Below, in pieces: positions 1-64,000 of a stretch of 64,000 nucleotides of DNA. Origin of the DNA: an uncultured Cohaesibacter sp. GTDB lineage: Bacteria > Pseudomonadota > Alphaproteobacteria > Rhizobiales > Cohaesibacteraceae. A program made the position numbers and the translations under genes. The stretch's first letter is position 1, and every line of letters starts with the position of its first letter. The notes beneath the pieces were generated by a model, which did no database searches, was not told where the DNA came from, and was given only the letters and a program-made list of their open reading frames with translations. The DNA is taken from the NCBI RefSeq assembly GCF_963676275.1, contig NZ_OY781091.1, positions 2,334,775 to 2,398,774 on the forward strand. The letters run 5' to 3'.

Positions 1-2
1 AA

Positions 3-608
3 GTCATCGACATCGCCAAGCCTTGGGAAGCCGTAAAGGACTATGATGTCGCCTTTGCGGAGCGGAGCGAGACCTTCCAGTCTTACCCCAACCGCAATTC
101 GATCGTCTTTATGCCCCATTACGGTATTGCCGATGACTGGAACGTGAAGCGTTTCGTGCGCGGCACCTTGCGCCTTGCTGGCTGGAAAGAGGCATGGAAA
201 GATATTTTCAATACCATTGAAACAACCGACAATGATCGTGTCGACGCCGAACTCGGCCCCTTGAGCGACAGACTATGGGCAGACTACAGCTATGAGGATG
301 GCGAATTTGACCGTGTCGTTCTCACCGTTGAGCTGAAGGTCAGCCGCAACGGCCAGACCATCTGGCACAAGGCAAAAAGCATGGACAGCTTTGGCACCCG
401 CCATGCCAGCGCCATGGCGCGCCTTGTGTCCAACACCGTCAGTCTGGCAACGGAAGCCGCCTTCAAGGGCAAGCTGCAACCCGGCGTTCAGGCCGCACCA
501 GCCAACCCGGCCATCATCCGCGAATGGCTGGAAACCATCGCCGAGTTGGGCGACGCCGTGCATCACACCGACTATTGCGTCCAGTCGCGCATCATTGCCG
601 CGGAATAG
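3..608 (+). CDS. Saccharopine dehydrogenase-like protein, C-terminal part (truncated by window edge)
   Basis: The reading frame is open from the first bases of the window, so only the C-terminal 201 residues are seen; the first in-window ATG (111) is internal. The segment with FVRGTLRLAGWKEAWKDIF resembles the C-terminal domain of saccharopine dehydrogenase/reductase family proteins, which use NAD(P) to make or split saccharopine-type amino acid conjugates (lysine or polyamine metabolism). The Rossmann N-terminus lies outside the window, so cofactor and substrate cannot be judged. The gene ends 34 bases before a strong bidirectional terminator shared with the convergent U32 gene. Family assignment is from recognition of the C-terminal pattern only; the exact reaction is unknown. 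Confidence 0.65.
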   Translation, partial: VIDIAKPWEAVKDYDVAFAERSETFQSYPNRNSIVFMPHYGIADDWNVKRFVRGTLRLAGWKEAWKDIFNTIETTDNDRVDAELGPLSDRLWADYSYEDGEFDRVVLTVELKVSRNGQTIWHKAKSMDSFGTRHASAMARLVSNTVSLATEAAFKGKLQPGVQAAPANPAIIREWLETIAELGDAVHHTDYCVQSRIIAAE

Positions 609-642
609 GGCTCACCCATTATCAAAAAACAACCTAAATAAC

Positions 643-671
643 AAAAGGGAGAGCGCCGGGCTCTCCCTTTT
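643..671. terminator. Bidirectional rho-independent terminator
   Basis: A perfect 12-bp stem (AAAAGGGAGAGC paired with GCTCTCCCTTTT) with a 5-base loop lies between the convergent saccharopine-dehydrogenase-like gene and the U32 gene. The A tract on one side and T tract on the other let it terminate transcription from both directions. Confidence 0.85.
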
Positions 672-677
672 CATTTG

Positions 678-2369
678 CTATGAAACCTTCTTGATGACTT
701 CCTGCCGCGCCTGCTGCTTGGTGAGCAATTTACCTTGCTCATTCTTGGCCAGCAGCGCACGGGCCTTTTCATATTTCGGATCATTCCAGAAGATCGTGCA
801 GCCATTGCAGCCACGACCGCAGCAGCCTTCGGTACCCAGGCGCGGGCTCTTGGTTGAGCGTTTGGTCTGATCGGCATCAATCGCATTCTGCAGCTTGGCA
901 TTCTTGCGCTCATAAAGCCCCTGATCTCCGCTGCCCAGCTCCAACTCATGGGCCTCGGCATCATGCTTGAGACGCGCCCATTGCGCAGGCGTCAAGGCAC
1001 GCTCCTTGCGCACAACCGTCATCACCGGCACATGGCGGGCCAGCAACTCCGGATCCTCATGATCAAACAGCGAGAAGGGAATACGGATTTCAGGGTTGGT
1101 GCCCGGATTGACAACATCCGTTACCTTGCCCTTCTTGGCGTCCTCAAACTCATAAAGACGGATCGGAATGGGCGAGCGCAGGTGAGGGGAGACAAATTCG
1201 AAAACGTCACCGGCCTCAAGCTTGTTCTTGACCAGAACGATGAAGGCATCGTCTCGCACTTCTTTGACCATACCGGCAAATTCCCACTCGGCAAAGGTCG
1301 ATGTTTCCTCATAGCCATGGGCGTAATTGGTCAGGCGGCCTTCATGAAAAGCCAGCGTGTAACCCCGGTTTGGCACGGTCGCCAACTCTTCCATATAGGC
1401 TTCGGGGTCCCAGCTTTCCGGATCAGCATACCAGTCGTCGATCGCCATGCGATAAGCGCGGGCAACGAGCGCCACATAATAGGGACTCTTGCCGCGTCCT
1501 TCCACCTTCAGGCTGTCAACGCCGATTGAAAGCAGGTCGGGCAGCTTTGGCATGATGCAGAGATCGCGACTATTGAGAATGTAGGAGCCGCGCTCATCCT
1601 CGACAATCTGCATCAATTCGCCGGGCCGCTGTTCCTCTTCCAGAAAAAAGTCGAAAAGCTCCAGATTTTCTTCCGACAGCTTCAGCTCACGCACGGTGCC
1701 ATCGCGCATCTTCATATGCACCTTGTATTTCCAGCGGCAGCTGTTGGCGCATGAGCCCTGATTGGCACCGCGCTCGGCCATGAAATTCGATAGCAAGCAA
1801 CGGCCTGAATAGGTCATGCACATGGAGCCATGCACGAAGGCTTCCAGCTTCACATCCGGGCATTTCTGGCGCACCTCGGCCAGCTCCGGATAAGAAACCT
1901 CTCGCCCCATGACAACGAGGCTGGCGCCCTGCTGCTCCCAGAATTGAACCGACTGCCAAGAGCAGACATTGGCCTGCGTGGAAACATGCAATTCGAGTTC
2001 GGGTGCCTGTGCCTTCACAAACATGAAAACCCCGGGGTCGGCAACAATCAGCCCGTCAGGTCTGACCTTGCGCACCGTCTCGACATATTGCGGCAGCTTG
2101 TCGATATCCTTGTTGTGGGAGAAGAGATTGAGCGTCAGATAAACCCGCTTGCCATGAGCATGGGCAAATTCGATGCCCTCGACCACATCTTCCAACGTCA
2201 TCTGCGACTTGGTCCGAAGGCTCATGTCAGGCGTGCCCATATAGATGGCATCTGCGCCATAGAGCACAGCCATTTTCAGCTTTTCAAGATTGCCGGCAGG
2301 CATCAGCAATTCGCTACGCTCTGGCCTCTTTGCCTTGGTCACGGGAGAAGAGATCTCGGACACGCTCAT
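678..2369 (-). CDS. U32 family peptidase-like protein, TrhP/YegQ type (tRNA hydroxylation)
   Basis: 563 residues. The N-terminal half is the U32 TIM-barrel signature: ELLMPAGNLEKLKMAVLYGA, then GADAIYMGTPDMS, and further on the Cys-bearing stretch YSGRCLLSNF...GSCANSCRW typical of the YegQ/TrhP group, which work with prephenate to hydroxylate U34 of certain tRNAs. The C-terminus carries an extra Cys-rich tail (CCGRGCNGC), possibly a metal or Fe-S site. I chose the start at 2369 because AAAAGGAG precedes that ATG by seven bases; an upstream in-frame start at 2465 has no such site. Despite the family name, proteolysis is unproven for this branch. Convergent with the upstream-listed gene and terminated by the same hairpin. 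Confidence 0.8.
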   Translation of the reverse strand: MSVSEISSPVTKAKRPERSELLMPAGNLEKLKMAVLYGADAIYMGTPDMSLRTKSQMTLEDVVEGIEFAHAHGKRVYLTLNLFSHNKDIDKLPQYVETVRKVRPDGLIVADPGVFMFVKAQAPELELHVSTQANVCSWQSVQFWEQQGASLVVMGREVSYPELAEVRQKCPDVKLEAFVHGSMCMTYSGRCLLSNFMAERGANQGSCANSCRWKYKVHMKMRDGTVRELKLSEENLELFDFFLEEEQRPGELMQIVEDERGSYILNSRDLCIMPKLPDLLSIGVDSLKVEGRGKSPYYVALVARAYRMAIDDWYADPESWDPEAYMEELATVPNRGYTLAFHEGRLTNYAHGYEETSTFAEWEFAGMVKEVRDDAFIVLVKNKLEAGDVFEFVSPHLRSPIPIRLYEFEDAKKGKVTDVVNPGTNPEIRIPFSLFDHEDPELLARHVPVMTVVRKERALTPAQWARLKHDAEAHELELGSGDQGLYERKNAKLQNAIDADQTKRSTKSPRLGTEGCCGRGCNGCTIFWNDPKYEKARALLAKNEQGKLLTKQQARQEVIKKVS

Positions 2370-2602
2370 AAACAACTCCTTTTCGGGGTAAGGGCTGTTA
2401 GATATCAAACTACGCGGATGCTTTCCAGTTAAAATGCCTATCATCTTTTGCAACGCAACAAACACCGGATCGGATATCCATCACTAACTTGTACTAATAA
2501 TTCTAAATTGGAAGAATTGCCTATGAATTTTGTTATAATAGCATTACAAGACGAGTAATTCGCTCTAACGACAACCAGAAGACAAAAGACGCAGGGCCAA
2601 AA

Positions 2603-3232
2603 ATGCAATTTTCAGGGAAATATCGGCTCAATGCCGATTTTCGCAGCATCAAAAAGTGCTTGAAATCGCCGATCACGATCAAGGCACTGCATGAAAACTG
2701 CATCTCGGTTGAAAATCTCGACAAGAATACAATTCTCGCCGCCATGCGCAGCCTTTTGATTGAAGGCCAGATCACGCATTATCTGTTTCACTTCTATGAT
2801 CCGGGAGAAAAAATCCCCTATCTGGAAACAGACTGGCAGGCAACCGACCCCGAAGCACTATTGCCAAAGGGCTGCCACACCATACGCTTCAGCACCGATG
2901 GCCCAGACACCATTATGGAAGTGGATTGCGAATATAGCACCACCTATAATGGCAAGTTGCTGGAGAATAACCCTGTTGTTTCCGATGCCATTGTGTCAGA
3001 CTATTTCTCAAATTTTGTATCCGAATTCGATAGACTTCAGATGCTGGAGGGGAGTGGCATGAAACAAGACAAACCCGAGTTTGAAGACGTCCTGAACGAA
3101 GCCAAGAATCCGGTCGAAGAGCTCGAACATGAAGCAGAAGAAGCCGCAGCAAGAGGCTTTTTTGGAGGCCCGCAGGTCTGGGCTCTGAGTGCCTTGGCCG
3201 TGCTTGTCATTCTTCTCTTGGTTTTCTATTGA
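2603..3232 (+). CDS. Tail-anchored protein with CoxG/SRPBCC-like N-terminus
   Basis: 209 residues. The start MQFSGKYRL and the following 130 residues follow the pattern of CoxG-type SRPBCC (START-like) domains, which bind hydrophobic ligands or help anchor molybdenum hydroxylases at the membrane. An acidic, glutamate-rich linker (about 155-180) leads to one hydrophobic helix at the very C-terminus (ALSALAVLVILLLVF), so the protein is probably tail-anchored with its domain in the cytoplasm. No CO-dehydrogenase genes are nearby; the next gene downstream on the same strand is a periplasmic rhodanese 53 bases away. Divergent from the U32 gene with a 233-base shared promoter region. The CoxG link is a weak resemblance; otherwise hypothetical. 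Confidence 0.55.
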   Translation: MQFSGKYRLNADFRSIKKCLKSPITIKALHENCISVENLDKNTILAAMRSLLIEGQITHYLFHFYDPGEKIPYLETDWQATDPEALLPKGCHTIRFSTDGPDTIMEVDCEYSTTYNGKLLENNPVVSDAIVSDYFSNFVSEFDRLQMLEGSGMKQDKPEFEDVLNEAKNPVEELEHEAEEAAARGFFGGPQVWALSALAVLVILLLVFY

Positions 3233-3285
3233 GAAAAGTGCTATTTCATATATCACTTTAAATTCAATAGAAGGCAATTGGCTTT

Positions 3286-4224
3286 ATGAATTTGATTTTC
3301 GACACGCTCGAAAGAGCGGTTTCATTCACTTGCCGCAGCGCTTACGCTTGTCTGGCAGTCTCTTTCGCTTTTCTCCTGCTCATTTCCGGGCAGACTCTCG
3401 CCGGTGACCCTCTCGTTACACCTCAATGGCTCCAATCCCACCTGACAAACGAGGATCTTGTCATTCTGGATTTGCAGCCATCAGACGGATATGCCCGCGT
3501 CCATATTCCGGGCGCGGTCAATACTGACTTCAACAAATGGCGGCAACCGAAACCCCGCAAGGGCATGTCCCTGCCGGATGATCAGTATCTCGGCGAACTG
3601 ATCGGCTCTTTGGGCATTTCAAGAGACACCCATGTCATTCTCGCTCCGATTGCCATCAATGCCAGCGAAATTGCCGTAGCCACCCGCATTTACTGGACCT
3701 TCAAAATGCTTGGCCATCAAGATATTTCCATTCTGGATGGTGGCCTGATTGGCTATAGCAAGCTCAAAGATGCCCAATGGTCCAACCTGCCCGCAAAGAT
3801 CACGCGAACACAATATGCGGCGACCACAGATCGGGCCGAGGCACCCGAGGCCAGTGAGGTGCTCGAAGAGTGGAAGAAGGGAACCTCTTTTGTCGACTAT
3901 CGTTCGGTAGAGGAGTTTAGCGGAAAAGTCGGCGGGGCAAGGCCCGGTACCATTCCGAATGCCCAAAATCTGCCCTTTGATCTTCTCGTTGAGCCCGGAC
4001 AGGGCGGTCGTTTTCTATCTGCAAACCGGGCCAGACAGCTCTTTGCTCAAAGAGCCATTCCGCAGGAGGGGCAACAGATCGCCTTTTGCAATTCCGGGCA
4101 CAGGGCCTCGCTGGGCTGGTTTGTCTCCCACGAATTGCTAGGTAACAAGCAGGTTCGCCTTTACGACGGCTCCATGGGAGAATGGACGCAATATCCCGAC
4201 TATCCGGTAGAAGTCCCGAAATAA
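3286..4224 (+). CDS. Periplasmic tandem rhodanese sulfurtransferase
   Basis: 312 residues. An N-terminal hydrophobic stretch ending in SGQTLAGDP (about 24-40) is a signal peptide, so the enzyme should act in the periplasm. Two rhodanese domains follow. The first (about 45-165) has VHIPGAVNTDF but no cysteine in its active-site loop (LAPIAINAS), so it is probably structural. The second (about 185-308) has the active loop CNSGHRAS with Cys268 and the usual FVDYRSVEEF and GTIPNAQNLPF elements. Known role of the family: sulfur transfer from thiosulfate or persulfide to cyanide or a thiol acceptor. The physiological acceptor here is unknown. Confidence 0.85.
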   Translation: MNLIFDTLERAVSFTCRSAYACLAVSFAFLLLISGQTLAGDPLVTPQWLQSHLTNEDLVILDLQPSDGYARVHIPGAVNTDFNKWRQPKPRKGMSLPDDQYLGELIGSLGISRDTHVILAPIAINASEIAVATRIYWTFKMLGHQDISILDGGLIGYSKLKDAQWSNLPAKITRTQYAATTDRAEAPEASEVLEEWKKGTSFVDYRSVEEFSGKVGGARPGTIPNAQNLPFDLLVEPGQGGRFLSANRARQLFAQRAIPQEGQQIAFCNSGHRASLGWFVSHELLGNKQVRLYDGSMGEWTQYPDYPVEVPK

Positions 4225-4329
4225 ACCTCAATGAAAGCGCCTGCCAGAATAGATCGGTTGTCAAGGGAAGGATGGGCCGATCCATTCGCCCAGGAAAGAA
4301 GACATGCGAAAGGGTCGGGATGCCATAGG

Positions 4330-6114
4330 CTAGCCCATGGCCTTTTTTCCGCTTCTTCTGCCGGATCGAACGGCATCCTTGAGCATGGCGCTATTCTTTG
4401 CGGAATCCTGCTCGGCATCGCAGACAACGCGCTCCAGATCCTGTTCGCGCACTTCATGTTCGATTTCCACGATCCGTTCGGTTGATATGCCGAGCTGGTC
4501 GAGCGCTTCTCGGCCGAAGGTGATGCCACTCTCGAATGTTTCACGGATATGATAATCGACCTCGCTCATGGCGAGTTGCACCGCATGAGCCCTGTCGGTT
4601 GCCCGGCAGAATATCTTCGCCTTGGGGAAACATTGCTTGATCAGTTCGATCGCATGGGCCATCACCAATTCATTCTCAACGCAAAGCGCGATCAGCAGCG
4701 CATCTTCTGCGCCTGCCGCCCGCAATACATCCTCCCGCGTTGCATCGCCATAATAGACCGGTAGCCCGAGCCGTCGGGCCTGAACTGCCCGCCGGGCATT
4801 ATTGTCAATCGCCACGACCCCGAGACCGTTTGACATCAGCATTTGCGCTACAACCATACCGAAGCGGCCAAAGCCGACCACCAAAACCTGCGGCGCATGA
4901 TCATCAAACTCTTCCATCGGCTCCAGTGGCTCGCTCTCACCCTTGGCTTCAAGATGTTCCAGATAAGCGGCATAGGCCTTGCCCACAAAGGGCGTCATGA
5001 TCATCGTCAGAATGACAATGGCCGACATGACCGTGAAAAGATCGCTCTCAAATCCGGTAACATTGGCTGCCGCAAATAGCACGAAGGTAAATTCCCCGGC
5101 CTGCGGCAGGGTGATGGCAATACGCATTGCATCAGCATGGGGCGAACCGGTCATCTTGGCCAACAGCCAAAGAATAAGCCCCTTTAGCCCCATGACAACC
5201 ACGACGCCGACAATAATCTGCCAGAGATAGGCAAGCGTGATGGGCAAATCGAGCGTCATCCCGACCGTCATGAAAAACAGCCCCATCAACAGCGAACGGA
5301 AGGGATAGATGTCAGCTTCCAGCGTGTGTCGATAGCTGGATTCCGCCAGCATGATGCCTGCAAGAAACGATCCCAGCGCCATGGACAACCCGGCCCAATG
5401 CATCAGCGCCGCACTGCCAAGCGCAACCAGAAGCGCTGCCGCAAGCATCATCTCGCGCGCCTTGGTGCTCGCCAGAATGGCAAACAGATGCGAGAGCATA
5501 TATTTACCGATCACGATCACCAGCAGCACCGCGGTAACCGTCAGCCCGATCTGTTCCCAGGTGGAGCTGTCGGCCTGTTTTGCGCCGCCCGAAACAAGGA
5601 TATCGACCATCGCCAGAAGCGGCACAATCGCGATATCCTGCATCAGCAAGATACCAAATGCACGCTGACCATAGGCCGATGAGAAATCGCCCCGATCCTT
5701 CAGGATCTGCACGGCAAATGCGGTTGAAGACAAGGCCATGCCAAATCCACCGATCAGAGCGACCGGAGTGGAAAGACCAAGCAACGTCATGACGCCGGAC
5801 AAGACGAAGCCGGTCAGCAAGATCTGGCTGCTTCCGAGCCCGAAAATATCGCTCTTCATGCGCCATAATCGGTTGGGATTAAGCTCCAGCCCCAAAACGA
5901 ACAGCAGCAGAACCACCCCCAGCTCGGCCACCGGCGTGATTTTTTCAACCGACTGAATGGCGCCAAGCCCGAACGGCCCAATGATGATGCCGGCAATCAG
6001 ATATCCGATGATGGCGCCCACACCTAATCTCTTGGCAATCGGCACAGCAACAACGGCTGCGCCAAGAAACACGATCGCTTCAGAAAAAAAGAGTGGTTCA
6101 GTCGGGTTGGCCAT
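4330..6114 (-). CDS. Kef-type potassium/proton antiporter (CPA2) with RCK domain
   Basis: About 594 residues. The N-terminal 380 residues form a polytopic CPA2 exchanger (motifs IGYLIAGIIIGPFGLG and GVVLLLFVLGLEL, then many membrane helices with GSFLAGIMLAES). A C-terminal Rossmann TrkA-N/RCK domain follows (QVLVVGFGRFGMVV, then YYGDATREDVL), which gates such antiporters through a nucleotide or glutathione adduct. Role: K+ efflux coupled to H+ entry in the inner membrane, often for protection against electrophiles. Glyoxalase I, which clears methylglyoxal, is the next gene on the same strand, which fits KefC-like electrophile protection (inference). I prefer the ATG at 6114; a TTG ten codons upstream (6144) lacks a ribosome site. 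Confidence 0.85.
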   Translation of the reverse strand: MANPTEPLFFSEAIVFLGAAVVAVPIAKRLGVGAIIGYLIAGIIIGPFGLGAIQSVEKITPVAELGVVLLLFVLGLELNPNRLWRMKSDIFGLGSSQILLTGFVLSGVMTLLGLSTPVALIGGFGMALSSTAFAVQILKDRGDFSSAYGQRAFGILLMQDIAIVPLLAMVDILVSGGAKQADSSTWEQIGLTVTAVLLVIVIGKYMLSHLFAILASTKAREMMLAAALLVALGSAALMHWAGLSMALGSFLAGIMLAESSYRHTLEADIYPFRSLLMGLFFMTVGMTLDLPITLAYLWQIIVGVVVVMGLKGLILWLLAKMTGSPHADAMRIAITLPQAGEFTFVLFAAANVTGFESDLFTVMSAIVILTMIMTPFVGKAYAAYLEHLEAKGESEPLEPMEEFDDHAPQVLVVGFGRFGMVVAQMLMSNGLGVVAIDNNARRAVQARRLGLPVYYGDATREDVLRAAGAEDALLIALCVENELVMAHAIELIKQCFPKAKIFCRATDRAHAVQLAMSEVDYHIRETFESGITFGREALDQLGISTERIVEIEHEVREQDLERVVCDAEQDSAKNSAMLKDAVRSGRRSGKKAMG

Positions 6115-6352
6115 AGGTAACGCGCGGATCCTGTTTTTTGACAAATCCAGAAAGGAGCTGTCCTACAAAGAAATACTGATTCTGCTTCATTATAGACCGG
6201 ATGTCCAGTTATGGATATTGTCGCATAAAGTCAGGATGCCGCAAAAAGCCCAAACAGATCAATCATCCATAACGCCATCAACAAAGACCCGCTTCTCGGC
6301 CAGCGAATGTCTCGGCACATCGCCAGAAACTGTCTTTGCAGATACCGAGCAC

Positions 6353-6383
6353 AAAAAAAACCTTCCCGAACGAGGCGGGAAGG
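6353..6383 (-). terminator. Rho-independent terminator of gloA
   Basis: Read on the minus strand, an 8-bp stem (CCTTCCCG with CGGGAAGG, 7-base loop) ends in a run of eight T residues, 38 bases after the glyoxalase stop codon. Confidence 0.85.
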
Positions 6384-6420
6384 TCGAAACGCGAATGAAC
6401 AGAAAAATGAGAGCTTGTGC

Positions 6421-6840
6421 TTACCATTTTCCGGTATTTTGCATCGACGCCCATGGCTCCTGAGGTGGCAGGGGATCACCCTTTTGCAACAGCTCGATGG
6501 AAATATTATCCGGCGAGCGAACAAAGGCCATATTGCCATCGCGAGGAGGGCGGTTGATAATAACGCCAGCATCCATCAATTTTTGACAAAATTCATAAAT
6601 ATTGTCTACTTCGTAAGCGAGGTGACCGAAATTGCGTCCCTCGCCATACTCTTCAGGATCCCAGTTATAAGTGAGCTCAACACAATTCTCCAAATTGCCA
6701 TCAACCGAGAGGAAAATGAGCGTATACCGACCATTGGGATTTTCTGAACGGCGGACTTCTTTCAGACCGAGCTTGTTGCAGTAGAAATCAAGTGATTCTT
6801 CAATGCTGCTCACGCGCACCATCGTGTGGAGATATTTCAT
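6421..6840 (-). CDS. gloA: Lactoylglutathione lyase (glyoxalase I)
   Basis: 139 residues, one VOC fold of the short prokaryotic glyoxalase I type. It isomerises the hemithioacetal of methylglyoxal and glutathione to S-lactoylglutathione in the cytoplasm. The four metal ligands known from the E. coli enzyme are all in place: His5, Glu55, His73 and Glu116. The C-terminal loop before the last ligand is about six residues shorter than in E. coli, and a Pro/Trp-rich tail follows. Start at 6840 is an ATG 55 bases from the divergent sirtuin start; the two genes share a short intergenic promoter region. Confidence 0.92.
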
Positions 6841-6895
6841 ATGATTGCTTCCCTAGAGCTGAATAAAGTCTTTCCATAACTATAGGATTGAAGAA

Positions 6896-7651
6896 ATGGA
6901 TTGCAATAGTCCCGAACAGATTGCTGAACAACTCATTGACATGATCGATCATTCCGATCATGTCATTGCATTTACCGGCGCGGGCATCAGCACCGAAAGC
7001 GGGATCCCGGATTTCCGCTCTCCCGACGGTCTTTGGTCCCAGATGGAACCAATCATGTTTGATGATTTCATTTCAGACGAAGCGACGCGCCTTGAGGATT
7101 GGCGCAGACGTTTCATTCAAAATGAAGAGTTTTTGAAAGCCGAGCCGAATGAAGGACACTTGGCGCTGGTACGGCTTGAAAAACGCGGCAAGCTGGTTTC
7201 AACAATCACCCAGAATATCGACGGCCTGCATCAACGCAGCGGCCTCGATCCGCATAATGTCATCGAAATCCATGGCAACGGCACCTTCGCCACATGTCTT
7301 GACTGTCATGCAGAGATGACATTGGCCGACGCCAAAAGCCACATCGAGGCCAAGGGCACATCGCCCAAATGTCCCCATTGTGGCGGGATCGTCAAAACCG
7401 CGATCATCAATTTTGGTCAGGCCATGCCGGAGGCGGAAATGATGCAGGCCATGCGCCTTTCCGGTGACTGCGATCTCTTCATCGTGCTGGGGTCTTCTCT
7501 GGTGGTCTATCCCGCAGCCGGTCTGCCTCAGATCGCCAAACAGCATGGGGCAAGCCTTGTCATCATCAACCGGGATCCAACACCCCTTGATCAACTGGCA
7601 GACCTGAGCATTCAGCACGAAATCGGCTCTATAATGAAGCAGATTGTCTGA
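6896..7651 (+). CDS. cobB: NAD-dependent protein deacylase, Sir2 family
   Basis: 251 residues, full-length bacterial sirtuin. Visible landmarks: the NAD-binding GAGISTESGIPDFRS (28-42), TQNIDGLH (105-112), catalytic His126 in EIHGNG, a zinc site of two CxxC pairs (Cys134/137 and Cys159/162), and GSSLVVYPA near the C-terminus. It removes acyl groups from protein lysines using NAD. The Tyr/Arg pair that marks class III (desuccinylating) sirtuins is not evident after GAGIS...RSPDGLW, so plain deacetylation is more likely. Single gene, followed by 216 bases that contain a perfect palindrome CGTAAATTTACG at 7679. Confidence 0.9.
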   Translation: MDCNSPEQIAEQLIDMIDHSDHVIAFTGAGISTESGIPDFRSPDGLWSQMEPIMFDDFISDEATRLEDWRRRFIQNEEFLKAEPNEGHLALVRLEKRGKLVSTITQNIDGLHQRSGLDPHNVIEIHGNGTFATCLDCHAEMTLADAKSHIEAKGTSPKCPHCGGIVKTAIINFGQAMPEAEMMQAMRLSGDCDLFIVLGSSLVVYPAAGLPQIAKQHGASLVIINRDPTPLDQLADLSIQHEIGSIMKQIV

Positions 7652-7867
7652 GCGGACCTCTCTCCGCAAGGTGTGATCCGTAAATTTACGAGGGTAATTC
7701 GGGTAAGCCGAGATAGCCTGCCTTGAATATTTCCCTCAACAGGGGCAATTACTTAAAAAGTTAAAAATTTATTGATGCAGTCTCTGATCAAGATGATATC
7801 CTCCTTTCGAGAATCGACCAGTGTATTGAGTCGGGAACGAGGCTACGAATAGCATTGAGGCAAGGCT

Positions 7868-8449
7868 ATGGGGGTGAAAATCGTACCAGAGCAGCAACCT
7901 TTGGAGATCAGCGCAAACGACGACGCCGCATTGGACGTCACGCAAATTGCGGGAAAAATCAAATGGTTTGATGTTGCCAAAGGGTTTGGCTTCATAGTGC
8001 CAGACGATAACAGCTCTGATGTCTTGCTGCATGTGACATGTCTGCGCCGCGACGGATATCGCACAGCCTATGAGGGCGCGCGCGTTGTCTGCGAAGTGTT
8101 GCAGGGGCCAAAAGGCCTGCAAGCCCTGCGCATCTTGTCAATGGATGAAAGCACGGCCATTCACCCGTCTCAGCTTCCACCTGCCAATACCCATGTAAAG
8201 GTCACACCAACCAGCGAGTTGGAAAAAGCCTGGGTCAAATGGTTCAACCGTGAAAAGGGTTTCGGTTTTCTCACTCAGGGTGAGGGCACAGAGGATATCT
8301 TCATCCATATGGAAACTCTGCGCATTTATGGATTGACAGAGTTGCGCCCACATCAGGAAGTGATGGTGCGCTATGGCCCAAGCCCCAAAGGCAAGATGGC
8401 GACTGAAATCCGCCCGGCGACCGGGGCACATATCCCCGCGTCACATTAG
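7868..8449 (+). CDS. Double cold-shock-domain protein
   Basis: 193 residues with two cold-shock domains: residues about 27-95 (RNP1-like KGFGFI at 38-43, RNP2-like DVLLH at 51-55) and about 121-185 (KGFGFL at 130-135, DIFIH at 143-147). Such paired CSD proteins are common in alphaproteobacteria and bind single-stranded nucleic acid as RNA chaperones or antiterminators. The first domain is more diverged (DVLLHVTCLRRDG) than the second. The 216-base upstream region could hold a structured 5' leader, but I cannot show cold induction. A hairpin terminator follows 34 bases after the stop. Confidence 0.88.
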   Translation: MGVKIVPEQQPLEISANDDAALDVTQIAGKIKWFDVAKGFGFIVPDDNSSDVLLHVTCLRRDGYRTAYEGARVVCEVLQGPKGLQALRILSMDESTAIHPSQLPPANTHVKVTPTSELEKAWVKWFNREKGFGFLTQGEGTEDIFIHMETLRIYGLTELRPHQEVMVRYGPSPKGKMATEIRPATGAHIPASH

Positions 8450-8483
8450 ACTGAAACAGTCTCCTCGTTCAGCAACATGAAGA

Positions 8484-8511
8484 ATGCCTCACTTGAGGCA
8501 TCTTGTCTTTT
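8484..8511 (+). terminator. Likely rho-independent terminator after the cold-shock gene
   Basis: ATGCCTCA and TGAGGCAT form a compact hairpin (6 to 8 bp) followed by CTTGTCTTTT, 34 bases past the stop codon of the double cold-shock gene. Confidence 0.6.
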
Positions 8512-8664
8512 CAGATCATTGCGATGCGGCGACCTGCCTCTGGCAATTGACAACCGATTTCGAAAAAGCGGGCATTTCCCTGCCTGCAACCAAACAGACC
8601 AAGCATCTTGGATATCTGCCACCTCGTATAGAACGCGCCGCAATCTGTCGGCCAAGAGGTCGTT

Positions 8665-9201
8665 ATGCATATTATTGCCAAAACACCAACATTCTTTCTT
8701 CTGGCCTTGCAGTTGGCCGCCTTCCTGCTTTGTCCCGTTGCACTATCCTACGCGCAAGGCATCAGGCCGCTTGATAATGTTGCCATCGCCGAGATTGAAC
8801 CATATCTGGCAGACAAAACGCATCTCATCATCCGGGCCGGGGCCAGCAATCATGCTTTCACGGTCGAACTGGCAATAGATGAAGACACCCGGATGAAAGG
8901 CCTGATGTATCGCACCAGTCTGGCGCCGGGACATGGCATGCTGTTCGATTTCGAGAAGACGGATCAGGTCTATATGTGGATGAAAAACACATATATTTCT
9001 CTCGACATGATTTTTGCCGATCCAGATGGAACCATTCATCATATCGTGCGGGGTACAACGCCTCTGTCGGAATCCATCATCGGCTCCGCCGGGGCCGTGC
9101 GCTATGTTCTTGAAGTACCAAAAGGCACCGCCGATGCGCTCAACATCAAAAAGGGCGACCGTCTTCTGCATCAATTGTTCACACCCAAAAGAGCAAAATA
9201 A
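8665..9201 (+). CDS. Exported DUF192 protein
   Basis: 178 residues. A signal peptide (about 1-31, hydrophobic core [17 protein letters not shown], cleavage near SYAQG) precedes a DUF192 domain (about 52-172) with its usual blocks: [34 protein letters not shown] and [13 protein letters not shown]192 proteins are small beta-barrel-like extracytoplasmic proteins of unknown function. It has its own upstream gap and is followed by tRNA-Pro 93 bases downstream. Family assignment is firm; function is not known. Confidence 0.85.
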
Positions 9202-9294
9202 AGTCTCGGTGACCATTTGCACTTGCTCCCTGTCGGCACTATTGCTAAGGAAGCGCCATTCCGCTTTGGATCAAGCCTGATCCGATGCTTGGTA

Positions 9295-9371
9295 CGGAGC
9301 GTAGCGCAGCCTGGTAGCGCACCTGATTTGGGATCAGGGGGTCGGAGGTTCGAATCCTCTCGCTCCGACCA
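9295..9371 (+). tRNA. tRNA-Pro(TGG)
   Basis: 77-base cloverleaf with acceptor CGGAGCG/CGCTCCG, anticodon stem CCTGA/TCAGG with loop TTTGGGA giving anticodon TGG, T-arm GGTTCGAATCC and an encoded CCA end. Confidence 0.95.
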
Positions 9372-9421
9372 TCTGAAATGGTCTAAAACCATTGGGCAGT
9401 CACTGCCTTAAAGAGAGCATC

Positions 9422-9733
9422 ATGAAAAAAGCGCGCATATTCAAACCTTCAAAGAATGCCATGCAGTCCGGACAAGCCAACAGCCAGTCTTGGGTGCTTT
9501 CCTTCGAGCCCGGATCCGCAAGCAAGCGCGATCCACTGACCGGGCATATCTCTTCCTCAGACACAAACCGACAGGTCAAGTTGACTTTTCCAACGCAGGA
9601 TGCCGCCATATCCTATGCCGAGCGCCAAGGTCTGGATTACCAGATTCTTGAGCCGAAAACACGCAAGCGGATCCTCAAGGCCTATTCGGACAATTTCGCA
9701 ACCGGTCGCATAGAGGGCAACTGGACGCATTAG
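9422..9733 (+). CDS. ETC complex I subunit, NDUFS4-like accessory subunit
   Basis: 103 residues. The pattern MKKARIFKPSKNAMQSG, SWVLSFEP, then FPTQDAAISYAERQGLDYQI and a C-terminal SDNFATGRIEGNWTH is the conserved region of the small NDUFS4/18-kDa type subunit, which alphaproteobacterial complex I shares with mitochondria. It should sit on the peripheral arm of NADH:ubiquinone oxidoreductase. It is encoded alone here, away from a nuo operon, 51 bases after tRNA-Pro, as is usual in this class. The start at 9422 was preferred over a GTG/ATG 30 bases upstream because AGAGAG precedes it. Confidence 0.85.
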   Translation: MKKARIFKPSKNAMQSGQANSQSWVLSFEPGSASKRDPLTGHISSSDTNRQVKLTFPTQDAAISYAERQGLDYQILEPKTRKRILKAYSDNFATGRIEGNWTH

Positions 9734-9847
9734 CGACAAGGCAGGAAACGCGCCCAAAGCCGGTCAATCCACCGCTTGATATCTCTAAATATGAGCCCGC
9801 TCGCAAGCGACGCATCCGCCTTGGCGTCTAGCCCGGTCACAATTTAA

Positions 9848-9875
9848 CCAGACTATTTCAATAGCAATAGTCTGG
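9848..9875. other. Perfect 10-bp stem-loop between the complex I subunit and the GH43 gene
   Basis: CCAGACTATT and AATAGTCTGG are exact inverted copies with an 8-base loop, 115 bases after one gene and 101 before the next. No T-run follows, so it may be a factor-assisted terminator or an operator for the glycosidase gene. Confidence 0.5.
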
Positions 9876-9976
9876 TGTGCATTTGCGTCGTTGCGCCGCT
9901 CAATCGTTCACCGGTAGATCATTTCCAAAGCGCGGCAGTCGGCCGCAATAGCGCAATCAGGAAAGAACTTCATCCT

Positions 9977-11680
9977 ATGCAAAAGCTCGTTCTTTCATTT
10001 CTGCTTTTCTGGCTTTGCGCATGGCCCAGCGCCTTTTCTCAAGAGTTGATTTCACAAGAATATTCCAGCCTGAAGCCGCAGGAAATCTCCCTGCACATGA
10101 CGCTGGATCCCACGCGCGACTCATCGCAATCCACGATTTCGATCGTTGATAGCAACAGGCAACAGATTATCGGGATCGGTATAAGAGCTATCGAGGGCAA
10201 AGCCCGATTGATCATGCGCCAGCACGGTTCGGACTGGATGCCGGTCGAGCTTGAAACAGACAAGCTTCAGCCGAGCAGAAATATCTGGCCCAATTCAGAC
10301 TTCAGCTCGCCGTTCGTCAAATTCTATGTTGCAAGAGGGCGGAAAATCCTCGTCTTCATCAACGGCATGCGGATCGCCAAAAGCGCCCGTCTTTTCACGG
10401 ATGAAAGATACTATCTTCTCAGTCAAAGCGCAGAGAGTGGCCACATATCAAGGGCTTCCCAAAAAACACTGCCTAAGGGCATTTTCTCGAAATTGGCAGG
10501 ATCCTTTGCCAAAAGTCAGGCCATTCCCGATTTGGCCGACCCAAACATTTCCTATTTTGACGATGTCTATTATCTGACTGGAACAACGGGCGGACGAAAA
10601 GACAATGCGCTTGCCTGTTTCATTTCAAGTGACTTGAAAAACTGGCAAGAAAATGATGCTTGCATCATCAACAATGACAATGAGCCATTTGCTGATTTCG
10701 CCAAATGGGCGCCGAGTCTGATTCAGCGGAAAGAGGGCATCTATGCCCTATATGCCCAAGTCTATCGCCAAGAGCCAAATATCTATAAAAAGAGAGATTT
10801 CGGACTAAGGGGTATCGGCTTCAAATTCATACCGCGAGACCGCTCTGGCAGCCTCCTGAAAGAGCAGAAAACAACACGGATGCTCGTCGGCAGCGACCAA
10901 AGCTACTATAAGCAAATACTGGATCCTTCACGGCGGGAAATTCAGATCATCGACCCCGAAATTTTCGAGCTGAATGACGATGGCCATGTCAGAAGCTTCC
11001 TTCTTTGGAAAGAGCGCCCTTTGACCGGGATAGATGAGACCGGTCGCGATGAGCCGTCCGTCTATCGATACACGACCATCGCAGTGCAGGAAATTGAAGT
11101 GAAGGCAGGTTCGATCTCCCTGATCGGCAACGGGCCACAAAAACTCATTCAATCCTATCTCGGCCAACCGCACACTGCATGGGCTCGAAATGACGAGCAG
11201 GGGACATGGCAAGGCCCGCTGATCGAAAATCCCAGCCTGCTCTTGCACGACAATATCTATTATCTGTTCTACTCTGCCCATCGATTTTATCAGGCCGATT
11301 ATAGCACCGGGCTCGCCATCGCCAGCGCACTGGATAAAAGGGGCCGAATTCTGCCGCCAACCGACCCCCGACTTCGCTTTATCCCTCTATTCAACAGCCC
11401 GCTTTTCGCCAGCACCATGTCAAACAATTTAGTCGGCGGAACAGCCAGCATATTGGGCGGCAACGGTTCGGCCAGATATGTTGGGGCAGGAGGTCTATCG
11501 GTATTTCCATTAGCAGACAGCAAGAGAACAAAAGCCGCTCCCGATTATGGCGTCGCCTTTCATGCCTACAAGATCGAGCCGGACACAAATATGAAAAAGC
11601 TAAACAAGAGTATCAAACGCAGCACATTGATTGGGCACCTGTATTTTGACGCCGCCCGTATTCCCAACATCATACCATAG
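9977..11680 (+). CDS. Exported GH43-type glycoside hydrolase
   Basis: 567 residues. Signal peptide MQKLVLSFLLFWLCAWPSAFS (about 1-22), then a beta-rich region (25-170), then a five-bladed-propeller pattern typical of GH43/GH32-like enzymes: ADPNISYFDDVYYLTGT (Asp188, candidate base), IDPEIFELNDDG (Asp326, candidate modulator) and IENPSLLLHDNIYYLFYSA (Glu417, candidate acid). These are the three acidic positions the family needs, in the right order. Members cut arabinan, xylan, galactan or related sugars. Substrate unknown; no sugar-uptake genes are adjacent. The start at 9977 begins the signal peptide. It is the last host gene before the phage site and only 110 bases from a phage relic, so it could be older cargo. 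Confidence 0.72.
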   Translation: MQKLVLSFLLFWLCAWPSAFSQELISQEYSSLKPQEISLHMTLDPTRDSSQSTISIVDSNRQQIIGIGIRAIEGKARLIMRQHGSDWMPVELETDKLQPSRNIWPNSDFSSPFVKFYVARGRKILVFINGMRIAKSARLFTDERYYLLSQSAESGHISRASQKTLPKGIFSKLAGSFAKSQAIPDLADPNISYFDDVYYLTGTTGGRKDNALACFISSDLKNWQENDACIINNDNEPFADFAKWAPSLIQRKEGIYALYAQVYRQEPNIYKKRDFGLRGIGFKFIPRDRSGSLLKEQKTTRMLVGSDQSYYKQILDPSRREIQIIDPEIFELNDDGHVRSFLLWKERPLTGIDETGRDEPSVYRYTTIAVQEIEVKAGSISLIGNGPQKLIQSYLGQPHTAWARNDEQGTWQGPLIENPSLLLHDNIYYLFYSAHRFYQADYSTGLAIASALDKRGRILPPTDPRLRFIPLFNSPLFASTMSNNLVGGTASILGGNGSARYVGAGGLSVFPLADSKRTKAAPDYGVAFHAYKIEPDTNMKKLNKSIKRSTLIGHLYFDAARIPNIIP

Positions 11681-11792
11681 GCAAGATGCCAGCTTTCCGC
11701 TCAGCAAAAGATCCAAACAAATCCAATTGCTCTGAAGTCTTAAAAATAGCCAGAAAGACATTTGTTGCCGCTTCCAAGGCTTCGCCCATCCT

Positions 11793-11883
11793 GCAAAAGC
11801 GACATTCTTTCACAGGATGGCATGGAAATGAAAATTATAATTGAAAAGCAATGCAGACACCCCTAAAAGAGGGCCTCAAAAGC
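11793..11883 (+). pseudogene. Relic of the right end of a related prophage (3' end of holin-like gene)
   Basis: Read in one frame to the TAA at 11864-11866, this stretch gives DILSQDGMEMKIIIEK and five more codons before the stop. The last gene of the resident prophage ends DNLSQDIRDLKNLIEK plus five codons, with the stop in the same place (49343-49345). DNA matches include CTTTCACAGGA, ATTGAAAAGC and a block TAAAAGAGGGCCTCAAA just after both stops. Both copies lie about 91-95 bases upstream of the 50-bp att repeat. Similarity fades upstream of about 11790. It is too diverged to be a recent duplication of this prophage, so I infer the remnant of a different, related phage. Confidence 0.7.
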
Positions 11884-11957
11884 AGCAAGGCAAGCCGGGA
11901 CAAAAACAGCTTTCTACCTTGTCTGCAAATATTGAAGATGCCGAAAACAGGTAACTC

Positions 11958-12007
11958 TTCAACCAGTTGGCCCCTTAGCTCAGTTGGATAGAGCAGCTGA
12001 CTTCTAA
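11958..12007 (+). repeat. attL: 50-bp direct repeat carrying the 5' half of tRNA-Arg
   Basis: Identical to 49440-49489. The tRNA part starts at 11969 and breaks off at 12007 inside the anticodon loop, after which phage sequence begins, so this copy cannot fold as a tRNA. It keeps the original host upstream region, so a truncated 5' tRNA half might still be transcribed. Confidence 0.95.
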
Positions 12008-12413
12008 GAACTATTTTTCCTATACAATTCAATAAATTAGACGAAATTGCGTGAGACCTCACCAGCAAATCACGATGAAGCCTCACAATCGCACTTTCGT
12101 GTCACTCAGCACTATCTACGCGACGGGAAAGCTCATCCACCATATCTTCGAGAGAATTGTGTATCGTATGATAGGCAGATGGCATTTTCCTGCATGATCC
12201 GGGAAACGTATCGAGCAATGTCAACGCTTTGATCATTCCTTGCATAGAAAACACGATCGATGGCGAACTCTTCGTCTTCATTTTTCGGCTCTTTTCTCAT
12301 TATATGCTTGCAGAAACATACAAATGCAATTTTAGACAAAGATAAAGAAAATCGTTTCCTGCTGGTTTATGGCTTGTTTCAAATTTTCATCAATTTTTAC
12401 GAGTGCCTCCTAT
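12008..12413. other. Left phage end, mostly non-coding
   Basis: 406 bases between attL and the integrase stop. It is AT-rich and contains GTGAG-AC-CTCAC at 12051-12062, which shares the GTGAGAC word with the palindromes next to attR and could be an integrase arm site. A possible 55-codon minus-strand ORF (stop 12133, ATG 12300) has ordinary composition but no clear ribosome site, so I do not call it a gene. Confidence 0.5.
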
Positions 12414-13604
12414 CTACAACCCTCCATTAGCATCCAGGTAAGCCATAAGCTTTTGAGTTGCCTCAGATGCCTGATCCGGAGTGCGGGCCAAATAGTGTTT
12501 GAGGATCTTGTGAATATTTTCGATACTATGACCGGTTACCGAAGCAATCTGAGGAAGTGTGCAGCCCGCGCTCGCCAACCAAGTTACAGCGGTGTCACGA
12601 AGGTCTTGATCTCTAAATCCTTTGAGGCTTGGCAAAGCCTTTGCCGCTTCATTGCATACAACCCTGAAGGCTTTCCGATAGGTATCCCCGTCCTCACCCC
12701 AAGGGAGCCCCTTGTCTTCGTTGATAAGAAGGAATGGATACTGCTTCCTCAATTTTGTTCTTCGTTGTTTTGATGCCTCTATGCGGGAAAGCAGAGAAGG
12801 AATCGCGGGCACAAGAACGATGGCTCCGGTTTTGGATTGCTTGAACAGCAACTCTGAACCCTCATTGCTCTGAAGCTTAAACAGGAGCCGATCATTTTGT
12901 CTTTGCGCAGTACATAGGCCAAGCATGATCGCATCCCCAATGTCTTCTCTCTCCATCAAGTCTGCAGTTGCGATTAGATGCTTCATTTCATCGATGGTCC
13001 CAACGCGCAATCTGGGAGGAGGGGTAGTCATACGCAAATCCGTCCAAGGGTTTTGCGAAACAATCCCTTTCTCACGCTCTGCCCAACCAAAAGCAGGCCG
13101 AATGGTGCTGACCAGTGCTTTGGAATAGGACACACCCTTTTCCTCTCGAAGCTTATTATAAATCCCATGTGCCATAACTTTGGAAATGGCCGTTGCAGGG
13201 ATTGTCCAAAGCTCTTCATCAAACTGGCGAATTGCCTCGATGTTATCGGCATACCATTTCAGAGTTCTTTGAGTGGGTTTACCAACCTGCCTTGAGACTT
13301 CGGTTCGCTCTCTATGCCAGTTTGCCAGTAGTTCACCAAAAGAGATGTACCCTTTTCGGGCATGGTTCCTGACCTTCTTTTTAGGCTTGGTTTCTTTGAG
13401 CTTTTCCTGCTGGCGGCGGGTGGCAAGTTCTTCGGAAAAATGTTTTGACCAATCAATCGTTTCATTCAGATCAAACCACCGCCCGTCAACATGCCGTAGG
13501 TCCTTCCCCTTGTATCCAAGCGCTCTCACGGAGTGACCAGGGACAAATCGAGGGCGCCCTTCGCGCCATACAACGTGTGGAATCTTTATGATAATTTCAG
13601 CCAT
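12414..13604 (-). CDS. int: Phage tyrosine integrase
   Basis: 396 residues. Basic N-terminal region (to about 85), a SAM-like core-binding domain (about 88-190), then the catalytic domain with Arg235 (CTAQRQND), Lys258 (KQSKTG), the box II segment QDLRDTAVTWLA with Arg336, His359 (VTGHS) and the nucleophile Tyr371 (KHYLAR). The box II histidine that usually precedes the second arginine is Gln333 here; some integrases tolerate this, but it is worth noting. The gene points toward attL, the normal place for a phage integrase that uses the adjacent tRNA-Arg site. A 207-base gap separates it from the upstream repressor gene; no clear excisionase is visible in it. Confidence 0.93.
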   Translation of the reverse strand: MAEIIIKIPHVVWREGRPRFVPGHSVRALGYKGKDLRHVDGRWFDLNETIDWSKHFSEELATRRQQEKLKETKPKKKVRNHARKGYISFGELLANWHRERTEVSRQVGKPTQRTLKWYADNIEAIRQFDEELWTIPATAISKVMAHGIYNKLREEKGVSYSKALVSTIRPAFGWAEREKGIVSQNPWTDLRMTTPPPRLRVGTIDEMKHLIATADLMEREDIGDAIMLGLCTAQRQNDRLLFKLQSNEGSELLFKQSKTGAIVLVPAIPSLLSRIEASKQRRTKLRKQYPFLLINEDKGLPWGEDGDTYRKAFRVVCNEAAKALPSLKGFRDQDLRDTAVTWLASAGCTLPQIASVTGHSIENIHKILKHYLARTPDQASEATQKLMAYLDANGGL

Positions 13605-13811
13605 GATTTAACCTTCCAGTCGCTAGTTCGGCAAATCTGCGTGACATTTCCCTCATGACTGCGAGCAAAAAAATGGGGCAAGCCGAAAGGCTCACCCCTT
13701 AGGTGTTGCCCGCGGTTGCTTTTACGGGCAAAATAGGAGAGCGATGTCACATCGTATGAATCGGAGCTGGCTGTAGCAGTGGTTTGGTCGCTAATGCTAC
13801 AGGCAGCTTTT

Positions 13812-14204
13812 TCATTCTGCGGGGACGTTCTGCGCCTGATTACCATTCACCACTGTGGCAGCAAGATCTGCGATCATCTTTCTCTGATCATTCGAGGCTC
13901 TGAAAAATATTCGCAATAGGCGGCTGCCAAGCGGTGATTGGAAGGCAGTTTCCAATCCATCTTCATTTTTACTCTTTCTCTCGATGCCTTCGAAAAACCA
14001 ACTGATTGGCTTGTTCAAAGCGTGACCGATTTCAACTAGCTTTGAAGCGCTGATACGGTTTGTGCCTTTCTCGTACTTCTGGACCTGCTGGAAGGTGATG
14101 CCGAGATGCTCACCGAGCTTCTCTTGACTTATGCCGGCCATAGATCTGGCCATGCGTACGCGGGCACCGACATAGACGTCATACTCGTTCGGGGACTTTT
14201 TCAT
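13812..14204 (-). CDS. XRE-family transcriptional regulator (phage)
   Basis: 130 residues. The N-terminal helix-turn-helix is clear: VGARVRMARSMAGISQEKLG then GITFQQVQKYEKGTNRIS (about 12-65). The C-terminal half (LLRIFFRASNDQRKMIADLA) is of the short type found in many rhizobial XRE regulators, with no LexA-like peptidase domain, so it would not self-cleave on SOS. Its start overlaps the upstream minus-strand gene's stop by four bases (ATGA), so the three small genes here (13812-14817) are one lysogeny-side operon. A second XRE repressor at 15658-15993 is better placed to be the main immunity repressor. Confidence 0.8.
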   Translation of the reverse strand: MKKSPNEYDVYVGARVRMARSMAGISQEKLGEHLGITFQQVQKYEKGTNRISASKLVEIGHALNKPISWFFEGIERKSKNEDGLETAFQSPLGSRLLRIFFRASNDQRKMIADLAATVVNGNQAQNVPAE

Positions 14205-14482
14205 TTTGTTTTCTCCTGATTGGGAATGGTGGCATCAAGGTGGAGACGATAGAAGGTGGCCTTGATCACTTCGGCCAGAATGTCATTGAGATTGACAATC
14301 ACTTTGGCTTCGCTGGAATGGCGTAGCTCAATGACGCGACCATCCGTCAGCGCCTTTACAGAGCCGCCGCGTTCATCGGATATGTCACCAATGGGCTGCA
14401 TGAGGCTAAACCGCTTACGATCATCGTCCCCCGGCGTCGGGTAAAATGTGACCGGTACGTTGGCGGGAAGGGTGAGCTTCAT
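14201..14482 (-). CDS. Hypothetical phage protein
   Basis: 93 residues, no family recognised. Beta-rich composition with GGSVKALTDGRVIELRHSSE in the middle and a helical C-terminus. It overlaps its neighbours by four bases at each end (14201-14204 with the XRE gene and 14479-14482 with the preceding gene), which supports it as a real, translationally coupled gene of the lysogeny-side operon. Confidence 0.65.
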   Translation of the reverse strand: MKLTLPANVPVTFYPTPGDDDRKRFSLMQPIGDISDERGGSVKALTDGRVIELRHSSEAKVIVNLNDILAEVIKATFYRLHLDATIPNQEKTK

Positions 14483-14790
14483 ACCGATCCCCCACCATAT
14501 CTTGCGGCCAACTCGGCGGGGACATCCGGAATTTCCAGCTCTTCTTCCTCCGGCTCATTGGGCTCACCAATGAGGATCCGGAGCATCAGATCCTCATTGC
14601 CACTTGCCTTGATCCAGGCGATAACAGCAGGTTTGGACCAGCGGTTCATTCCGGGTAGTTTTTTCGGAAAGTTCGCCTCTTCAAGCTTTGGCCTAGCACG
14701 GTCAAAGCCGCTTTCTGTTACGTCCAGCAGTGAGACAATCTGCTGACGATTAAGTGTCATAGAATGGGTATGAATGAGGGTCATAGTCAT
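14479..14790 (-). CDS. Small putative DNA-binding phage protein (MerR/AlpA-like helix-turn-helix)
   Basis: About 103 residues from the ATG at 14790; other in-frame starts at 14817, 14784 and 14760 are possible and none has a strong ribosome site. TLNRQQIVSLLDVTESGFDR followed by NRWSKPAVIAWIKASG resembles the winged-helix 'pick an address, then place a W-rich wing' pattern of AlpA or excisionase-like proteins. The C-terminus is acidic (EPNEPEEEELEIPD). First gene of the minus-strand lysogeny operon; a role in excision or integrase control is an inference from position only. Confidence 0.55.
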   Translation of the reverse strand: MTMTLIHTHSMTLNRQQIVSLLDVTESGFDRARPKLEEANFPKKLPGMNRWSKPAVIAWIKASGNEDLMLRILIGEPNEPEEEELEIPDVPAELAARYGGGSV

Positions 14791-14869
14791 CAATCCGGTG
14801 GTGAATGATGACCGCAAAGTTACAAATATTGCGACTATACGTCAAACAAAAAATCACATTACACGTGAC

Positions 14870-15661
14870 TCATTGTCGTGTCGTGAGGTGTTTCCACTCT
14901 TTTTGAGCTTCGCAAATCCAAGGTTCTCTCTTGCAAATTGAATAGTTTTGAATTGCTTTATAAGGCTTTAGATACAATGAGTAAAAAGTGAAATCTCTAA
15001 CATATGAATTTGATAAACCATGGATAGAGTGACAGAGAGGATCAGGGCGATATATTATGGGAAGCTCATATCCGAACATAATTTTAATTTTTTCTGTTTT
15101 AGTGGTTTTATAGGCTTTGACGCCAACATCGAAATAATCGAAGAAGTTTGCTATATAAACATTCGATGTCATTCCCGTTAGAACACACAATCGACTAGCA
15201 TAAGTACGATGATTTTCATTAAAGTATACAATGTCATCAGTGTTTTTAAGAACATGTGGGGGTTTGAGGCCGAATGCACTTGTAAGCATGAAAGACCCAT
15301 AAAGAGAAAATGTCAGCGCAAAGAATGAAATTAAAGGAATTTTAGATGAAAATACTGATCCAAATCTAATTAGAAATTTATACGGGTAAAAAAGGCCGAT
15401 GCCAACAACAACGGATATAAGGCTTATTGATAAAAATAAAAAATCATAATCCTGCAATATGGCAATGCCAATAATTAATAGTGAAGATATTGATAAAATC
15501 GGAAAAATCATGAAGGTAGAAGACAGAATTCTTTCGGATGAGCTTTCACTTTTCCAATTGCCACACTTTCCATATGACCAAATTCTCCAAAAAGCTCCAC
15601 AAAAAAATAGGGTTACAATAAGGTCAATATTCTTGGTCGCAGAAAATACGAGAGAATTCAT
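14870..15661 (-). CDS. AT-rich membrane protein of unknown function (likely moron)
   Basis: 263 residues. Three to four hydrophobic helices in the N-terminal half (LIVTLFFCGAFWRIW; LSISSLLIIGIAI; FLFLSISLISVVVGIGLFY; LISFFALTFSLYGSFML) are followed by a roughly 140-residue hydrophilic region with several Cys residues (positions near 160, 210, 245 and 250), probably extracytoplasmic. Base composition is clearly more AT-rich than the flanking phage genes. It lies between the lysogeny operon and the repressor and overlaps the repressor stop by four bases, so it is probably expressed in the lysogen. No family recognised; superinfection exclusion would fit position and topology but is a guess. Confidence 0.6.
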   Translation of the reverse strand: MNSLVFSATKNIDLIVTLFFCGAFWRIWSYGKCGNWKSESSSERILSSTFMIFPILSISSLLIIGIAILQDYDFLFLSISLISVVVGIGLFYPYKFLIRFGSVFSSKIPLISFFALTFSLYGSFMLTSAFGLKPPHVLKNTDDIVYFNENHRTYASRLCVLTGMTSNVYIANFFDYFDVGVKAYKTTKTEKIKIMFGYELPIIYRPDPLCHSIHGLSNSYVRDFTFYSLYLKPYKAIQNYSICKREPWICEAQKEWKHLTTRQ

Positions 15662-15993
15662 TGTTGTTCATCTAATAGGCTGAGCATAGCGTAGGCGCGT
15701 TGCAAAAAGCTGGACGGTCTTCTTTCTAGTAAGACGACGATCTTTTCGAATTCACTATCTGAAATGGGAACATTCTTGAGTAGTTCCCAAGGCTCGCAAT
15801 CAAGAGCTTCCGCGCAGGCTTCTAAAAATGGTTGGTTATACGGTGTCTGGCCGCTTTCCATGCGGGAAACGGTCTGCTTCGTGCTATCAATTGCCTCTGC
15901 CAGCTGCTCCTGGGTCATGCCCCGATGTTTGCGCCATTCGCGCAAATACCATCGCTGAAGTTCTCCTGCCGACTTTCCGTATCTTTTGGTCAT
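15658..15993 (-). CDS. XRE-family phage repressor (CI-like)
   Basis: 111 residues from the ATG at 15993. The DNA-binding domain is textbook: WRKHRGMTQEQLAEAIDSTK then QTVSRMESGQTPYNQPFLEA. A short C-terminal segment (ISDSEFEKIVVLLERRPS) probably dimerises; no self-cleavage domain. It is divergent from the cro-like gene at 16090, with a perfect inverted repeat between them, the layout of a lambdoid-type genetic switch. A longer start at 16101 would run through the operator and is rejected. Confidence 0.82.
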   Translation of the reverse strand: MTKRYGKSAGELQRWYLREWRKHRGMTQEQLAEAIDSTKQTVSRMESGQTPYNQPFLEACAEALDCEPWELLKNVPISDSEFEKIVVLLERRPSSFLQRAYAMLSLLDEQQ

Positions 15994-16060
15994 GTCACCA
16001 ATTATGCAACTTTGCGCTCGCCTAGTCGTTGTGCGTATCTGTGACTTCACATCTTGACCA

Positions 16061-16081
16061 AAGTCACAATATGTGTGACTT
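16061..16081. promoter_or_regulatory. Operator of the repressor/cro switch
   Basis: AAGTCACA-ATATG-TGTGACTT is a perfect inverted repeat with 8-bp arms, eight bases upstream of the cro-like start and in the only gap between the divergent regulators. A second half-site TGTGACTT lies at 16040-16047. Binding by either protein is inferred from position. Confidence 0.75.
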
Positions 16082-16089
16082 GTTGAAGT

Positions 16090-16299
16090 ATGGCAAATCA
16101 CTCACTCAAAGATTGGCGCTTACTGCGCGGGCTGACACAAACCGAATTGGGCGACGCGATCGGCGTCACCAAAGCAGCGGTTAGTCGATATGAACAGGGC
16201 ACCGCCCCCAGTTGGGCGGTGCAGGTTGAAATCTTTGAATTTACACAAGGCGCAGTCACCCCGAATGACTGGCTCCCGAAACGGGAAGTCGCCTCATGA
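16090..16299 (+). CDS. Cro-like XRE regulator
   Basis: 69 residues made up almost wholly of one helix-turn-helix domain: LKDWRLLRGLTQTELGDAIG then VTKAAVSRYEQGTA. Small size, divergence from the repressor gene and position at the head of the early replication operon fit a Cro-type regulator. Its stop overlaps the next start by four bases (ATGA), so it is co-translated with the early genes. Confidence 0.8.
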   Translation: MANHSLKDWRLLRGLTQTELGDAIGVTKAAVSRYEQGTAPSWAVQVEIFEFTQGAVTPNDWLPKREVAS

Positions 16300-16721
16300 A
16301 GTATCCTCTCTTCATCAAACGCAGATCCACATTACAAGCCCCCTTGTTATGCGCACGTGACGCCATCTTGCGCGACAGGCTGGCGGACTTTCTGCGGAAG
16401 CAACATCCAACCAACACCGCTAAAGAAGTGGGCCGGAAAGCCAAGCTGCCACCACGCACGGTCGAGCGCTGGTTAGCGGGGCTTTCTTCTCCTCGCCTTG
16501 AGCACTTTATCCGGCTCCTTCACGCTTATGGGCCCGCACTACTGAAAGCGGCGATGGATGACGACAGCATTCGCACCATGAAACGCAATGGCGGGTTCGA
16601 TTGGGTAGACCGGTTGCGAGCGGCTGAAGATCAGCAGAAAGCGGAAGCGGATCTTGAGCGGGTACAGCGGGCGCTTACCGCTTTACGTTCTGCACGGCCT
16701 TCAGGGCGGCCAGAGGACTAA
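16296..16721 (+). CDS. Early phage protein with predicted helix-turn-helix
   Basis: 141 residues, basic N-terminus (MKYPLFIKRRS). TAKEVGRKAKLPPRTVERWL followed by SSPRLEHFIRLLHAYG looks like a helix-turn-helix with recognition helix around PRTVERWL (about 50-58). A long charged helix (RLRAAEDQQKAEADLERVQR) near the C-terminus may be a coiled coil. Second gene of the early operon, three bases before the next gene. A role in replication control is inferred from context; no family recognised. Confidence 0.6.
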   Translation: MKYPLFIKRRSTLQAPLLCARDAILRDRLADFLRKQHPTNTAKEVGRKAKLPPRTVERWLAGLSSPRLEHFIRLLHAYGPALLKAAMDDDSIRTMKRNGGFDWVDRLRAAEDQQKAEADLERVQRALTALRSARPSGRPED

Positions 16722-16724
16722 TTC

Positions 16725-17369
16725 ATGCGATGCACAGGACGAAACCGAGAAACTTGCCTCAACTTGCGAAAAACCAAAAAGACCGGTCTTTTGTCAACCG
16801 AGAGTGCACAGGGTGCATCTTTTGATGTGCTTGTGCACAGGATGGACAAAATTTCTTCTGCCTGTGCGAACCAAAACTTTTCAATCGCCGAAATTTGCGA
16901 GCTCGCCGGTGTACGTGATCGTCAATGGCGAAGATGGCGGGCAGGGCAGGCGATGCCGCGTCCTTCCAGCCTGAGACGCATGGAACGGGCTATTGCCCAG
17001 AAAACCCAAGACGCAAAACGCGCGGCTCTCTATGGCGGGTCTCTCTCGACAACAGCCTATCGCATGCTGTTGGCCAAACTGGCCGATGTGGCCGGATTGA
17101 ATGTTGCGCTTGTGCTGGCCGACAATCCTCAAGCCCAAGACAAACAGAGCCCCGCACGCGCAGCCGCAAGCCTCTGCCGCCAACGGGCGCTCTATCTCAT
17201 CGTGACCGAATTGAATGTGCCTCTCGTGATGGCGGCAGGCTTTGCCGGTATTTCGAAACAGGCCGTTTCCAAAAGCCTTCGCCAGATCGAAGAGAGCAGG
17301 GACGATCCTGCTATCGATCATCTGCTGGATGAAATGGCGGGGCTGATCCACGGAGGCGCTCATGGTTAG
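16725..17369 (+). CDS. Early phage DNA-binding protein, probable replication-associated
   Basis: 214 residues. Two likely helix-turn-helix segments: SIAEICELAGVRDRQWRRWR (about 53-72), and near the C-terminus VPLVMAAGFAGISKQAVSKSL (about 165-185), the latter like DnaA- or plasmid-initiator-type HTHs. The start at 16725 has GAGGA at good spacing and is three bases from the previous stop; an internal ATG at 16842 would keep both motifs. The stop overlaps the primase start by eight bases. It could be the origin-binding protein for the GGGGACAC repeats 6 kb downstream, but this is only a position-based idea. Confidence 0.6.
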   Translation: MRCTGRNRETCLNLRKTKKTGLLSTESAQGASFDVLVHRMDKISSACANQNFSIAEICELAGVRDRQWRRWRAGQAMPRPSSLRRMERAIAQKTQDAKRAALYGGSLSTTAYRMLLAKLADVAGLNVALVLADNPQAQDKQSPARAAASLCRQRALYLIVTELNVPLVMAAGFAGISKQAVSKSLRQIEESRDDPAIDHLLDEMAGLIHGGAHG

Positions 17370-18459
17370 TCGGCTGCAAGAGGTGAAAGCAGCGCTTCAG
17401 GATGATGTGTTGCGGCTGGTCAAAGAGCTGGTCCCTGACGGAAAGGCCACGGGCAACAATTACACGGCAAAAAGTCCAGTCCGGCATGATCGGCGGGCTG
17501 GGAGCTTTGTTGTCTGGATTGGAGGCAACGCCAAGGGCGCTTTCAAGGACTATGCGGATGATGACGTGAAAGGCGACATCTTCGGGCTGATCTGTCTTTG
17601 CAAAGGACTGGACAAGAAGGAAGCGCTCGCCTGGGCTGAAGACTGGCTTGGATGGAAGACGATGAGCAAAGCCGAGAAGACCAAGTTTATGCGAGAAGTC
17701 AAAAAGCGAGAGGTTCGCCAGAAAGAAGAAGATCTGGCGTTTCAGCGGCGGATGGTGGACAGGGCGCGGCGGACCTGGTCCACCACCGTTCCTATCACCG
17801 GCACCGTGGGGGAAGAATATTTTCGCTATCGTGGTGTGCCGCTCGATCAGATCAAAAACCGTGTCGGCTTCTGTCGCTTTTTGCCAGAGTGCGAATATTG
17901 GTATGAGGCCGATTATCGCTATGAGAGCAAGAAGAAAATCAAGGTGAAGTCGGGCCGTAAGTTTCCCGCCATCGTTTCTGCCATGCGCAGCATTGACGGG
18001 CAATTGCAGGCGTTGCACTACACTTTTCTGGCTTCGGACGGACGCGGCAAAGCGCCTGTCGCAGACCCGAGCAAGGCGAAGCTGATGTATCCACGCACCA
18101 CAGGGGCAGCCATCTGGCTGACGCGGGGCAATGGCAACATGGACGCCAAGACCATGGCGGATAAGGGGCTGGTTTGCCCAGTGATCGTGGGAGAAGGCAT
18201 CGAGGACGGCCTGTCGGCCGCACTGGCCGTTCCAGAAGCTCGGGTGTTGGCGGCGGGATCCTTGCCGAACCTTTTGCACCTGCCGCTGCATAACTGCTTT
18301 GGCTCGATATTGCTTCTTAAAGACAACGACTGGAACAAGCCACAGGCGCAGGAACTATTCGATAAAGCAATGGACCGGATCAAGCGTCACGGCTTACCGG
18401 TGGCGTCTGTCAGCTCTTCTTCGGGTAAGGATTTCAATGATTTGTTGAGGGGGGAGTAA
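17362..18459 (+). CDS. Phage DNA primase with Toprim domain
   Basis: 365 residues. The N-terminal half (about 1-110) contains the SPVRHDRRAGSFVVWI and GAFKDYADDDVKGDIFGLI pattern of phage and plasmid primases whose zinc finger is degenerate. The C-terminal half is a Toprim catalytic domain: VIVGEGIEDGLSAALA with the metal-binding Glu, then ILLLKDNDW with the Asp pair, and GKDFNDLL at the end. It makes primers for phage replication together with the D5-type helicase at 20408. The stop codon is followed by an antisense, AT-rich insertion before the operon resumes at 19361. Confidence 0.88.
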   Translation: MVSRLQEVKAALQDDVLRLVKELVPDGKATGNNYTAKSPVRHDRRAGSFVVWIGGNAKGAFKDYADDDVKGDIFGLICLCKGLDKKEALAWAEDWLGWKTMSKAEKTKFMREVKKREVRQKEEDLAFQRRMVDRARRTWSTTVPITGTVGEEYFRYRGVPLDQIKNRVGFCRFLPECEYWYEADYRYESKKKIKVKSGRKFPAIVSAMRSIDGQLQALHYTFLASDGRGKAPVADPSKAKLMYPRTTGAAIWLTRGNGNMDAKTMADKGLVCPVIVGEGIEDGLSAALAVPEARVLAAGSLPNLLHLPLHNCFGSILLLKDNDWNKPQAQELFDKAMDRIKRHGLPVASVSSSSGKDFNDLLRGE

Positions 18460-18479
18460 ATATGAATCGCTACGTAAAC

Positions 18480-19310
18480 CTAAATCCGCTTAGATTTCGT
18501 GTTCTGTTCAGACTTCTTTCTAATGAAATTCAGTATCATTTTTTGTTCTTGCGAATATTTTTGCGCATAAGAAAAAACTATGTCCATGTAATTCAAAACA
18601 TCTTCCGTGATGTTTTTGCCATATTTCTCACAGTATTTCTCTTCAAAACTTATTTTTCTTATATTGTTGAGGTGAAAATAGAATTTATCTACTTCGTCGG
18701 GTTTGTCGAAGTTGTATATTTCAAACCAGACTCTAACATTTTCACCAAAATTTTCATAATACAAATTAAAATAATAAAGAAGTCTATCTCTAATTTCCGA
18801 TGTTTCCTTCATACCTTCAATGCCGAGAGCATATATAACTTCATTTTCAGGAAAAGCGATGAAGTTTTTAAAATTTTGATAGCATTCTATAAATCGCTCT
18901 ACTTCATGCGACAAGATGTGTTTGTCTTTGGATTGTATTTTCTTGAGAAAAAATTGCAACTGAATACCAGAGTACGCAGTTGTTCGATCTTTTTGCAACA
19001 TAGAGATATTCTTTGCAGCAATGATATCGCGAGTGTGAGCGAACTGAACGAAAAAATCACTGTTTTGCTTTCGTATTTCAGAAACCTGAACCCAAACAAA
19101 AAAAGCAGCGAGCAAGCCTACGAAGGCTCCAAACCAACCACTCAACGAGCTCACAATGGTCCAAAACCTATCGAAAGAGATCTCACTAGCCGAATTGGGG
19201 TCGAGAGAAAAATATATAATGTGAGAAAACAGATAGAGTACGGCCAGGACCAAACTTGCCGATACAATACCAAAAACAAAATGCCGAAAATTTTCTCTAA
19301 TCCATCCCAT
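18480..19310 (-). CDS. Antisense AT-rich protein with two membrane helices (candidate phage-encoded defence or exclusion factor)
   Basis: 276 residues from the ATG at 19310 (a TTG at 19346 is also possible). Two hydrophobic helices near the N-terminus (FVFGIVSASLVLAVLYLF and GWFGAFVGLLAAFFVWVQVS) are followed by about 190 residues of charged, helical cytoplasmic sequence. Topology and composition resemble small membrane sensor-effector proteins found as single cargo genes in prophages. It runs opposite to the early operon and is very AT-rich, so it is probably a moron expressed from its own promoter in the lysogen. The plus strand is also open here (18462-19364), but that translation is a Phe/Tyr/Ile-rich shadow. 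No family recognised. Confidence 0.65.
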   Translation of the reverse strand: MGWIRENFRHFVFGIVSASLVLAVLYLFSHIIYFSLDPNSASEISFDRFWTIVSSLSGWFGAFVGLLAAFFVWVQVSEIRKQNSDFFVQFAHTRDIIAAKNISMLQKDRTTAYSGIQLQFFLKKIQSKDKHILSHEVERFIECYQNFKNFIAFPENEVIYALGIEGMKETSEIRDRLLYYFNLYYENFGENVRVWFEIYNFDKPDEVDKFYFHLNNIRKISFEEKYCEKYGKNITEDVLNYMDIVFSYAQKYSQEQKMILNFIRKKSEQNTKSKRI

Positions 19311-19360
19311 ACAACCAATATGCGCAGATTCTCTTTTGCTCGCCAATTGGGGATGGCTGC

Positions 19361-19666
19361 ATGATGCCCAGAAACCTGTTTCAGGAAGCGCTTTCTAACG
19401 CCAAAGCAAGGGGCTGCACACCCGATAAATGGGTGGTGAACAGCCATGTCGTGACCGCGCTAGTCGAAAACCGGCGCAATTCTTCCGTCAATTACATAGA
19501 TGTCATCAACATCATGGAGCAGACCATGGAGATCCTCGGTTTGCCGGTGCGCATGAGCACGAAAATAGATCCAATGGTGGTCATCTTGGCCGAAGGCAAG
19601 AGAGGCCTAAGCAGCTTCACCATTCCCCTTGTAATCGATCTGACCGAACTGGGTCCGATCGGCTGA
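19361..19666 (+). CDS. Hypothetical early phage protein
   Basis: 101 residues, no family recognised. Starts with ATG at 19361, preceded by GGGGATGG. Sequence begins MMPRNLFQEALSNAKARG and ends with a beta-rich, hydrophobic segment (SFTIPLVIDLTELG). Resumes the plus-strand replication operon after the antisense cargo gene and is followed 39 bases later by another early gene. Confidence 0.6.
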   Translation: MMPRNLFQEALSNAKARGCTPDKWVVNSHVVTALVENRRNSSVNYIDVINIMEQTMEILGLPVRMSTKIDPMVVILAEGKRGLSSFTIPLVIDLTELGPIG

Positions 19667-19705
19667 ACCTCAGTATTGGCCCGTCGCAACATCAAGGAAG
19701 CAACC

Positions 19706-20386
19706 ATGTCAGATGAAAAAAACACTCAGCCCATCTTGGATGTCGATGCCCAGAAAGTCGCTATGGCCGTGGGGCATGTAGCGGCGCTCGCGTTGGTCAC
19801 ACAAATGCGGGACGGTACGCAGAATGAGCTAGAGCTTTATTATCGTCTGTTCGAGCCTTTGGAAGAGGGCAGGCACACCGAAGACGATCTTGCCATTCTG
19901 GCCCAATATGTCTGTGACCGGCCAGAGAATGTGACCGGAGAGCAGCTCTTCCGGAAGGCGGCGGAGCTAGCTCTGCACAAGGCCGAACCTGACAGTTATT
20001 TCGATCAGGCCCATGATGTGCGTGAAGCCTATCGTCTATTCGCCAAGTCCTGTCGACTGGTTTTCATTGATCTGGAAATCTGGCAGCGGGAAGAAAAAAG
20101 CACGCAGGCAAAAACCACACAGAAACGCGAGCCGATCCCCCAAGATGACCAGACCTTCGCGCCCGATGACAAGCCGCTGGATAAAGACCCTGTACGGGAT
20201 GCGGCACTCAAGGCCATCGCCAGTATGCCCGAGGCTAAGGGGCCGATAGCGCTAATGCAGCCAGAAGAAACGGAAACTGCATCAGACCCCATGTTTGATG
20301 ATGAAACGCCGTTCTTCTCCATCGGGGAACGACCAGTGGCACATCAGGGCAAGCCGCAACGCGGTGGCGCACGGACTAGCAAGTAA
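19706..20386 (+). CDS. Hypothetical early phage protein, acidic
   Basis: 226 residues from the ATG at 19706, which has AAGGAAG upstream; a start ten codons earlier is less likely. The N-terminal 130 residues are helical and the last 90 are acidic and probably disordered (REPIPQDDQTFAPDDKP). It sits immediately upstream of the helicase gene in the replication operon, so a loader or accessory role is possible, but no family is recognised. Confidence 0.65.
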   Translation: MSDEKNTQPILDVDAQKVAMAVGHVAALALVTQMRDGTQNELELYYRLFEPLEEGRHTEDDLAILAQYVCDRPENVTGEQLFRKAAELALHKAEPDSYFDQAHDVREAYRLFAKSCRLVFIDLEIWQREEKSTQAKTTQKREPIPQDDQTFAPDDKPLDKDPVRDAALKAIASMPEAKGPIALMQPEETETASDPMFDDETPFFSIGERPVAHQGKPQRGGARTSK

Positions 20387-20407
20387 ACCAAGGAAAGAAG
20401 GTGCGCT

Positions 20408-22237
20408 GTGTCTGCATCAGGCGTTCAACAAATTCGGGATGCGGTTATGCCTGCCCTCAGGGAAGTGACGCGGGAGCAGGAGCAGCGAAAGAAAGAACCG
20501 CCCATACCCAACGAGAAAGACGGCTATAGCCGCGGCGATGCTTCGCCTGGGGAATGGGAACCGGATGCAGCTGGCTTGCCGCCGGATTGCCCCGTGCAGC
20601 CGTTGGGCATGGATGGTGATATTATCTATCTAGTGGACGCCATGGGGCAACTGGCGGCAGTCAGCCCTTCGAGCTTTGGACAAGCCTTCATCCAGCGCCT
20701 ATTCGGGCGCCATATCGGCTATGCCTATTGGGCTTGGCCGCAATATGGCAAGGGCGACAATTATCCCTCCGGATTTAAGGCGGAAAAGCTGCGAGAAACC
20801 TTCTATGCAGCAGCGTCCATTAAAGGGCTCTGGAATGCCGTTGAAAAAGTGCGCGGGCTCGGAGCCTGGCGCGGCGATGATGGCGAATTGATTATCCATT
20901 GCGGCAATTGTCTCTGGATCAATGGTACGCGGATTAAGACAGGCGAGGAGGGGCGCTATTTCTACCCCAAACGTCCCGCAATTCATGGGCCTTGGGAGGA
21001 AGCCGTGCCTTTTGAAGACAATCCCGCACGGGATCTGTTTCGCCTCCTGAAGACCTGGAACTGGAAGCGGCCCGAGGTCGATCCTTTGCTGTTTCTGGGG
21101 TCTATGGGCGTCGGCATGCTTGGTGGTGCATTGGACTGGCGTCCGTCTGTCTTCCTGATTGGTGACAAGGCGGTGGGCAAATCCACCTTGCAGAAGATAT
21201 ACAAGGCCGTGATGGGCGATGGGCTAGTCTCCTCAACAGATACGACACCAGCGGGTATCTATCAGCGAGTTGGAAACGGCTCTTTACCTGTGGCCATCGA
21301 TGAACTGGAAAGCGAGGATGACAACCGGCGCGTGACGGCGGTGGTTAAACTGGCTCGCCTTGCGGCCAGTGGTGGCTTGATGTTGAGGGGAGGGCAGGAC
21401 CACACCGGTGTCGAGTTTCAGGCAAGATCAGCCTTTCTCTTTTCCGCCATCAACCCGCCACCTCTTGCCCCTCAGGATCTTTCGCGCATGGCCGTGATAT
21501 CCATCGACAAGCTGGATCCGGATGCCGTGACCGAATTGCCGGATCTGGACCCGAATACGGGGCCGAAGCTATTGCGCCGTCTTAGCGATCAATGGGGCCT
21601 GTTTGATGGCACCTGGCAAGCCTATCGCGATGTATTGCGGGATGGTGGCCATGACAGTCGAGGACAGGATACTTACGGCACCTTTCTGGCCTGCGCTCAT
21701 TTGCTCCTGGGCGATGAGGGCATGGAAGAAGCTGGCTATCGGGCAGACGATCTGTCCGGATGGGCTGATGCGCTCAATGCGCAAGGGCTTGCCGAGAAGG
21801 AAGCCGCTGAAGAAAACTGGAAAGCCTGCCTGGAACATCTACTGACCAGTCGCGTCGATGCCTGGCGCGGCGGCATGCAGCACACAATTGGCGCGTTGGT
21901 TGAAGGTTATCAGGATAGCGGCAACAGTTATCTCGATGTCGCCAAGACGCGGGAGCTGTTGGCTCAGGTGGACATTGGCTTATTGCCGAAGGGACAGAAC
22001 AAAATCGATGCTGCCAGTGATTTTCTGGCGATCCCCAACAAGGGTCCGAACCTGACCAGCCTGTTTGACGGGATGCCCTGGGGCAATGGCGTCTGGACCT
22101 ATGCGTTGCGTCAGGGGCCGCTCGATATTGTGGAATACCGAAAGGAATTCAACAAGGTAAAGATCGGCGGTGTCTCCCGACGCGTAACGCTGGTCAACCT
22201 GACGGCTTTTGCTGACTATGCAGAGAAGGTGGGGTGA
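20408..22237 (+). CDS. D5/superfamily 3-type phage replicative helicase
   Basis: 609 residues with a GTG start preceded by AAAGAAGG. An N-terminal region of about 200 residues (DUF927-like features such as GDDGELIIHCGNCLWI) leads to an AAA+ core: Walker A GDKAVGKST (252-260), Walker B VAIDELE (295-301) and sensor region SAFLFSAINPPPLAP. A C-terminal winged-helix-like domain follows. With the separate Toprim primase at 17362 this looks like a P4-alpha-type primase-helicase split over two genes. The repeat-rich tract beginning about 720 bases downstream is a plausible origin for it. Confidence 0.85.
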   Translation: MSASGVQQIRDAVMPALREVTREQEQRKKEPPIPNEKDGYSRGDASPGEWEPDAAGLPPDCPVQPLGMDGDIIYLVDAMGQLAAVSPSSFGQAFIQRLFGRHIGYAYWAWPQYGKGDNYPSGFKAEKLRETFYAAASIKGLWNAVEKVRGLGAWRGDDGELIIHCGNCLWINGTRIKTGEEGRYFYPKRPAIHGPWEEAVPFEDNPARDLFRLLKTWNWKRPEVDPLLFLGSMGVGMLGGALDWRPSVFLIGDKAVGKSTLQKIYKAVMGDGLVSSTDTTPAGIYQRVGNGSLPVAIDELESEDDNRRVTAVVKLARLAASGGLMLRGGQDHTGVEFQARSAFLFSAINPPPLAPQDLSRMAVISIDKLDPDAVTELPDLDPNTGPKLLRRLSDQWGLFDGTWQAYRDVLRDGGHDSRGQDTYGTFLACAHLLLGDEGMEEAGYRADDLSGWADALNAQGLAEKEAAEENWKACLEHLLTSRVDAWRGGMQHTIGALVEGYQDSGNSYLDVAKTRELLAQVDIGLLPKGQNKIDAASDFLAIPNKGPNLTSLFDGMPWGNGVWTYALRQGPLDIVEYRKEFNKVKIGGVSRRVTLVNLTAFADYAEKVG

Positions 22238-22239
22238 TG

Positions 22240-22611
22240 TCAGACCAGATCGTCCACATCAACAGCAAGGATATCGGCAAGGGCTTTGATCGTGTCTATG
22301 GATCCTTTGCGCTTGCCGCTCTCGATCTGGGAAATCATCTCCTGTTTGACACCAACAGCGTCAGCCAGCTGCCTTTGCGTGATGCCGCGATACTTTCGAT
22401 AGACCTTGACGGGGTTCTCACCATCCAGCAGAGCTTCAACCACGCTAGAGGGGAAATACTCTCCATCTTCGGCCTTGGCTTTGTCGTAAAGCTCTTCATC
22501 GGACAGGGTAATGTCAGCGGCGCTCGGATCCAGGGCAAGATAGTCTTCCCAGCTCAACTCCACCTTGGAAGGGCGACCGGCTTCGTCATAGATGATGTTT
22601 GGAACTGCCAT
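22240..22611 (-). CDS. Antitoxin with XRE helix-turn-helix (type II TA)
   Basis: 123 residues. N-terminal segment (SKVELSWEDYLALDPSAADI) likely binds the toxin, and the C-terminal half is an XRE helix-turn-helix: YRGITQRQLADAVGVKQEMI then SQIESGKRKGS. It lies nine bases downstream of a RelE-type toxin gene, in toxin-first order as in HigBA-type modules. Its stop codon is two bases from the stop of the convergent helicase gene. Expected to repress the operon by binding the palindrome in the promoter at 22913-22927. Confidence 0.85.
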   Translation of the reverse strand: MAVPNIIYDEAGRPSKVELSWEDYLALDPSAADITLSDEELYDKAKAEDGEYFPSSVVEALLDGENPVKVYRKYRGITQRQLADAVGVKQEMISQIESGKRKGSIDTIKALADILAVDVDDLV

Positions 22612-22620
22612 GTTTCACTC

Positions 22621-22881
22621 CTAGCGCTTGTACACATCGCCTCTGGGGCCGATCTTTTCGATGGAAAGGATACGGATTTCATCGTCCCTGTCATACAGGA
22701 CGCGATAATCCCCGACCCTCAACCGAAATCCATCTCTCCCGGACAGGGGCTTGACGTTCATGTCTGTTCTATCCGGATCTTCGGCCAGCTTCATGATAGC
22801 GCTATGAATGCTCTTGGCCCTCTTGGGCTGTACGCGCTTCAATGCCTTCATTGCCTGCGACTTATAGGCGACTTTGTACAT
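22621..22881 (-). CDS. RelE/ParE-family toxin
   Basis: 86 residues from the ATG at 22881. The fold signature of RelE-type mRNA interferases or ParE-type toxins is clear: MYKVAYKSQAMKALKRV, then PLSGRDGFRLRVGDYRVLYD and IRILSIEKIGPRGDVYK. The conserved Arg residues of GFRLRVGDYRV and the C-terminal Arg/Tyr fit a ribosome-dependent RNase rather than a gyrase poison, but the two are hard to tell apart by eye. First gene of the TA operon, with a near-consensus promoter directly upstream. Likely stabilises the prophage. Confidence 0.85.
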   Translation of the reverse strand: MYKVAYKSQAMKALKRVQPKRAKSIHSAIMKLAEDPDRTDMNVKPLSGRDGFRLRVGDYRVLYDRDDEIRILSIEKIGPRGDVYKR

Positions 22882-22909
22882 GCGATCTGTGCTTCCTTGA
22901 TACGTCACC

Positions 22910-22938
22910 AATATAACTATGAGTTATTTTTGTGTCAA
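22910..22938 (-). promoter_or_regulatory. Sigma-70 promoter with operator palindrome for the TA operon
   Basis: On the minus strand TTGACA and TATATT are separated by exactly 17 bases. The spacer holds a perfect inverted repeat, ATAACT-ATG-AGTTAT (22913-22927), that overlaps the -10 box, the expected place for antitoxin-mediated autorepression. The toxin start lies 29 bases downstream of the -10. Confidence 0.85.
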
Positions 22939-22954
22939 GGCATGTCCCTGAAGA

Positions 22955-23485
22955 GTATTCCCCGACCCCTTGCCTGGCGAGATAGCACCCGACGAAAGCA
23001 CGTGTCTTTAACTGGTTAGCCCCGACCCATTACCAATGAAAGGAAAATCCGAGGTGTACGCCCCAATCACATTTGCCACTCAACCCCGACCCTTTCCTGT
23101 TAAAGACAGACCGCGTCCTGTCACGCCTTTTGCAAAAGCAAAAGCCCTGCCAGTCCAAGCGGACAGTTGACCAGGTGTGATCGGCGCTAGGCTCAAATAG
23201 CTGTGGGTGTGTTCCCGTTCTTGACGGGTCCGGGGACACCACAGGGGACACTGGGGACACCTCAGTGACACCTAGTGTCCCCAATATTTCATAGTCAAAA
23301 CAGAGACTTAAAGCATGGGTTCCACTGGGGACACCAAATAAGCCTCACGTCACGCGCACGCGCGCGCGTATAGGGAAATAGGTGTCCCTAGTGGAACTAG
23401 TGGAACTATAGAGATAAGCAATTGGTTTCATTGAGTTTTTGCGGGGACACTTGCGGGGACACCAGTGACATTTGGTGTCCCCGAG
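22955..23485. repeat. Non-coding repeat tract with GGGGACAC iterons (candidate replication origin)
   Basis: No convincing gene lies between 22939 and 23547. The word GGGGACAC occurs directly at 23232, 23244, 23253, 23327, 23443 and 23455, and inverted (GTGTCCCC) at 23275 and 23475, with a one-base variant at 23382. Two pairs form inverted repeats: 23253-23282 (8-bp arms) and 23455-23482 (GGGGACACCA arms, 10 bp, perfect). Between them are AGTGGAACT direct repeats (23389-23407) and an alternating CG run (23351-23369). Upstream, CCCCGACCC appears at 22960, 23020 and 23084. The tract follows the helicase and precedes the packaging genes. Confidence 0.75.
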
Positions 23486-23547
23486 CCTTCACATCCAGTG
23501 CCATGCGATCTGCTTGTTTGAATAAAATATCGAGGTTTATCAAATAG

Positions 23548-24177
23548 ATGACAGATAAAACAGAGCAAATGGATCTGCTACAAACCAGCGAAAATGAGGG
23601 GTGTGAGGGCGCGCCGACTGCGGTTTTTCCGGCGGCGAGGGTGGCAAAACGCGGTCCGGGCAGGCCAAAAGGAGCGGTCAACAAGAAAACCGAGGCTATT
23701 GGCAAGCTCTACCAGACCAAAGGGTTCCGCGATCCGCTGTTGTTCCAGGGCGAAATTATGTCCAGTCATCCACTGGATCTGCACGAATGGTTCCTTGCGA
23801 TGGAAGGCAGAGCCAGAGGATTGAACATCGAGAAGGCCAGAGATGCATGGAAAGCCGGAACGCTGGCGGGCGTGCCATCGATCGCAGAGATCGTGGCGTT
23901 GCAAACCAAAGTGGCCGATAGCCTGACGCCATACCTGTACGGCAAGAAGCCGCAGCAGAACGAAGAGGAGAACGAGCGCCTGCCAATGCTCTTCATTGAC
24001 CTGGGCGATGACAGCCAGAGCGTAACCAATCAGACTTCTGAAGGCATGCTTTCCATTGGCCAAAGCCCCGAAGACGAAAGTCTACAAAATCAATCACTTA
24101 GCAAGACCATTGATCGAGCGTCTCATGACAAGCTGTCTCATGAAACAGTCAAGCCTCTGAAAGACAAGGAAGAATAG
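23548..24177 (+). CDS. Putative terminase small subunit
   Basis: 209 residues. An AT-hook-like basic segment (AKRGPGRPKGAVNKKTEAIG, about 33-52) is followed by a helical region and a Ser/Asn-rich acidic tail. Proteins with this GPGRPKG lead, encoded just ahead of a podovirus-type TerL, usually serve as the DNA-recognising small terminase that starts headful or cos packaging. Position, size and the DNA-binding segment support that here, but sequence similarity is low. It is the first gene after the repeat tract, so the pac/cos site may lie within or near it. Confidence 0.6.
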   Translation: MTDKTEQMDLLQTSENEGCEGAPTAVFPAARVAKRGPGRPKGAVNKKTEAIGKLYQTKGFRDPLLFQGEIMSSHPLDLHEWFLAMEGRARGLNIEKARDAWKAGTLAGVPSIAEIVALQTKVADSLTPYLYGKKPQQNEEENERLPMLFIDLGDDSQSVTNQTSEGMLSIGQSPEDESLQNQSLSKTIDRASHDKLSHETVKPLKDKEE

Positions 24178-24180
24178 CCA

Positions 24181-24495
24181 ATGTTGCAGCTGATAGATTA
24201 TCAGAAGGAAGGCCGTGGCAAAACAGGTGGACCGGCATGTTTTGAGTGGAGTGGGTTTGAAGAATTTTGTCTCACCTCGGTTCTGCTCGCCCTCCCTCTC
24301 GCCACCAAGAAGGGCAGAATTTCGCGCAGGGCCTCCCCGAAAGCACCCCCCAGCCCCCCTTATAGGGGTGTGACGCCACACACCGATAGGGATTTTCTTC
24401 GGAATAAGCCAGCCAACGGCGCGTTCTTGAGGTCTCCGGCCAGGGGTCGGGGGAAAAACGATATGGCTGATTTACAGCAGGGGGAAAGGGGATGA
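24181..24495 (+). CDS. Doubtful small ORF between the terminase genes
   Basis: 104 codons that start three bases after the TerS stop, with AAGGAAG upstream, and end overlapping the TerL start by four bases, so the layout looks like coupled translation. The translation, however, is of poor quality: SPKAPPSPPYRGVTPH and similar Pro/Arg-rich stretches, no domain. The DNA contains CCCCCCAGCCCCCC and a short inverted repeat CCCCTTATAGGGG (24356-24368). It may be a real small gene, or untranslated DNA with a packaging signal. Confidence 0.35.
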   Translation: MLQLIDYQKEGRGKTGGPACFEWSGFEEFCLTSVLLALPLATKKGRISRRASPKAPPSPPYRGVTPHTDRDFLRNKPANGAFLRSPARGRGKNDMADLQQGERG

Positions 24496-26066
24496 ACTAT
24501 CAATTTCCGGGAAAAGACGAGACGGGTCTAATCGCTCCAGAGAATACCGATATTCGCGCTTTGGTGCAAGCCTATGAGAAGGATGAGGACTTCGATCCCT
24601 ATCATTTTAAGCCGGCAGGAAATATCTCCCGCTCCTTCATAGCTGGCAAGGAAATGAGCCGCTTCATCATGGGGCCTGTAGGTGGAGGCAAAACGGTATC
24701 CTGTGTCTTTGCGCGTATCGTAGCCGCAACCCAGATGCCACCCTGCAAGGATGGTTGGATCCGCGACCGCTTTGTTGTGGTTCGGACATCCTTTCGCGAT
24801 GCTGAACGTACAGTCCTGAACTCATGGAAGCAGTGGTTTCCTCGCACCTATCCCGGATCGAGTTGGTCAGGCGGCAATGATCGTCCGGCAACCCATATCT
24901 TGCGCTGGCGTTTGCCCAACGGGCTGAAGGTGGAAGCGGAGACGATCTTTCTTGGCATCGGCGATCAGTCGATCGAGGACATTTTACGCGGACTGGAAAT
25001 CTCTGGTGGCTGGATGAACGAAGCCGACACTCTTGCGGCCAACGTGCTTCGTTATATCGAGCAGCGCACAGGGCGTTATCCCAAAAAGGAAGATCTGGCC
25101 GATCCGGTGTCCAAGCGCATGCGGACGGTGCTCGGTGACTATAACGCTCCTGATATGGATAACTGGACCTATGATCAGTTGGTCGAAAATCCGGCCCCAC
25201 ACAGAAAGCTGTATCGCCAGCCCTCCGGCCGCTCGCCCAATGCAGAGAATTTGGCCCGCTTGGAGGCGGACTATTATCAAAAGATCATAGAAGCCGAACC
25301 GGACTGGTATGTGCGCCGCTTTGTCGATAACCAGTATGGCTATAGTCGCGAAGGCTTGCCGGTCTATCGCTCCTTTGATCAGGATCGCCATATCGCCACC
25401 AGAAAACTTGACCCGCTAGAAGGCCTGCCGCTGTTGATCGGCATGGACGCAGCTTTGCACCCCGCAGCCATATTCGGGCAACCAATGCCGAATGGACAGA
25501 TCCGCATCACCGATGAACTCGTGCCTGGCGCCGGTGTTGGTGCTGCACGTTTTGCTGAAATGGTTCTGGATCTGCTCGACCGGCGCTATCAGATGGTGAC
25601 TGATATTCGCGCATGGGCAGACCCTGCAAGCCAATATGGCGCAGACAGGGAAGGCGGAGAACAGGCCTGGCTTGATACCATGCAGGTGGAATTGAAAATG
25701 CCGATCCTCATTCCGGCCAACGGTTCCAACGAACTGGGCCTTCGGCTTGGCGCAGTCGAAAAAGAACTCACCCATTTTATCGACGGGGAGACGCCACGAC
25801 TTTTGGTTTCACCCCATTGCAAGCTTCTCAATCGTGGTTTCATGTCCGGCTATCGCTTCAAGAAGCTATCCGGTGGATCTGAGCAATTTTCTTTGCAGCC
25901 TGAAAAGAACGACTATTCGCACCCTCATGATGGTTTGCAATATCTCATATTGGGATATCGCGGGCGTCCGGCTGTTGTTGGGCAATCGCAGCGACAGAGA
26001 CAGTCCTCTGCCGCCAAGGCAAAGTCCAGTTCCAAAAGAAATTTCGATCCTCACCGCTATGCCTGA
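24492..26066 (+). CDS. Terminase large subunit
   Basis: 524 residues. ATPase domain with Walker A GPVGGGKTV (61-69) and an acidic stretch around WMNEAD (about 176) as candidate Walker B/catalytic glutamate. The nuclease domain begins near LIGMDAALHPAAIFG (about 315) with further acidic positions in ADPASQYGADREGGEQAW and the terminal NDYSHPHDGLQYL. It packages DNA into the prohead using ATP and cuts the concatemer. The layout matches the TerL of podoviruses with T7-like heads. The next gene starts inside its last three codons. Confidence 0.88.
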   Translation: MNYQFPGKDETGLIAPENTDIRALVQAYEKDEDFDPYHFKPAGNISRSFIAGKEMSRFIMGPVGGGKTVSCVFARIVAATQMPPCKDGWIRDRFVVVRTSFRDAERTVLNSWKQWFPRTYPGSSWSGGNDRPATHILRWRLPNGLKVEAETIFLGIGDQSIEDILRGLEISGGWMNEADTLAANVLRYIEQRTGRYPKKEDLADPVSKRMRTVLGDYNAPDMDNWTYDQLVENPAPHRKLYRQPSGRSPNAENLARLEADYYQKIIEAEPDWYVRRFVDNQYGYSREGLPVYRSFDQDRHIATRKLDPLEGLPLLIGMDAALHPAAIFGQPMPNGQIRITDELVPGAGVGAARFAEMVLDLLDRRYQMVTDIRAWADPASQYGADREGGEQAWLDTMQVELKMPILIPANGSNELGLRLGAVEKELTHFIDGETPRLLVSPHCKLLNRGFMSGYRFKKLSGGSEQFSLQPEKNDYSHPHDGLQYLILGYRGRPAVVGQSQRQRQSSAAKAKSSSKRNFDPHRYA

Positions 26067-26727
26067 GATTCATCATCCATCCAGCCTTTATGATCTTGCA
26101 TGCGTAGCAGGGCAACGCCCGATGATCGTGTGGCAATGCCTGAAGGCGCAACGGGTTGTCTCGGACACTTGGACACTGACTGGCGAAGATGGAGAGGCCG
26201 TCATCGTGGCCGGTCTTTGGCTGAGAGCTGACGGAATTGCCGAGGCATGGTTTCTGGCGCGCCCCGAGGCCGGAAGATACCTTCGACGGATCGTCCGGCA
26301 CATTCGGTTGACCTTAGAGCGCTCCCCCTATGCTGAAATCGAGGTCAGGATCACCACTCGGGCCGGAGCGCAAATTGCTCGGCTCAGCGGGTTCACTCTG
26401 GCAGAAAAAGATTCTGGCATGGAGATTTGGCGATATGGGCGGATTGTTGGGCGGTGGCGGAGACAATGGCGCTGTGGCTTTGCAAAGAAAAGTCGCAGAG
26501 CAGAACCAAAGAAAGCAGTTGGCCGCTCTCGCAAAAACGGCAGCGGAAACCGATCAGGCAACAGCCAAGGCGAAGGGTGGTGGTCGTCGTGCTGGCGGCA
26601 ACAAACTGCTTACCTATATCGGCGCTTCCGACGGTCAATCCTCGCTTGGATAAGGCTCATTCATGGCAAAGAGAAAAAGCACAGCCCCCAAAGAGCCAGA
26701 AGGCAAAGGCCACTCGAAGGGCAATGA
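26059..26727 (+). CDS. GNAT-like phage protein, C-terminus probably out of frame
   Basis: 222 codons. It starts eight bases before the TerL stop. Residues about 1-125 look like a GNAT-type acetyltransferase fold used as a small virion or assembly protein in T7-like clusters: AVIVAGLWLRADGIAEAWF, RRIVRHIRLTLERSPYAEIE and AQIARLSGFTLAEKDSGME. After about residue 126 the translation turns into an Arg/Trp/Ser-rich string that overlaps two other genes (26435-26653 and the portal start) in a different frame. The native stop has probably been lost by a small indel, or the real protein is simply longer; the first 125 residues are the supported part. Confidence 0.6.
   Translation: MPEIHHPSSLYDLACVAGQRPMIVWQCLKAQRVVSDTWTLTGEDGEAVIVAGLWLRADGIAEAWFLARPEAGRYLRRIVRHIRLTLERSPYAEIEVRITTRAGAQIARLSGFTLAEKDSGMEIWRYGRIVGRWRRQWRCGFAKKSRRAEPKKAVGRSRKNGSGNRSGNSQGEGWWSSCWRQQTAYLYRRFRRSILAWIRLIHGKEKKHSPQRARRQRPLEGQ
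26435..26653 (+). CDS. Small hypothetical virion-module protein
   Basis: 72 residues: MGGLLGGGGDNGAVALQRKV, a Gln/Lys/Ala-rich helix, then GGGRRAGGNKLLTYIGAS. Short Gly-rich proteins like this commonly lie between terminase and portal in T7-like clusters. The ATG is inside the GNAT-like gene (different frame) and the stop is nine bases before the portal start. No function known. Confidence 0.6.
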   Translation: MGGLLGGGGDNGAVALQRKVAEQNQRKQLAALAKTAAETDQATAKAKGGGRRAGGNKLLTYIGASDGQSSLG

Positions 26728-28267
26728 CGAAGCCAAAATCAAGAAGCTGAAACGCTTTTACAAGAAGGCTGACACTGAATTCCTCAAATTCAAACCGATG
26801 CTCGATGAGGCCTTTGACTATGCCATTCCCTATCGCAAGGGTATTTCGGAAACCGGCGCAGGCGAGAAACGGGTCAACAAGGCCTTCGACCAGACTGCAA
26901 TTGTAGGCGCGTTTCGCTTTGCCGGGCGGCTCTGGCAGGATTTCGTTTCGGAGGAAATGTTCCGGCTTGCACCCGGTGATATCCTCTCCGACAAGGTCAA
27001 GAATGATCTCCGACCTCAACTTGAAACCTACACTTCCGTTATCACCGGCATGGCATCAAACGGTGAATTCGATCTGGCTTTCCACGAAATGGGGCTGGAT
27101 CTTTCTGCAGGCACCGGTGCGATGTATATCCAGGAAGGCGAGGACACCGACACACCAGCCCGATTTGTGGCCGTACCAATCGATGAACTGCGTTTGCTGA
27201 AGGGTGGCCATGGCGACGTGCGCGGCATTTTCTGGGACCGTAAATGGGATGCCTGGGAAGTGCAGGATGAATTCTGGGACGAACGAGCAAGGTTCGGCCC
27301 GAACCTCAAAGACAAGCTGCAAAAGAATGAAAGCGATGACGTAACGCTACGTGTGGCAACACTCTATGATCGCAAAACCAAGAAATGGGTTACGACCACA
27401 TGGGTGGATTGCGACGAAGAAACGATCATTCGCGAAGAGAATAGCCTTACCAATCCTTGGCTGACACCGCGCTATTTCCGCGTTCCCGGTGAAACCATGG
27501 GGCGTGGCCCTGTCATGCTCGCCATGCCCTCCATCAAGACACTGAATACAGCGCAGAGCCTGACCTTGCAGGCTGCTGCAATTGCGCTCCTGGGCATCTG
27601 GACTGCCGTAGATGACGGTGTATTCAATCCGGATCAATCCGCAATCGAGCCAGGAGCGATTTGGACCGTGGCCCGCAATGGCGGTGTGCTTGGACCGACA
27701 GTACAACGCATGACCGACCCCAGGCTGGATACGAACAACATTATCCTCAATGACCTCCGGATGGCAGTACAAGCCACCATGATGGACCAGAGCTTGCCGC
27801 CAGACGGCGCTGCGGTGCGCAGCGCTACCGAGATCCTAGAAAGGGTCAAACGGCTCGCTACGGACCATATCGGGGCGTTTGGACGCCTTGTCTATGAGAT
27901 CATCGCGCCTCTTGCCCGCCGCTTGATAGAAATCGCTTACAAAAAGGGCCTGATCAAAGCACAGATCCCGATAGACCAGATCCTGATCCAGGTGAAAGTC
28001 TCTTCGCCTCTGGCAACGGCGCGGGCTGCTGAAAAGCTCGAAAAGATTACCCAATGGATCGATATGGTGCTGGCGATCTTGCAGACCGAGGCCAGACAGG
28101 TCGCCAAGCTGCAAGACGCCCTTGAATATATCGGGCATGAGCTGGGCGTTCCTTCCCGTTTCATTGTCACCAGTGATGAACGAGCCGCAATGCAAAAGCA
28201 GCAGCAGGACGAACAGGCCACCATGATGGCCGCCCAAATGGCCATGCAAGCCGGGGAGGGCGTCTAA
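26663..28267 (+). CDS. Head-to-tail connector (portal) protein
   Basis: 534 residues, the usual size for T7 gp8-type portals. Lys-rich N-terminus, then RFYKKADTEFLKFKPMLDEA, FAGRLWQDFVSEEMF, LSAGTGAMYIQEGE, RYFRVPGETMGRGPVMLAMP and RSATEILERVKRLATDHIGA, in the order seen in podovirus connectors. It forms the dodecameric ring that DNA passes through and that starts head assembly. The stop overlaps the next gene's start by one base. Confidence 0.88.
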   Translation: MAKRKSTAPKEPEGKGHSKGNDEAKIKKLKRFYKKADTEFLKFKPMLDEAFDYAIPYRKGISETGAGEKRVNKAFDQTAIVGAFRFAGRLWQDFVSEEMFRLAPGDILSDKVKNDLRPQLETYTSVITGMASNGEFDLAFHEMGLDLSAGTGAMYIQEGEDTDTPARFVAVPIDELRLLKGGHGDVRGIFWDRKWDAWEVQDEFWDERARFGPNLKDKLQKNESDDVTLRVATLYDRKTKKWVTTTWVDCDEETIIREENSLTNPWLTPRYFRVPGETMGRGPVMLAMPSIKTLNTAQSLTLQAAAIALLGIWTAVDDGVFNPDQSAIEPGAIWTVARNGGVLGPTVQRMTDPRLDTNNIILNDLRMAVQATMMDQSLPPDGAAVRSATEILERVKRLATDHIGAFGRLVYEIIAPLARRLIEIAYKKGLIKAQIPIDQILIQVKVSSPLATARAAEKLEKITQWIDMVLAILQTEARQVAKLQDALEYIGHELGVPSRFIVTSDERAAMQKQQQDEQATMMAAQMAMQAGEGV

Positions 28268-28869
28268 TGGGCCGCGCCGGATTTGACCTTCACGACATGA
28301 TTTCTCGCCTTGGCAGCGAGCACAGCTGGGAAACCCTCGAAAATCTGCAGAACATGTTTGCGCATCCGGAGAAACGAAAGCTGGCTGAAGAAGAAAAGGC
28401 CATGAAGGAAGCTGCGCAAATTCGCTTCCGGCAGAATCTTCTGGCGATCTTCTCGATGGAGCAGGGGCGCAATGTGCTTGAAGAATTGATCCGGGGAACC
28501 GTTGCGCGTCCTCCTGTTAATCTTGGCATATCCGGCCTTTCTTCCGATCAGGTGGGCGTGATGTCCGCCTATCGCGAAGGTCAGAACTCTATCATCCATT
28601 CCATACTTTCCGACCTTCAAAAGGCGGGTTTCACCCCGTCAGATAAATCCGCACAAGGAGACACAGCACCATGTTCATTCTCGGACACGACTGGCCAACC
28701 ATCACATTCGCAGTTGAAGACGGAACCGGATCCGACACAAACACCGGAAGCAACGAAGACGGCACTGCCGAAGAAAGTGCAAACGGTGCGGAAGCAACCC
28801 TCTATCGCTCGGACGGCCTCGAAGAGAGCTACTTCGGCGAAACGGATCAGGAAACCATCGACAAACTGA
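28267..28869 (+). CDS. Bbp19-like phage structural protein with out-of-frame tail
   Basis: 200 codons. The first 120 residues fit the Bbp19-like family of small podovirus proteins (IFSMEQGRNVLEELIRGTV, then SAYREGQNSIIHSILSDLQK). The rest, from about residue 135, overlaps the scaffold gene by about 200 bases in another frame and reads as Thr/Lys/Pro-rich low-quality sequence (ALPKKVQTVRKQPSIART), so the functional protein probably ended earlier. The ATG overlaps the portal stop by one base. Confidence 0.65.
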   Translation: MGRAGFDLHDMISRLGSEHSWETLENLQNMFAHPEKRKLAEEEKAMKEAAQIRFRQNLLAIFSMEQGRNVLEELIRGTVARPPVNLGISGLSSDQVGVMSAYREGQNSIIHSILSDLQKAGFTPSDKSAQGDTAPCSFSDTTGQPSHSQLKTEPDPTQTPEATKTALPKKVQTVRKQPSIARTASKRATSAKRIRKPSTN

Positions 28870-29474
28870 TGTCAGGCATCAAGGATGCGACACCGCAATT
28901 GCCCGAAGATGTCTCCGGCTATAATTTCACCCCTGCTGAAGGCCTGGAAGGCTATTTCGGTGAGAAAGACGACCCTTTGCTCAATTCGGCCAAGGCCGCA
29001 GCACTCAAAAACGGCATTGCACCCAATGTCTTGCAGAGCTTCATCAACGACACATTCGGGGATCCGGTGGCCAAGGGCGTGATCGCGCCACCATTCAACC
29101 CGAAAGCCGAAATTGATGGTCTTGCCAAGATGCTGGGTGGCGACACCAAGGTGGCTGAAAAGGCCATCAATGATGCAGATGCCATTGCTGGCAATCTGGC
29201 AAAAACCATGGGCCTCCCTGATGCTGCCACCGGCTTTTTTGAAGGCATGGCTGAAACGGCTTCCGGCGTAATGGTCATCCGCGCCATTCAGAAAATGGCA
29301 ACTGAAAAAGGTATTGCCCTTGGCGGACAGGACGCAGGCGCGACCACACATTTCTCAAGAGAAACCCTGAAGAACATGGGCGCAGACCCGCGCATTGATC
29401 CTCAGAGCACGAAATATGATCCGGACGTTAGGAAGAAATATGACGACAGCTATCGGGCGCTGTATGGGGGATGA
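28671..29474 (+). CDS. Scaffolding protein
   Basis: 267 residues with AAGGAG upstream of the start. Acidic, Asp/Glu/Gly-rich N-terminus (GTGSDTNTGSNEDGTAEES), a helical middle (NSAKAAALKNGIAPNVLQSF, KMLGGDTKVAEKAINDADAI) and a basic Tyr-rich end (KYDPDVRKKYDDSYRALYGG). This charge layout, the size and the position between portal and capsid are those of T7 gp9-type scaffold proteins, which shape the procapsid and then leave. The capsid gene, normally next, is displaced 3.6 kb by an AT-rich cassette. Confidence 0.75.
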   Translation: MFILGHDWPTITFAVEDGTGSDTNTGSNEDGTAEESANGAEATLYRSDGLEESYFGETDQETIDKLMSGIKDATPQLPEDVSGYNFTPAEGLEGYFGEKDDPLLNSAKAAALKNGIAPNVLQSFINDTFGDPVAKGVIAPPFNPKAEIDGLAKMLGGDTKVAEKAINDADAIAGNLAKTMGLPDAATGFFEGMAETASGVMVIRAIQKMATEKGIALGGQDAGATTHFSRETLKNMGADPRIDPQSTKYDPDVRKKYDDSYRALYGG

Positions 29475-29729
29475 CTTATTAAGAAAATTATAATTTCTTC
29501 AAATAAGCACTCAAAAGGCAACGATCAAAAAGTTCAAAAATTGATATCTCATCCGGCTTGTTTTTATCGGTTCATACCCATAAATTAAATTGTGATAAAC
29601 TCTTTATACCTAACGTTGTAGTAGACGGCAGCGTTATAATGTGAGCACCACAGCAAATCACAAGATTGGCTGTGCGTCGTATCATGGAATCAAATTACAC
29701 AAACCAAAACAACAGCTAGGTGAAATATA
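29475..29729. other. AT-rich upstream region of the cargo cassette
   Basis: 255 non-coding bases, much more AT-rich than the scaffold gene before it. A TATAAT at 29635-29640 is a possible -10 box; the -35 is weak. Probably the promoter region of the ParB-like/nuclease operon and the left edge of the inserted cassette. No repeats marking an insertion were found by eye. Confidence 0.5.
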
Positions 29730-30890
29730 ATGATCGACCTACCAACAAAAATGTTGGGCGGAACCTCTGATAGGAAAAACATTGCGGAACTTCTCCTAGA
29801 TACTTCCAACCCGCGTTTTGGTGAGCTTGAAAGAGGTTTCGAGCAGGCTCAGCTTGTTGATCTCATAATAGAAAAATTTGGAATCGATGATGTTGTAAGT
29901 TCTCTGGCAATGAACGGCTTTTTTGAGGCAGAGCCATTGGTTTGCGTTAAAAGAAGTGATGGGAAACTTGTTGTCAAAGAAGGAAACAGGCGCCTGTGTG
30001 CATGTATAGTCCTAACAGGCGACGAAAGAGCTGTTCGGCAGGGTAACCTCACCAACAAAATGCGAGGAATTTGGAAGGAAAACGGCACCCCCCCTATTGA
30101 GCCAATTCCTGTACTTATCTTTGATGAAAACGGCCCGGCGGCCGATACAATGTTATCTTATCTTGGCGTTCGCCATATTGCAGCAGCCCAGCCGTGGGAC
30201 TCATATGCAAAAGCCTCTTGGGTTGCCAAAATTACAGATGGCACAGGCATGCCTGTATCAAAGATTACTGATATGATTGGGGATCAACACAGTACAGTTA
30301 TTCGCCTTCTTGAAGGTTACCGTTTTATTAGACAGCTTATTGATACTGGGCAGTTTACGCCGGGAGATAGTCAAAGAAAAGGGCGCGGTAGCGTTACCGA
30401 GTACCCATTCTCTTGGGTTTATACAATCCTAGGATACAAGGCCGCTCGAGATTTTTGCGGACTTAGTGAAAAGGTCTCTGAGAAAGTAAACCCAATTCCA
30501 AGCAATAAGCTCGAAAACGCAGTTACTGTAGTTAGTTCAATGTTTGGTGATAGATCAATAGGAAGAAGTGCTGCAGTTTCAGATTCTCGCCAACTATCTG
30601 AATTAGCAAAAGCTTTTTCTGATCCAGAAAAGGTTGCGCTGCTAAACAGCGGAAGGGACCTAGATACGGTTTTGGATATTACTAAGCCTATCGAGACCAA
30701 GTTAGAAGAAAATCTCACTCACGTACGTGCCGTACTGTTCGACTTAGTTTCATCAGTTTCTGAGAATGAACCCTCAATTGAAGTTGCAAAGAAGCATCTA
30801 CCTACTTCCGTAAAAACTCGGGGCTTGTCAATCGATTTGGCAAAGCGTCTAAAAGAGATCGTTGACAAAGAATTCGAAAACTATGAATGA
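29730..30890 (+). CDS. ParB-like nuclease/DNA-binding domain protein of cargo cassette
   Basis: 386 residues. The N-terminal 130 residues have the ParB/Srx-type pattern: NIAELLLDTSNPRFGELERG at the start, FFEAEPLVCVKRSDGKLVVK, then EGNRRLCACIVL with the EGNRR box at 84-88. The centre contains a helix-turn-helix-like segment (VSKITDMIGDQHSTVIRLLE). The C-terminal 150 residues are helical and unrecognised. ParB-fold domains bind CTP in partition proteins but act as nucleases or sensors in many mobile-element proteins. It overlaps the next gene by eight bases, so the two are co-expressed. AT-rich relative to the phage. Confidence 0.75.
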   Translation: MIDLPTKMLGGTSDRKNIAELLLDTSNPRFGELERGFEQAQLVDLIIEKFGIDDVVSSLAMNGFFEAEPLVCVKRSDGKLVVKEGNRRLCACIVLTGDERAVRQGNLTNKMRGIWKENGTPPIEPIPVLIFDENGPAADTMLSYLGVRHIAAAQPWDSYAKASWVAKITDGTGMPVSKITDMIGDQHSTVIRLLEGYRFIRQLIDTGQFTPGDSQRKGRGSVTEYPFSWVYTILGYKAARDFCGLSEKVSEKVNPIPSNKLENAVTVVSSMFGDRSIGRSAAVSDSRQLSELAKAFSDPEKVALLNSGRDLDTVLDITKPIETKLEENLTHVRAVLFDLVSSVSENEPSIEVAKKHLPTSVKTRGLSIDLAKRLKEIVDKEFENYE

Positions 30891-31821
30891 TCAATCTTAT
30901 TTTTCGAGAGGACATCTCGTCAAGGTTTCTAGAGATGCTGATCAAGCTGAGCTAGTCGCTCTTAGGTTTGGACAATCAAGAGCGACATCTGGAGTAAGAG
31001 ATGATGCGATAGCGGATACACTTGAAGAAAACTACTCTGCCGGAAATGAATTTGAGGAAGAAGCTTGGCAATCACGAGAAACTTCTATGGATACAGCAGC
31101 TTCTCAAATTTTAGAGGAGCTGGAGAAAAGGTCTCTATCGCTCGGCGAACTGTACCCATTTCGAATTCAGGGAGATGTCCTATATTATGAACAATCACCA
31201 ACGCTTGTTTATGAATTTTTATTATGCACATCTCTTAGCCCAAGCTTGACAACCGGTAGATTCAAAGACTTTCCGCGTATCTTTGAGAGACTTGCGGCAG
31301 TTTTAACTGCAAACTTTTTGGGAGCTAATACACACTATTGTCATGTTGGATTTCCAAATGAGCACAGACGCTTTAAGAGCGCTGTCAGAGTTGTCATATC
31401 GGAAAGCCGTGAATTAAATTGGCAACCAGATGAAGGCTTACCTGACGAAGGGCCTCGTCAGGGAGATGAAGGCGTAGACTATATTCTCTGGAAAGACTTC
31501 GGTTGCGGTCGCCCTATTGGGCAACCCTTCTTTTTCGGACAATGCGCCTGCGGTAATGATTGGGACAATAAACTGAATGACGTATCCGAAAGATTTTTCA
31601 AATGGTTCTCGAGACTAAAGGTCGATAGAACAAAAGTTTTTGCCGTACCTTTTGTTATCCCTGATATTAAGCTTAGAGAAGTCACTCGAGACGCGGGTAT
31701 TGTTATGGATCGCTTACGGCTTGTTAAAGCAATTTCGACTGGGGAACATTTTGTAAAAGACGAATGGATAGATAGCCTTTTCAATACCATGTGTTTGGTT
31801 GCGACGGTTGATGAAATCTAA
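30883..31821 (+). CDS. Putative PD-(D/E)XK-type nuclease of cargo cassette
   Basis: 312 residues from the ATG at 30883. I do not recognise a named family. The central block GDEGVDYILWKDFG, then IGQPFFFGQCACGNDWDNKL has the look of a restriction-type PD-(D/E)XK core: Asp199, then Lys204 five residues on, then Gln220 in a strand, with Glu111 in an upstream helix as a possible fourth residue. The first 90 residues are charged and probably helical. It is translationally coupled to the ParB-like gene and convergent (nine bases) with a cytosine methyltransferase, the classic neighbourhood of a restriction enzyme. The nuclease call is an inference from motif spacing and context. Confidence 0.55.
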   Translation: MNDQSYFSRGHLVKVSRDADQAELVALRFGQSRATSGVRDDAIADTLEENYSAGNEFEEEAWQSRETSMDTAASQILEELEKRSLSLGELYPFRIQGDVLYYEQSPTLVYEFLLCTSLSPSLTTGRFKDFPRIFERLAAVLTANFLGANTHYCHVGFPNEHRRFKSAVRVVISESRELNWQPDEGLPDEGPRQGDEGVDYILWKDFGCGRPIGQPFFFGQCACGNDWDNKLNDVSERFFKWFSRLKVDRTKVFAVPFVIPDIKLREVTRDAGIVMDRLRLVKAISTGEHFVKDEWIDSLFNTMCLVATVDEI

Positions 31822-31829
31822 GCCGTCAC

Positions 31830-32765
31830 CTACCAAATATCGGGCAAGGCATCTGCAACAGCCTTAAAAAGAGGCGGAGGCACAGCATTGCCTACAACTT
31901 TATACTTTTCATTCATGGAAGACTTTTCTGGAAATTCTATCATCTTATCAAAACCTTGCAAAAGCGCGCATTCTTTATAAGAGAAGCGTCTTGCAGGTTT
32001 TTGAGATTCAAATACCCACTCATCTGTATTAACGCGAATCAGTCGCGGACTAACGGGATGTAGATTAACGTGCCTACTACGAGCAACAACAGTCTTGCTT
32101 AAGTCTTCCCAAGAACGATACCGATTTCTTGACAAATAGTACCAGTGGAATTTTTCCTTATTGTACTCGCCCTCCGGCCACAGTGGCAAATGACCAATTG
32201 CATCTCTTATTGTCTTAAACGGCTTAGATTGCCCTGGGCCATGAGTTGGCTCAGGAAAAGTATAACTGATTCCAAAATCTGAGCGAATTCCAACCAAGAA
32301 TAAGCGGCGTCTCTGTTGGGGAACTCCAAAGTCCTCTGCGTTTAAGACTTTCCACGACACCCGATAACCAGCCAACCGGAATCTAGTGAGTTGATTATTT
32401 AGTAAATGAGACAAGTCCGAGCGTTGCATACCAGAAACATTCTCAACAATAAACGCTTTTGGTTTTATGCATCGCAGCACTCGATCAAATTCTTGATACA
32501 AATAATTTATACTTCGATCAGCTTTGCGCACTCCCCCTTGGCTAAAACCTTGGCAGGGATAACATCCCACCAAAATATCCGCCGCTGGAAAGCTGTTTAA
32601 ATTTCGGATATCACCAAGTTGATAATCTGTTTCTGGAAAATTGTGAATATAGAATTCTCGAGCATATGGCAAAATATCATTCGCCATGACTACTTCGTGC
32701 CCAGCCGCATGTAGTCCGGCATCAGACCCACCACAGCCAGTAAAAAGAGAAACTGCCCTGGCCAT
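31830..32765 (-). CDS. DNA (cytosine-5-)-methyltransferase
   Basis: 311 residues, complete C5-MTase. Motif I SLFTGCGGSDAG (6-17), motif IV GCYPCQGFS with catalytic Cys71, motif VI ENV (108-110), motif VIII QRRRL (151-155) and motif X GNAVPPPL (292-299) are all intact. The target-recognition region (about 190-265, with NKEKFHWYYLSRNRYRSWED) is short, so the recognition site is probably 4-6 bases. Convergent with the ParB-like/nuclease operon and AT-rich like it, so likely part of the same cassette. It could protect host and prophage DNA from the partner nuclease, or be a free-standing phage methylase against host restriction. Confidence 0.9.
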   Translation of the reverse strand: MARAVSLFTGCGGSDAGLHAAGHEVVMANDILPYAREFYIHNFPETDYQLGDIRNLNSFPAADILVGCYPCQGFSQGGVRKADRSINYLYQEFDRVLRCIKPKAFIVENVSGMQRSDLSHLLNNQLTRFRLAGYRVSWKVLNAEDFGVPQQRRRLFLVGIRSDFGISYTFPEPTHGPGQSKPFKTIRDAIGHLPLWPEGEYNKEKFHWYYLSRNRYRSWEDLSKTVVARSRHVNLHPVSPRLIRVNTDEWVFESQKPARRFSYKECALLQGFDKMIEFPEKSSMNEKYKVVGNAVPPPLFKAVADALPDIW

Positions 32766-33050
32766 TCACAACTCCTTCTGTCAATTTAACAATGCAATAT
32801 CAGGTGACACGACAATCATCAATGATCATCATACTTAATAGACTGAATTTCACAGAGCTCATTAAACCGCAAGCACTTCCCCTTACCTCCATACCATCTT
32901 ATTCAAAAGCCATCAAAAGTTGTTCGGTTGACCATCCATTCAGGCGGTTAGCGTTGTAGCCAAGCCAGGGCTCAATGCACCGCCTTTTCATTGCCCGCAG
33001 CCGGTAGGGCCTCTGGCGAGACGAAAACTCGCTATGGAAGGCTACAAGAC
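32766..33050. other. Right edge of the cargo cassette and capsid leader
   Basis: 285 non-coding bases. The left part is AT-rich and should hold the methyltransferase promoter on the minus strand. The right part (from about 32930) returns to phage base composition and leads into the capsid gene. No clear promoter or terminator seen. Confidence 0.45.
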
Positions 33051-33956
33051 ATGAGCACTGATGCACCAACCTGGTTTGTGGAGCAGTATAAAGACGGCGT
33101 CATCCAGAAATACCAGGCCAAGGGCTTTCTGCTGAAATCCTCCGTTACACCGGCAGGCAGCATTGAAGGCAGCAAGGCCTATTTCAACCTGATGGGCAAA
33201 GGCAAGGCCAACAAGAAAAAGCGCGGGCAGGCTGCTGTTCCGATGAATGCCCAGAAGGGCCGCGTCGAAGCGATCCTTGAAACCTGGGAAGCCTTCGATG
33301 AGGTCTATAAATTCGACCTTGCCCGCATGACCGCTAACGAGAAGGAAGCAATCCAGACAGCTGGCGCCATGGCGCTCGGACGCGCGACCGATGACGAGAT
33401 CATGGTCAAACTGGACGGCTCTTCGAGCAAGTCAGCAGGCACAGGCAAGGGCATGAAGCCGTTGCTGGACGCCAACGGTCAACCGGGCATGATCGGCGGG
33501 GCTGCAACGCCCTTTGAACTCAAACATCTTCTGCTAATGGCCAGCGCCTTGAAGCAGGCAGACGTGCCATGGGATGGCAATGTCTTCTGTCCGTTGCCTT
33601 CATTGCTGTTTGATCAGGCTTGCGCCTACAAGCAATTCAACAATGCGGATTGGACTGGTGACGATCTCAGCTTCACCAAAGTGACCACCTCCAAATTCTG
33701 GGCTGGGGTGCATTGGTTCCAGGCTCCGGATGATCTCTTCCTCGAGAATGAAGAGGGGCATTACGATATCGAGATGTACCATCGTTCTTCCTCCGGCTGG
33801 GCCAACAATTCCGAACTTTCCAGCATCTGGGATTGGGATAACCGCCTTGGCTGCTGGACGGTGCGTATGGAAACCGAAGGCGCGGCCGCTTGCTTCCAGC
33901 CAACCGGCACAGTGCGAGGTCGGTTCAAGGTTCCAACCGATATCGCGCTGAATTGA
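33051..33956 (+). CDS. Major capsid protein
   Basis: 301 residues from the ATG at 33051 (an in-frame ATG at 32991 is less likely; GGAAGG precedes 33051). It begins TDAPTWFVEQYKDGVIQKYQ, followed by LKSSVTPAGSIEGSKAYFNL and ends FQPTGTVRGRFKVPTDIAL. The size, the start and the position before a small decoration-type gene and tail tube genes are those of the capsid proteins of temperate podoviruses in Rhizobiales; HK97-type fold is presumed. Separated from its scaffold by the cargo cassette. Confidence 0.78.
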   Translation: MSTDAPTWFVEQYKDGVIQKYQAKGFLLKSSVTPAGSIEGSKAYFNLMGKGKANKKKRGQAAVPMNAQKGRVEAILETWEAFDEVYKFDLARMTANEKEAIQTAGAMALGRATDDEIMVKLDGSSSKSAGTGKGMKPLLDANGQPGMIGGAATPFELKHLLLMASALKQADVPWDGNVFCPLPSLLFDQACAYKQFNNADWTGDDLSFTKVTTSKFWAGVHWFQAPDDLFLENEEGHYDIEMYHRSSSGWANNSELSSIWDWDNRLGCWTVRMETEGAAACFQPTGTVRGRFKVPTDIALN

Positions 33957-34001
33957 TCCTCGGCCATCCTCCCCAATTTGGTTTTATAGAAAGGAATTGT
34001 C

Positions 34002-34277
34002 ATGGCCTTCAGTCTGAACGGCTTTAAACGCATTGTATCCGTTGGCGCGATCGGGACCGGATCCGGTTCTGTCAAATCGCTTTGCACCTACCACACCAAT
34101 GATGACGCTGCAGCGGTGGAAACCGCAGGGTATTTCAATAACCTCGCGCCGGATCTGAAAAAAGGCGACATCATTCTCGCCGGTCTCGATATCGATGGCG
34201 CACCAAAGCTCAAGAATTATATCGTCACAGCTGTTACCGCGACCGCGATCACCATCGCAGCCCAGACGACTGCTTAA
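34002..34277 (+). CDS. Small head protein, probable decoration or head completion protein
   Basis: 91 residues, beta-rich and Ala/Thr/Gly-rich (FKRIVSVGAIGTGSGSVKSL; TAVTATAITIAAQTTA at the end). The start has AAAGGAATTGTC upstream. Located directly after the capsid gene and followed by a terminator, the common position for a decoration or cement protein made in large amounts. Function inferred from position. Confidence 0.6.
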   Translation: MAFSLNGFKRIVSVGAIGTGSGSVKSLCTYHTNDDAAAVETAGYFNNLAPDLKKGDIILAGLDIDGAPKLKNYIVTAVTATAITIAAQTTA

Positions 34278-34304
34278 CGTCTTGTTCCTCCCAGAGACCA
34301 ACTT

Positions 34305-34336
34305 GCGGTCCGGTCTTTTTGGATCGGGCCGCTTTT
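34305..34336 (+). terminator. Rho-independent terminator after the capsid genes
   Basis: GCGGTCCG pairs with CGGGCCGC (8 bp, one G-U) around a 12-base loop and is followed by TTTT. It may set the high capsid/decoration to tail-gene ratio. Confidence 0.65.
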
Positions 34337-34354
34337 CATTTGAAGGGCTCGACC

Positions 34355-34972
34355 ATGATTGACGAGAATTCCGTTATCAAATCAGCTTGCGACATTGCCG
34401 GGATCACAGCGCCAGAAGACCTGACTTCCGAGCTATATAATGGCGTAACGGCTCTGGATGCCTACAGAATGGATGCGCAAGCGGCACTGGCACTCCATCC
34501 CTGGTCATTTGCACAATCGCTTGTGTTGCTCAGTCGCAAGCGCGAAACGCCGATTGCGGGATATTCCTATATTCATCAGATCCCGACAGAAAATCTTATC
34601 ATTGCCACTGACAAGATCACCGATATCCCTTCAGAACCGGATCGGGCCTTCACCGACTATATGAAATACGGCAACAAGATCTATTCCAATCAGGAAAAGC
34701 TATACGCCGTTATAAGAACTGAAGTTGGCCCCCATCTCTGGAACCCTCTGTTTGTTTCGGCGGTAGCCACTGGCTTGGCGGCCAAGCTTGTGTTGTCCAT
34801 AGCGGCGGACGTCAAGACGTTTCAGACGCTGGATCGGTTGGCCTATGGCGATGCCAGGGAAGAACGCAGGGGCGGCATGATCCGGGCTGCAATCAACGCC
34901 GATCAATTCACCAAACCCAACAAGAGCATGCGGATGGGCAACAACCCTCTGACAGCAGCCTACTTGTCATAG
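34355..34972 (+). CDS. Tail tubular protein A (T7 gp11-like adaptor)
   Basis: 205 residues from the ATG at 34355. Helical N-terminus (ENSVIKSACDIAGITAPEDL), then LHPWSFAQSLVLLSRKRE, which is the usual ALxxxxWxFA pattern of podovirus adaptor proteins, and PHLWNPLFVSAVATGLAAKL. These proteins join the portal to the tail nozzle. Followed 13 bases later by tail tube B, the T7 order. Confidence 0.8.
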   Translation: MIDENSVIKSACDIAGITAPEDLTSELYNGVTALDAYRMDAQAALALHPWSFAQSLVLLSRKRETPIAGYSYIHQIPTENLIIATDKITDIPSEPDRAFTDYMKYGNKIYSNQEKLYAVIRTEVGPHLWNPLFVSAVATGLAAKLVLSIAADVKTFQTLDRLAYGDAREERRGGMIRAAINADQFTKPNKSMRMGNNPLTAAYLS

Positions 34973-34985
34973 CGGAGCTTGTTCG

Positions 34986-37028
34986 ATGGTAGCCAAACCA
35001 GGCCGTTTGCAGGCGAGCTTCACATCCGGTGAACTGGATCCGTTTGAGTATGACCGGACAGAACTGAAATTCTACAACACCGGCCTAAAATGGGCCGAGA
35101 ATGTTCAGCTGCATCCGCAGGGTGGCTTTTCTCTACGTGATGGAACCCGCCATTTCATCACTCTGGATGCCGCATCGGCCCGCTTGATCCCTTTCAAAAC
35201 TTCGCAAGGTGTCGTCCATGACTTCGTCCTAAAGGCGGGCGCTCTTGATGTGGTCAGAAATGGAGATATCCAGACCACCATTCCTCACCCGTTGTCATTG
35301 AGCCAGTTGAAACAAATGGAATGGGCGCATCGGATGAATACGCTATTTCTGTTTCATGAAGATGTGCAGACACCACGGATCTATTACGACAAGGCAAGAC
35401 AGGTTTGGGGCTGCGATAGCCTGCCATATGAAAAGCTGCCCCAGTATGATTATGGCGGGGCATATTCCAATGGCGTCCCGGCAGAGTGGGAAGTGCAATT
35501 TGTTTCCCTCGATGCGTCCCATCGTTTTCGGCTCACGATCTCCGGCTCTGAAACCGTGTCGATCAAACTTTCCAGCGAAAGCGACTGGAGCCAGTGTGCC
35601 GCAGATATGCAGGCCGCGATCCTGCAGCTACCCAATGTCGCGGACGGTGTTTCTTGTGAGGTCATTGAGGACAAACGGATCAAGGTGATTTTCGGTGGAG
35701 ACGAAAATGCCGGTGATGCCTGGGCCGTTTCTGCTGATGTTCTGGACGACAGCGACGCCGCCATTCCTTGCTACAAGCTTGTGGTCGGCGTCGCGCCAGG
35801 AGAAGCAATCATTTCCAATGAACAGGGCTGGCCTAGCTGTGGCCTTTTCTATCAGCAGCGCACGATCGTTGGTGGCTTCAAGAATTTACCCAATAACTGG
35901 ATGTGCTCAATCACCGGGCGCTATTTCTCATTCGATACCGATCTGGATGAAGCGAACGGGGCCTTTGTGGTCCCCCTGGACAGCGAAGGCGGCGAAAAGA
36001 TCCTTCATATGCTCGACGGACGAAACATGCTGGTTTTCACGTCCGAGCGGGAATTCTGGATCTCGGATCGCTCCATAAGCAAAACCGATCCGACTGTGCA
36101 TGTTGAGGCGTCAACTCATGGCTCCAAGGCCGGTGTTCCGGTGGTCAAGAACGAAGGTGGCGCAATCTTCTGCCACAAGACCGGATCAGTGCTCTCCGAG
36201 TTTCGCTACACCGATGTAGATGGCAACTTCATCTCCCAACCAATCTCAATTCTTTCCCCGCATCTTTTTGAGAATGTTTGCGATATGGCGGTACGCAAGG
36301 CCAAATCCTCTACCGATGCCAACCTTCTGGGTGTCATTGATGAGCAAGGAGAGATGCGCGCCGGTTTTCTCTTGAGGCAACAAGATGTAACAGGTTTTGG
36401 CCGTTTCACATCTGGTGCGGCTCGCTACAAGGCAGTCGATGTAAACAGTTCCAATGAAATGAATCTCATCATGGAACGGGGTGGCTCAAGACGGTTTGAG
36501 ACATTTGAGAAGGGCCTGATACTCGATGCGGCTAAAAGTTTTAGCTATAGCACGCCAAGAAAACTGATATCCGGTCTTGGGCATCTGGAAGGCATGACTG
36601 TCTGGTGTCTTGGGGATGGCAATATTTATGGGCCCTATAAAGTAGTCGATGCATCGATCACCATCGATGATCCGGTTAAAAAGGGAGAAGTCGGCCTGTT
36701 CTGTCCGCCGGTCGTTGAAACGCTTCCTCTTTCCCGTGAAATCGCAGATAAAACCGTCCTGCGACGCAGATCCCGCATTCATTCTGTGTGGATTTCGGTC
36801 ATCGACACGACTTCCATTGCTATCGGTGCGAATGGTCAGGAACCGGTAGATTTTCCCCTTCGACAGTATGACGCCAACCTGATGAAACCTGAACTCGAAG
36901 ACGGCTACACGGGCCTGATCGAATTGCGCGGGCTTCGTGGCTACTGTGATGAGCCAACCGTAACAATTACCCAGTTGAGACCCGGACGCCTGACTGTGCG
37001 CTCGATCACCTCGGAAGCAAAACTATAG
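34986..37028 (+). CDS. Tail tubular protein B (T7 gp12-like nozzle)
   Basis: 680 residues. N-terminus QASFTSGELDPFEYDRTELK and NVQLHPQGGFSLRDGTRHF is the recognisable start of nozzle/stabilisation proteins (F-x-x-GE-L-xP, R-x-D followed by GG-x-x-R-G/D). Further propeller-like repeats such as GLFYQQRTIVGGFKNLPNNW follow, and REFWISDRSISKTDPTVHVE. It forms the tail tube beneath the adaptor. Ends nine bases before the next gene. Confidence 0.82.
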   Translation: MVAKPGRLQASFTSGELDPFEYDRTELKFYNTGLKWAENVQLHPQGGFSLRDGTRHFITLDAASARLIPFKTSQGVVHDFVLKAGALDVVRNGDIQTTIPHPLSLSQLKQMEWAHRMNTLFLFHEDVQTPRIYYDKARQVWGCDSLPYEKLPQYDYGGAYSNGVPAEWEVQFVSLDASHRFRLTISGSETVSIKLSSESDWSQCAADMQAAILQLPNVADGVSCEVIEDKRIKVIFGGDENAGDAWAVSADVLDDSDAAIPCYKLVVGVAPGEAIISNEQGWPSCGLFYQQRTIVGGFKNLPNNWMCSITGRYFSFDTDLDEANGAFVVPLDSEGGEKILHMLDGRNMLVFTSEREFWISDRSISKTDPTVHVEASTHGSKAGVPVVKNEGGAIFCHKTGSVLSEFRYTDVDGNFISQPISILSPHLFENVCDMAVRKAKSSTDANLLGVIDEQGEMRAGFLLRQQDVTGFGRFTSGAARYKAVDVNSSNEMNLIMERGGSRRFETFEKGLILDAAKSFSYSTPRKLISGLGHLEGMTVWCLGDGNIYGPYKVVDASITIDDPVKKGEVGLFCPPVVETLPLSREIADKTVLRRRSRIHSVWISVIDTTSIAIGANGQEPVDFPLRQYDANLMKPELEDGYTGLIELRGLRGYCDEPTVTITQLRPGRLTVRSITSEAKL

Positions 37029-37037
37029 GAGCTTGCC

Positions 37038-37610
37038 ATGACAATGTTGATCAGCGGCATCGGAGCCTTGATGGGCGGCGGAGGAGCTGCAGCAGGAACG
37101 ACCGCTGCAAGTACAGCCGCTGTTGCCGGAACGACAGCAGCAGCCAGCACGGCGGCATCATCTGGACTATTTGGAACCGGCATTTCGGCTTCGTCGGTTT
37201 TGCAGGGCGTTGCAGGATTTGCCAGCGCGATTGCAGGACTGCAAGGCGCGAATGCCCAGGCTGAAGGCTATGAGATGCAGGCCGATGTAGCCGATATGCA
37301 AGCCACTGACGAAGAGACCAAAGGCGTTCAACGCGCCGGAGAAATCAAGCGCGCTCTGTCAAAAGCCCTTGGTGAGAATGCAGTGAAATTTGCAGCCGCC
37401 GGACAATTGGTCGGTGAGGGGGCGGCACAAGACAATGCCAACGCCCTCGAAGAAAGAGCCGCAGATGACATTTCCGTTGATCGGGCCGATGCGGATGCCC
37501 GTGCAGCGATGTTGCGGGCCCGATCTGCCGGATACCGCAGAGTTGCCAAACGCACGCGCAGTGCCGGAGGCATCGGCTTCATTGGCAATGCCTTGAGCAG
37601 TTTCGGATAA
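37038..37610 (+). CDS. Internal virion protein (T7 gp14-like)
   Basis: 190 residues. A hydrophobic, Gly/Ala/Thr-rich N-terminal 65 residues (GALMGGGGAAAGTTAASTAA, VLQGVAGFASAIAGLQGANA) and a charged helical C-terminal part with Ala repeats. This matches the small internal core proteins of podoviruses, which enter the outer membrane during infection. It lies directly before the larger internal virion genes, as in T7. Confidence 0.7.
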   Translation: MTMLISGIGALMGGGGAAAGTTAASTAAVAGTTAAASTAASSGLFGTGISASSVLQGVAGFASAIAGLQGANAQAEGYEMQADVADMQATDEETKGVQRAGEIKRALSKALGENAVKFAAAGQLVGEGAAQDNANALEERAADDISVDRADADARAAMLRARSAGYRRVAKRTRSAGGIGFIGNALSSFG

Positions 37611-37622
37611 GGAGAAAGCCAA

Positions 37623-39698
37623 ATGGCAAATCAACGCGCCCGCAGTCCGGGCAGGCTGGCCGAACTGAATACGCATGGCCAGGTAAGCACCAAGCCAGGA
37701 TATGCCGTTGATCCAAATGCCGGCATCTGGTTTACCACGGCCAACAGCTTGAGACGGGCAGGGCAAGCCCTTGGCAATTTGGCTGACCGCGCCATGAAAC
37801 GGCAGCAACAGAAGGCCATTGCCACGGCAACAGACCAGGGAGCGCAGGCCGGATACAGCGCCGATCTTGGGACCGGCAGCACATTGCAGATCAGTGACGA
37901 GCTGAGGACCGGTATTCAGGCAACCGCCGCTGCCCTAGAGGTTTCGCCTGAAGATCTTGCAACTGTTATTTCATACGAAACGAAAGGGACTTTTGATCCG
38001 GCAATCAAAGGACCGACCACGAAATGGGGCACCCATCGCGGTCTTATCCAGTTTGGAGAACCACAAGCCAAAAAATATGGTGTCGACTGGAACAACCCGA
38101 TTGCATCTCAGCTTGGCGAAAATGGCGCAATTGTACGCTATTTGAGGGACGCCGGAGTTAAACCTGGCATGGGGCTTCTTGATATCTATTCTGCCATCAA
38201 TGCCGGACAGGTAGGCAAACCCAATGCCTCGGATGAAGCCGCCGGAGGTGCTCCCGGCACCGTGCGCGAAAAAGTCGAGCAACAAATGCAGGCGCACAAG
38301 GCTCGCGTGTCACAGCTATTCGCCGGGCGTCATGTTGCGGGCACGGGACGCCCATCTTCTTCGGGGCCTGCACTTGCCTTGCGTCGCGGTGATACTCCCA
38401 TGGGGGAAGCCTATACAGCCGCGCAGAATAGAGCAATCAGTCGTCGCCTTCCCATAGAAGTCACCCAACAGCTTGATGCCCTTTATGAGGATCACAAAGA
38501 CGATCCAGTAGCGCTGGCGGCGGCATTTGATGAAGCAGAAAGCACTGTCCTGGGTAGAATTGGCCAACTGACTGGCAATGATCCCGAATCCATCGCCTTT
38601 GCAAAACAAACCTTCGCAAAGAAGAGATTTGGCTATGAGAAGTCAGCACGCGCCGCCGAAGATGCCCGCATACGAGACGGGGAACGCGCTGACTATGATC
38701 AAACGATCAATGATGCCAGAAGCAGCCTGCAAAAACAGGCCTACCGCGCAGCCAATGACGAAGAGGCAGGAGAAAGCCTCAGCGTTTCCATCAATGAGAA
38801 TTTGGCTTCAATTGAGAGCGCTCTTGATGCCGGAGTTATTTCCGCTGATGTAGCCCTTCGTGATCGAAAACACATCAACGACACCGTCACGCTAGGCCGC
38901 CTTGATGGCACTTTTGATGCCCTGCCTGATATCGATAGCAAGAAAGATTTTGTAGAAGGGCTCAAAGAGAGCTGGACCAATGGGGATGAGCTTGTCAAAG
39001 GCCTTTCCCTTCAACAGATCCAGACCCTTGAGAGGAAATACCAGGGCGCGATTTCCCGCCAGCATAAAGCGGAAACAGCGACCGCAAAGCTGAAAGAGCA
39101 AAAAATGCGCGGCTTGGTCAAGGACGATCTGGCTTCCATTCGCGCCACCGGCATCGGTCTATCTATCGATGATGAGGAGCTAACATTTGACCAGGTCAAA
39201 GGCCTACTTGGAGAAGAGTTCGCCACCAATTGGCAACATGACCGGCAAATTCAGGCCAACCTCTTTAAAGCCACATCCAGCCTCGATGTCATGTCAGTTT
39301 CAGACATCCAGGCCCATCTTCAAGGATTGGAACCAAAGGCAGGCTCATCCGGTTTTACGGATCAAGCGGCTATTCATGACACCGCCCAGAAAGAGGCTCA
39401 ACGGATCCTGAAGCAGAGAAAGGAAGATCCTGCTCTTGCCGTAGACAGTGCCTTTGAAGAACTCAAGCCCCTACGAGAGAAAGCCTATGAAGGGGATCTG
39501 GTCGCCATGGAGGGTATGATCAAAGGGCGACTGGAAGCGCAGTCAGCTATCGGAATTCCCGATTATGCAAAGGCACCTCTAACCAATTCGGAACTCACCA
39601 ACGTTGCAATGCCTGTTGCCAATTCCATAGATCGTCAAGTGTGCAGGACCTCTTTGGCAAGCTCGATGATACCTATGGGATATATGCCGATGAAGTGA
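37623..39698 (+). pseudogene. Internal virion protein with lysozyme-like domain, 5' part of frameshifted gene
   Basis: 691 codons. A transglycosylase-like domain lies at about 100-195: SPEDLATVISYETKGTFDP with Glu119 as the catalytic candidate, and GLIQFGEPQAKKYGVDW (140-156). This would open peptidoglycan during DNA entry, the job of T7 gp16's N-terminus. The rest is long charged helices. The last 17 codons (from 39642) are out of frame: the sequence at 39639-39643 is GTGTG, and removing two bases would join this frame to the 39641-40123 frame and give one protein of about 832 residues. Either a real two-base slip has disabled the gene, or the sequence has an error. Confidence 0.75.
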
Positions 39699-40123
39699 TG
39701 TCACAGATTCTCAACTGGAAAGGGCTTCACAAGGAAGCGGCTGAAGTTGCAACTGCTTACCTCAGAAAAACGCAACTGGGCCAAGTGCCTAGCCGAAGAG
39801 AAATTGCCACAGCCAACGAAACGGTTGAACAGACCCTCCCGGCACAAGCGCTTGAGGGAAATATGCCCCTCGCAGCAACTCCCAATACAAACCACATTGA
39901 CTACCTTCTCGCTCATCCTGAAACGGCAACTGACTTTGACGCAAAATTCGGGATCGGCAGTTCTGACAAGTTTCTGGAATTGCAAAAAAACATCGAACGA
40001 GAAACAGCCCAAAAGCAAACTGACGCCAGAAGAGCAAAATATTTGGCTGGTCCTTCAATGATGCAAGACTGGGGGCCAATTCATCAACAATTGCTCGAAA
40101 ACCAAATCATTAAAAATCGATAG
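39641..40123 (+). pseudogene. 3' part of the frameshifted internal virion gene
   Basis: 160 codons that continue the internal virion protein in another frame (QDLFGKLDDTYGIYADEVMS onward). There is no ribosome site before the GTG at 39641, so this is not a gene of its own. It ends 12 bases before the start of the giant virion protein. Confidence 0.7.
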
Positions 40124-40135
40124 GATCAGGATGCT

Positions 40136-43100
40136 ATGCCCTCTCAGCAAATGACAAATCCATATGACAACATAGATGCAGGAAAAGATCCTCAGGCTCT
40201 CCCAAATCCGTATGATCAATTCGACAAGGGCCCCGACCTAGTAGATCGATTTTTTCTCAATATGGAAGCGCAAAATAGAACGGGCACAATTCAAGGCGCG
40301 TTGCAGGACACTGCGAGAAGAGCGGATCGGAAGCTGTTTGACAGCCGATATCAGGCGCTACCTGAATGGCATGGAATGCTGGAAGGCAGTGCGGCGCTTC
40401 TCGGTCAGATTGCTGGTGGGATATGGGATAATGAAAATAGTGTCCCAGTTTTGGAAAACTTCATTCCTGTTGGCGTCGGAGCCAAAGCTGTAGGTTTAGC
40501 CGGTCGTTCTATGACGTCAATCGGAGCACGTGTCTTTGCTGGTGCAACTGATGCTGCTATTACGAATGCCGTAGCTGACGCTGCTATTCAGGAAATAGAA
40601 AAGAATGCAGGATTCCGCGATCAATTCGATACCAAACAATGGCTAGCTTCAACAGCTATTGGTACTGTCGCGGGCGGTGTTATGGGCCCCATTTCCCATA
40701 GAACAGCCTCACCAGGATCTCAAGTTGTTGATTCAATTCACGAGGCAACTAAGCCCGCTCCCGTCGATCCTGCAGACACATTTGTTCGCCCAACAATAGA
40801 CGCGGGTCATATTTCTGTTACCCCAGACACCCCCAAAATGGACGTGACGCTGCCCGAGGGCGTCAAACTTGACTTTGGTGAAGCAGAGACACCTTCCGTT
40901 GCCAAACGCGCTCTGATGGACTCCGAGAGTCCAAATGACCCCATTGCATTAGGGGACAGGTATTTTCCTCAACAAAGAGAGACTGTGGCACCATCGGAAA
41001 CACAATCCATGGCCATGAACCCCAATGCAGAGCCACTTTGGAAAAACAACGGGACATGGAAAGAAACAGATCCTGATATTTCAGGAGTTGGAAAACTTGG
41101 CCCAGTACTGAAACCAGATAGTTATAAAGACAACTGGATCGGGTTGGTTGATCGGCTCAAGCTGATGAATGCCGGAGAAGCCCCCGAGGCTATTTCCCAT
41201 CCTGAAATCGGTCCGATTGATGTGATCTGGGGTGACTACGACCCAACAAGTCAAAAGGGTCTTGGTTTGAAAAAGATCGTGGAGAAACACCCTGAAGTAA
41301 TTAATGACTTACCTGACATTGTAAGATCCGCATCGATTATCACAAAAACAGACAATCGTATTCGGCTCGCAAGCAACAACAGACTGGTGGTTGTTCGTCT
41401 CGATTTTGACGGTGAAGCCAAAACATGGCTGATGACAGCATTTGAGAAAAAGGACCGGCATATCAAGGGTAGTACGGAGCGCCTTGATAGTCGCCAGGCG
41501 GACGCACACAGCTCCTCCGCCTTGCCGGCCGATCAAAGAATACCAGAAAAAGAAGTTAGCAACAAGGAAAGCCGACGCCCCACTGATACTATGGCGCGCA
41601 GTGGAGATCGCCAGGTGGACACATCCTCCACCTCGTCGACCAATCAAAATATGGATCTAGAAGCGCCAGAGGGCAAGCTCGAAACTGATCTGGCAGAAAC
41701 GATCAAGACGCAAGATGAAGAGGTTCAGCCCTTTCTGTCGAAAATGCGATCAGAAATGAGAGGGGACTTACATCGACCGGAAAGTGGCATTCGGCCAGAG
41801 GAAGCCGTCGCCGTTCATGAAAAGAGTTTTAACCGCATCAAAGATCTCACAGATCGGCTTGCCAAGACAACAGGCGTTGTAGGTGTACGTCAAAAGGTCC
41901 TGAAATGGCCGGGCGGTCGATCCATGATGAATGTCTGGGGCACATTCCACACAAGCACCGGCATAATCAGGATGCGGGTACGAGACGACTTCAAGGTATT
42001 TGCCCACGAGGTAGGCCATCACCTGGACAAGAAGCTGGGAAAAGAATTCAGCGATCTGATGCGCTTGCACGCCATCGAAATCGAGCCGCTCAAATATCCG
42101 GGAACACCTGTAGGTCACGAACTGAGCGAAGGGTTTGCCGAGTTCTTCCGGCTTTATATGACTAATCCAAACTATGTCGCGCAGGAAGCCCCCCGTTTCA
42201 CAAAAGCCTTTACGCGCTATTTGCAGAAGAATGAACCGGACATGCTCAAGGAACTGGTCGCCCTGCAAGACGCCTTTTACGAATGGCACCGCTTGCCATC
42301 TGATGAAGCCATCAAACGCACCATAGTTTCATCCAAACAGAAACCGCTCGTTGGGAAATTGCTTGATGAGGTGCGCGAATATGGCCTTGGTAACACCATC
42401 GCCGACTACCTGCATGATGCATACTTCCATATGCTTGATGCCAGACACCCAATCTACCGCCTGGAAGAGGCGCTGGTTCGAGCCTTCAATGACAATACCG
42501 GCAGAGCAATTGACCTGAAGGCGATCGACAGCCCCTACAAGCTGGCCAGAATGGCCGAAGGGGCTCGGTCTGGTGCCCACATGGATATTCTATATGGTGT
42601 TCATGGATATCATTCCCTCATTCCCGGTTCGGCCAGTCTGCGTGATGCCATTATCAAGGCTATGGGCGGCACTAGCGTATTCTCGAAATGGAATGATGGA
42701 CGAATGGCTGGCTTTGCAGCTTACCTCAAGGCCAGACGCATTCTGTTTGAATGGGAACGCTTTGAAAATGGCAAAATCCCGAATGAACCGGACAAGATCT
42801 CCAAAGGCGATTGCCAGACCGCCATCTCCCACTATGAGCAGGAATTTCCGGAATTCATGGAAGCGGCTGACATGGTTTATGAATGGGGCAAGGCTTCCTG
42901 GAAACTGAAATTGGACGCTGGCCTGATCACTCCGGAGCAATATCGGGCAGGTCTCAAAATTCGCGACTATGTACCAATGAAACGAGTGATGGATTATCCA
43001 GGCGATGTTAGCCCCAAGGGTACAAATGCAAAAGGCCCGAGAGGGATGGATGCTCGCCAGATTGACCGTTTCGTTGGCTCCATGCGCGATACGATCAATC

Positions 43101-45448
43101 CTTTGGAAGCAATGATTGCGGACATGTATGAAACCCGCATAGCTATTGCCCAGAATGACATGATCAAAGCTCTTGATCGCTTGGCTATCCAAGCCGGGGA
43201 CAATACAGGCGCTATTGTCGAGCGTGTTCCTGCCCATGAAATGAAACTTCTTTTGAAAACCAACCCGGTTGAAGACATGACGAGAGGCATGAGACAGGTC
43301 GGATATGGGGAACCGGAGATCCAGTCAATTCGAGATATATTTGAAGGTACATCTCTCGAAGATGTCCAAATCAAACATTTCAGGCCGCAGGTCACAACAG
43401 AAAAAGGGAATGTCCTAACGTTTCGAGATGGTGGAACCTTGCGTGCAATCCGGATTGCAGACGGGAAGAAGGGTGATCAGGTGATGAAAACCTTCCTGCA
43501 TATGCAAGGAAGCGAAAGAAACTTTTGGGTCTCCATGCTGGCTTTCCCGTCACGAGTGCTGCGCGTAGGAGTAACCAGCGCACCAGAGTTCATTCTGGCC
43601 AACATCGTCAGGGACCAAACAATGGCGGCGATTTTTTATGGAAAGCCGTTCCAACGGGTGTCTGCTACCGCCAGCGGGATGAGAGATGAATTTTTAAGTC
43701 GTGATGCCGCCCGCATGTACAACCAGATGGGTGGTATCATGGGCGGGGAGAATGTTGCAGCCTTGCGCGACAGTGCCATGAAGCACGATCTCGATGCACT
43801 CCGTAAGAAGGGCTACGTCGCCCAATATCTTGGAACCAAAAACCCGATTGAACTCACAAAGGGACTGATGGGCTTAACCGAGGTCAGCGAGACGGCTACC
43901 CGTATAGGCTTGTTTCGCTCCTTTTACGACGAGGCAAAAGGACGGGGACTAGCCGACTATGAAGCAGCCTTTGAGGCTGCTTGGCGGGCTCGGGACCATA
44001 TCGATTTTGACCGCCATGGATTTCAGATGGTTGGCCTGTCCCGTATCATTCCGTTTCTCAATGCCAGCCTGCAGGGCCTTGATAAGAGCGTTCGCCAGAT
44101 GGTTACTCCACTGGCCAAGAAGGCAATGGGGCAGATTCTGACCGCTGAAGAAGAAAGGGCGTTACCACAGGCCGCTTGGGCATGGGCTCGCCTCTCAGCA
44201 CTGATAACAGCAGGTACCGCGCTCCACGCCTTGATGCGTCAACATGACGAATATCATGAACTCAACGAAACAACCCGAGCCACCCACTGGATGGTCAAGT
44301 CCGGAAACAAATGGACAGCTATTCCCAAGCCGTTCGAACTTGCGGTGTTTCTCAACATTGGGGAAGCAACCTGGGATGCTGTAATAGGACAGGATCCGAC
44401 AGCGTTTGAACGCTGGCAAGCCGGAGCACTTCAAGCGACATTGCCGCCCAATTTGCTAGAATCGAACCCCTTGTTGCGCACCTACTTCGAACGGAAATCG
44501 AACAAAGATTTCTTTTCTGGTGCAGATATCATCCCACAGGAACTGCAAGGCCTTGAACCCTATTTGCAGCAAACTGCAGCAACATCTTCTCTTTCAAAAT
44601 TGCTTGGAGAAACTTTAGGCTGGTCGCCAATCCTGGCAGACAAGATCTTGGTCAATTTTGGCGGCGGTCTCGGTCGTTCGCTGCTTTCCATTTCTGACCT
44701 TGCCAGTGACAAGCCGGAGCAATCTGCCGATAATTGGCCCTTCCTACGCAGGTTTATCAAATCGGCGTCCAAGGGTTCGAGATCCGCTAACAAATTCTGG
44801 GAAAAAGTATCCAGCACGACAGGCACATGGGAAGCCGCGTCACGAAGTTATGATGCCATACCCGAAGGGCCAGAACGAGAAAACTATTTGGCAAGCCTGA
44901 CTGAAGAACAACGCGTCTACATAGCCGCAAAGCATATGGAAGGAAAAGCGTCTCAGGCAAAAAAACTTCATCCACTTGATCGTGCGAGAAGAGCTATACT
45001 GGCGATATCAAAGCTTCGCAAAGATCTTGTAGATGACACGGTTACAGGAGCTGAGGGCGACATTTCCGGGCTCCCCTCCATTGATCGGGGAGCCATGGTC
45101 GATATTCTGGCATCGATTCAGGTAGAAGAGGCCAGAAATGCGCTTGTTATGCTCAATGAGCCGGGATGGGAGAAGAGGGGCATTGCGGATATCGAAAGTC
45201 ATTACCGCGAGCTGGAAGCACTTAATCCCAAAATCCTGTCAGTCCTCGCAGATCGCTATGCAACGGCAGGGGTCGTGCCTTTTGAAACGGTAGAGAAGGC
45301 ATGGCCTGACTATCGCAAGCGTTTGCTCGAAGATGGATCGGCAGCTCCTATGGGAGATTTTGTTGCAATGTCCAAGCATGAGCGCGAGTTGAATGGCCAG
45401 AGGATCAAGCGAAAGCGCAAAGCCCTTGTCCCCGGAGCGGAGGACTGA
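40136..45448 (+). CDS. Giant internal virion/polyvalent protein with PBECR-like nuclease and HExxH metalloprotease domains
   Basis: 1770 residues, in the T7 gp16 position. N-terminus: PYDNIDAG and PYDQFDKG repeats and a Gly/Ala-rich membrane-like region (about 85-200). Residues about 350-445 (IDVIWGDYD at 361, GLKKIVEKHPEVI, RIRLASNNRLVVVRLDF, TWLMTAFEK) resemble the barnase/EndoU/colicin-like (PBECR) nucleases of phage polyvalent proteins. Residues about 600-680 are a zinc metallopeptidase: HEVGHH at 624-629 and the downstream ELSEGFAEFF with Glu665/Glu669. The last 1000 residues are helical, with no domain I recognise. Such proteins are packed in the head and injected with the DNA. The intact frame contrasts with the broken gene before it. 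Confidence 0.78.
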   Translation: MPSQQMTNPYDNIDAGKDPQALPNPYDQFDKGPDLVDRFFLNMEAQNRTGTIQGALQDTARRADRKLFDSRYQALPEWHGMLEGSAALLGQIAGGIWDNENSVPVLENFIPVGVGAKAVGLAGRSMTSIGARVFAGATDAAITNAVADAAIQEIEKNAGFRDQFDTKQWLASTAIGTVAGGVMGPISHRTASPGSQVVDSIHEATKPAPVDPADTFVRPTIDAGHISVTPDTPKMDVTLPEGVKLDFGEAETPSVAKRALMDSESPNDPIALGDRYFPQQRETVAPSETQSMAMNPNAEPLWKNNGTWKETDPDISGVGKLGPVLKPDSYKDNWIGLVDRLKLMNAGEAPEAISHPEIGPIDVIWGDYDPTSQKGLGLKKIVEKHPEVINDLPDIVRSASIITKTDNRIRLASNNRLVVVRLDFDGEAKTWLMTAFEKKDRHIKGSTERLDSRQADAHSSSALPADQRIPEKEVSNKESRRPTDTMARSGDRQVDTSSTSSTNQNMDLEAPEGKLETDLAETIKTQDEEVQPFLSKMRSEMRGDLHRPESGIRPEEAVAVHEKSFNRIKDLTDRLAKTTGVVGVRQKVLKWPGGRSMMNVWGTFHTSTGIIRMRVRDDFKVFAHEVGHHLDKKLGKEFSDLMRLHAIEIEPLKYPGTPVGHELSEGFAEFFRLYMTNPNYVAQEAPRFTKAFTRYLQKNEPDMLKELVALQDAFYEWHRLPSDEAIKRTIVSSKQKPLVGKLLDEVREYGLGNTIADYLHDAYFHMLDARHPIYRLEEALVRAFNDNTGRAIDLKAIDSPYKLARMAEGARSGAHMDILYGVHGYHSLIPGSASLRDAIIKAMGGTSVFSKWNDGRMAGFAAYLKARRILFEWERFENGKIPNEPDKISKGDCQTAISHYEQEFPEFMEAADMVYEWGKASWKLKLDAGLITPEQYRAGLKIRDYVPMKRVMDYPGDVSPKGTNAKGPRGMDARQIDRFVGSMRDTINPLEAMIADMYETRIAIAQNDMIKALDRLAIQAGDNTGAIVERVPAHEMKLLLKTNPVEDMTRGMRQVGYGEPEIQSIRDIFEGTSLEDVQIKHFRPQVTTEKGNVLTFRDGGTLRAIRIADGKKGDQVMKTFLHMQGSERNFWVSMLAFPSRVLRVGVTSAPEFILANIVRDQTMAAIFYGKPFQRVSATASGMRDEFLSRDAARMYNQMGGIMGGENVAALRDSAMKHDLDALRKKGYVAQYLGTKNPIELTKGLMGLTEVSETATRIGLFRSFYDEAKGRGLADYEAAFEAAWRARDHIDFDRHGFQMVGLSRIIPFLNASLQGLDKSVRQMVTPLAKKAMGQILTAEEERALPQAAWAWARLSALITAGTALHALMRQHDEYHELNETTRATHWMVKSGNKWTAIPKPFELAVFLNIGEATWDAVIGQDPTAFERWQAGALQATLPPNLLESNPLLRTYFERKSNKDFFSGADIIPQELQGLEPYLQQTAATSSLSKLLGETLGWSPILADKILVNFGGGLGRSLLSISDLASDKPEQSADNWPFLRRFIKSASKGSRSANKFWEKVSSTTGTWEAASRSYDAIPEGPERENYLASLTEEQRVYIAAKHMEGKASQAKKLHPLDRARRAILAISKLRKDLVDDTVTGAEGDISGLPSIDRGAMVDILASIQVEEARNALVMLNEPGWEKRGIADIESHYRELEALNPKILSVLADRYATAGVVPFETVEKAWPDYRKRLLEDGSAAPMGDFVAMSKHERELNGQRIKRKRKALVPGAED

Positions 45449-45513
45449 AGTCGGTTGACCAACCTTAGTGAGAGCGATGATCGAGAGGTGTTAGACCGCT
45501 CGGGATCGCTTTC

Positions 45514-47382
45514 ATGTCTGCTGAAAATTCAATCTCTGAAGATGACCGATATCTGGAATATCCGGCTGCAGCCGGACAAGTAAAATTTTCTGTCACATTC
45601 AAATTTCAACGAGATGAAGATCTCGAGGTAGCCATTGTCAATCAGGACGGCACTTCCTCCATCTTGCGATTGAATGTCGACTATACGGTATCCGGAGCAG
45701 GAGAAGATCTTGGCGGCGCGATCACGCTCACTGAAGGTGCTGAGAAAGACGTTGTCTATAGCATTCGGGGCGACGCGGAATATAACCTCTATCAGAGGCT
45801 CACAAGCGCCAACTACTCTCCATCGACAATCAACGCCATTTTTGAACGATGCCTCATATGGATCATCGAACAGGACCATAACTTCAGAGAAAAGCTGGCC
45901 CGCTCGATTTTGCTCCCCCAGTCTTTGACTGAAGCAGAACTCGAAGAGCTACAGCAAAATTTCATTACGATCGGCAACAATGCAGAAGCGATTGTGGGGC
46001 GGATCAAGGAACGTTATTTGACCGAAAGCGCTGACGGTCATTTTGATGCTGCGGGCCGTTCCATCCGCAACCTGCCAGAGCCGACACAGGAAGACGAAGT
46101 GGCAACATTGGGGTGGGTTCTAAAGCGCTCTGCCATTGCTGGCCCTCAAGGCGAGAAAGGCCCTGACGGTGATCAGGGACCGGTAGGGCCAACCGGTCCG
46201 GTCGGCCCACAAGGGCCAGTAGGACCGCAAGGGCCTGATGGCAAACAAGGGCCAGAGGGACCGATTGGATTGCGAGGACCGCAAGGATCTCAGGGAATTC
46301 GTGGCCCTGAAGGAGTGCAGGGGCCTATCGGCATTCAGGGGCCACAAGGGCCTCAGGGACCAGAAGGGCCAATGGGGCAGGCTTACGAAGTCGATGCCCT
46401 TGGTTTGCGCGAAACTCGCTCAGACTATGACACCCAACCTGAAAAATTCTCGTTTCTGGCCTACGATGAGGGCATGATTTATTGGAAATACTCCAATGAT
46501 GCCGGTTCCTGGACGGAAGGCACCCCCTTTGGACGCGGCCTTACCGGCGCACAAGGCCCCATTGGGCCACAGGGCATCAAGGGAGAAAAAGGCGATCTGG
46601 GACCGCAAGGACCAGAAGGCGTGCAGGGGCCAGAAGGACCAACGGGACTGACTGGGGCTCAGGGCGAAATGGGGCCAAAGGGGCCTCAAGGGGATCAAGG
46701 CCCAATCGGTGCGAGCGGCCCTACAGGCCCCCAGGGGCCAAAAGGAGATCGCGGTGCAACCTGGCGCGGAAGCTGGTCGGCCGCAACGGCCTATAAGGTC
46801 AATGACCTTGCCGAGTATGATGGATCAACATATATCGCCCTGGCTTCATCATCCAATGTTGCACCGACAGGATCGCTTGGCACCAAATGGTCTCTGTTCG
46901 CAGAAGCCGGATCTGCCAACAATCATACCCACGATGACCGCTATTACACGAAGACTATCTCTGACGGACGATTCCTGGGAAAAACAGCCACAGCGACCAA
47001 CGCAACCAAACTGGGAGGCAACCCCGCAAGCTATTTCGCGTCGGCCACCAGTTTGTCGTCCAACTATTATAACAAGACCACTTCGGACGGTCGCTTTCTG
47101 GGGAAGTCAGCAAAGGCCGCAGATAGCGACAAGCTCGACGGCAAACATGCTGCTGCCTTCGCATTGAAGACCGACTTGGATGACATCGGTGGTCCATGCT
47201 CATGGGATAGTGCCACAACTGAGCTTGGCGCGATTTCCATCGATCATAGCCAAACAGGGAAGGAATCCACCCTAACAGTACCCGACGGCAGTGTGATGGT
47301 GGGGCTTCGCTCGCGTACTTCCAACAGCAATGTCCACATCTCTTCGCTTTATGTTCGATGCGTCACCTTAAGGAGCAACTGA
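45514..47382 (+). CDS. Tail fibre with T7-type anchor and collagen-like repeats
   Basis: 622 residues. Residues 15-165 match the tail-attachment domain of T7 gp17-like fibres ([40 protein letters not shown]). Two Gly-X-Y collagen-like rods follow at about 210-288 and 345-414, separated by a small folded insert. Then a carbohydrate-binding-like module ([20 protein letters not shown], 417-465), two copies of a fibre repeat ([33 protein letters not shown]) and a beta-rich tip (from about 560). It recognises the host surface. The collagen rods are an unusual but known solution in phage fibres. Confidence 0.85.
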
Positions 47383-47939
47383 TGGCAGCACTTGCGATAT
47401 CGAATGCAGAAACATTCTATGTTGAAGAAAACATCCCATTCGACCTCACACATGATGCGCTCATCTTTCTTATTCAGAAGGATCGTCCGGAACTTGTTCA
47501 TGGGCAAGACTTCTGGGTTGGACAGAAAGTCCTTGGGGATCAGCGGATCAGTCCGGCTTTCATCATGCGCTGGGATGTGGAGGACGCCGCTCCCCCAACT
47601 CAGGAAAAACTGGATGCACTCGCTCTTCAGTATGAAAGCGATTGGACGGCAATAACAAACACGCCAACTCAAGAGATGTTTGAAGAGGCGATACAGACGC
47701 TTCTCGATGAAGCGGCTCAGGCCCGCCGCTACACCAGCGGGGACACTCTGGCTACCTACGTAGACTCGACAAATTCGGAATGGGTGGCTGAGGCAAAAGC
47801 TTTCGTCGCATGGCGAGATGCTGTCTGGCTCTATGCCTATGCGCAGCTTGACGCTGTTCTGGCCGGAGAGCGGGAGCAACCGACAATCGCAGAGCTTGTC
47901 GCTGAATTGCCGACTGCTAATTGGCCGGACGAGACCTAA
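47382..47939 (+). CDS. Tail fibre assembly/chaperone-like protein
   Basis: 185 residues from the ATG at 47382, which overlaps the fibre stop by one base and has AAGGAG upstream. The C-terminal part (ARRYTSGDTLATYVDSTNSE, AKAFVAWRDAVWLYAYAQLD) has the pattern of the DUF4376-like domain found in fibre-associated proteins of phages. N-terminal half is beta-rich and unrecognised. Position directly after the fibre supports an assembly or capping role. Confidence 0.65.
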   Translation: MAALAISNAETFYVEENIPFDLTHDALIFLIQKDRPELVHGQDFWVGQKVLGDQRISPAFIMRWDVEDAAPPTQEKLDALALQYESDWTAITNTPTQEMFEEAIQTLLDEAAQARRYTSGDTLATYVDSTNSEWVAEAKAFVAWRDAVWLYAYAQLDAVLAGEREQPTIAELVAELPTANWPDET

Positions 47940-48018
47940 ACCAAACAACACAGACCCGTCAGTCATTGGTTGTCACGACACTTGTCGAAAGAACCAGCAA
48001 CGCAATTGGAGCAACAAT

Positions 48019-48693
48019 ATGCGGAAAATCAATGAACTGATCTGGCACTGCACGGCCACCCCAGAAGGACGGGAAGTCTCTGTTGCAGAGGTTGACCGTT
48101 GGCACCGCCAACGTGGCTGGAACGGGATCGGCTATCACAAGGTAGTCCATCTGGATGGCTCTGTGTCTGATGGCCGACCAATCGCAACCATGGGCGCACA
48201 TGTGAAAGGGCATAATCGCGGTTCGATCGGATATGTCTATGTCGGCGGACTAGACAAGAGCGGCAACCCGAAGGACACACGCACAGATGCTCAGAAGGCA
48301 ACCATGATCCGGCTTTCACAAGAGGCCGTGCGAGACTATGGCATCAAGAAAATTACTGGGCATCGGGACTATGCGGCCAAGGCCTGCCCCTGCTTCGACG
48401 CAGCCAGCGAGTATCGCTGGATCGCCAGCGGCATGCCCGATAAAGATCCGACCCGCCTTATCAAATCTCGCACAGTCGCGGGCTCAACCGTGGCTGCTGC
48501 TGCCGGGGCAGGGGCAACGGTAGAAGCAGCGCAAGATGCGATTGCTGGCGTGCAAGATGGTCTTCAGACCATTTCTGTTGGTGGAGCCATCCCGATCCTC
48601 ATTGGCCTTCTCGTTGTCTTTGGCGCACTTCTGGCTCTCTATGCCCGCTGGGATGATGCTGGACGCCCAAGTTTGAAGGAAATGTTCTCTTGA
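48019..48693 (+). CDS. Endolysin: N-acetylmuramoyl-L-alanine amidase with C-terminal membrane segment
   Basis: 224 residues from the ATG at 48019 (GGAGCAACAAT before it). The amidase_2 domain (about 5-150) keeps the T7 lysozyme zinc and catalytic set: His10 (LIWHCTATPEG), Tyr39 (GIGYHKV), His115 (TGHRDY), Lys121 and Cys123 (AAKACPC). The spacing His+6 Lys, +8 Cys is the same as in T7 lysozyme. The C-terminus has a Gly/Ala stretch and one hydrophobic helix (AIPILIGLLVVFGALLALYA), so the enzyme may be membrane-tethered or secreted on its own. Start of the lysis cassette; overlaps the i-spanin start by four bases. Confidence 0.88.
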   Translation: MRKINELIWHCTATPEGREVSVAEVDRWHRQRGWNGIGYHKVVHLDGSVSDGRPIATMGAHVKGHNRGSIGYVYVGGLDKSGNPKDTRTDAQKATMIRLSQEAVRDYGIKKITGHRDYAAKACPCFDAASEYRWIASGMPDKDPTRLIKSRTVAGSTVAAAAGAGATVEAAQDAIAGVQDGLQTISVGGAIPILIGLLVVFGALLALYARWDDAGRPSLKEMFS

Positions 48694-48938
48694 TCAACCT
48701 CATTGCCTGGCTAGCAGGCTCAAAGGCAAGGCGGTGGATTGCGGTTGCCTTGCTGACTGCTGCGTCCTTATCGCTCTTTGCTGCCCGCTTTTACGTCAGA
48801 GGCAAGGAAGCCGAGAAAACCAAACAGACACAAGAGGCTCTCAATCGCCTCAGGGAAAGGATAAAAAGCGATGAGACTATTGCTCGCATGTCTGCTTCTG
48901 AGCGTCGCCACCGCCTGTCAGACGACTGGGGGGCCTGA
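48690..48938 (+). CDS. Putative i-spanin (Rz-like)
   Basis: 82 residues with a TTG start that overlaps the endolysin stop (AAGGAA nine bases upstream). One N-terminal membrane helix (WIAVALLTAASLSLFAARFY) is followed by a charged helix (KEAEKTKQTQEALNRLRERI), the layout of an inner-membrane spanin. The o-spanin gene starts inside it in another frame, as in lambda Rz/Rz1, which supports the call. Confidence 0.78.
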   Translation: MINLIAWLAGSKARRWIAVALLTAASLSLFAARFYVRGKEAEKTKQTQEALNRLRERIKSDETIARMSASERRHRLSDDWGA

Positions 48939-49077
48939 TTGTGGCGGCTTGAGCCCCATCACCCCACAAAAAAAAGATATCGCCAGCCTCCCTGACGATC
49001 TTGTGAGACAAATTTTGGCGAACAATGAGACCGGAAGAAAGAACTGCGGATGGAAACGTAATGATGAAAGAAAATGA
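48871..49077 (+). CDS. Putative o-spanin lipoprotein (Rz1-like)
   Basis: 68 residues nested in an alternate frame at the end of the i-spanin gene. MRLLLACLLLSVATAC is a lipoprotein signal peptide with Cys16 as the lipidated residue. The mature part is short, with two more Cys residues. Expected in the outer membrane, bridging to the i-spanin to fuse membranes at lysis. Confidence 0.78.
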   Translation: MRLLLACLLLSVATACQTTGGPDCGGLSPITPQKKDIASLPDDLVRQILANNETGRKNCGWKRNDERK

Positions 49078-49345
49078 ATATGAAGGTTGGCGGATAGATC
49101 GCCGTATACCCGTTCCAACCCTGATGGTTTTGTTCGTCTATTCCCTCGGAATTGTTTGGTGGGCAGCAACGACAGAAGGGCGCATAGGGAAGCTCGAAGC
49201 AGACTTCAAACGCCAGTCATCCCAATCGCAAACAATAAGCTCTCAGGACCGCCGCGTGACGATTCTTGAAACCAAAATCGACAATCTTTCACAGGACATA
49301 AGAGATTTGAAAAATCTCATTGAAAAGCGCTATCCATCCCCGTAA
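49061..49345 (+). CDS. Small membrane protein, holin-like
   Basis: 94 residues from the ATG at 49061 (GGAAACGTA upstream), overlapping the o-spanin by 17 bases. One membrane helix (TLMVLFVYSLGIVWWAATTE, about 19-38) then a C-terminal coiled coil (VTILETKIDNLSQDIRDLKN). Its place at the end of the lysis cassette suggests a class III-type holin or a lysis regulator. A diverged copy of its 3' end survives left of attL (11793-11883). Confidence 0.6.
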   Translation: MMKENEYEGWRIDRRIPVPTLMVLFVYSLGIVWWAATTEGRIGKLEADFKRQSSQSQTISSQDRRVTILETKIDNLSQDIRDLKNLIEKRYPSP

Positions 49346-49366
49346 AAGAGGGCCTCAAAGCGAAAA

Positions 49367-49406
49367 GTCTCATATGAGACGTGAGACGCCATTTTAGGCG
49401 TCTCAC
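49367..49406. repeat. Tandem palindromes next to attR (candidate integrase arm sites)
   Basis: GTCTCATATGAGAC (49367-49380) is a perfect 14-bp palindrome. It is followed directly by GTGAGACGCC-ATTTTA-GGCGTCTCAC (49381-49406), a perfect 10-bp hairpin. The word GTCTCA appears four times in alternating orientation within 40 bases, starting 94 bases after the holin-like start of the last codons and ending 34 bases before the att core. It could also terminate the lysis operon, but lacks a T-run. Confidence 0.6.
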
Positions 49407-49439
49407 AGAGCCAAACAAGAAGTCAAAAAATTATTTGAT

Positions 49440-49489
49440 TTCAACCAGTTGGCCCCTTAGCTCAGTTGGATAGAGCAGCTGACTTCTAA
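49440..49489 (+). repeat. attR: 50-bp direct repeat inside the rebuilt tRNA-Arg
   Basis: Identical to 11958-12007. Crossover in this core joins the phage-borne 5' half of the tRNA gene to the host 3' half, so everything upstream of the anticodon loop is now of phage origin. Confidence 0.95.
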
Positions 49490-49527
49490 TCAGCAGGTCG
49501 CAGGTTCGAATCCTGCAGGGGTCACCA
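49451..49527 (+). tRNA. tRNA-Arg(TCT), integration target
   Basis: 77 bases: acceptor GGCCCCT/AGGGGTC, D-arm GCTCAGTTGGATAGAGC, anticodon stem CTGA/TCAG with loop CTTCTAA (anticodon TCT), T-arm GGTTCGAATCC, encoded CCA. The structure is complete, so integration did not destroy it. The 5' 39 bases and the region upstream come from the phage attP. Confidence 0.96.
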
Positions 49528-49832
49528 CTCTTCATCAGATTTCAAAATTCGCCACGGGCTTGGCTGACCAGAAGCCAAAATTGGCGCTTTCTGGCGGGTG
49601 GATTATTGCCATATTTGGCATTTTCTCGCAAAGACAGACAGATAAGATACGCCCACAACGCCCCACCTCTCATCCAACAGGACAGCGTTACAGCAAAACA
49701 AAAAGTTGTTTCATTGTCTATTTTGCCTAGTACATAATTTATAAATCATGCAATTACAGACATTTTTAGTCATTCAATGAAATAATAGGGAAAGGACAAC
49801 AAAAACAATCAAGAGATCTGGAGCAAAGACGC

Positions 49833-51617
49833 ATGGAGAGTCTGAATTTACTATATAAAGATAGTAATGATTTGGACGTTGCACGCCAAAAGGTTGAACA
49901 ATATCCGCGCGACCAGATTCTAATTCAGGTTTTCGCGGGTGGGTGCGATCGAGCACAGCTTGAAAAATTACACGCGCTTCTCATCGAAAATTTTCCGTCT
50001 ATTGCCATTCTCGGAACGACGACGGAAGGTGAGATCCTTGAGTGTGATGTTACAGAAAACCGGATTCTTCTCAGTTTTTCATTCTTCGATAACACCAAGG
50101 TCAAAACTTACTTTTGCGAAGATACGACCACATCCAATCCCGTAAAGCTTGCCGAGAATATCAAGGCTTCGGACAGTCGCATTGCCATCATGTATCGATC
50201 TGGCTCGAATAACGGCCAATTGCAGAGAAGTCTGGATTATCTTCAGGGCATCGGGCTGCATAATCCCGACCTGATCCTGGCGGGCGGGCAGGCAGGAATT
50301 GGCGCGGCCTATGTCGACACCTTCGTCTTTACCGAGAATTTCTTCTCCAACAACGGCACGGTCGTCGCAACGCTCGCCGGAAACCGTATTCAGGGGTTAA
50401 ATCTGCGCATCGATGGCTGGGAGCAGATCGGTCGGGAGATGCAGCTGACAAAATCCGAAGGCAATCGGGTTTATGAAATAGACAATCGCAGCGTTGCCGA
50501 TATCTATGATTATTATCTCGGCGTCGATATTGACGTGACCCTGCTACAAAACCCGACATTGGAATTCCCTCTGGCTTGCGTTCGCGATGGAATGCTGATG
50601 AAGAATATTCCCGTCATCAATCATGACGATGGAGGCATGGAATTTCTTTTCCCCTTCAAGGATGAAGAAAAAATCAAATTCAGCTATTGCGATATTTCCA
50701 AACTGGATCAGGATCTTGAGCAATTGCAAAAGCGTGTTGCGACTTTCGCTCCCGAAGCAATGTTCATTTATTCCTGCTCCGGTCGCAAGGCCATTCTGGG
50801 TCATGACATCAACATGGAACTGAACCATGTAAGAAACATTTCAAGCTGCGCCGGCTTTTTCACCTCGTCCGAATTTTTCTCGGGCAGCAATTTTGGTGCA
50901 ACCTCGCTTATCCAGAATATGACGCTGCTGCTTCTGTCTGAAAGAGAAGATCAGGGCGCAGCAATAACAGCCGGAAATTTCGAAAGACGCTATTCTCAGA
51001 AAGAGCGGCAATCGAGAAAAACGCTGAAAATCCTGACCAACCTGATTTCGGCAACATCCAGAGAGCTGGAAGCATCCAACCGCATGCTTGCTGATATGGC
51101 CTCTCTTGACAGCATGACCGGACTGCTCAACCGTCGCGCCTTTGATGAAAAGATCAAGAGCGAGATCAATCGACATGTCCGCTCGAGAGAGCCATTGTCC
51201 TTCATCCTGCTGGATGTGGACTTTTTCAAGCAATATAATGACCTCTATGGCCATGTTGCCGGAGATGAATGCCTTGAGACAATCGGCGCCATCCTCGGCT
51301 CTACGCTGCTTCGGGCGACAGACATGGCCTTTCGATATGGCGGCGAAGAAATGTGCTGCCTGATGCCATCAACGGATTTCGATGGCGCGCGCCATCTGGC
51401 CGAGCGGCTGAGACGCAATGTGGAAGATGCCGCCATCAACCATGACCATTCTTCCATTTCGCGCTATCTCACAGTCAGCATCGGCTTCATGACCTATCAT
51501 TTCCAAAGTAATGAAGCGCCGCACCATGAAACTGTCATAAAAGCCTGTGACGACATGCTCTATCAGGCCAAAGAAGGCGGCAGAAACCGGATTGCTGGCG
51601 ACAGGTTGAGCCTGTAA
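49833..51617 (+). CDS. FIST-domain diguanylate cyclase
   Basis: 594 residues. FIST_N and FIST_C sensor domains occupy about 25-375 (ILIQVFAGGCDRAQLEKL, AILGTTTEGEILE, AMFIYSCSGRKAILG, SCAGFFTSSEF), followed by a helical linker and a GGDEF domain (about 420-590). The signature is RYGGEEM (503-507, GGEEF-type with Met at the last place) with an inhibitory site RATD exactly five residues before it, so it should make cyclic-di-GMP and be product-inhibited. FIST domains are thought to sense small ligands such as amino acids. No membrane helices: a cytoplasmic sensor. First host gene right of the prophage, separated from tRNA-Arg by 305 bases with no other feature that I see. Confidence 0.9.
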   Translation: MESLNLLYKDSNDLDVARQKVEQYPRDQILIQVFAGGCDRAQLEKLHALLIENFPSIAILGTTTEGEILECDVTENRILLSFSFFDNTKVKTYFCEDTTTSNPVKLAENIKASDSRIAIMYRSGSNNGQLQRSLDYLQGIGLHNPDLILAGGQAGIGAAYVDTFVFTENFFSNNGTVVATLAGNRIQGLNLRIDGWEQIGREMQLTKSEGNRVYEIDNRSVADIYDYYLGVDIDVTLLQNPTLEFPLACVRDGMLMKNIPVINHDDGGMEFLFPFKDEEKIKFSYCDISKLDQDLEQLQKRVATFAPEAMFIYSCSGRKAILGHDINMELNHVRNISSCAGFFTSSEFFSGSNFGATSLIQNMTLLLLSEREDQGAAITAGNFERRYSQKERQSRKTLKILTNLISATSRELEASNRMLADMASLDSMTGLLNRRAFDEKIKSEINRHVRSREPLSFILLDVDFFKQYNDLYGHVAGDECLETIGAILGSTLLRATDMAFRYGGEEMCCLMPSTDFDGARHLAERLRRNVEDAAINHDHSSISRYLTVSIGFMTYHFQSNEAPHHETVIKACDDMLYQAKEGGRNRIAGDRLSL

Positions 51618-51728
51618 GGGCAGGGCTCAATCCCATATTGCCAAAAGTTTCTCCTTTGCTCCCTTGTCTATCTGGCAAGCAATCAATAGCATTGCGCCAA
51701 AGTCACCAAAAGATTTGGAGAGGGAAGA

Positions 51729-52652
51729 ATGAGACTGCTAACGGTCGCTACGATATTTGCTTTGTCTACATCAGCCGCTTTTGCTGCGGAATGCTCAAAG
51801 GTAACATTCTCCGATGTTGGCTGGACAGACATCACAGCCACGACAGCAACCACATCCGCTGTCCTGAAGGGCATGGGCTATGAGACCGAGACTCGCATGC
51901 TCTCGCTGCCGGTCACCTATATTTCCATGGAAGAGGGCAAGGTCGATGTCTTTCTGGGTACATGGCTGCCAACCATGGAAGCTGACCTCAAACCCTATCG
52001 CGAGAAAAAGACCATCGACACCATCCGCGCCAATCTGCAAGGAGCCAAATATACATTGGCGACCAATGAGGCAGGCGCAAAATTGGGAATTAGCAGCTTT
52101 TCAACTATCGCCGACCATGCCGATGCACTAAAGAACACGATCTATGGCATCGAGCCCGGCAATGACGGCAACCGCCTGATCATGTCGATGATTGAAAAGA
52201 ATGCTTTTGGCCTCGAGGCTTTCAAACTCCGCGAAAGCTCGGAGCAGGGCATGCTCAGTCAGGTCTTGCGCCTGACGAAACGCGACAAACCGGTGGTCTT
52301 TCTGGGCTGGGAACCACACCCGATGAATTCCAGTTTCAAGCTGACCTATCTGAGCGGTGGAGATGACTATTTCGGGCCTGACTATGGCGGAGCGACGGTT
52401 TACACCAATAGCCGTGCAGGATATGCGCAAGAATGCCCAAATGTTGGCAAATTGCTGAACAATCTTGAATTTTCCCTCCAAATGGAAAATGAGATCATGG
52501 GCTATATTCTGGAAGAAGGCATGAAGGCCGATGAGGCCGCCACGCGCTGGCTCAAGGATAACCCTTCCGTGCTGGACCAATGGCTCGAAGGGGTGACCAC
52601 GCTAGATGGAGCCGAGGCTCTGCCTGCGGTAAAAGCGGCATTGGGCCTCTAG
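51729..52652 (+). CDS. choX: Choline ABC transporter, periplasmic binding protein
   Basis: 307 residues. Signal peptide MRLLTVATIFALSTSAAFAA (cleaved near 20). The choline box described for rhizobial ChoX is conserved at a constant offset of 11: Trp32, Trp79, Tyr108 and Trp194 for the aromatic cage, and Asp34 and Asn145 for the hydroxyl group. That makes choline, rather than betaine, the expected main ligand. First gene of a choXWV operon; the permease start is about 110 bases downstream. Confidence 0.92.
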   Translation: MRLLTVATIFALSTSAAFAAECSKVTFSDVGWTDITATTATTSAVLKGMGYETETRMLSLPVTYISMEEGKVDVFLGTWLPTMEADLKPYREKKTIDTIRANLQGAKYTLATNEAGAKLGISSFSTIADHADALKNTIYGIEPGNDGNRLIMSMIEKNAFGLEAFKLRESSEQGMLSQVLRLTKRDKPVVFLGWEPHPMNSSFKLTYLSGGDDYFGPDYGGATVYTNSRAGYAQECPNVGKLLNNLEFSLQMENEIMGYILEEGMKADEAATRWLKDNPSVLDQWLEGVTTLDGAEALPAVKAALGL

Positions 52653-52762
52653 TGGCCAAAGGGCCTGAAATGTGAATAGTGAATGGTCCCGTCCCGGATG
52701 GGGCCATCTCCGCCAAATGGCAGTTGAGCAATTGGCGGCCGGAGACAAAAGGAACGCCAATA

Positions 52763-53599
52763 GTGGAATGGCTCTATTCCCACAAGATCCCGATCGGGGA
52801 CTGGTCAAGTGACATATTCGAGTGGATCCGCTGGAATCTTGAAAGCGCTCTTGATGCTCTGAGTATAGCCATAGAAAATGTCATTGATGGCATTCTCTGG
52901 CTGCTGCACACACCACACCCGCTCATTGTCATTGCCGTATTCGTGGCCATCACTTGGCTCATTCAGCGCAACTGGAAAACCTGCATTCTGGTGGGGCTTG
53001 GCTTTCTATTCATTCTCAATCAGGGCTATTGGCGTGAAACGACCGAGAGCCTGACGCTGGTTTTGTCCTCCTGCGCTGTCTGCATGGCGCTGGGCGTCCC
53101 GATCGGCATCGCGGCGGCCCATCGACCGCGCCTTTACGCATTCATGCGCCCCATTCTCGACCTGATGCAAACCCTGCCAACCTTCGTTTATCTCATTCCC
53201 GCCATCGTCTTTTTCGGTATCGGCATGGTGCCGGGCCTGATCGCGACGGTGGTTTTCGTCCTTCCCGCACCGATCCGCCTGACGCAACTGGGCATTTCCT
53301 CAACGCCAGCCCCGCTCATCGAAGCGGTGAAGGCCTTTGGCGGCACCCGGCGCGACATTCTGCTGAAGGCCGAGCTGCCCCACGCCATGCCGCAAATCAT
53401 GGCCGGACTTAACCAGACAATCATGCTTGCCCTTTCCATGGTGGTTATCGCAGCTCTGGTCGGCGCGGATGGTCTGGGCGTCCCCGTTGTTCGGGCGCTC
53501 AATCAGGTCAATACCAGCCTTGGCTTTGAGAGCGGTTTTGTCATCGTGGTCGTCGCCATCATTCTGGATCGCATCTTGAACAGGAAACGTGAAAATTGA
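52763..53599 (+). CDS. choW: Choline ABC transporter, permease
   Basis: 278 residues from the GTG at 52763, which has AAAGGA upstream and gives the usual N-terminus VEWLYSHKIPIGDW; an ATG at 52679 would add an unlikely hydrophilic leader. Inner-membrane permease of the ProW/OpuA type with about six helices and the EAA loop EAVKAFGGTRRDILLKAELP that docks on the ATPase. Overlaps choV by four bases. Confidence 0.9.
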   Translation: MEWLYSHKIPIGDWSSDIFEWIRWNLESALDALSIAIENVIDGILWLLHTPHPLIVIAVFVAITWLIQRNWKTCILVGLGFLFILNQGYWRETTESLTLVLSSCAVCMALGVPIGIAAAHRPRLYAFMRPILDLMQTLPTFVYLIPAIVFFGIGMVPGLIATVVFVLPAPIRLTQLGISSTPAPLIEAVKAFGGTRRDILLKAELPHAMPQIMAGLNQTIMLALSMVVIAALVGADGLGVPVVRALNQVNTSLGFESGFVIVVVAIILDRILNRKREN

Positions 53600-54633
53600 G
53601 CACGGCCATCAAACTGGATAAGGTTTCCATTGTCTTTGGCGACAAACCCGAACTGGCCTTGCCGCTGATGGATGAGGGCCTGGACCGGGCAACCATTCAG
53701 GATAAGACAAATCAGCTGATGGCGGTGCGCGATTGCTCATTCACCGTCGAAGAGGGCGAAATTTTCGTTCTGATGGGGCTTTCCGGCTCAGGCAAATCAA
53801 CGCTTCTGCGCGCCGTCAATGGATTGAATCCGGTCATTCGCGGCTCGGTCCATGTCAATGCCGGCGACAGGCTTCTGGATGTGACCAAGGCCACATCCAT
53901 GCAGTTAAAAAAAATCCGCCGCAATCGCGTCGCCATGGTCTTTCAGCAATTTGCCCTGCTGCCTTGGCGCACTGTGGCCGAAAATGTCGGGCTCGGGCTG
54001 GAACTGGCCGGCATGCCCAAACGTCACAGGAGAGAGGCGGTTCTCGAACAACTCTCGCTGGTCGGTCTTGAAGATTGGGCGGACAATCAGGTCAGCGAAC
54101 TTTCCGGCGGCATGCAGCAAAGGGTAGGGCTCGCCCGCGCCTTCGCCACTCAGGCTCCGATCTTGCTGATGGATGAGCCCTTTTCCGCTCTCGATCCGCT
54201 GATCCGCTGCAAGTTGCAGGATGAATTACTGGATTTCCAGCAGAAGCTGAAACGCACAATCCTGTTTGTCAGCCACGATCTGGACGAGGCCTTCAAGCTG
54301 GGCAACCGGATCGCCATCATGGAAGGCGGCCTGATCAAGCAGATTGGCACCCCGCAAACCATCTTCTCCAAACCCGCCGATGCCTATGTCGCGGATTTCG
54401 TGGCCAATATGAACCCGCTCGGTGTGTTGCGCGTCTGTGACGGCATGGTCAAGCCCAGCCGCGACCATTACCAAGCCACCATCGCGCATGATACGCTGTT
54501 GTCAGACAGTCTCGACGCTCTGGTCAATTCCGACGCTCCGCTCGGCGTGATGCAAAACAACAGGTTGGTCGGCGAGCTGTCCGGCAGAAATGCCCTGCGC
54601 CTGCTGTCCGGGCATCTCTCGGAAGACGACTGA
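53596..54633 (+). CDS. choV: Choline ABC transporter, ATP-binding protein
   Basis: 345 residues with a TTG start overlapping the choW stop (TTGA). Walker A GLSGSGKST (61-69), Q-loop MVFQQFALLPWRT, signature LSGGMQQR, Walker B ILLMDEPFSALDP and the switch SHDLDEA are intact. A C-terminal extension of about 70 residues is shorter than the paired CBS domains of ProV/OpuAA, as in other ChoV proteins, so osmotic gating is not expected. Confidence 0.92.
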   Translation: MSTAIKLDKVSIVFGDKPELALPLMDEGLDRATIQDKTNQLMAVRDCSFTVEEGEIFVLMGLSGSGKSTLLRAVNGLNPVIRGSVHVNAGDRLLDVTKATSMQLKKIRRNRVAMVFQQFALLPWRTVAENVGLGLELAGMPKRHRREAVLEQLSLVGLEDWADNQVSELSGGMQQRVGLARAFATQAPILLMDEPFSALDPLIRCKLQDELLDFQQKLKRTILFVSHDLDEAFKLGNRIAIMEGGLIKQIGTPQTIFSKPADAYVADFVANMNPLGVLRVCDGMVKPSRDHYQATIAHDTLLSDSLDALVNSDAPLGVMQNNRLVGELSGRNALRLLSGHLSEDD

Positions 54634-54721
54634 TAAGGGCTACGGCGAGAATTGGCAGATTGTAATCGCCCTTGCCGGGGCGCTATGATGGATCAATCCC
54701 AACGCTTGAAGGATGAATGAA

Positions 54722-55390
54722 ATGAAAAGCCGCAGCTTTGCCGTCATTGGACTGGGCACTTTTGGCAGCACGGTTGCCGCCGAATTGGCAAATTTCGGCA
54801 ATCCGGTCCTTGGCATCGATTCAAATGAGCAGAATGTCTCCAGACTGGCAGATATCTTGACCGAAGCCATCGTTGCCGACGGCAGAGATGAATTGGCGCT
54901 AAAAGAAGCCGGTCTTGCCGATTATGACGTGGCAGTCATTGCCATCGGAGAAGATCTTGAGGCCAACATATTATGCACCATGAACACCAAATTGCTCGGT
55001 GTGGAGACCATCTGGGTCAAGGCACTCAACAAGACCCATCACAGGATCCTGTCGCGCCTCGGCGCAGATCGCGTCATCCTGCCCGAGCAGGAAGTCGGTC
55101 AGCATATCGCCCAGATGCTCCACAACCCGCAAGTTAGGGACTATGTCAGCCTTGGCAACGGCTTCCATGTGGTCGACTTCAAGGCACCGGCCGCCCTCAA
55201 TGGTGTCAGCATTGCTGACAGGGAATGGTTCGGCCATGGCGAATTGCATCTTCTCGGCTTCATGCGCGAGAGCCATTATTTCTCCTGTGAAGACAAAAGC
55301 CAAACCCTTGAGGAAGGCGACAAGTTGCTACTGCTTGGCAAGCGGGATGATTTGCGCAATTTCGGGGATGACCTTCGCAACCGGAGTTAA
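54722..55390 (+). CDS. ktrA: Potassium uptake regulatory subunit, TrkA/KtrA type
   Basis: 222 residues. RCK_N Rossmann domain with GLGTFG (10-15) and the acidic end of the second strand (GIDSNEQNV), then the RCK_C domain (about 140-220). It forms the cytoplasmic ring that gates the KtrB channel. A single RCK unit (about 220 residues) is the Ktr arrangement, not the double-length TrkA. An ATG nine bases upstream (54713) is also possible; AAGGA fits either. Five bases from ktrB. Confidence 0.85.
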   Translation: MKSRSFAVIGLGTFGSTVAAELANFGNPVLGIDSNEQNVSRLADILTEAIVADGRDELALKEAGLADYDVAVIAIGEDLEANILCTMNTKLLGVETIWVKALNKTHHRILSRLGADRVILPEQEVGQHIAQMLHNPQVRDYVSLGNGFHVVDFKAPAALNGVSIADREWFGHGELHLLGFMRESHYFSCEDKSQTLEEGDKLLLLGKRDDLRNFGDDLRNRS

Positions 55391-55395
55391 AAGAG

Positions 55396-56730
55396 ATGGC
55401 CTCATCTCGCAGGAAAAATCTGGTGGCAAAGCTGCCTCCACCTCTGGTGCTCGTGATCCTTTATGCTTCCCTCATTTTCATCGGCACCCTTGGCCTCAAA
55501 TTGCCTTTGGCAACAAACGCCCCGATCTCATGGTCTGACGCCATCTTTACGGCATGCTCTGCAGTGACCGTTACCGGATTGTCCGTTGTTGATACCGGTT
55601 CAGGCTTCACCTTCTTCGGCCAGATGCTGATATGCATTCTGATCCAGCTTGGCGGACTTGGCCTGATGACCTTTGCGGTGCTGATCCTCTCCATGCTGGG
55701 CATCCCGATCGGCTTTGCCAACCGCGTCTATTTACGCGAGGATCTGAACCAGACCTCGGCCACTGACTTGCTATCCCTGACCAGAACCATCATGCGCCTC
55801 GTCATCATTTGCGAAACGGCAGGCGCGGTGATCATGTCTCTCATCTTCATACCGGATCTGGGGCTTGTGAAAGGCATATGGAGCGCGATATTTCACTCAG
55901 TCTCGGCCTTCAACAATGCCGGTTTCTCGCTTTTCTCCGACAGCCTCAGCCATTGGGTGGCCAACCCCGTCATCAATCTGACGATCCTGTTTCTGTTCAT
56001 TTTCGGCGGGCTTGGCTTCACCGTCATCGCCGATGTCTGGCATCGGCGCAAATGGCGTCATTTGTCCCTACATAGCAAACTCATGCTGGTTGGCACAGGT
56101 TGTCTGCTCGTCCTCTCGACGCTGCTTTTTGCTGCGCTGGAATGGACCAACCCGGCCACGCTTGGCCCGCTTGACTGGCCAGCCAAACTCTGGGCCAGCC
56201 TGTTTCAGGGTGCCACGCCCAGAACGGCAGGCTTCAACACCGTTGACATGGCCGGACTGCAAGACAGCACCACGCTGATCTTCATGCTGTTGATGGTCAT
56301 CGGCGCAGGCAGCACATCGACGGGGGGAGGGATCAAGGTGACAACCTTCATCACCCTGATCCTTGCCACCATCACCTTTTTCAAGCGGCAGACGGCAATC
56401 GATATATTTGGCCGCAGCATCGCCGCCGACCAGATCATCAAGGTGCTGGCATTGGTGATGGTATCCATGTCCTTCATTCTGACAGCAATTTTCGTCATGC
56501 TGATTTTCCATGAAGGTGCGTTTCTCGATATTGCCTTTGAAACAATATCCGCTTTCGGAACCGTCGGCCTTTCGCGCGGCATTACCGGTGAGCTTGATCT
56601 TGTCGGACGCATCACCATCATGCTTATCATGTTCGTAGGCCGGGTTGGACGATTGACCATCGGCTTCATGTTGGCAACATCAAAAGCCAGACGCATTTCC
56701 TATCCGTCCGGCACTGTCTATCTCGGATAA
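55396..56730 (+). CDS. ktrB: Potassium uptake transmembrane subunit, TrkH/KtrB type
   Basis: 444 residues, polytopic. Four M1-P-M2 repeats with selectivity-type loops: TACSAVTVTGLSV, HSVSAFNNAGFSLF, QGATPRTAGFNTVD and ETISAFGTVGLSRG. The glycine of each loop is present, as required for K+ passage. Together with ktrA it forms a Na+- or H+-linked K+ uptake channel in the inner membrane. Convergent with the response-regulator gene, 60 bases away. Confidence 0.88.
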   Translation: MASSRRKNLVAKLPPPLVLVILYASLIFIGTLGLKLPLATNAPISWSDAIFTACSAVTVTGLSVVDTGSGFTFFGQMLICILIQLGGLGLMTFAVLILSMLGIPIGFANRVYLREDLNQTSATDLLSLTRTIMRLVIICETAGAVIMSLIFIPDLGLVKGIWSAIFHSVSAFNNAGFSLFSDSLSHWVANPVINLTILFLFIFGGLGFTVIADVWHRRKWRHLSLHSKLMLVGTGCLLVLSTLLFAALEWTNPATLGPLDWPAKLWASLFQGATPRTAGFNTVDMAGLQDSTTLIFMLLMVIGAGSTSTGGGIKVTTFITLILATITFFKRQTAIDIFGRSIAADQIIKVLALVMVSMSFILTAIFVMLIFHEGAFLDIAFETISAFGTVGLSRGITGELDLVGRITIMLIMFVGRVGRLTIGFMLATSKARRISYPSGTVYLG

Positions 56731-56790
56731 GGGGAGGGAATGCGTGCATTCGCTTCTCCGCGTACCGTGGCGGATCGCACAATCATACTC

Positions 56791-57702
56791 TCAAAGGAAA
56801 ACCTGATCACTCTCGATCGGACGTTCGAGAAACGCAAACATGGGCCTTGTCTTGCCGAATTTTGGCTTATCCAGTCCCAGCCGCTTATGCATGATGCAAT
56901 CGATATCCTCGGCGGTAAAAGGCTTCTTGAGAAAGCCGCTAATGCCCACAAAGGCAGCCGAGCGTTCAAGATGATCCGTATCACTGGTCGACATCATGTA
57001 AATATCGATGCGCTTTGAGACATCACTGATCATGCCCGCCAATTCCAAGCCATCAACATCGGGCATATGGAAATCGGTGAGGATCATGTGGGGCCGTTCA
57101 GCTTCAATGGCCTTGAGAGCGTTGAGCGCACTGTCCGCTTCGGTAAATTCATAGCGGAAACGGCTCCTCTTGAGGATGTCGCGCGCCACCTTGCGCATGG
57201 TAGAGGAATCATCGACGACAAGAATGCGGTATATATTCGTCATGATCAGATAGGTCATGAAAATATCGGCCACATCCTGCGCCTTGAAGGGCTTTCGCAG
57301 CAGATGATAGGCCCCGAATTCTTCCAGCACAGCTTCCGTCGTGCTGTCCGGCTCCCCGGACATGGCGATCGTCAGGCAATTGTCAGAGAGGGTCGTCTTC
57401 AATTCTGAAACAAGCTTGGGACCGGACAAACCGGGCAAATCGATATCGACAAAGGCAACATCAACCCTCTTGGCCTGAAAAATCTTCAAAGCCTCGATAC
57501 CATCTTCGACGAAAATCACGTCCAGATAGCGTTTATCTTTATAGACAGAAATTCCGCGCCTTACAGCGCTGCGCACGATAGGGCTGCGATCAGCGACGAG
57601 CACCCTGCAAATCTTGTGCAGCACATGGCCTTCATTTGTCTTTTTGCTTTCAATCATATCAATTGGCTTTATCGAAATATGCGGTCTTCTTCGACTGCCC
57701 AT
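56791..57702 (-). CDS. Response regulator with two receiver domains and no output domain
   Basis: 303 residues. The first receiver (about 33-150) has VADRS, the phospho-acceptor Asp86 (VAFVDIDLPG) and Lys137 (LLRKPF). The second (about 158-275) has VVDDSS, Asp210 (MILTDFHMPD) and Lys260 (FLKKPF). In the first domain the acidic pair before helix 1 is AD instead of DD, so metal binding may be weaker. A 28-residue tail ends the protein. No DNA-binding or enzymatic domain follows, so it acts through partner proteins. The start is uncertain: ATGs at 57702 and 57657 both lack a strong ribosome site. Confidence 0.85.
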   Translation of the reverse strand: MGSRRRPHISIKPIDMIESKKTNEGHVLHKICRVLVADRSPIVRSAVRRGISVYKDKRYLDVIFVEDGIEALKIFQAKRVDVAFVDIDLPGLSGPKLVSELKTTLSDNCLTIAMSGEPDSTTEAVLEEFGAYHLLRKPFKAQDVADIFMTYLIMTNIYRILVVDDSSTMRKVARDILKRSRFRYEFTEADSALNALKAIEAERPHMILTDFHMPDVDGLELAGMISDVSKRIDIYMMSTSDTDHLERSAAFVGISGFLKKPFTAEDIDCIMHKRLGLDKPKFGKTRPMFAFLERPIESDQVFL

Positions 57703-58189
57703 GGCCAGCCCATATAGACTTTCGAATAAGATCCAATGATTACTAATTTATGATTCTGCCGGACGTGCTTAGACAAAAGTTGGAAATAATTTCTATGCGC
57801 TTTTAGACAATAGTAACAAAATGAATCGGCGGAAGACAGACACGATATTGAAATTATTTAACAAAATTAATAAATCCTAACGCAACCTTAACGCGAATCC
57901 AGACAAATCGAGAAATTAATTTTTTCCACGCGCCTTACGCCGTTAACAACTTTCTTGCATCAAGCCGCCAAACAGATTCGTTTATCTGGCAATTTGTTTC
58001 ACAGTTAAAGCTGGAAATGAGTACAATTCCTGCAAGGTCCGCGCGATTGCGTTGAGCCGTTGATAGGGGAGAAATCTTTTTAGCCAACAATGCGCAACGG
58101 CCCTGTGCAATGGGAAGGAAATCCGCTAATAAACGGGCAGCCCCATCCTGTCTGATTGACGGCGTCGCACAATGCTTTAGGAGACTTTC
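57703..58189. other. Divergent promoter region, non-coding
   Basis: 487 bases between the response-regulator start and the GT83 gene. The left half is very AT-rich with several TTAAC words (around 57858-57890 and 57950), which recall CtrA half-sites but in no correctly spaced full site. The right half is GC-richer and ends with AGGAG before the GT83 start. No ORF, RNA gene or repeat recognised. Confidence 0.5.
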
Positions 58190-59941
58190 ATGTCAGATCT
58201 TGGCCCATTCTCTGTAGATCCGAACAGTCCTCCGGGCTATCGCAACAACAAGCCCCAAATGCCGGAAACGGATTGGATCACATCGCTGAGCGATTCACTG
58301 GAATCCCATCTTGCTGCGCTCTGTTCGTCACGGACAAGGGCCTTTGTCGCCTTGATGCTGTTTGCGCTCGTCTGTTTTCTGCCCGGTTTCAATTCCATTC
58401 CGCCCGTCGACAGGGACGAAGCGCGCTTTGCGCAAGCCTCAAAACAGATGATCGAGTCAGGCGACTATGTCGATATCCGCTTTCAGGATGAGACCAGATA
58501 CAAAAAGCCGGTAGGCATCTATTGGTTGCAGGCCGCCAGCGTTCTCGTCACCGGGCAGGATGCTGACGCCCCGATCTGGACCTATCGTATTCCCTCGCTG
58601 ATCGGCAGCCTGCTGAGCGTCGGGTTGACATTTTTGATCGGCATGCGGATGGGCTCGGTGAGGAGCGGTTTTCTGGCAGGTCTGGGCATGGCCTCCGCCA
58701 TTCTTCTCGGCGTTGAAGCCCGCCTTGCCAAAACCGACGCGATGCTGCTGGCAACCATTCTCGCCGTGCAATGGCTGCTTTGGGAATTGTATGATTTGCG
58801 CAGCGGCTTAAGCAAAGGCAAGGGGGCATTGCTCTGGGCTGCGCTCGCGCTCGGCGTTCTGATCAAGGGGCCGATTATTCTGATGGTCAGCAGCCTGACC
58901 CTGATCGTGCTGTCCATTCGTGAGCGCTCCATCGCATGGCTCAAGGGCTCTGGCTGGAAATATGGCCTGCCGATCTTTCTGCTCATCACCTTGCCCTGGT
59001 TCATTGCCATCGGCATCAAGACCGACTGGGCCTTCTATTTCGATTCCATCGGCAAGGACATGATGGCCAAGGTCGCCTCTGGCAAGGAATCCCATGGCGC
59101 ACCTCCGGGCACCTATCTTGGCGCAAGCATCGGAACCTTCTGGCCCATTTCGGTCTTTTTCATCCTGTCTGTCGTCTGGATCTGGAAACAGCGCAGGCAG
59201 CGCACAATTTTCTTCGCGCTAGCATGGATCGTCCCCAGCTGGATCATCTTTGAAATCGTGCCGACAAAGCTGCCCCATTATGTGCTGCCAGCCCTGCCTG
59301 CGATGGCCATTCTGATGGCCGAGACGCTCGAAGCGCGCGCCACCAGTTGGGCCAGTCTGTGGGGGAGGCTTGTTGCTCTGCTCATTCCGGTCGCGGCGAT
59401 CATTCTGGGGTTGGGAGCACCCATCGGCCTCATTGTTATTGAAGGCATCATCAATCCGGCGGCCTTCGGCCTTGGCCTTGTCGCTTCGGGCCTTGGCCTG
59501 CTCAGCTATTCGGTATTGTCCCGCGGACGGGTCATGGCCGCATTCATCCTCGGCTGCCTCACCGCACCGGTCCTTTATCTCTCCCTGCACGGCACCATCT
59601 TCCCCGAGATGCGCTCCGTCTGGCTGTCAAACCAACTGCAGGCGAGCGTCAATCTGGTCAAGCCTTGCGAGAGCATCGAAGTTGCCAGCGCAGGTTACAG
59701 TGAACCGAGCCTTGTATTTCTTCTGGGCACAGACACCTTACTGACAGATGGTGCAGGCGCGGCCAAATTCATCAAGGAAGCAGGCTGCCGCCTTGCAATT
59801 GTCGAAAAGCAACAGCAACCTGCCTTTATCGAAGGGCTGGGAGAAAGAAAAGACGATATCGAACAGGCCGCAACCGTTGAAGGCTACAAGCTTAACGGCG
59901 GCAAATGGCAAACCTTCGGTCTTTATCGTTACAAGATGTAA
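58190..59941 (+). CDS. GT83/ArnT-type polyprenyl-phosphate glycosyltransferase
   Basis: 583 residues. A hydrophilic start, then about 11-12 membrane helices. The conserved first periplasmic loop FNSIPPVDRDEARFAQASKQ has the Asp74/Asp76-Glu77 group that coordinates metal and substrate in ArnT/PMT-like (GT-C) enzymes; TRYKKPVGIYWLQ is the second family block. A soluble C-terminal domain of about 115 residues follows. These enzymes move a sugar from undecaprenyl phosphate to lipid A or another acceptor in the periplasm. First gene of a four-gene envelope operon. Confidence 0.85.
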   Translation: MSDLGPFSVDPNSPPGYRNNKPQMPETDWITSLSDSLESHLAALCSSRTRAFVALMLFALVCFLPGFNSIPPVDRDEARFAQASKQMIESGDYVDIRFQDETRYKKPVGIYWLQAASVLVTGQDADAPIWTYRIPSLIGSLLSVGLTFLIGMRMGSVRSGFLAGLGMASAILLGVEARLAKTDAMLLATILAVQWLLWELYDLRSGLSKGKGALLWAALALGVLIKGPIILMVSSLTLIVLSIRERSIAWLKGSGWKYGLPIFLLITLPWFIAIGIKTDWAFYFDSIGKDMMAKVASGKESHGAPPGTYLGASIGTFWPISVFFILSVVWIWKQRRQRTIFFALAWIVPSWIIFEIVPTKLPHYVLPALPAMAILMAETLEARATSWASLWGRLVALLIPVAAIILGLGAPIGLIVIEGIINPAAFGLGLVASGLGLLSYSVLSRGRVMAAFILGCLTAPVLYLSLHGTIFPEMRSVWLSNQLQASVNLVKPCESIEVASAGYSEPSLVFLLGTDTLLTDGAGAAKFIKEAGCRLAIVEKQQQPAFIEGLGERKDDIEQAATVEGYKLNGGKWQTFGLYRYKM

Positions 59942-59969
59942 TCCGGCCAACGCGTAATCAAAGGGACAT

Positions 59970-60818
59970 ATGTCGCTGACTTATCGAATAAAAAGTGCAT
60001 TCAATCGCCTGAAAGACCAATATTGCGCCTTTGCGCATTTGCGTGCCGTGCGCAGCTTTCATGCCAGATCCGGCCTCCAGTCTGACAAGGTCATCGCACC
60101 GGACTGGCTGCTGTTTTTTGTTTCCATTGTCAGTCTCATCGCGCTGGGCATGCTGTTCCTCGATGGCCTTGCCGGACACTGGAAGGCAACCATCGCACCG
60201 GATGTCTATGATATTTTCAGCGCCATCACCCGTTGGGGGAAGTCTGAAAACTATCTCATCCCGTCCGGTCTTGCCGTGCTGATCACAGCCTTTTTGCCAT
60301 GGGATCGCCTCAACAAGAGCGCAAAGGCTTCGCTGGTACAGTTGCAATTGATGGGCCTCTATATCTTCATCGCCGTTGCCGGGGCAGGGCTGACAAACAA
60401 TATTCTCAAGATCCTCATCGGTCGCGCCAGACCCCGCCATTTTGAGGAATTGGGCCCACTCTATTTCAACCCGCCGGGGTTTAATTCCGGTTTTCAGAGC
60501 TTCCCCTCGGGTCACTCCACCACCGCCGGGGCCATGGCTGTTGCCCTGACACTGCTGTTCCCGCGTCTTAAATGGTTCTGGATCGGCGCCGCTCTCTGGA
60601 TCGGCTTCTCGCGCATCGTGGTTGGCGCACATTATCCCTCTGACGTGGTCGCCGGTTTCTCCTATGGAGCGCTCTTCGCCTGGCTTCTTGCGCATTATGC
60701 GACAAAGCGCAGACTATTATTCCGCGCGCAGGACGGTTTCATCCGGTTGCCAAAAAGTGGCGGATTTTCCTTTGCCAGACTGATGAAAGCCCTTCACATG
60801 CTGGTTCAAAAGGCCTAA
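59970..60818 (+). CDS. PAP2-family membrane phosphatase
   Basis: 282 residues. All three PAP2 motifs are present: KILIGRARP (147-155), PSGH (179-182) and SRIVVGAHYPSDV (214-226). About six membrane helices. Members remove phosphate from lipid A, phosphatidylglycerol phosphate or undecaprenyl diphosphate. With lipid-modifying transferases on both sides, lipid A or a polyprenyl carrier is the likely substrate (inference). Confidence 0.85.
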   Translation: MSLTYRIKSAFNRLKDQYCAFAHLRAVRSFHARSGLQSDKVIAPDWLLFFVSIVSLIALGMLFLDGLAGHWKATIAPDVYDIFSAITRWGKSENYLIPSGLAVLITAFLPWDRLNKSAKASLVQLQLMGLYIFIAVAGAGLTNNILKILIGRARPRHFEELGPLYFNPPGFNSGFQSFPSGHSTTAGAMAVALTLLFPRLKWFWIGAALWIGFSRIVVGAHYPSDVVAGFSYGALFAWLLAHYATKRRLLFRAQDGFIRLPKSGGFSFARLMKALHMLVQKA

Positions 60819-60971
60819 AGAGTGGGCAACTCGACATAATATGTCGCAAAGACAAATTCAAAAGGCGCAGCATCATCTTTTTGTCGCAAATGGCAAGCTA
60901 TTGAAGCCCATTCATTTGCAGACAAATGAGATGCAAACACCACTGCAACCAAACAGCATCAGGAACAAGCC

Positions 60972-61751
60972 ATGATATCCACCTTGCCCCCTTTGGACCA
61001 TGCCCTTGAAGTCAGCGTGGTTATCCCGTGCAAGAATGAAAGAGACAATCTGGCTTTCCTGATTGATGAAGTCCACGCAGCCCTCAAAGACCGGCCATTC
61101 GAGCTGATCATCGTTGATGACGGCTCTACCGATGATACCGCGATCTTTTTGAAACAAGCCGCCGCAACCCGCCCGTGGCTGCGCCATATTCGCCATGAGA
61201 AATCATGCGGACAGTCCAACGCGGTACGCACGGGCCTGCTCTTCGCCAAGGGTGAATTTATCGCCACGCTTGATGGCGACGGGCAGAATGATCCTGCCTT
61301 TTTCCCCCAGATGATCGATGCGCTCAAGGCAGGCGGTCCGGACCATGCCCTAGCAGCCGGGCAGCGCATGAAGCGCACCGACGGCTTCGTCAAGAAACAT
61401 GGCTCCCGCCTTGCCAACAAGATCCGTCAATCCATGCTGAAGGACAATACCCGCGATTCTGGCTGTGGCCTCAAGGTCATTCGCCGGCAGGTTTTCCTCA
61501 ATCTGCCATTCTTTGAAGCATGGCATCGTTTTCTGCCAGCACTGGTCGTGCGCGAAGGGCTGAAAGTGGTCCATATCGACGTCATCGACCGCGGCCGCAG
61601 TCATGGTGTTTCCAAATATGGTATTTTCGATCGCCTTTGGGTCGGCATCATCGATCTGTTCGGCGTTCTCTGGCTGCGCAAGAGACGCAAGAAAATCCCG
61701 ACGATCACGGAGATCGATCTTTCCTCCGGTTCTGAGCAGAACCCGGTTTAG
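60972..61751 (+). CDS. Family 2 glycosyltransferase, DPM1/ArnC-like
   Basis: 259 residues. GT-A fold with VVIPCKNERDN (17-27), nucleotide-binding DDGSTDD (49-55) and DGDGQND (101-107), and a basic, lysine-rich C-terminus that likely touches the membrane. No C-terminal membrane helices, so it resembles DPM1-type enzymes that load a sugar on a polyprenyl phosphate for use by the GT83 enzyme in the same operon. The donor sugar cannot be told from sequence. Confidence 0.82.
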   Translation: MISTLPPLDHALEVSVVIPCKNERDNLAFLIDEVHAALKDRPFELIIVDDGSTDDTAIFLKQAAATRPWLRHIRHEKSCGQSNAVRTGLLFAKGEFIATLDGDGQNDPAFFPQMIDALKAGGPDHALAAGQRMKRTDGFVKKHGSRLANKIRQSMLKDNTRDSGCGLKVIRRQVFLNLPFFEAWHRFLPALVVREGLKVVHIDVIDRGRSHGVSKYGIFDRLWVGIIDLFGVLWLRKRRKKIPTITEIDLSSGSEQNPV

Positions 61752-61784
61752 CGCCAGCCCCTTATCGACGAGAAAGACCATTCA

Positions 61785-62132
61785 ATGCACTCATCTCTCT
61801 GGAATGACATTCAAGCCTGGCTCAATACCGTGTTCGTGGAACAATGGGACTTCTGGCTCGTTCTGGGCTTCGTCGCTCAGGCCATGTTCACCATGCGCTT
61901 TGTCGTGCAATGGATCGCCAGCGAACGGGCAGGCAAATCCATCATGCCGGTGGCATTCTGGTTCTTTTCCATAGGCGGCGGCGCCTTGCTGTTCATTTAT
62001 GCCCTGAAGCGCGCCGATCCGGTATTCATCGTCGGGCAGGGGGCTGGTCTGTTGATCTATCTGCGCAATGTCTGGCTGATTTTCAAGGAGCACAAAGCCA
62101 AAAAGCTCATGGAAAACACGCCCATCGAATAG
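61785..62132 (+). CDS. Lipid A biosynthesis N-terminal-domain (LABN) membrane protein
   Basis: 115 residues, three membrane helices. MRFVVQWIASERAGKSIMPV and FWFFSIGGGALLFIYALKR are the hallmark of the LABN family, short proteins named after the N-terminal part of some lipid-A-disaccharide synthases. It stands directly after a GT2 and near a GT83, a known grouping in which it may help flip or pass the polyprenyl-linked sugar. Last gene of the operon. Confidence 0.85.
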   Translation: MHSSLWNDIQAWLNTVFVEQWDFWLVLGFVAQAMFTMRFVVQWIASERAGKSIMPVAFWFFSIGGGALLFIYALKRADPVFIVGQGAGLLIYLRNVWLIFKEHKAKKLMENTPIE

Positions 62133-62189
62133 GCGGACATTCTTTTGTTTCATATGTCATGTTTTCATTTGGGGCAGATGGATTGCCGA

Positions 62190-63368
62190 TCAGGCTTTCA
62201 GGGCCGCAAAACCCTTTTCCAGATCTGCCTTCAGATCGGCAGCATCTTCCAGCCCGATATGCAGTCGGATCAACTGGCCCGGCTCATCCCATGAGGTCGC
62301 CGTGCGATATCCGCGTGGATCGACATAGGTCACAAGACTTTCAAACCCACCCCAGCTAAAGCCAAGGCCGAACAGTTCCAACGCATCAATGAAGGCCAGC
62401 GCCTGCTTGCGGCTGCAGTCTTTCAAAACCACGCCAAACAAGCCGCAGGCTCCCTTGAAATCTCTTTTCCAGATTGCATGCCCCGGATCGCTCTCAAGCG
62501 GAGGAAACAGCACCCGATCAACCTCGGGGCGGCTCTGCAACCATTTGGCCACATCCAGTGCGCTTTCCTGATGCTGCTTGAGCCGCACGCCCATGGTTCG
62601 CAAGCCGCGCAGGGCAAGATAGACATCGTCCGGCCCCACATGATAGCCCATGGCACCATGCACTTCCTCAAGCCGCGGCCAGGCTCTTTCGTTGGCCGAA
62701 ATGGTGCCCAGCATGACATCGGAGTGACCGACGATATATTTGGTGCCAGCCTGAATGGTCATGTCGACCCCATGCCCCATGCTGTCGAAATAGAGCGGTG
62801 AGGCCCATGTGTTATCCAGCAACACCAGAATATCACGCTGATGCGCTGCGGCGACGATGGCCGGAATATCCTGCATCTCGAAAGTCTGCGACCCCGGAGC
62901 CTCGGTGAAGACGGCGCTGGTATTGTCCTTGAACAGCGACGCGATATTCGCGCCAATCAAGGGATCATAATAGTCCACCTCAACCCCCATCGGGATGAGC
63001 ACATGATCGGCGAAATGACGCGTCGGCTCATAGGCGCTATCGGTAATCAGAACATGATCTCCGCTCTTGCAGGCAGACAGCAGAGCCAACGAGCAGGCGG
63101 CAAGCCCTGAAGGGGTCAGAACAGTGCCCTTGGCACCCTCCAGATCCGTCAGCGCCTCGCATAATGCGTTGGTCGTCGGGGTGCCTCTGCGCCCGTAGAA
63201 ATACTTAGCCTTCCCAGAATAGAGTTCTTCGGTAGAGTTGAATATCACGGTTGAGGCATGAATCACGGGTGGATTGACGAAACCATCATTCTCTTCGGGA
63301 TGCCGACCAGTGATGACCAATCTGGTATCAGTCTGATAGTTTTTTGTGCAGTTTTCTTTGTTTGCCAT
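62190..63368 (-). CDS. metC: Cystathionine beta-lyase
   Basis: 392 residues, Cys/Met-metabolism PLP enzyme. PLP lysine is Lys210 in QAGTKYIVGHSD, the same number as in the E. coli enzyme. Other landmarks: YGRRGTPTT (58-66), TPSGLAA (85-91), the cofactor Asp185 in LLDNTW, and the substrate-binding Arg near QLIRLHIGLED at the C-terminus. The WG pair in GFSWGGFESL marks cystathionine beta-lyase rather than gamma-lyase. It converts cystathionine to homocysteine in methionine synthesis. Divergent from aapJ with 321 bases between them. Confidence 0.9.
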   Translation of the reverse strand: MANKENCTKNYQTDTRLVITGRHPEENDGFVNPPVIHASTVIFNSTEELYSGKAKYFYGRRGTPTTNALCEALTDLEGAKGTVLTPSGLAACSLALLSACKSGDHVLITDSAYEPTRHFADHVLIPMGVEVDYYDPLIGANIASLFKDNTSAVFTEAPGSQTFEMQDIPAIVAAAHQRDILVLLDNTWASPLYFDSMGHGVDMTIQAGTKYIVGHSDVMLGTISANERAWPRLEEVHGAMGYHVGPDDVYLALRGLRTMGVRLKQHQESALDVAKWLQSRPEVDRVLFPPLESDPGHAIWKRDFKGACGLFGVVLKDCSRKQALAFIDALELFGLGFSWGGFESLVTYVDPRGYRTATSWDEPGQLIRLHIGLEDAADLKADLEKGFAALKA

Positions 63369-63689
63369 TTTTATTTGACCCTCTGGCTCCTCTTGGCCTC
63401 ATTCGATCACAGCATTATCGTTTGCGAATAATATATGCAAGAGTACAATATTTCAGTTTTTCATCTTGCTTGCACAATTTTCGTGCGAAATTTGCGTTAT
63501 TACGCCTCCAGCTGCATTTTGCCTCTTGACCCAAGTCCAATAATTTTCTGAGATAACGTTTGTCAGACGGCATTTCTCGTTTGACCAACAAAAACTGACA
63601 GGGGCGAGGATTGTTCATGCATTCCTTTGCTATCTGATCATATCAAAGACAATCCTATTCTTATTTGGGCAACAAACGAAGGCTGCAAA
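63369..63689. other. metC/aapJ divergent promoter region
   Basis: 321 non-coding bases, AT-rich near the middle. No riboswitch fold or clear promoter consensus recognised. AAGG lies ten bases before the aapJ start. Confidence 0.5.
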
Positions 63690-64000
63690 ATGAAAAAAGT
63701 TCTGATTTCCGTACTTATGGGTTCTGCGATGGCTATCGGCGCGTCTGCCGCTAGTGCTGCAACCCTGGACGATGTAAAAGCCAAAGGCGCTGTACAGTGC
63801 GGTGTGAGCCAGGGTCTCCCAGGCTTCTCCAACCCGGATGATCAGGGCAACTGGACCGGTATCGACGTAGACGTCTGCCGCGCGGTTGCTGCTGCTGTAT
63901 TCGGTGATGCAGCTGCTGTCAAATACACCCCGCTGTCTGCCAAGGAGCGCTTCACCGCTCTGCAGTCCAGCGAAATCGACGTTTTGTCCCGTAACACCAC
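63690..64000 (+). CDS. aapJ: General L-amino acid ABC transporter binding protein, 5' part (cut by window edge)
   Basis: 103 residues visible. Signal peptide MKKVLISVLMGSAMAIGASAASA, then LDDVKAKGAVQCGVSQGLPG, FSNPDDQGNWTGIDVDVCRA and KERFTALQSSEIDVLSRNT, the standard start of AapJ/BztA proteins. Periplasmic, broad-range amino acid uptake in rhizobia and relatives. Codon choice is strongly biased (CTG, GCT, GGT), as in a highly expressed gene. The rest of the aapJQMP operon should follow outside the window. Confidence 0.9.
   Translation, partial: MKKVLISVLMGSAMAIGASAASAATLDDVKAKGAVQCGVSQGLPGFSNPDDQGNWTGIDVDVCRAVAAAVFGDAAAVKYTPLSAKERFTALQSSEIDVLSRNT

Follow-up and report, generated by a model that had tools for sequence, protein, structure and literature searches.

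The window, a 64,000-nucleotide stretch of DNA from an uncultured Cohaesibacter sp., contains a prophage in which three AT-rich genes separate the major capsid gene from a putative scaffold gene, raising the question of what these genes encode and why they lie among head genes. Our best reading, drawn from sequence comparison, is that they form an undescribed restriction-modification (RM)-type cassette, sister to PD-lambda-5.

A three-gene insert among head genes

The first gene (P1, 386 aa, plus strand, 29730-30890, phrog_3694) encodes a ParB/Noc/KorB-like protein and the second (P2, 312 aa, plus strand, 30883-31821, phrog_14650 / phrog_3984, unknown function) a probable PD-(D/E)XK nuclease. 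P1 ends at 30890 and the ATG of P2 lies at 30883, giving the 8-bp overlap that a first-pass annotation had described. The third gene (311 aa, minus strand, 31830-32765) encodes a C5-cytosine DNA methyltransferase that, as also described there, meets P2 tail to tail, with 8 bp between the two stop codons (31822-31829) rather than 9. The enzyme is complete, matching its only Pfam family (DNA_methylase, PF00145) at 6.3e-66 over profile positions 2-322 of 324, and a search of the 5.03-Mb genome gave no other PF00145 match. The trio is indeed more AT-rich than the flanking genes, with a GC content of 0.43-0.44 (P1 0.438, P2 0.425, methyltransferase 0.433) against 0.52-0.56 (portal 0.547, putative scaffold 0.540, capsid 0.556) and GC3 of 0.34-0.37 against 0.59-0.67.

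The insert is bordered on the left by the putative scaffold gene (28671-29474, plus strand) and on the right by the capsid gene (33051-33956, plus strand; phrog_3437 'major head protein', 1.2e-36). The scaffold label is positional, because a PHROG search with that product gave no match at E 0.01; a homologue of the gene stands left of the gap in 6/6 related loci compared. In the related prophage L066, 18 bp occupy the site at which the window has 3456 bp (29468-32923, no strand assigned), and blastn blocks between the two stop at 29467 and restart at 32924. The cassette therefore splits genes that adjoin elsewhere, in agreement with the earlier view that scaffold and capsid normally do so. IetAS-like and AriA-like genes occupy the same slot in related prophages, and the location is best read as a prophage cargo hotspot.

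The ParB-like protein and the probable nuclease

P1 comprises a ParB N-terminal domain, an HTH part and a helical C-terminal part. In the predicted structure (pLDDT 75) its N-terminal and HTH parts have the ParB/Noc/KorB fold, bearing out the ParB-like label given to the first gene. The best Foldseek match was ParB-CDP 7bnk (E 6.3e-05, prob 1.00), and the 20 matches at E <= 0.001 were titled ParB, KorB or Noc, with low whole-chain TM-scores (query-normalised 0.15-0.30). A P1 profile aligned to ParB 4umk (E 4.7e-4), and P1 matched phrog_3694 at 1.5e-75. An EGNRR motif (E84 G85 N86 R87 R88), which we equate with the arginine-rich GERR-type nucleotide-binding motif of ParB proteins, is invariant in 21/21 aligned relatives; that alignment includes, from the IMG/VR loci, only L038, L052 and L054, the remainder being counted apart. 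That P1 may use CTP is a guess based on this motif.

No Pfam, NCBIfam or PADLOC model reached P2, and no PADLOC family matched six aligned relatives. A Pfam GMT-wHTH hit (E 0.077, below the cut-off) and PDB sequence matches obtained with P2 by itself or with the initial P2 profile (E 0.27 to 1.4) were judged to be chance. P2 matched phrog_14650 at 8.2e-52. Separately, a search with phrog_14650 gave weak Bacillus subtilis matches at E <= 0.001 that were gone at 1e-8; a link of this B. subtilis match to BsuMI is at most a conjecture, and a literature search for such a link returned nothing useful.

The core of P2 reads G-D-x-G-x-D199 ... Q220-C ... W227-x2-K230. Of the D-x4-K...Q restriction core first proposed (Asp199, Lys204, Gln220), D199 and Q220 are invariant in 21/21 aligned relatives; K204 was rejected as the catalytic lysine, since this position is lysine in only 3/21. 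Position 230, which was not part of that proposal, is lysine in 20/21, and the exception, L017, has lost K230 and carries a lysine at Q+2, the pattern expected if that lysine is catalytic. K230 (or the residue at Q+2) is therefore the most likely catalytic lysine. Among solved chains, a profile search placed MspJI (PDB 4f0p) nearest to the P2 core, at E 0.12 over 47 positions only; the aligned MspJI stretch, which we take to be its catalytic core, contains G-D-G-G-x-D and the same D-x20-Q spacing. P2 differs from MspJI in that the lysine has moved and a methyltransferase is encoded alongside. The structural model of P2 is of low confidence (mean pLDDT 50.4, pTM 0.54), although its order of helices and strands would suit a PD-(D/E)XK fold; Foldseek found nothing under E 1, MspJI ranking 2-3 at E 1.2-1.3 (prob 0.10-0.12). 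With a model pLDDT of 50, the restriction fold suggested earlier for the 312-residue protein is probable rather than proven. We regard P2 as a probable Q-type PD-(D/E)XK nuclease whose core (D199, Q220, K230) is MspJI-like, and presume that it has nuclease activity.

Recurrence of the trio and exchange of its methyltransferase

Each full-length P2 examined has P1 beside it, overlapping or nearly so, in 18 distinct pairs at 17 loci, all retrieved by searching with P1 or P2 and none by searching with the methyltransferase. The exceptions, a P2 remnant without P1 (L005) and a 71-residue weak hit without P1 (L022/L016), were dropped before counting, as were the near-copies L038, L052 and L025. The window's own place accounts for L002, L007, L011, L026, L056 and L058, and places already counted recur as L008-L010, L012-L015, L055 and L071. 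Locus inspection left aside H25 (a Rhizobium leguminosarum P1-like protein), L027, L028 and phages 12474II, IV and V.

The neighbourhood survey that had been proposed found the trio in other phages and bacteria, with a methyltransferase as the next gene in 13/18 distinct pairs. In two further pairs the cluster includes a methyltransferase gene located upstream, bringing clusters with a methyltransferase to 15/18, and the remaining three (L001, L006b and L035, the last by annotation within 4 kb only) have none adjacent. A methyltransferase motif scan gives no evidence of absence, because C5 genes known to lie in L003 and L006 escaped it. Searching IMG/VR by similarity to P2 yielded 18 loci, with many near-copies among them, and P1, P2 and a C5 gene occur together in 17/18; L044, counted in the 17, has an interrupted P2, and in L042 the contig ends inside P2.

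Partner methyltransferases are of C5, D12 (N6A) or N4/N6 type, from which it follows that the methyltransferase has been exchanged; at least three class changes are needed on the P1+P2 tree (rows with a partner). A point against the RM-type reading is L001 from Palleronia, the nearest relative of the window pair (P1 71%, P2 64% identical), which is without an adjacent methyltransferase; the nearest C5 gene seen there is 2.8 kb away and 32% identical to that of the window. At L023 the methyltransferase is without its N-terminal part, whereas both P1 and P2 look intact; as the genome is 78% complete, this may reflect an assembly fault. A P1-P2 pair without methyltransferase would be expected to kill its host if it simply cut unmarked DNA.

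The pair also occurs on plasmids and chromosomes, once beside other RM-type genes, and is rare: with the window's own genome included, it was found in 4/385 genomes of the class and 6/398 of the phylum, and these six include the 71-residue hit. Viral-contig searches with five P2 proteins (window, L023, L024, L004 and L020) found no relative, and searches of the class of G510 (48 genomes, phrog_14650) and that of G556 (78 genomes, A7) gave a match only in G510 and G556 themselves.

Phage C5 methyltransferases are widespread (155 records at E 1e-20). Ten phage records (7 distinct phages) hold a methyltransferase 57-64% identical to that of the window, the next record being at 36%; P1 is matched in all ten and P2 is present in the four inspected in detail. 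For this clade the methyltransferase is thus not mostly alone, given P1 in 10/10 phage records and the trios of E. coli. WPhi gp98-gp96-mth and Peduovirus 12474III gp04-gp05-gp06 are the same trio in the same tail-to-tail order, their methyltransferases 64-65% identical to the window's, against 23-24% for P1 and 18% for P2. The 12474III trio adjoins the portal gene rather than splitting scaffold from capsid, and public annotation assigns no function to either P2 gene. Near-identical C5 genes of the cassette clade are held by 139/5426 E. coli genomes, 103 of which match one trio type over at least 80% of its length and 36 the other; between the two types the methyltransferases are 98% identical, P1 33% and P2 23%. 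The trio, as judged from sequence, is a unit with exchangeable parts that recurs in unrelated phages and bacteria.

Proposed function and its alternatives

PD-lambda-5 is a tested anti-phage system, described as 'RM+Abi' (Vassallo et al. 2022, PMC9519451). Its ParB-like first domain (about the first 150 residues) is found both in the window P1 and in the WPhi-type P1, and it has a methyltransferase partner as here, D12 partners occurring in both; those of a Kosakonia plasmid and of phage AS1 match PD-Lambda-5_B at 5.3e-123 and 4.1e-103. P1 matched PD-Lambda-5_A at 3.9e-12 over residues 17-170 only (profile positions 10-163 of 493), which is the ParB-like part, and the full-length architecture does not occur in the trio. 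In PD-Lambda-5_A models (mostly 428-613 positions) this domain forms one fusion protein with a different C-terminal part, whereas P2 is a separate gene, and PD-Lambda-5_B matches D12-type enzymes, whereas the window's partner is C5. PD-Lambda-5_B is absent among the best 25 of 63 PADLOC families matching the window methyltransferase. We rejected PD-lambda-5 as a name for the trio, since effector and partner differ. Druantia type II has DruM2, the best PADLOC match of the window methyltransferase (1.5e-115), but its DruE/DruF/DruG-type partners were not matched by P1 or P2 in a PADLOC scan of the trio proteins. The trio resembles Type II RM in that its C5 methyltransferase gene adjoins that of a probable PD-(D/E)XK nuclease; it differs in adding a ParB/Noc/KorB-type third gene in every pair and in that one restriction-pair family takes C5, D12 and N4/N6 partners. 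Literature searches, including passages of PMC9519451 and PMC9122126 and the ParB passages of PMC12839542 and PMC10853773, gave no name for the trio, which may yet be listed in supplements.

We consider it likely that the trio is one mobile RM-type immunity cassette. The C5 methyltransferase would mark the lysogen's own DNA, P2 would cut DNA without the mark, and P1, which keeps the nucleotide-binding motif, would recognise the target and load or switch on P2. We infer that the trigger is unmethylated DNA and that P1 couples recognition to cutting. Of the earlier suggestion of an RM-type system, the recurrence of the three genes together as an RM-like unit stands as observed, and restriction itself is a proposal. 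A more specific form, in which a ParB-type CTP clamp gates restriction, is rather unlikely as it stands: P1 would load at an unmethylated target, slide as a ring and carry or activate P2, uncoupling recognition from cutting and leaving the methyltransferase exchangeable across chemistries.

The strongest alternative, which we rank as less likely than not, is abortive infection, with P1-P2 as a guarded toxin that attacks the cell's own DNA when the mark is lost or the methyltransferase is disabled by phage. The first domain of P1 is common to PD-Lambda-5_A, described as 'RM+Abi', and some pairs (L001, L023) have no intact methyltransferase beside them, yet P2, with its restriction-type core and no PADLOC match, is not the PD-lambda-5 C-terminal part.

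MspJI cuts next to 5-methylcytosine. The nearness of the P2 core to this enzyme, together with the 3/18 pairs without a methyltransferase in the cluster, fits a Type IV-like system in which P1-P2 attack foreign base modifications in phage DNA and the methyltransferase is separate or a protective add-on. We regard this as improbable: most pairs (13/18) adjoin a methyltransferase, with three classes represented, and a nuclease that depends on 5mC would be expected to cut the host if encoded next to its own 5mC methyltransferase. Equally improbable is that P1 only regulates transcription or timing, P2 alone being an ordinary Type II enzyme that matches the methyltransferase. Some RM systems have controller genes, and ParB-family proteins are also regulators, as with KorB (a Foldseek match titled transcriptional repressor), but P1 and P2 stay paired through methyltransferase exchanges and a P1-like domain is fused to the remainder of the protein in PD-Lambda-5_A. 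A role outside immunity, with the methyltransferase shielding the phage and P1-P2 acting in phage replication or partition, is very improbable: C5 methyltransferases are widely carried by phages, but the pair is also on plasmids and chromosomes, including the locus with other RM-type genes, and the slot holds other defence genes in related prophages.

The trio looks like an unnamed relative of RM immunity. P2-like coliphages and the 139 E. coli genomes already carry the cassette, making the proposal testable at once, and the two E. coli types, with nearly the same methyltransferase and very different restriction arms, are a natural swap experiment on site reading. If the proposal is true, a ParB-family subunit would join the parts list of restriction systems, and PD-lambda-5, WPhi gp98-gp96-mth and the window cassette would form one superfamily with a ParB-like sensor, an exchangeable effector and an exchangeable methyltransferase.

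Recurrence of the trio as a unit

Between a putative scaffold gene (28671-29474, plus strand) and the capsid gene (33051-33956, plus) of the prophage lie genes for P1, a ParB-like protein of 386 residues (29730-30890, plus), P2, a probable nuclease of 312 residues (30883-31821, plus), and a C5-cytosine methyltransferase of 311 residues (31830-32765, minus). The first-pass annotation described this layout correctly in its three open frames and the 8-bp overlap of P1 with P2, but the gap between the stops of P2 and the methyltransferase gene is 8 bp, not 9. As it also held, the methyltransferase gene is complete (PF00145 match), and the trio is more AT-rich than the portal, putative scaffold and capsid genes (GC 0.43-0.44 versus 0.54-0.56; GC3 0.34-0.37 versus 0.59-0.67). 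Within the PF00145 class, this methyltransferase is the single match across the 5.03-Mb genome. The lowest-GC kilobase of the window is 15001-16000 (GC 0.39).

The three genes recur as a unit. It is also present in WPhi, 12474III, a P2 phage isolate and Pseudomonas D14A; 12474II, IV and V have matches at suitable spacing, seen for P1 and the methyltransferase only. Among IMG/VR loci fetched by P2 similarity, P1 was present in 18 of 18 and all three genes in 17 of 18; one IMG/VR locus, L042, ends within P2. The ten best records in a phage search with the window methyltransferase (57-64% identity, seven distinct phages) were all among P1-bearing records, the next identity being 36%. A near-identical methyltransferase gene occurs in 139 of 5426 E. 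coli genomes, and 103 E. coli genomes cover 80% or more of the WPhi-type trio and 36 that of the 12474-type, with complementary identity bands. Judged from these totals, no E. coli copy seems to stand alone in this search. The possibility that the methyltransferase is found mostly alone is not borne out in E. coli or among the best phage records.

Between the WPhi-type locus L032 and the 12474-type locus L030, the methyltransferase proteins are 98% identical, compared to 33% for P1 and 23% for P2, which indicates that restriction arm and methyltransferase are exchangeable against each other. A transposase-like frame interrupts P2 in L044, and among the matches listed, IS5- or IS1-like elements lie inside the trio of E. 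coli NZ_CP193883 and NZ_CP172159; these three are perhaps silenced copies.

The P1 and P2 proteins

All 20 Foldseek hits of the P1 model (pLDDT 75) at E <= 0.001 were ParB, KorB or Noc structures, the best being 7bnk (E 6.3e-05, prob 1.00). Whole-chain TM-scores were low and rmsd high, so the kind of fold is better supported than its exact geometry. The model supports a predicted ParB/KorB/Noc kind of fold, the P1 profile found ParB 4umk (E 4.7e-4), and all 21 relatives share an unchanged EGNRR motif. P1 belongs to phrog_3694, a PHROG of unknown function.

For P2, searches of Pfam, NCBIfam and PADLOC gave no family match, and its PHROGs (phrog_14650 / phrog_3984) are of unknown function. Across 21 relatives D20, E23, R83, Y91, P92, L114, D199, Q220, R277 and R279 do not vary. 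K230 is shared by 20 of the 21, the sole exception (L017) reading Q-C-K, with lysine at Q+2. Of the core first proposed, D199 and Q220 thus hold, whereas K204 is not conserved (lysine in 3 of 21). The 21-relative profile aligns to MspJI (E 0.12) over what we take to be its catalytic core, with G-D-G-G-x-D and D-x20-Q common to both. The AlphaFold model was poor (pLDDT 50.4, pTM 0.54); Foldseek of this low-confidence model placed MspJI at ranks 2 and 3, with no match under E 1. P2 is probably a nuclease.

Nearest system and proposed action

The nearest tested system that we found is PD-lambda-5. PADLOC PD-Lambda-5_A models match P1 over about its first 150 residues, but the trio falls short of the models defining that system. 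A Kosakonia plasmid and phage AS1 carry a fused PD-Lambda-5_A with a PD-Lambda-5_B partner; in ValB1MD-2, PD-Lambda-5_A is split into two genes beside a D12 methyltransferase, a layout that stands between PD-lambda-5 and the trio. Frames of 732-735 residues in two genomes, L027 and L028, with a PD-Lambda-5_A-like first domain (1.6e-7, 2.5e-5), are perhaps a third layout. The literature searched, supplementary material aside, gave no name for the trio, in keeping with the first-pass annotation, which had not recognized it as a described system.

We propose that P2 would restrict unmarked DNA under the control of P1. Some P1-P2 pairs lack an intact adjoining methyltransferase, above all those of L001 (Palleronia) and L023, where a methyltransferase fragment (9324-9995) is missing its N-terminal portion (its match to the Pfam profile starts at position 94) beside apparently intact P1 and P2. 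Such pairs speak against a nuclease that is simply always on and would allow an inducible or abortive form, of the kind suggested for PD-lambda-5 (PMC9519451).

The scaffold-capsid gap

The head-region frames 28267-28869 and 28671-29474 overlap by 199 bp, as do their homologues in several related prophages. A leader of about 130 bases before the capsid gene (32924-33050) is conserved in all seven prophages, the window's and L065-L070. In its consensus fold both bases differ at two pairs (U-A replaces C-G in three of seven and A-U in two of seven), with a slightly unfavourable covariation term (+0.27); it is a possible RNA element.

The slot itself (29468-32923) holds other cargo in the genus's related prophages: L065 has a DUF4747 gene accompanied by small partners; L067 has two genes that match PDC-M55A and PDC-M55B, the PDC-M55A-matching gene also matching AriA; L068 has IetA and a truncated IetS together with repeated transposase-like frames; L069 encodes a protein of 783 residues that matches AAA weakly; and L070 has other genes, with contents beyond the defence scan. 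In L066 the site is empty (18 bp). The scaffold-capsid gap looks like a defence hotspot.
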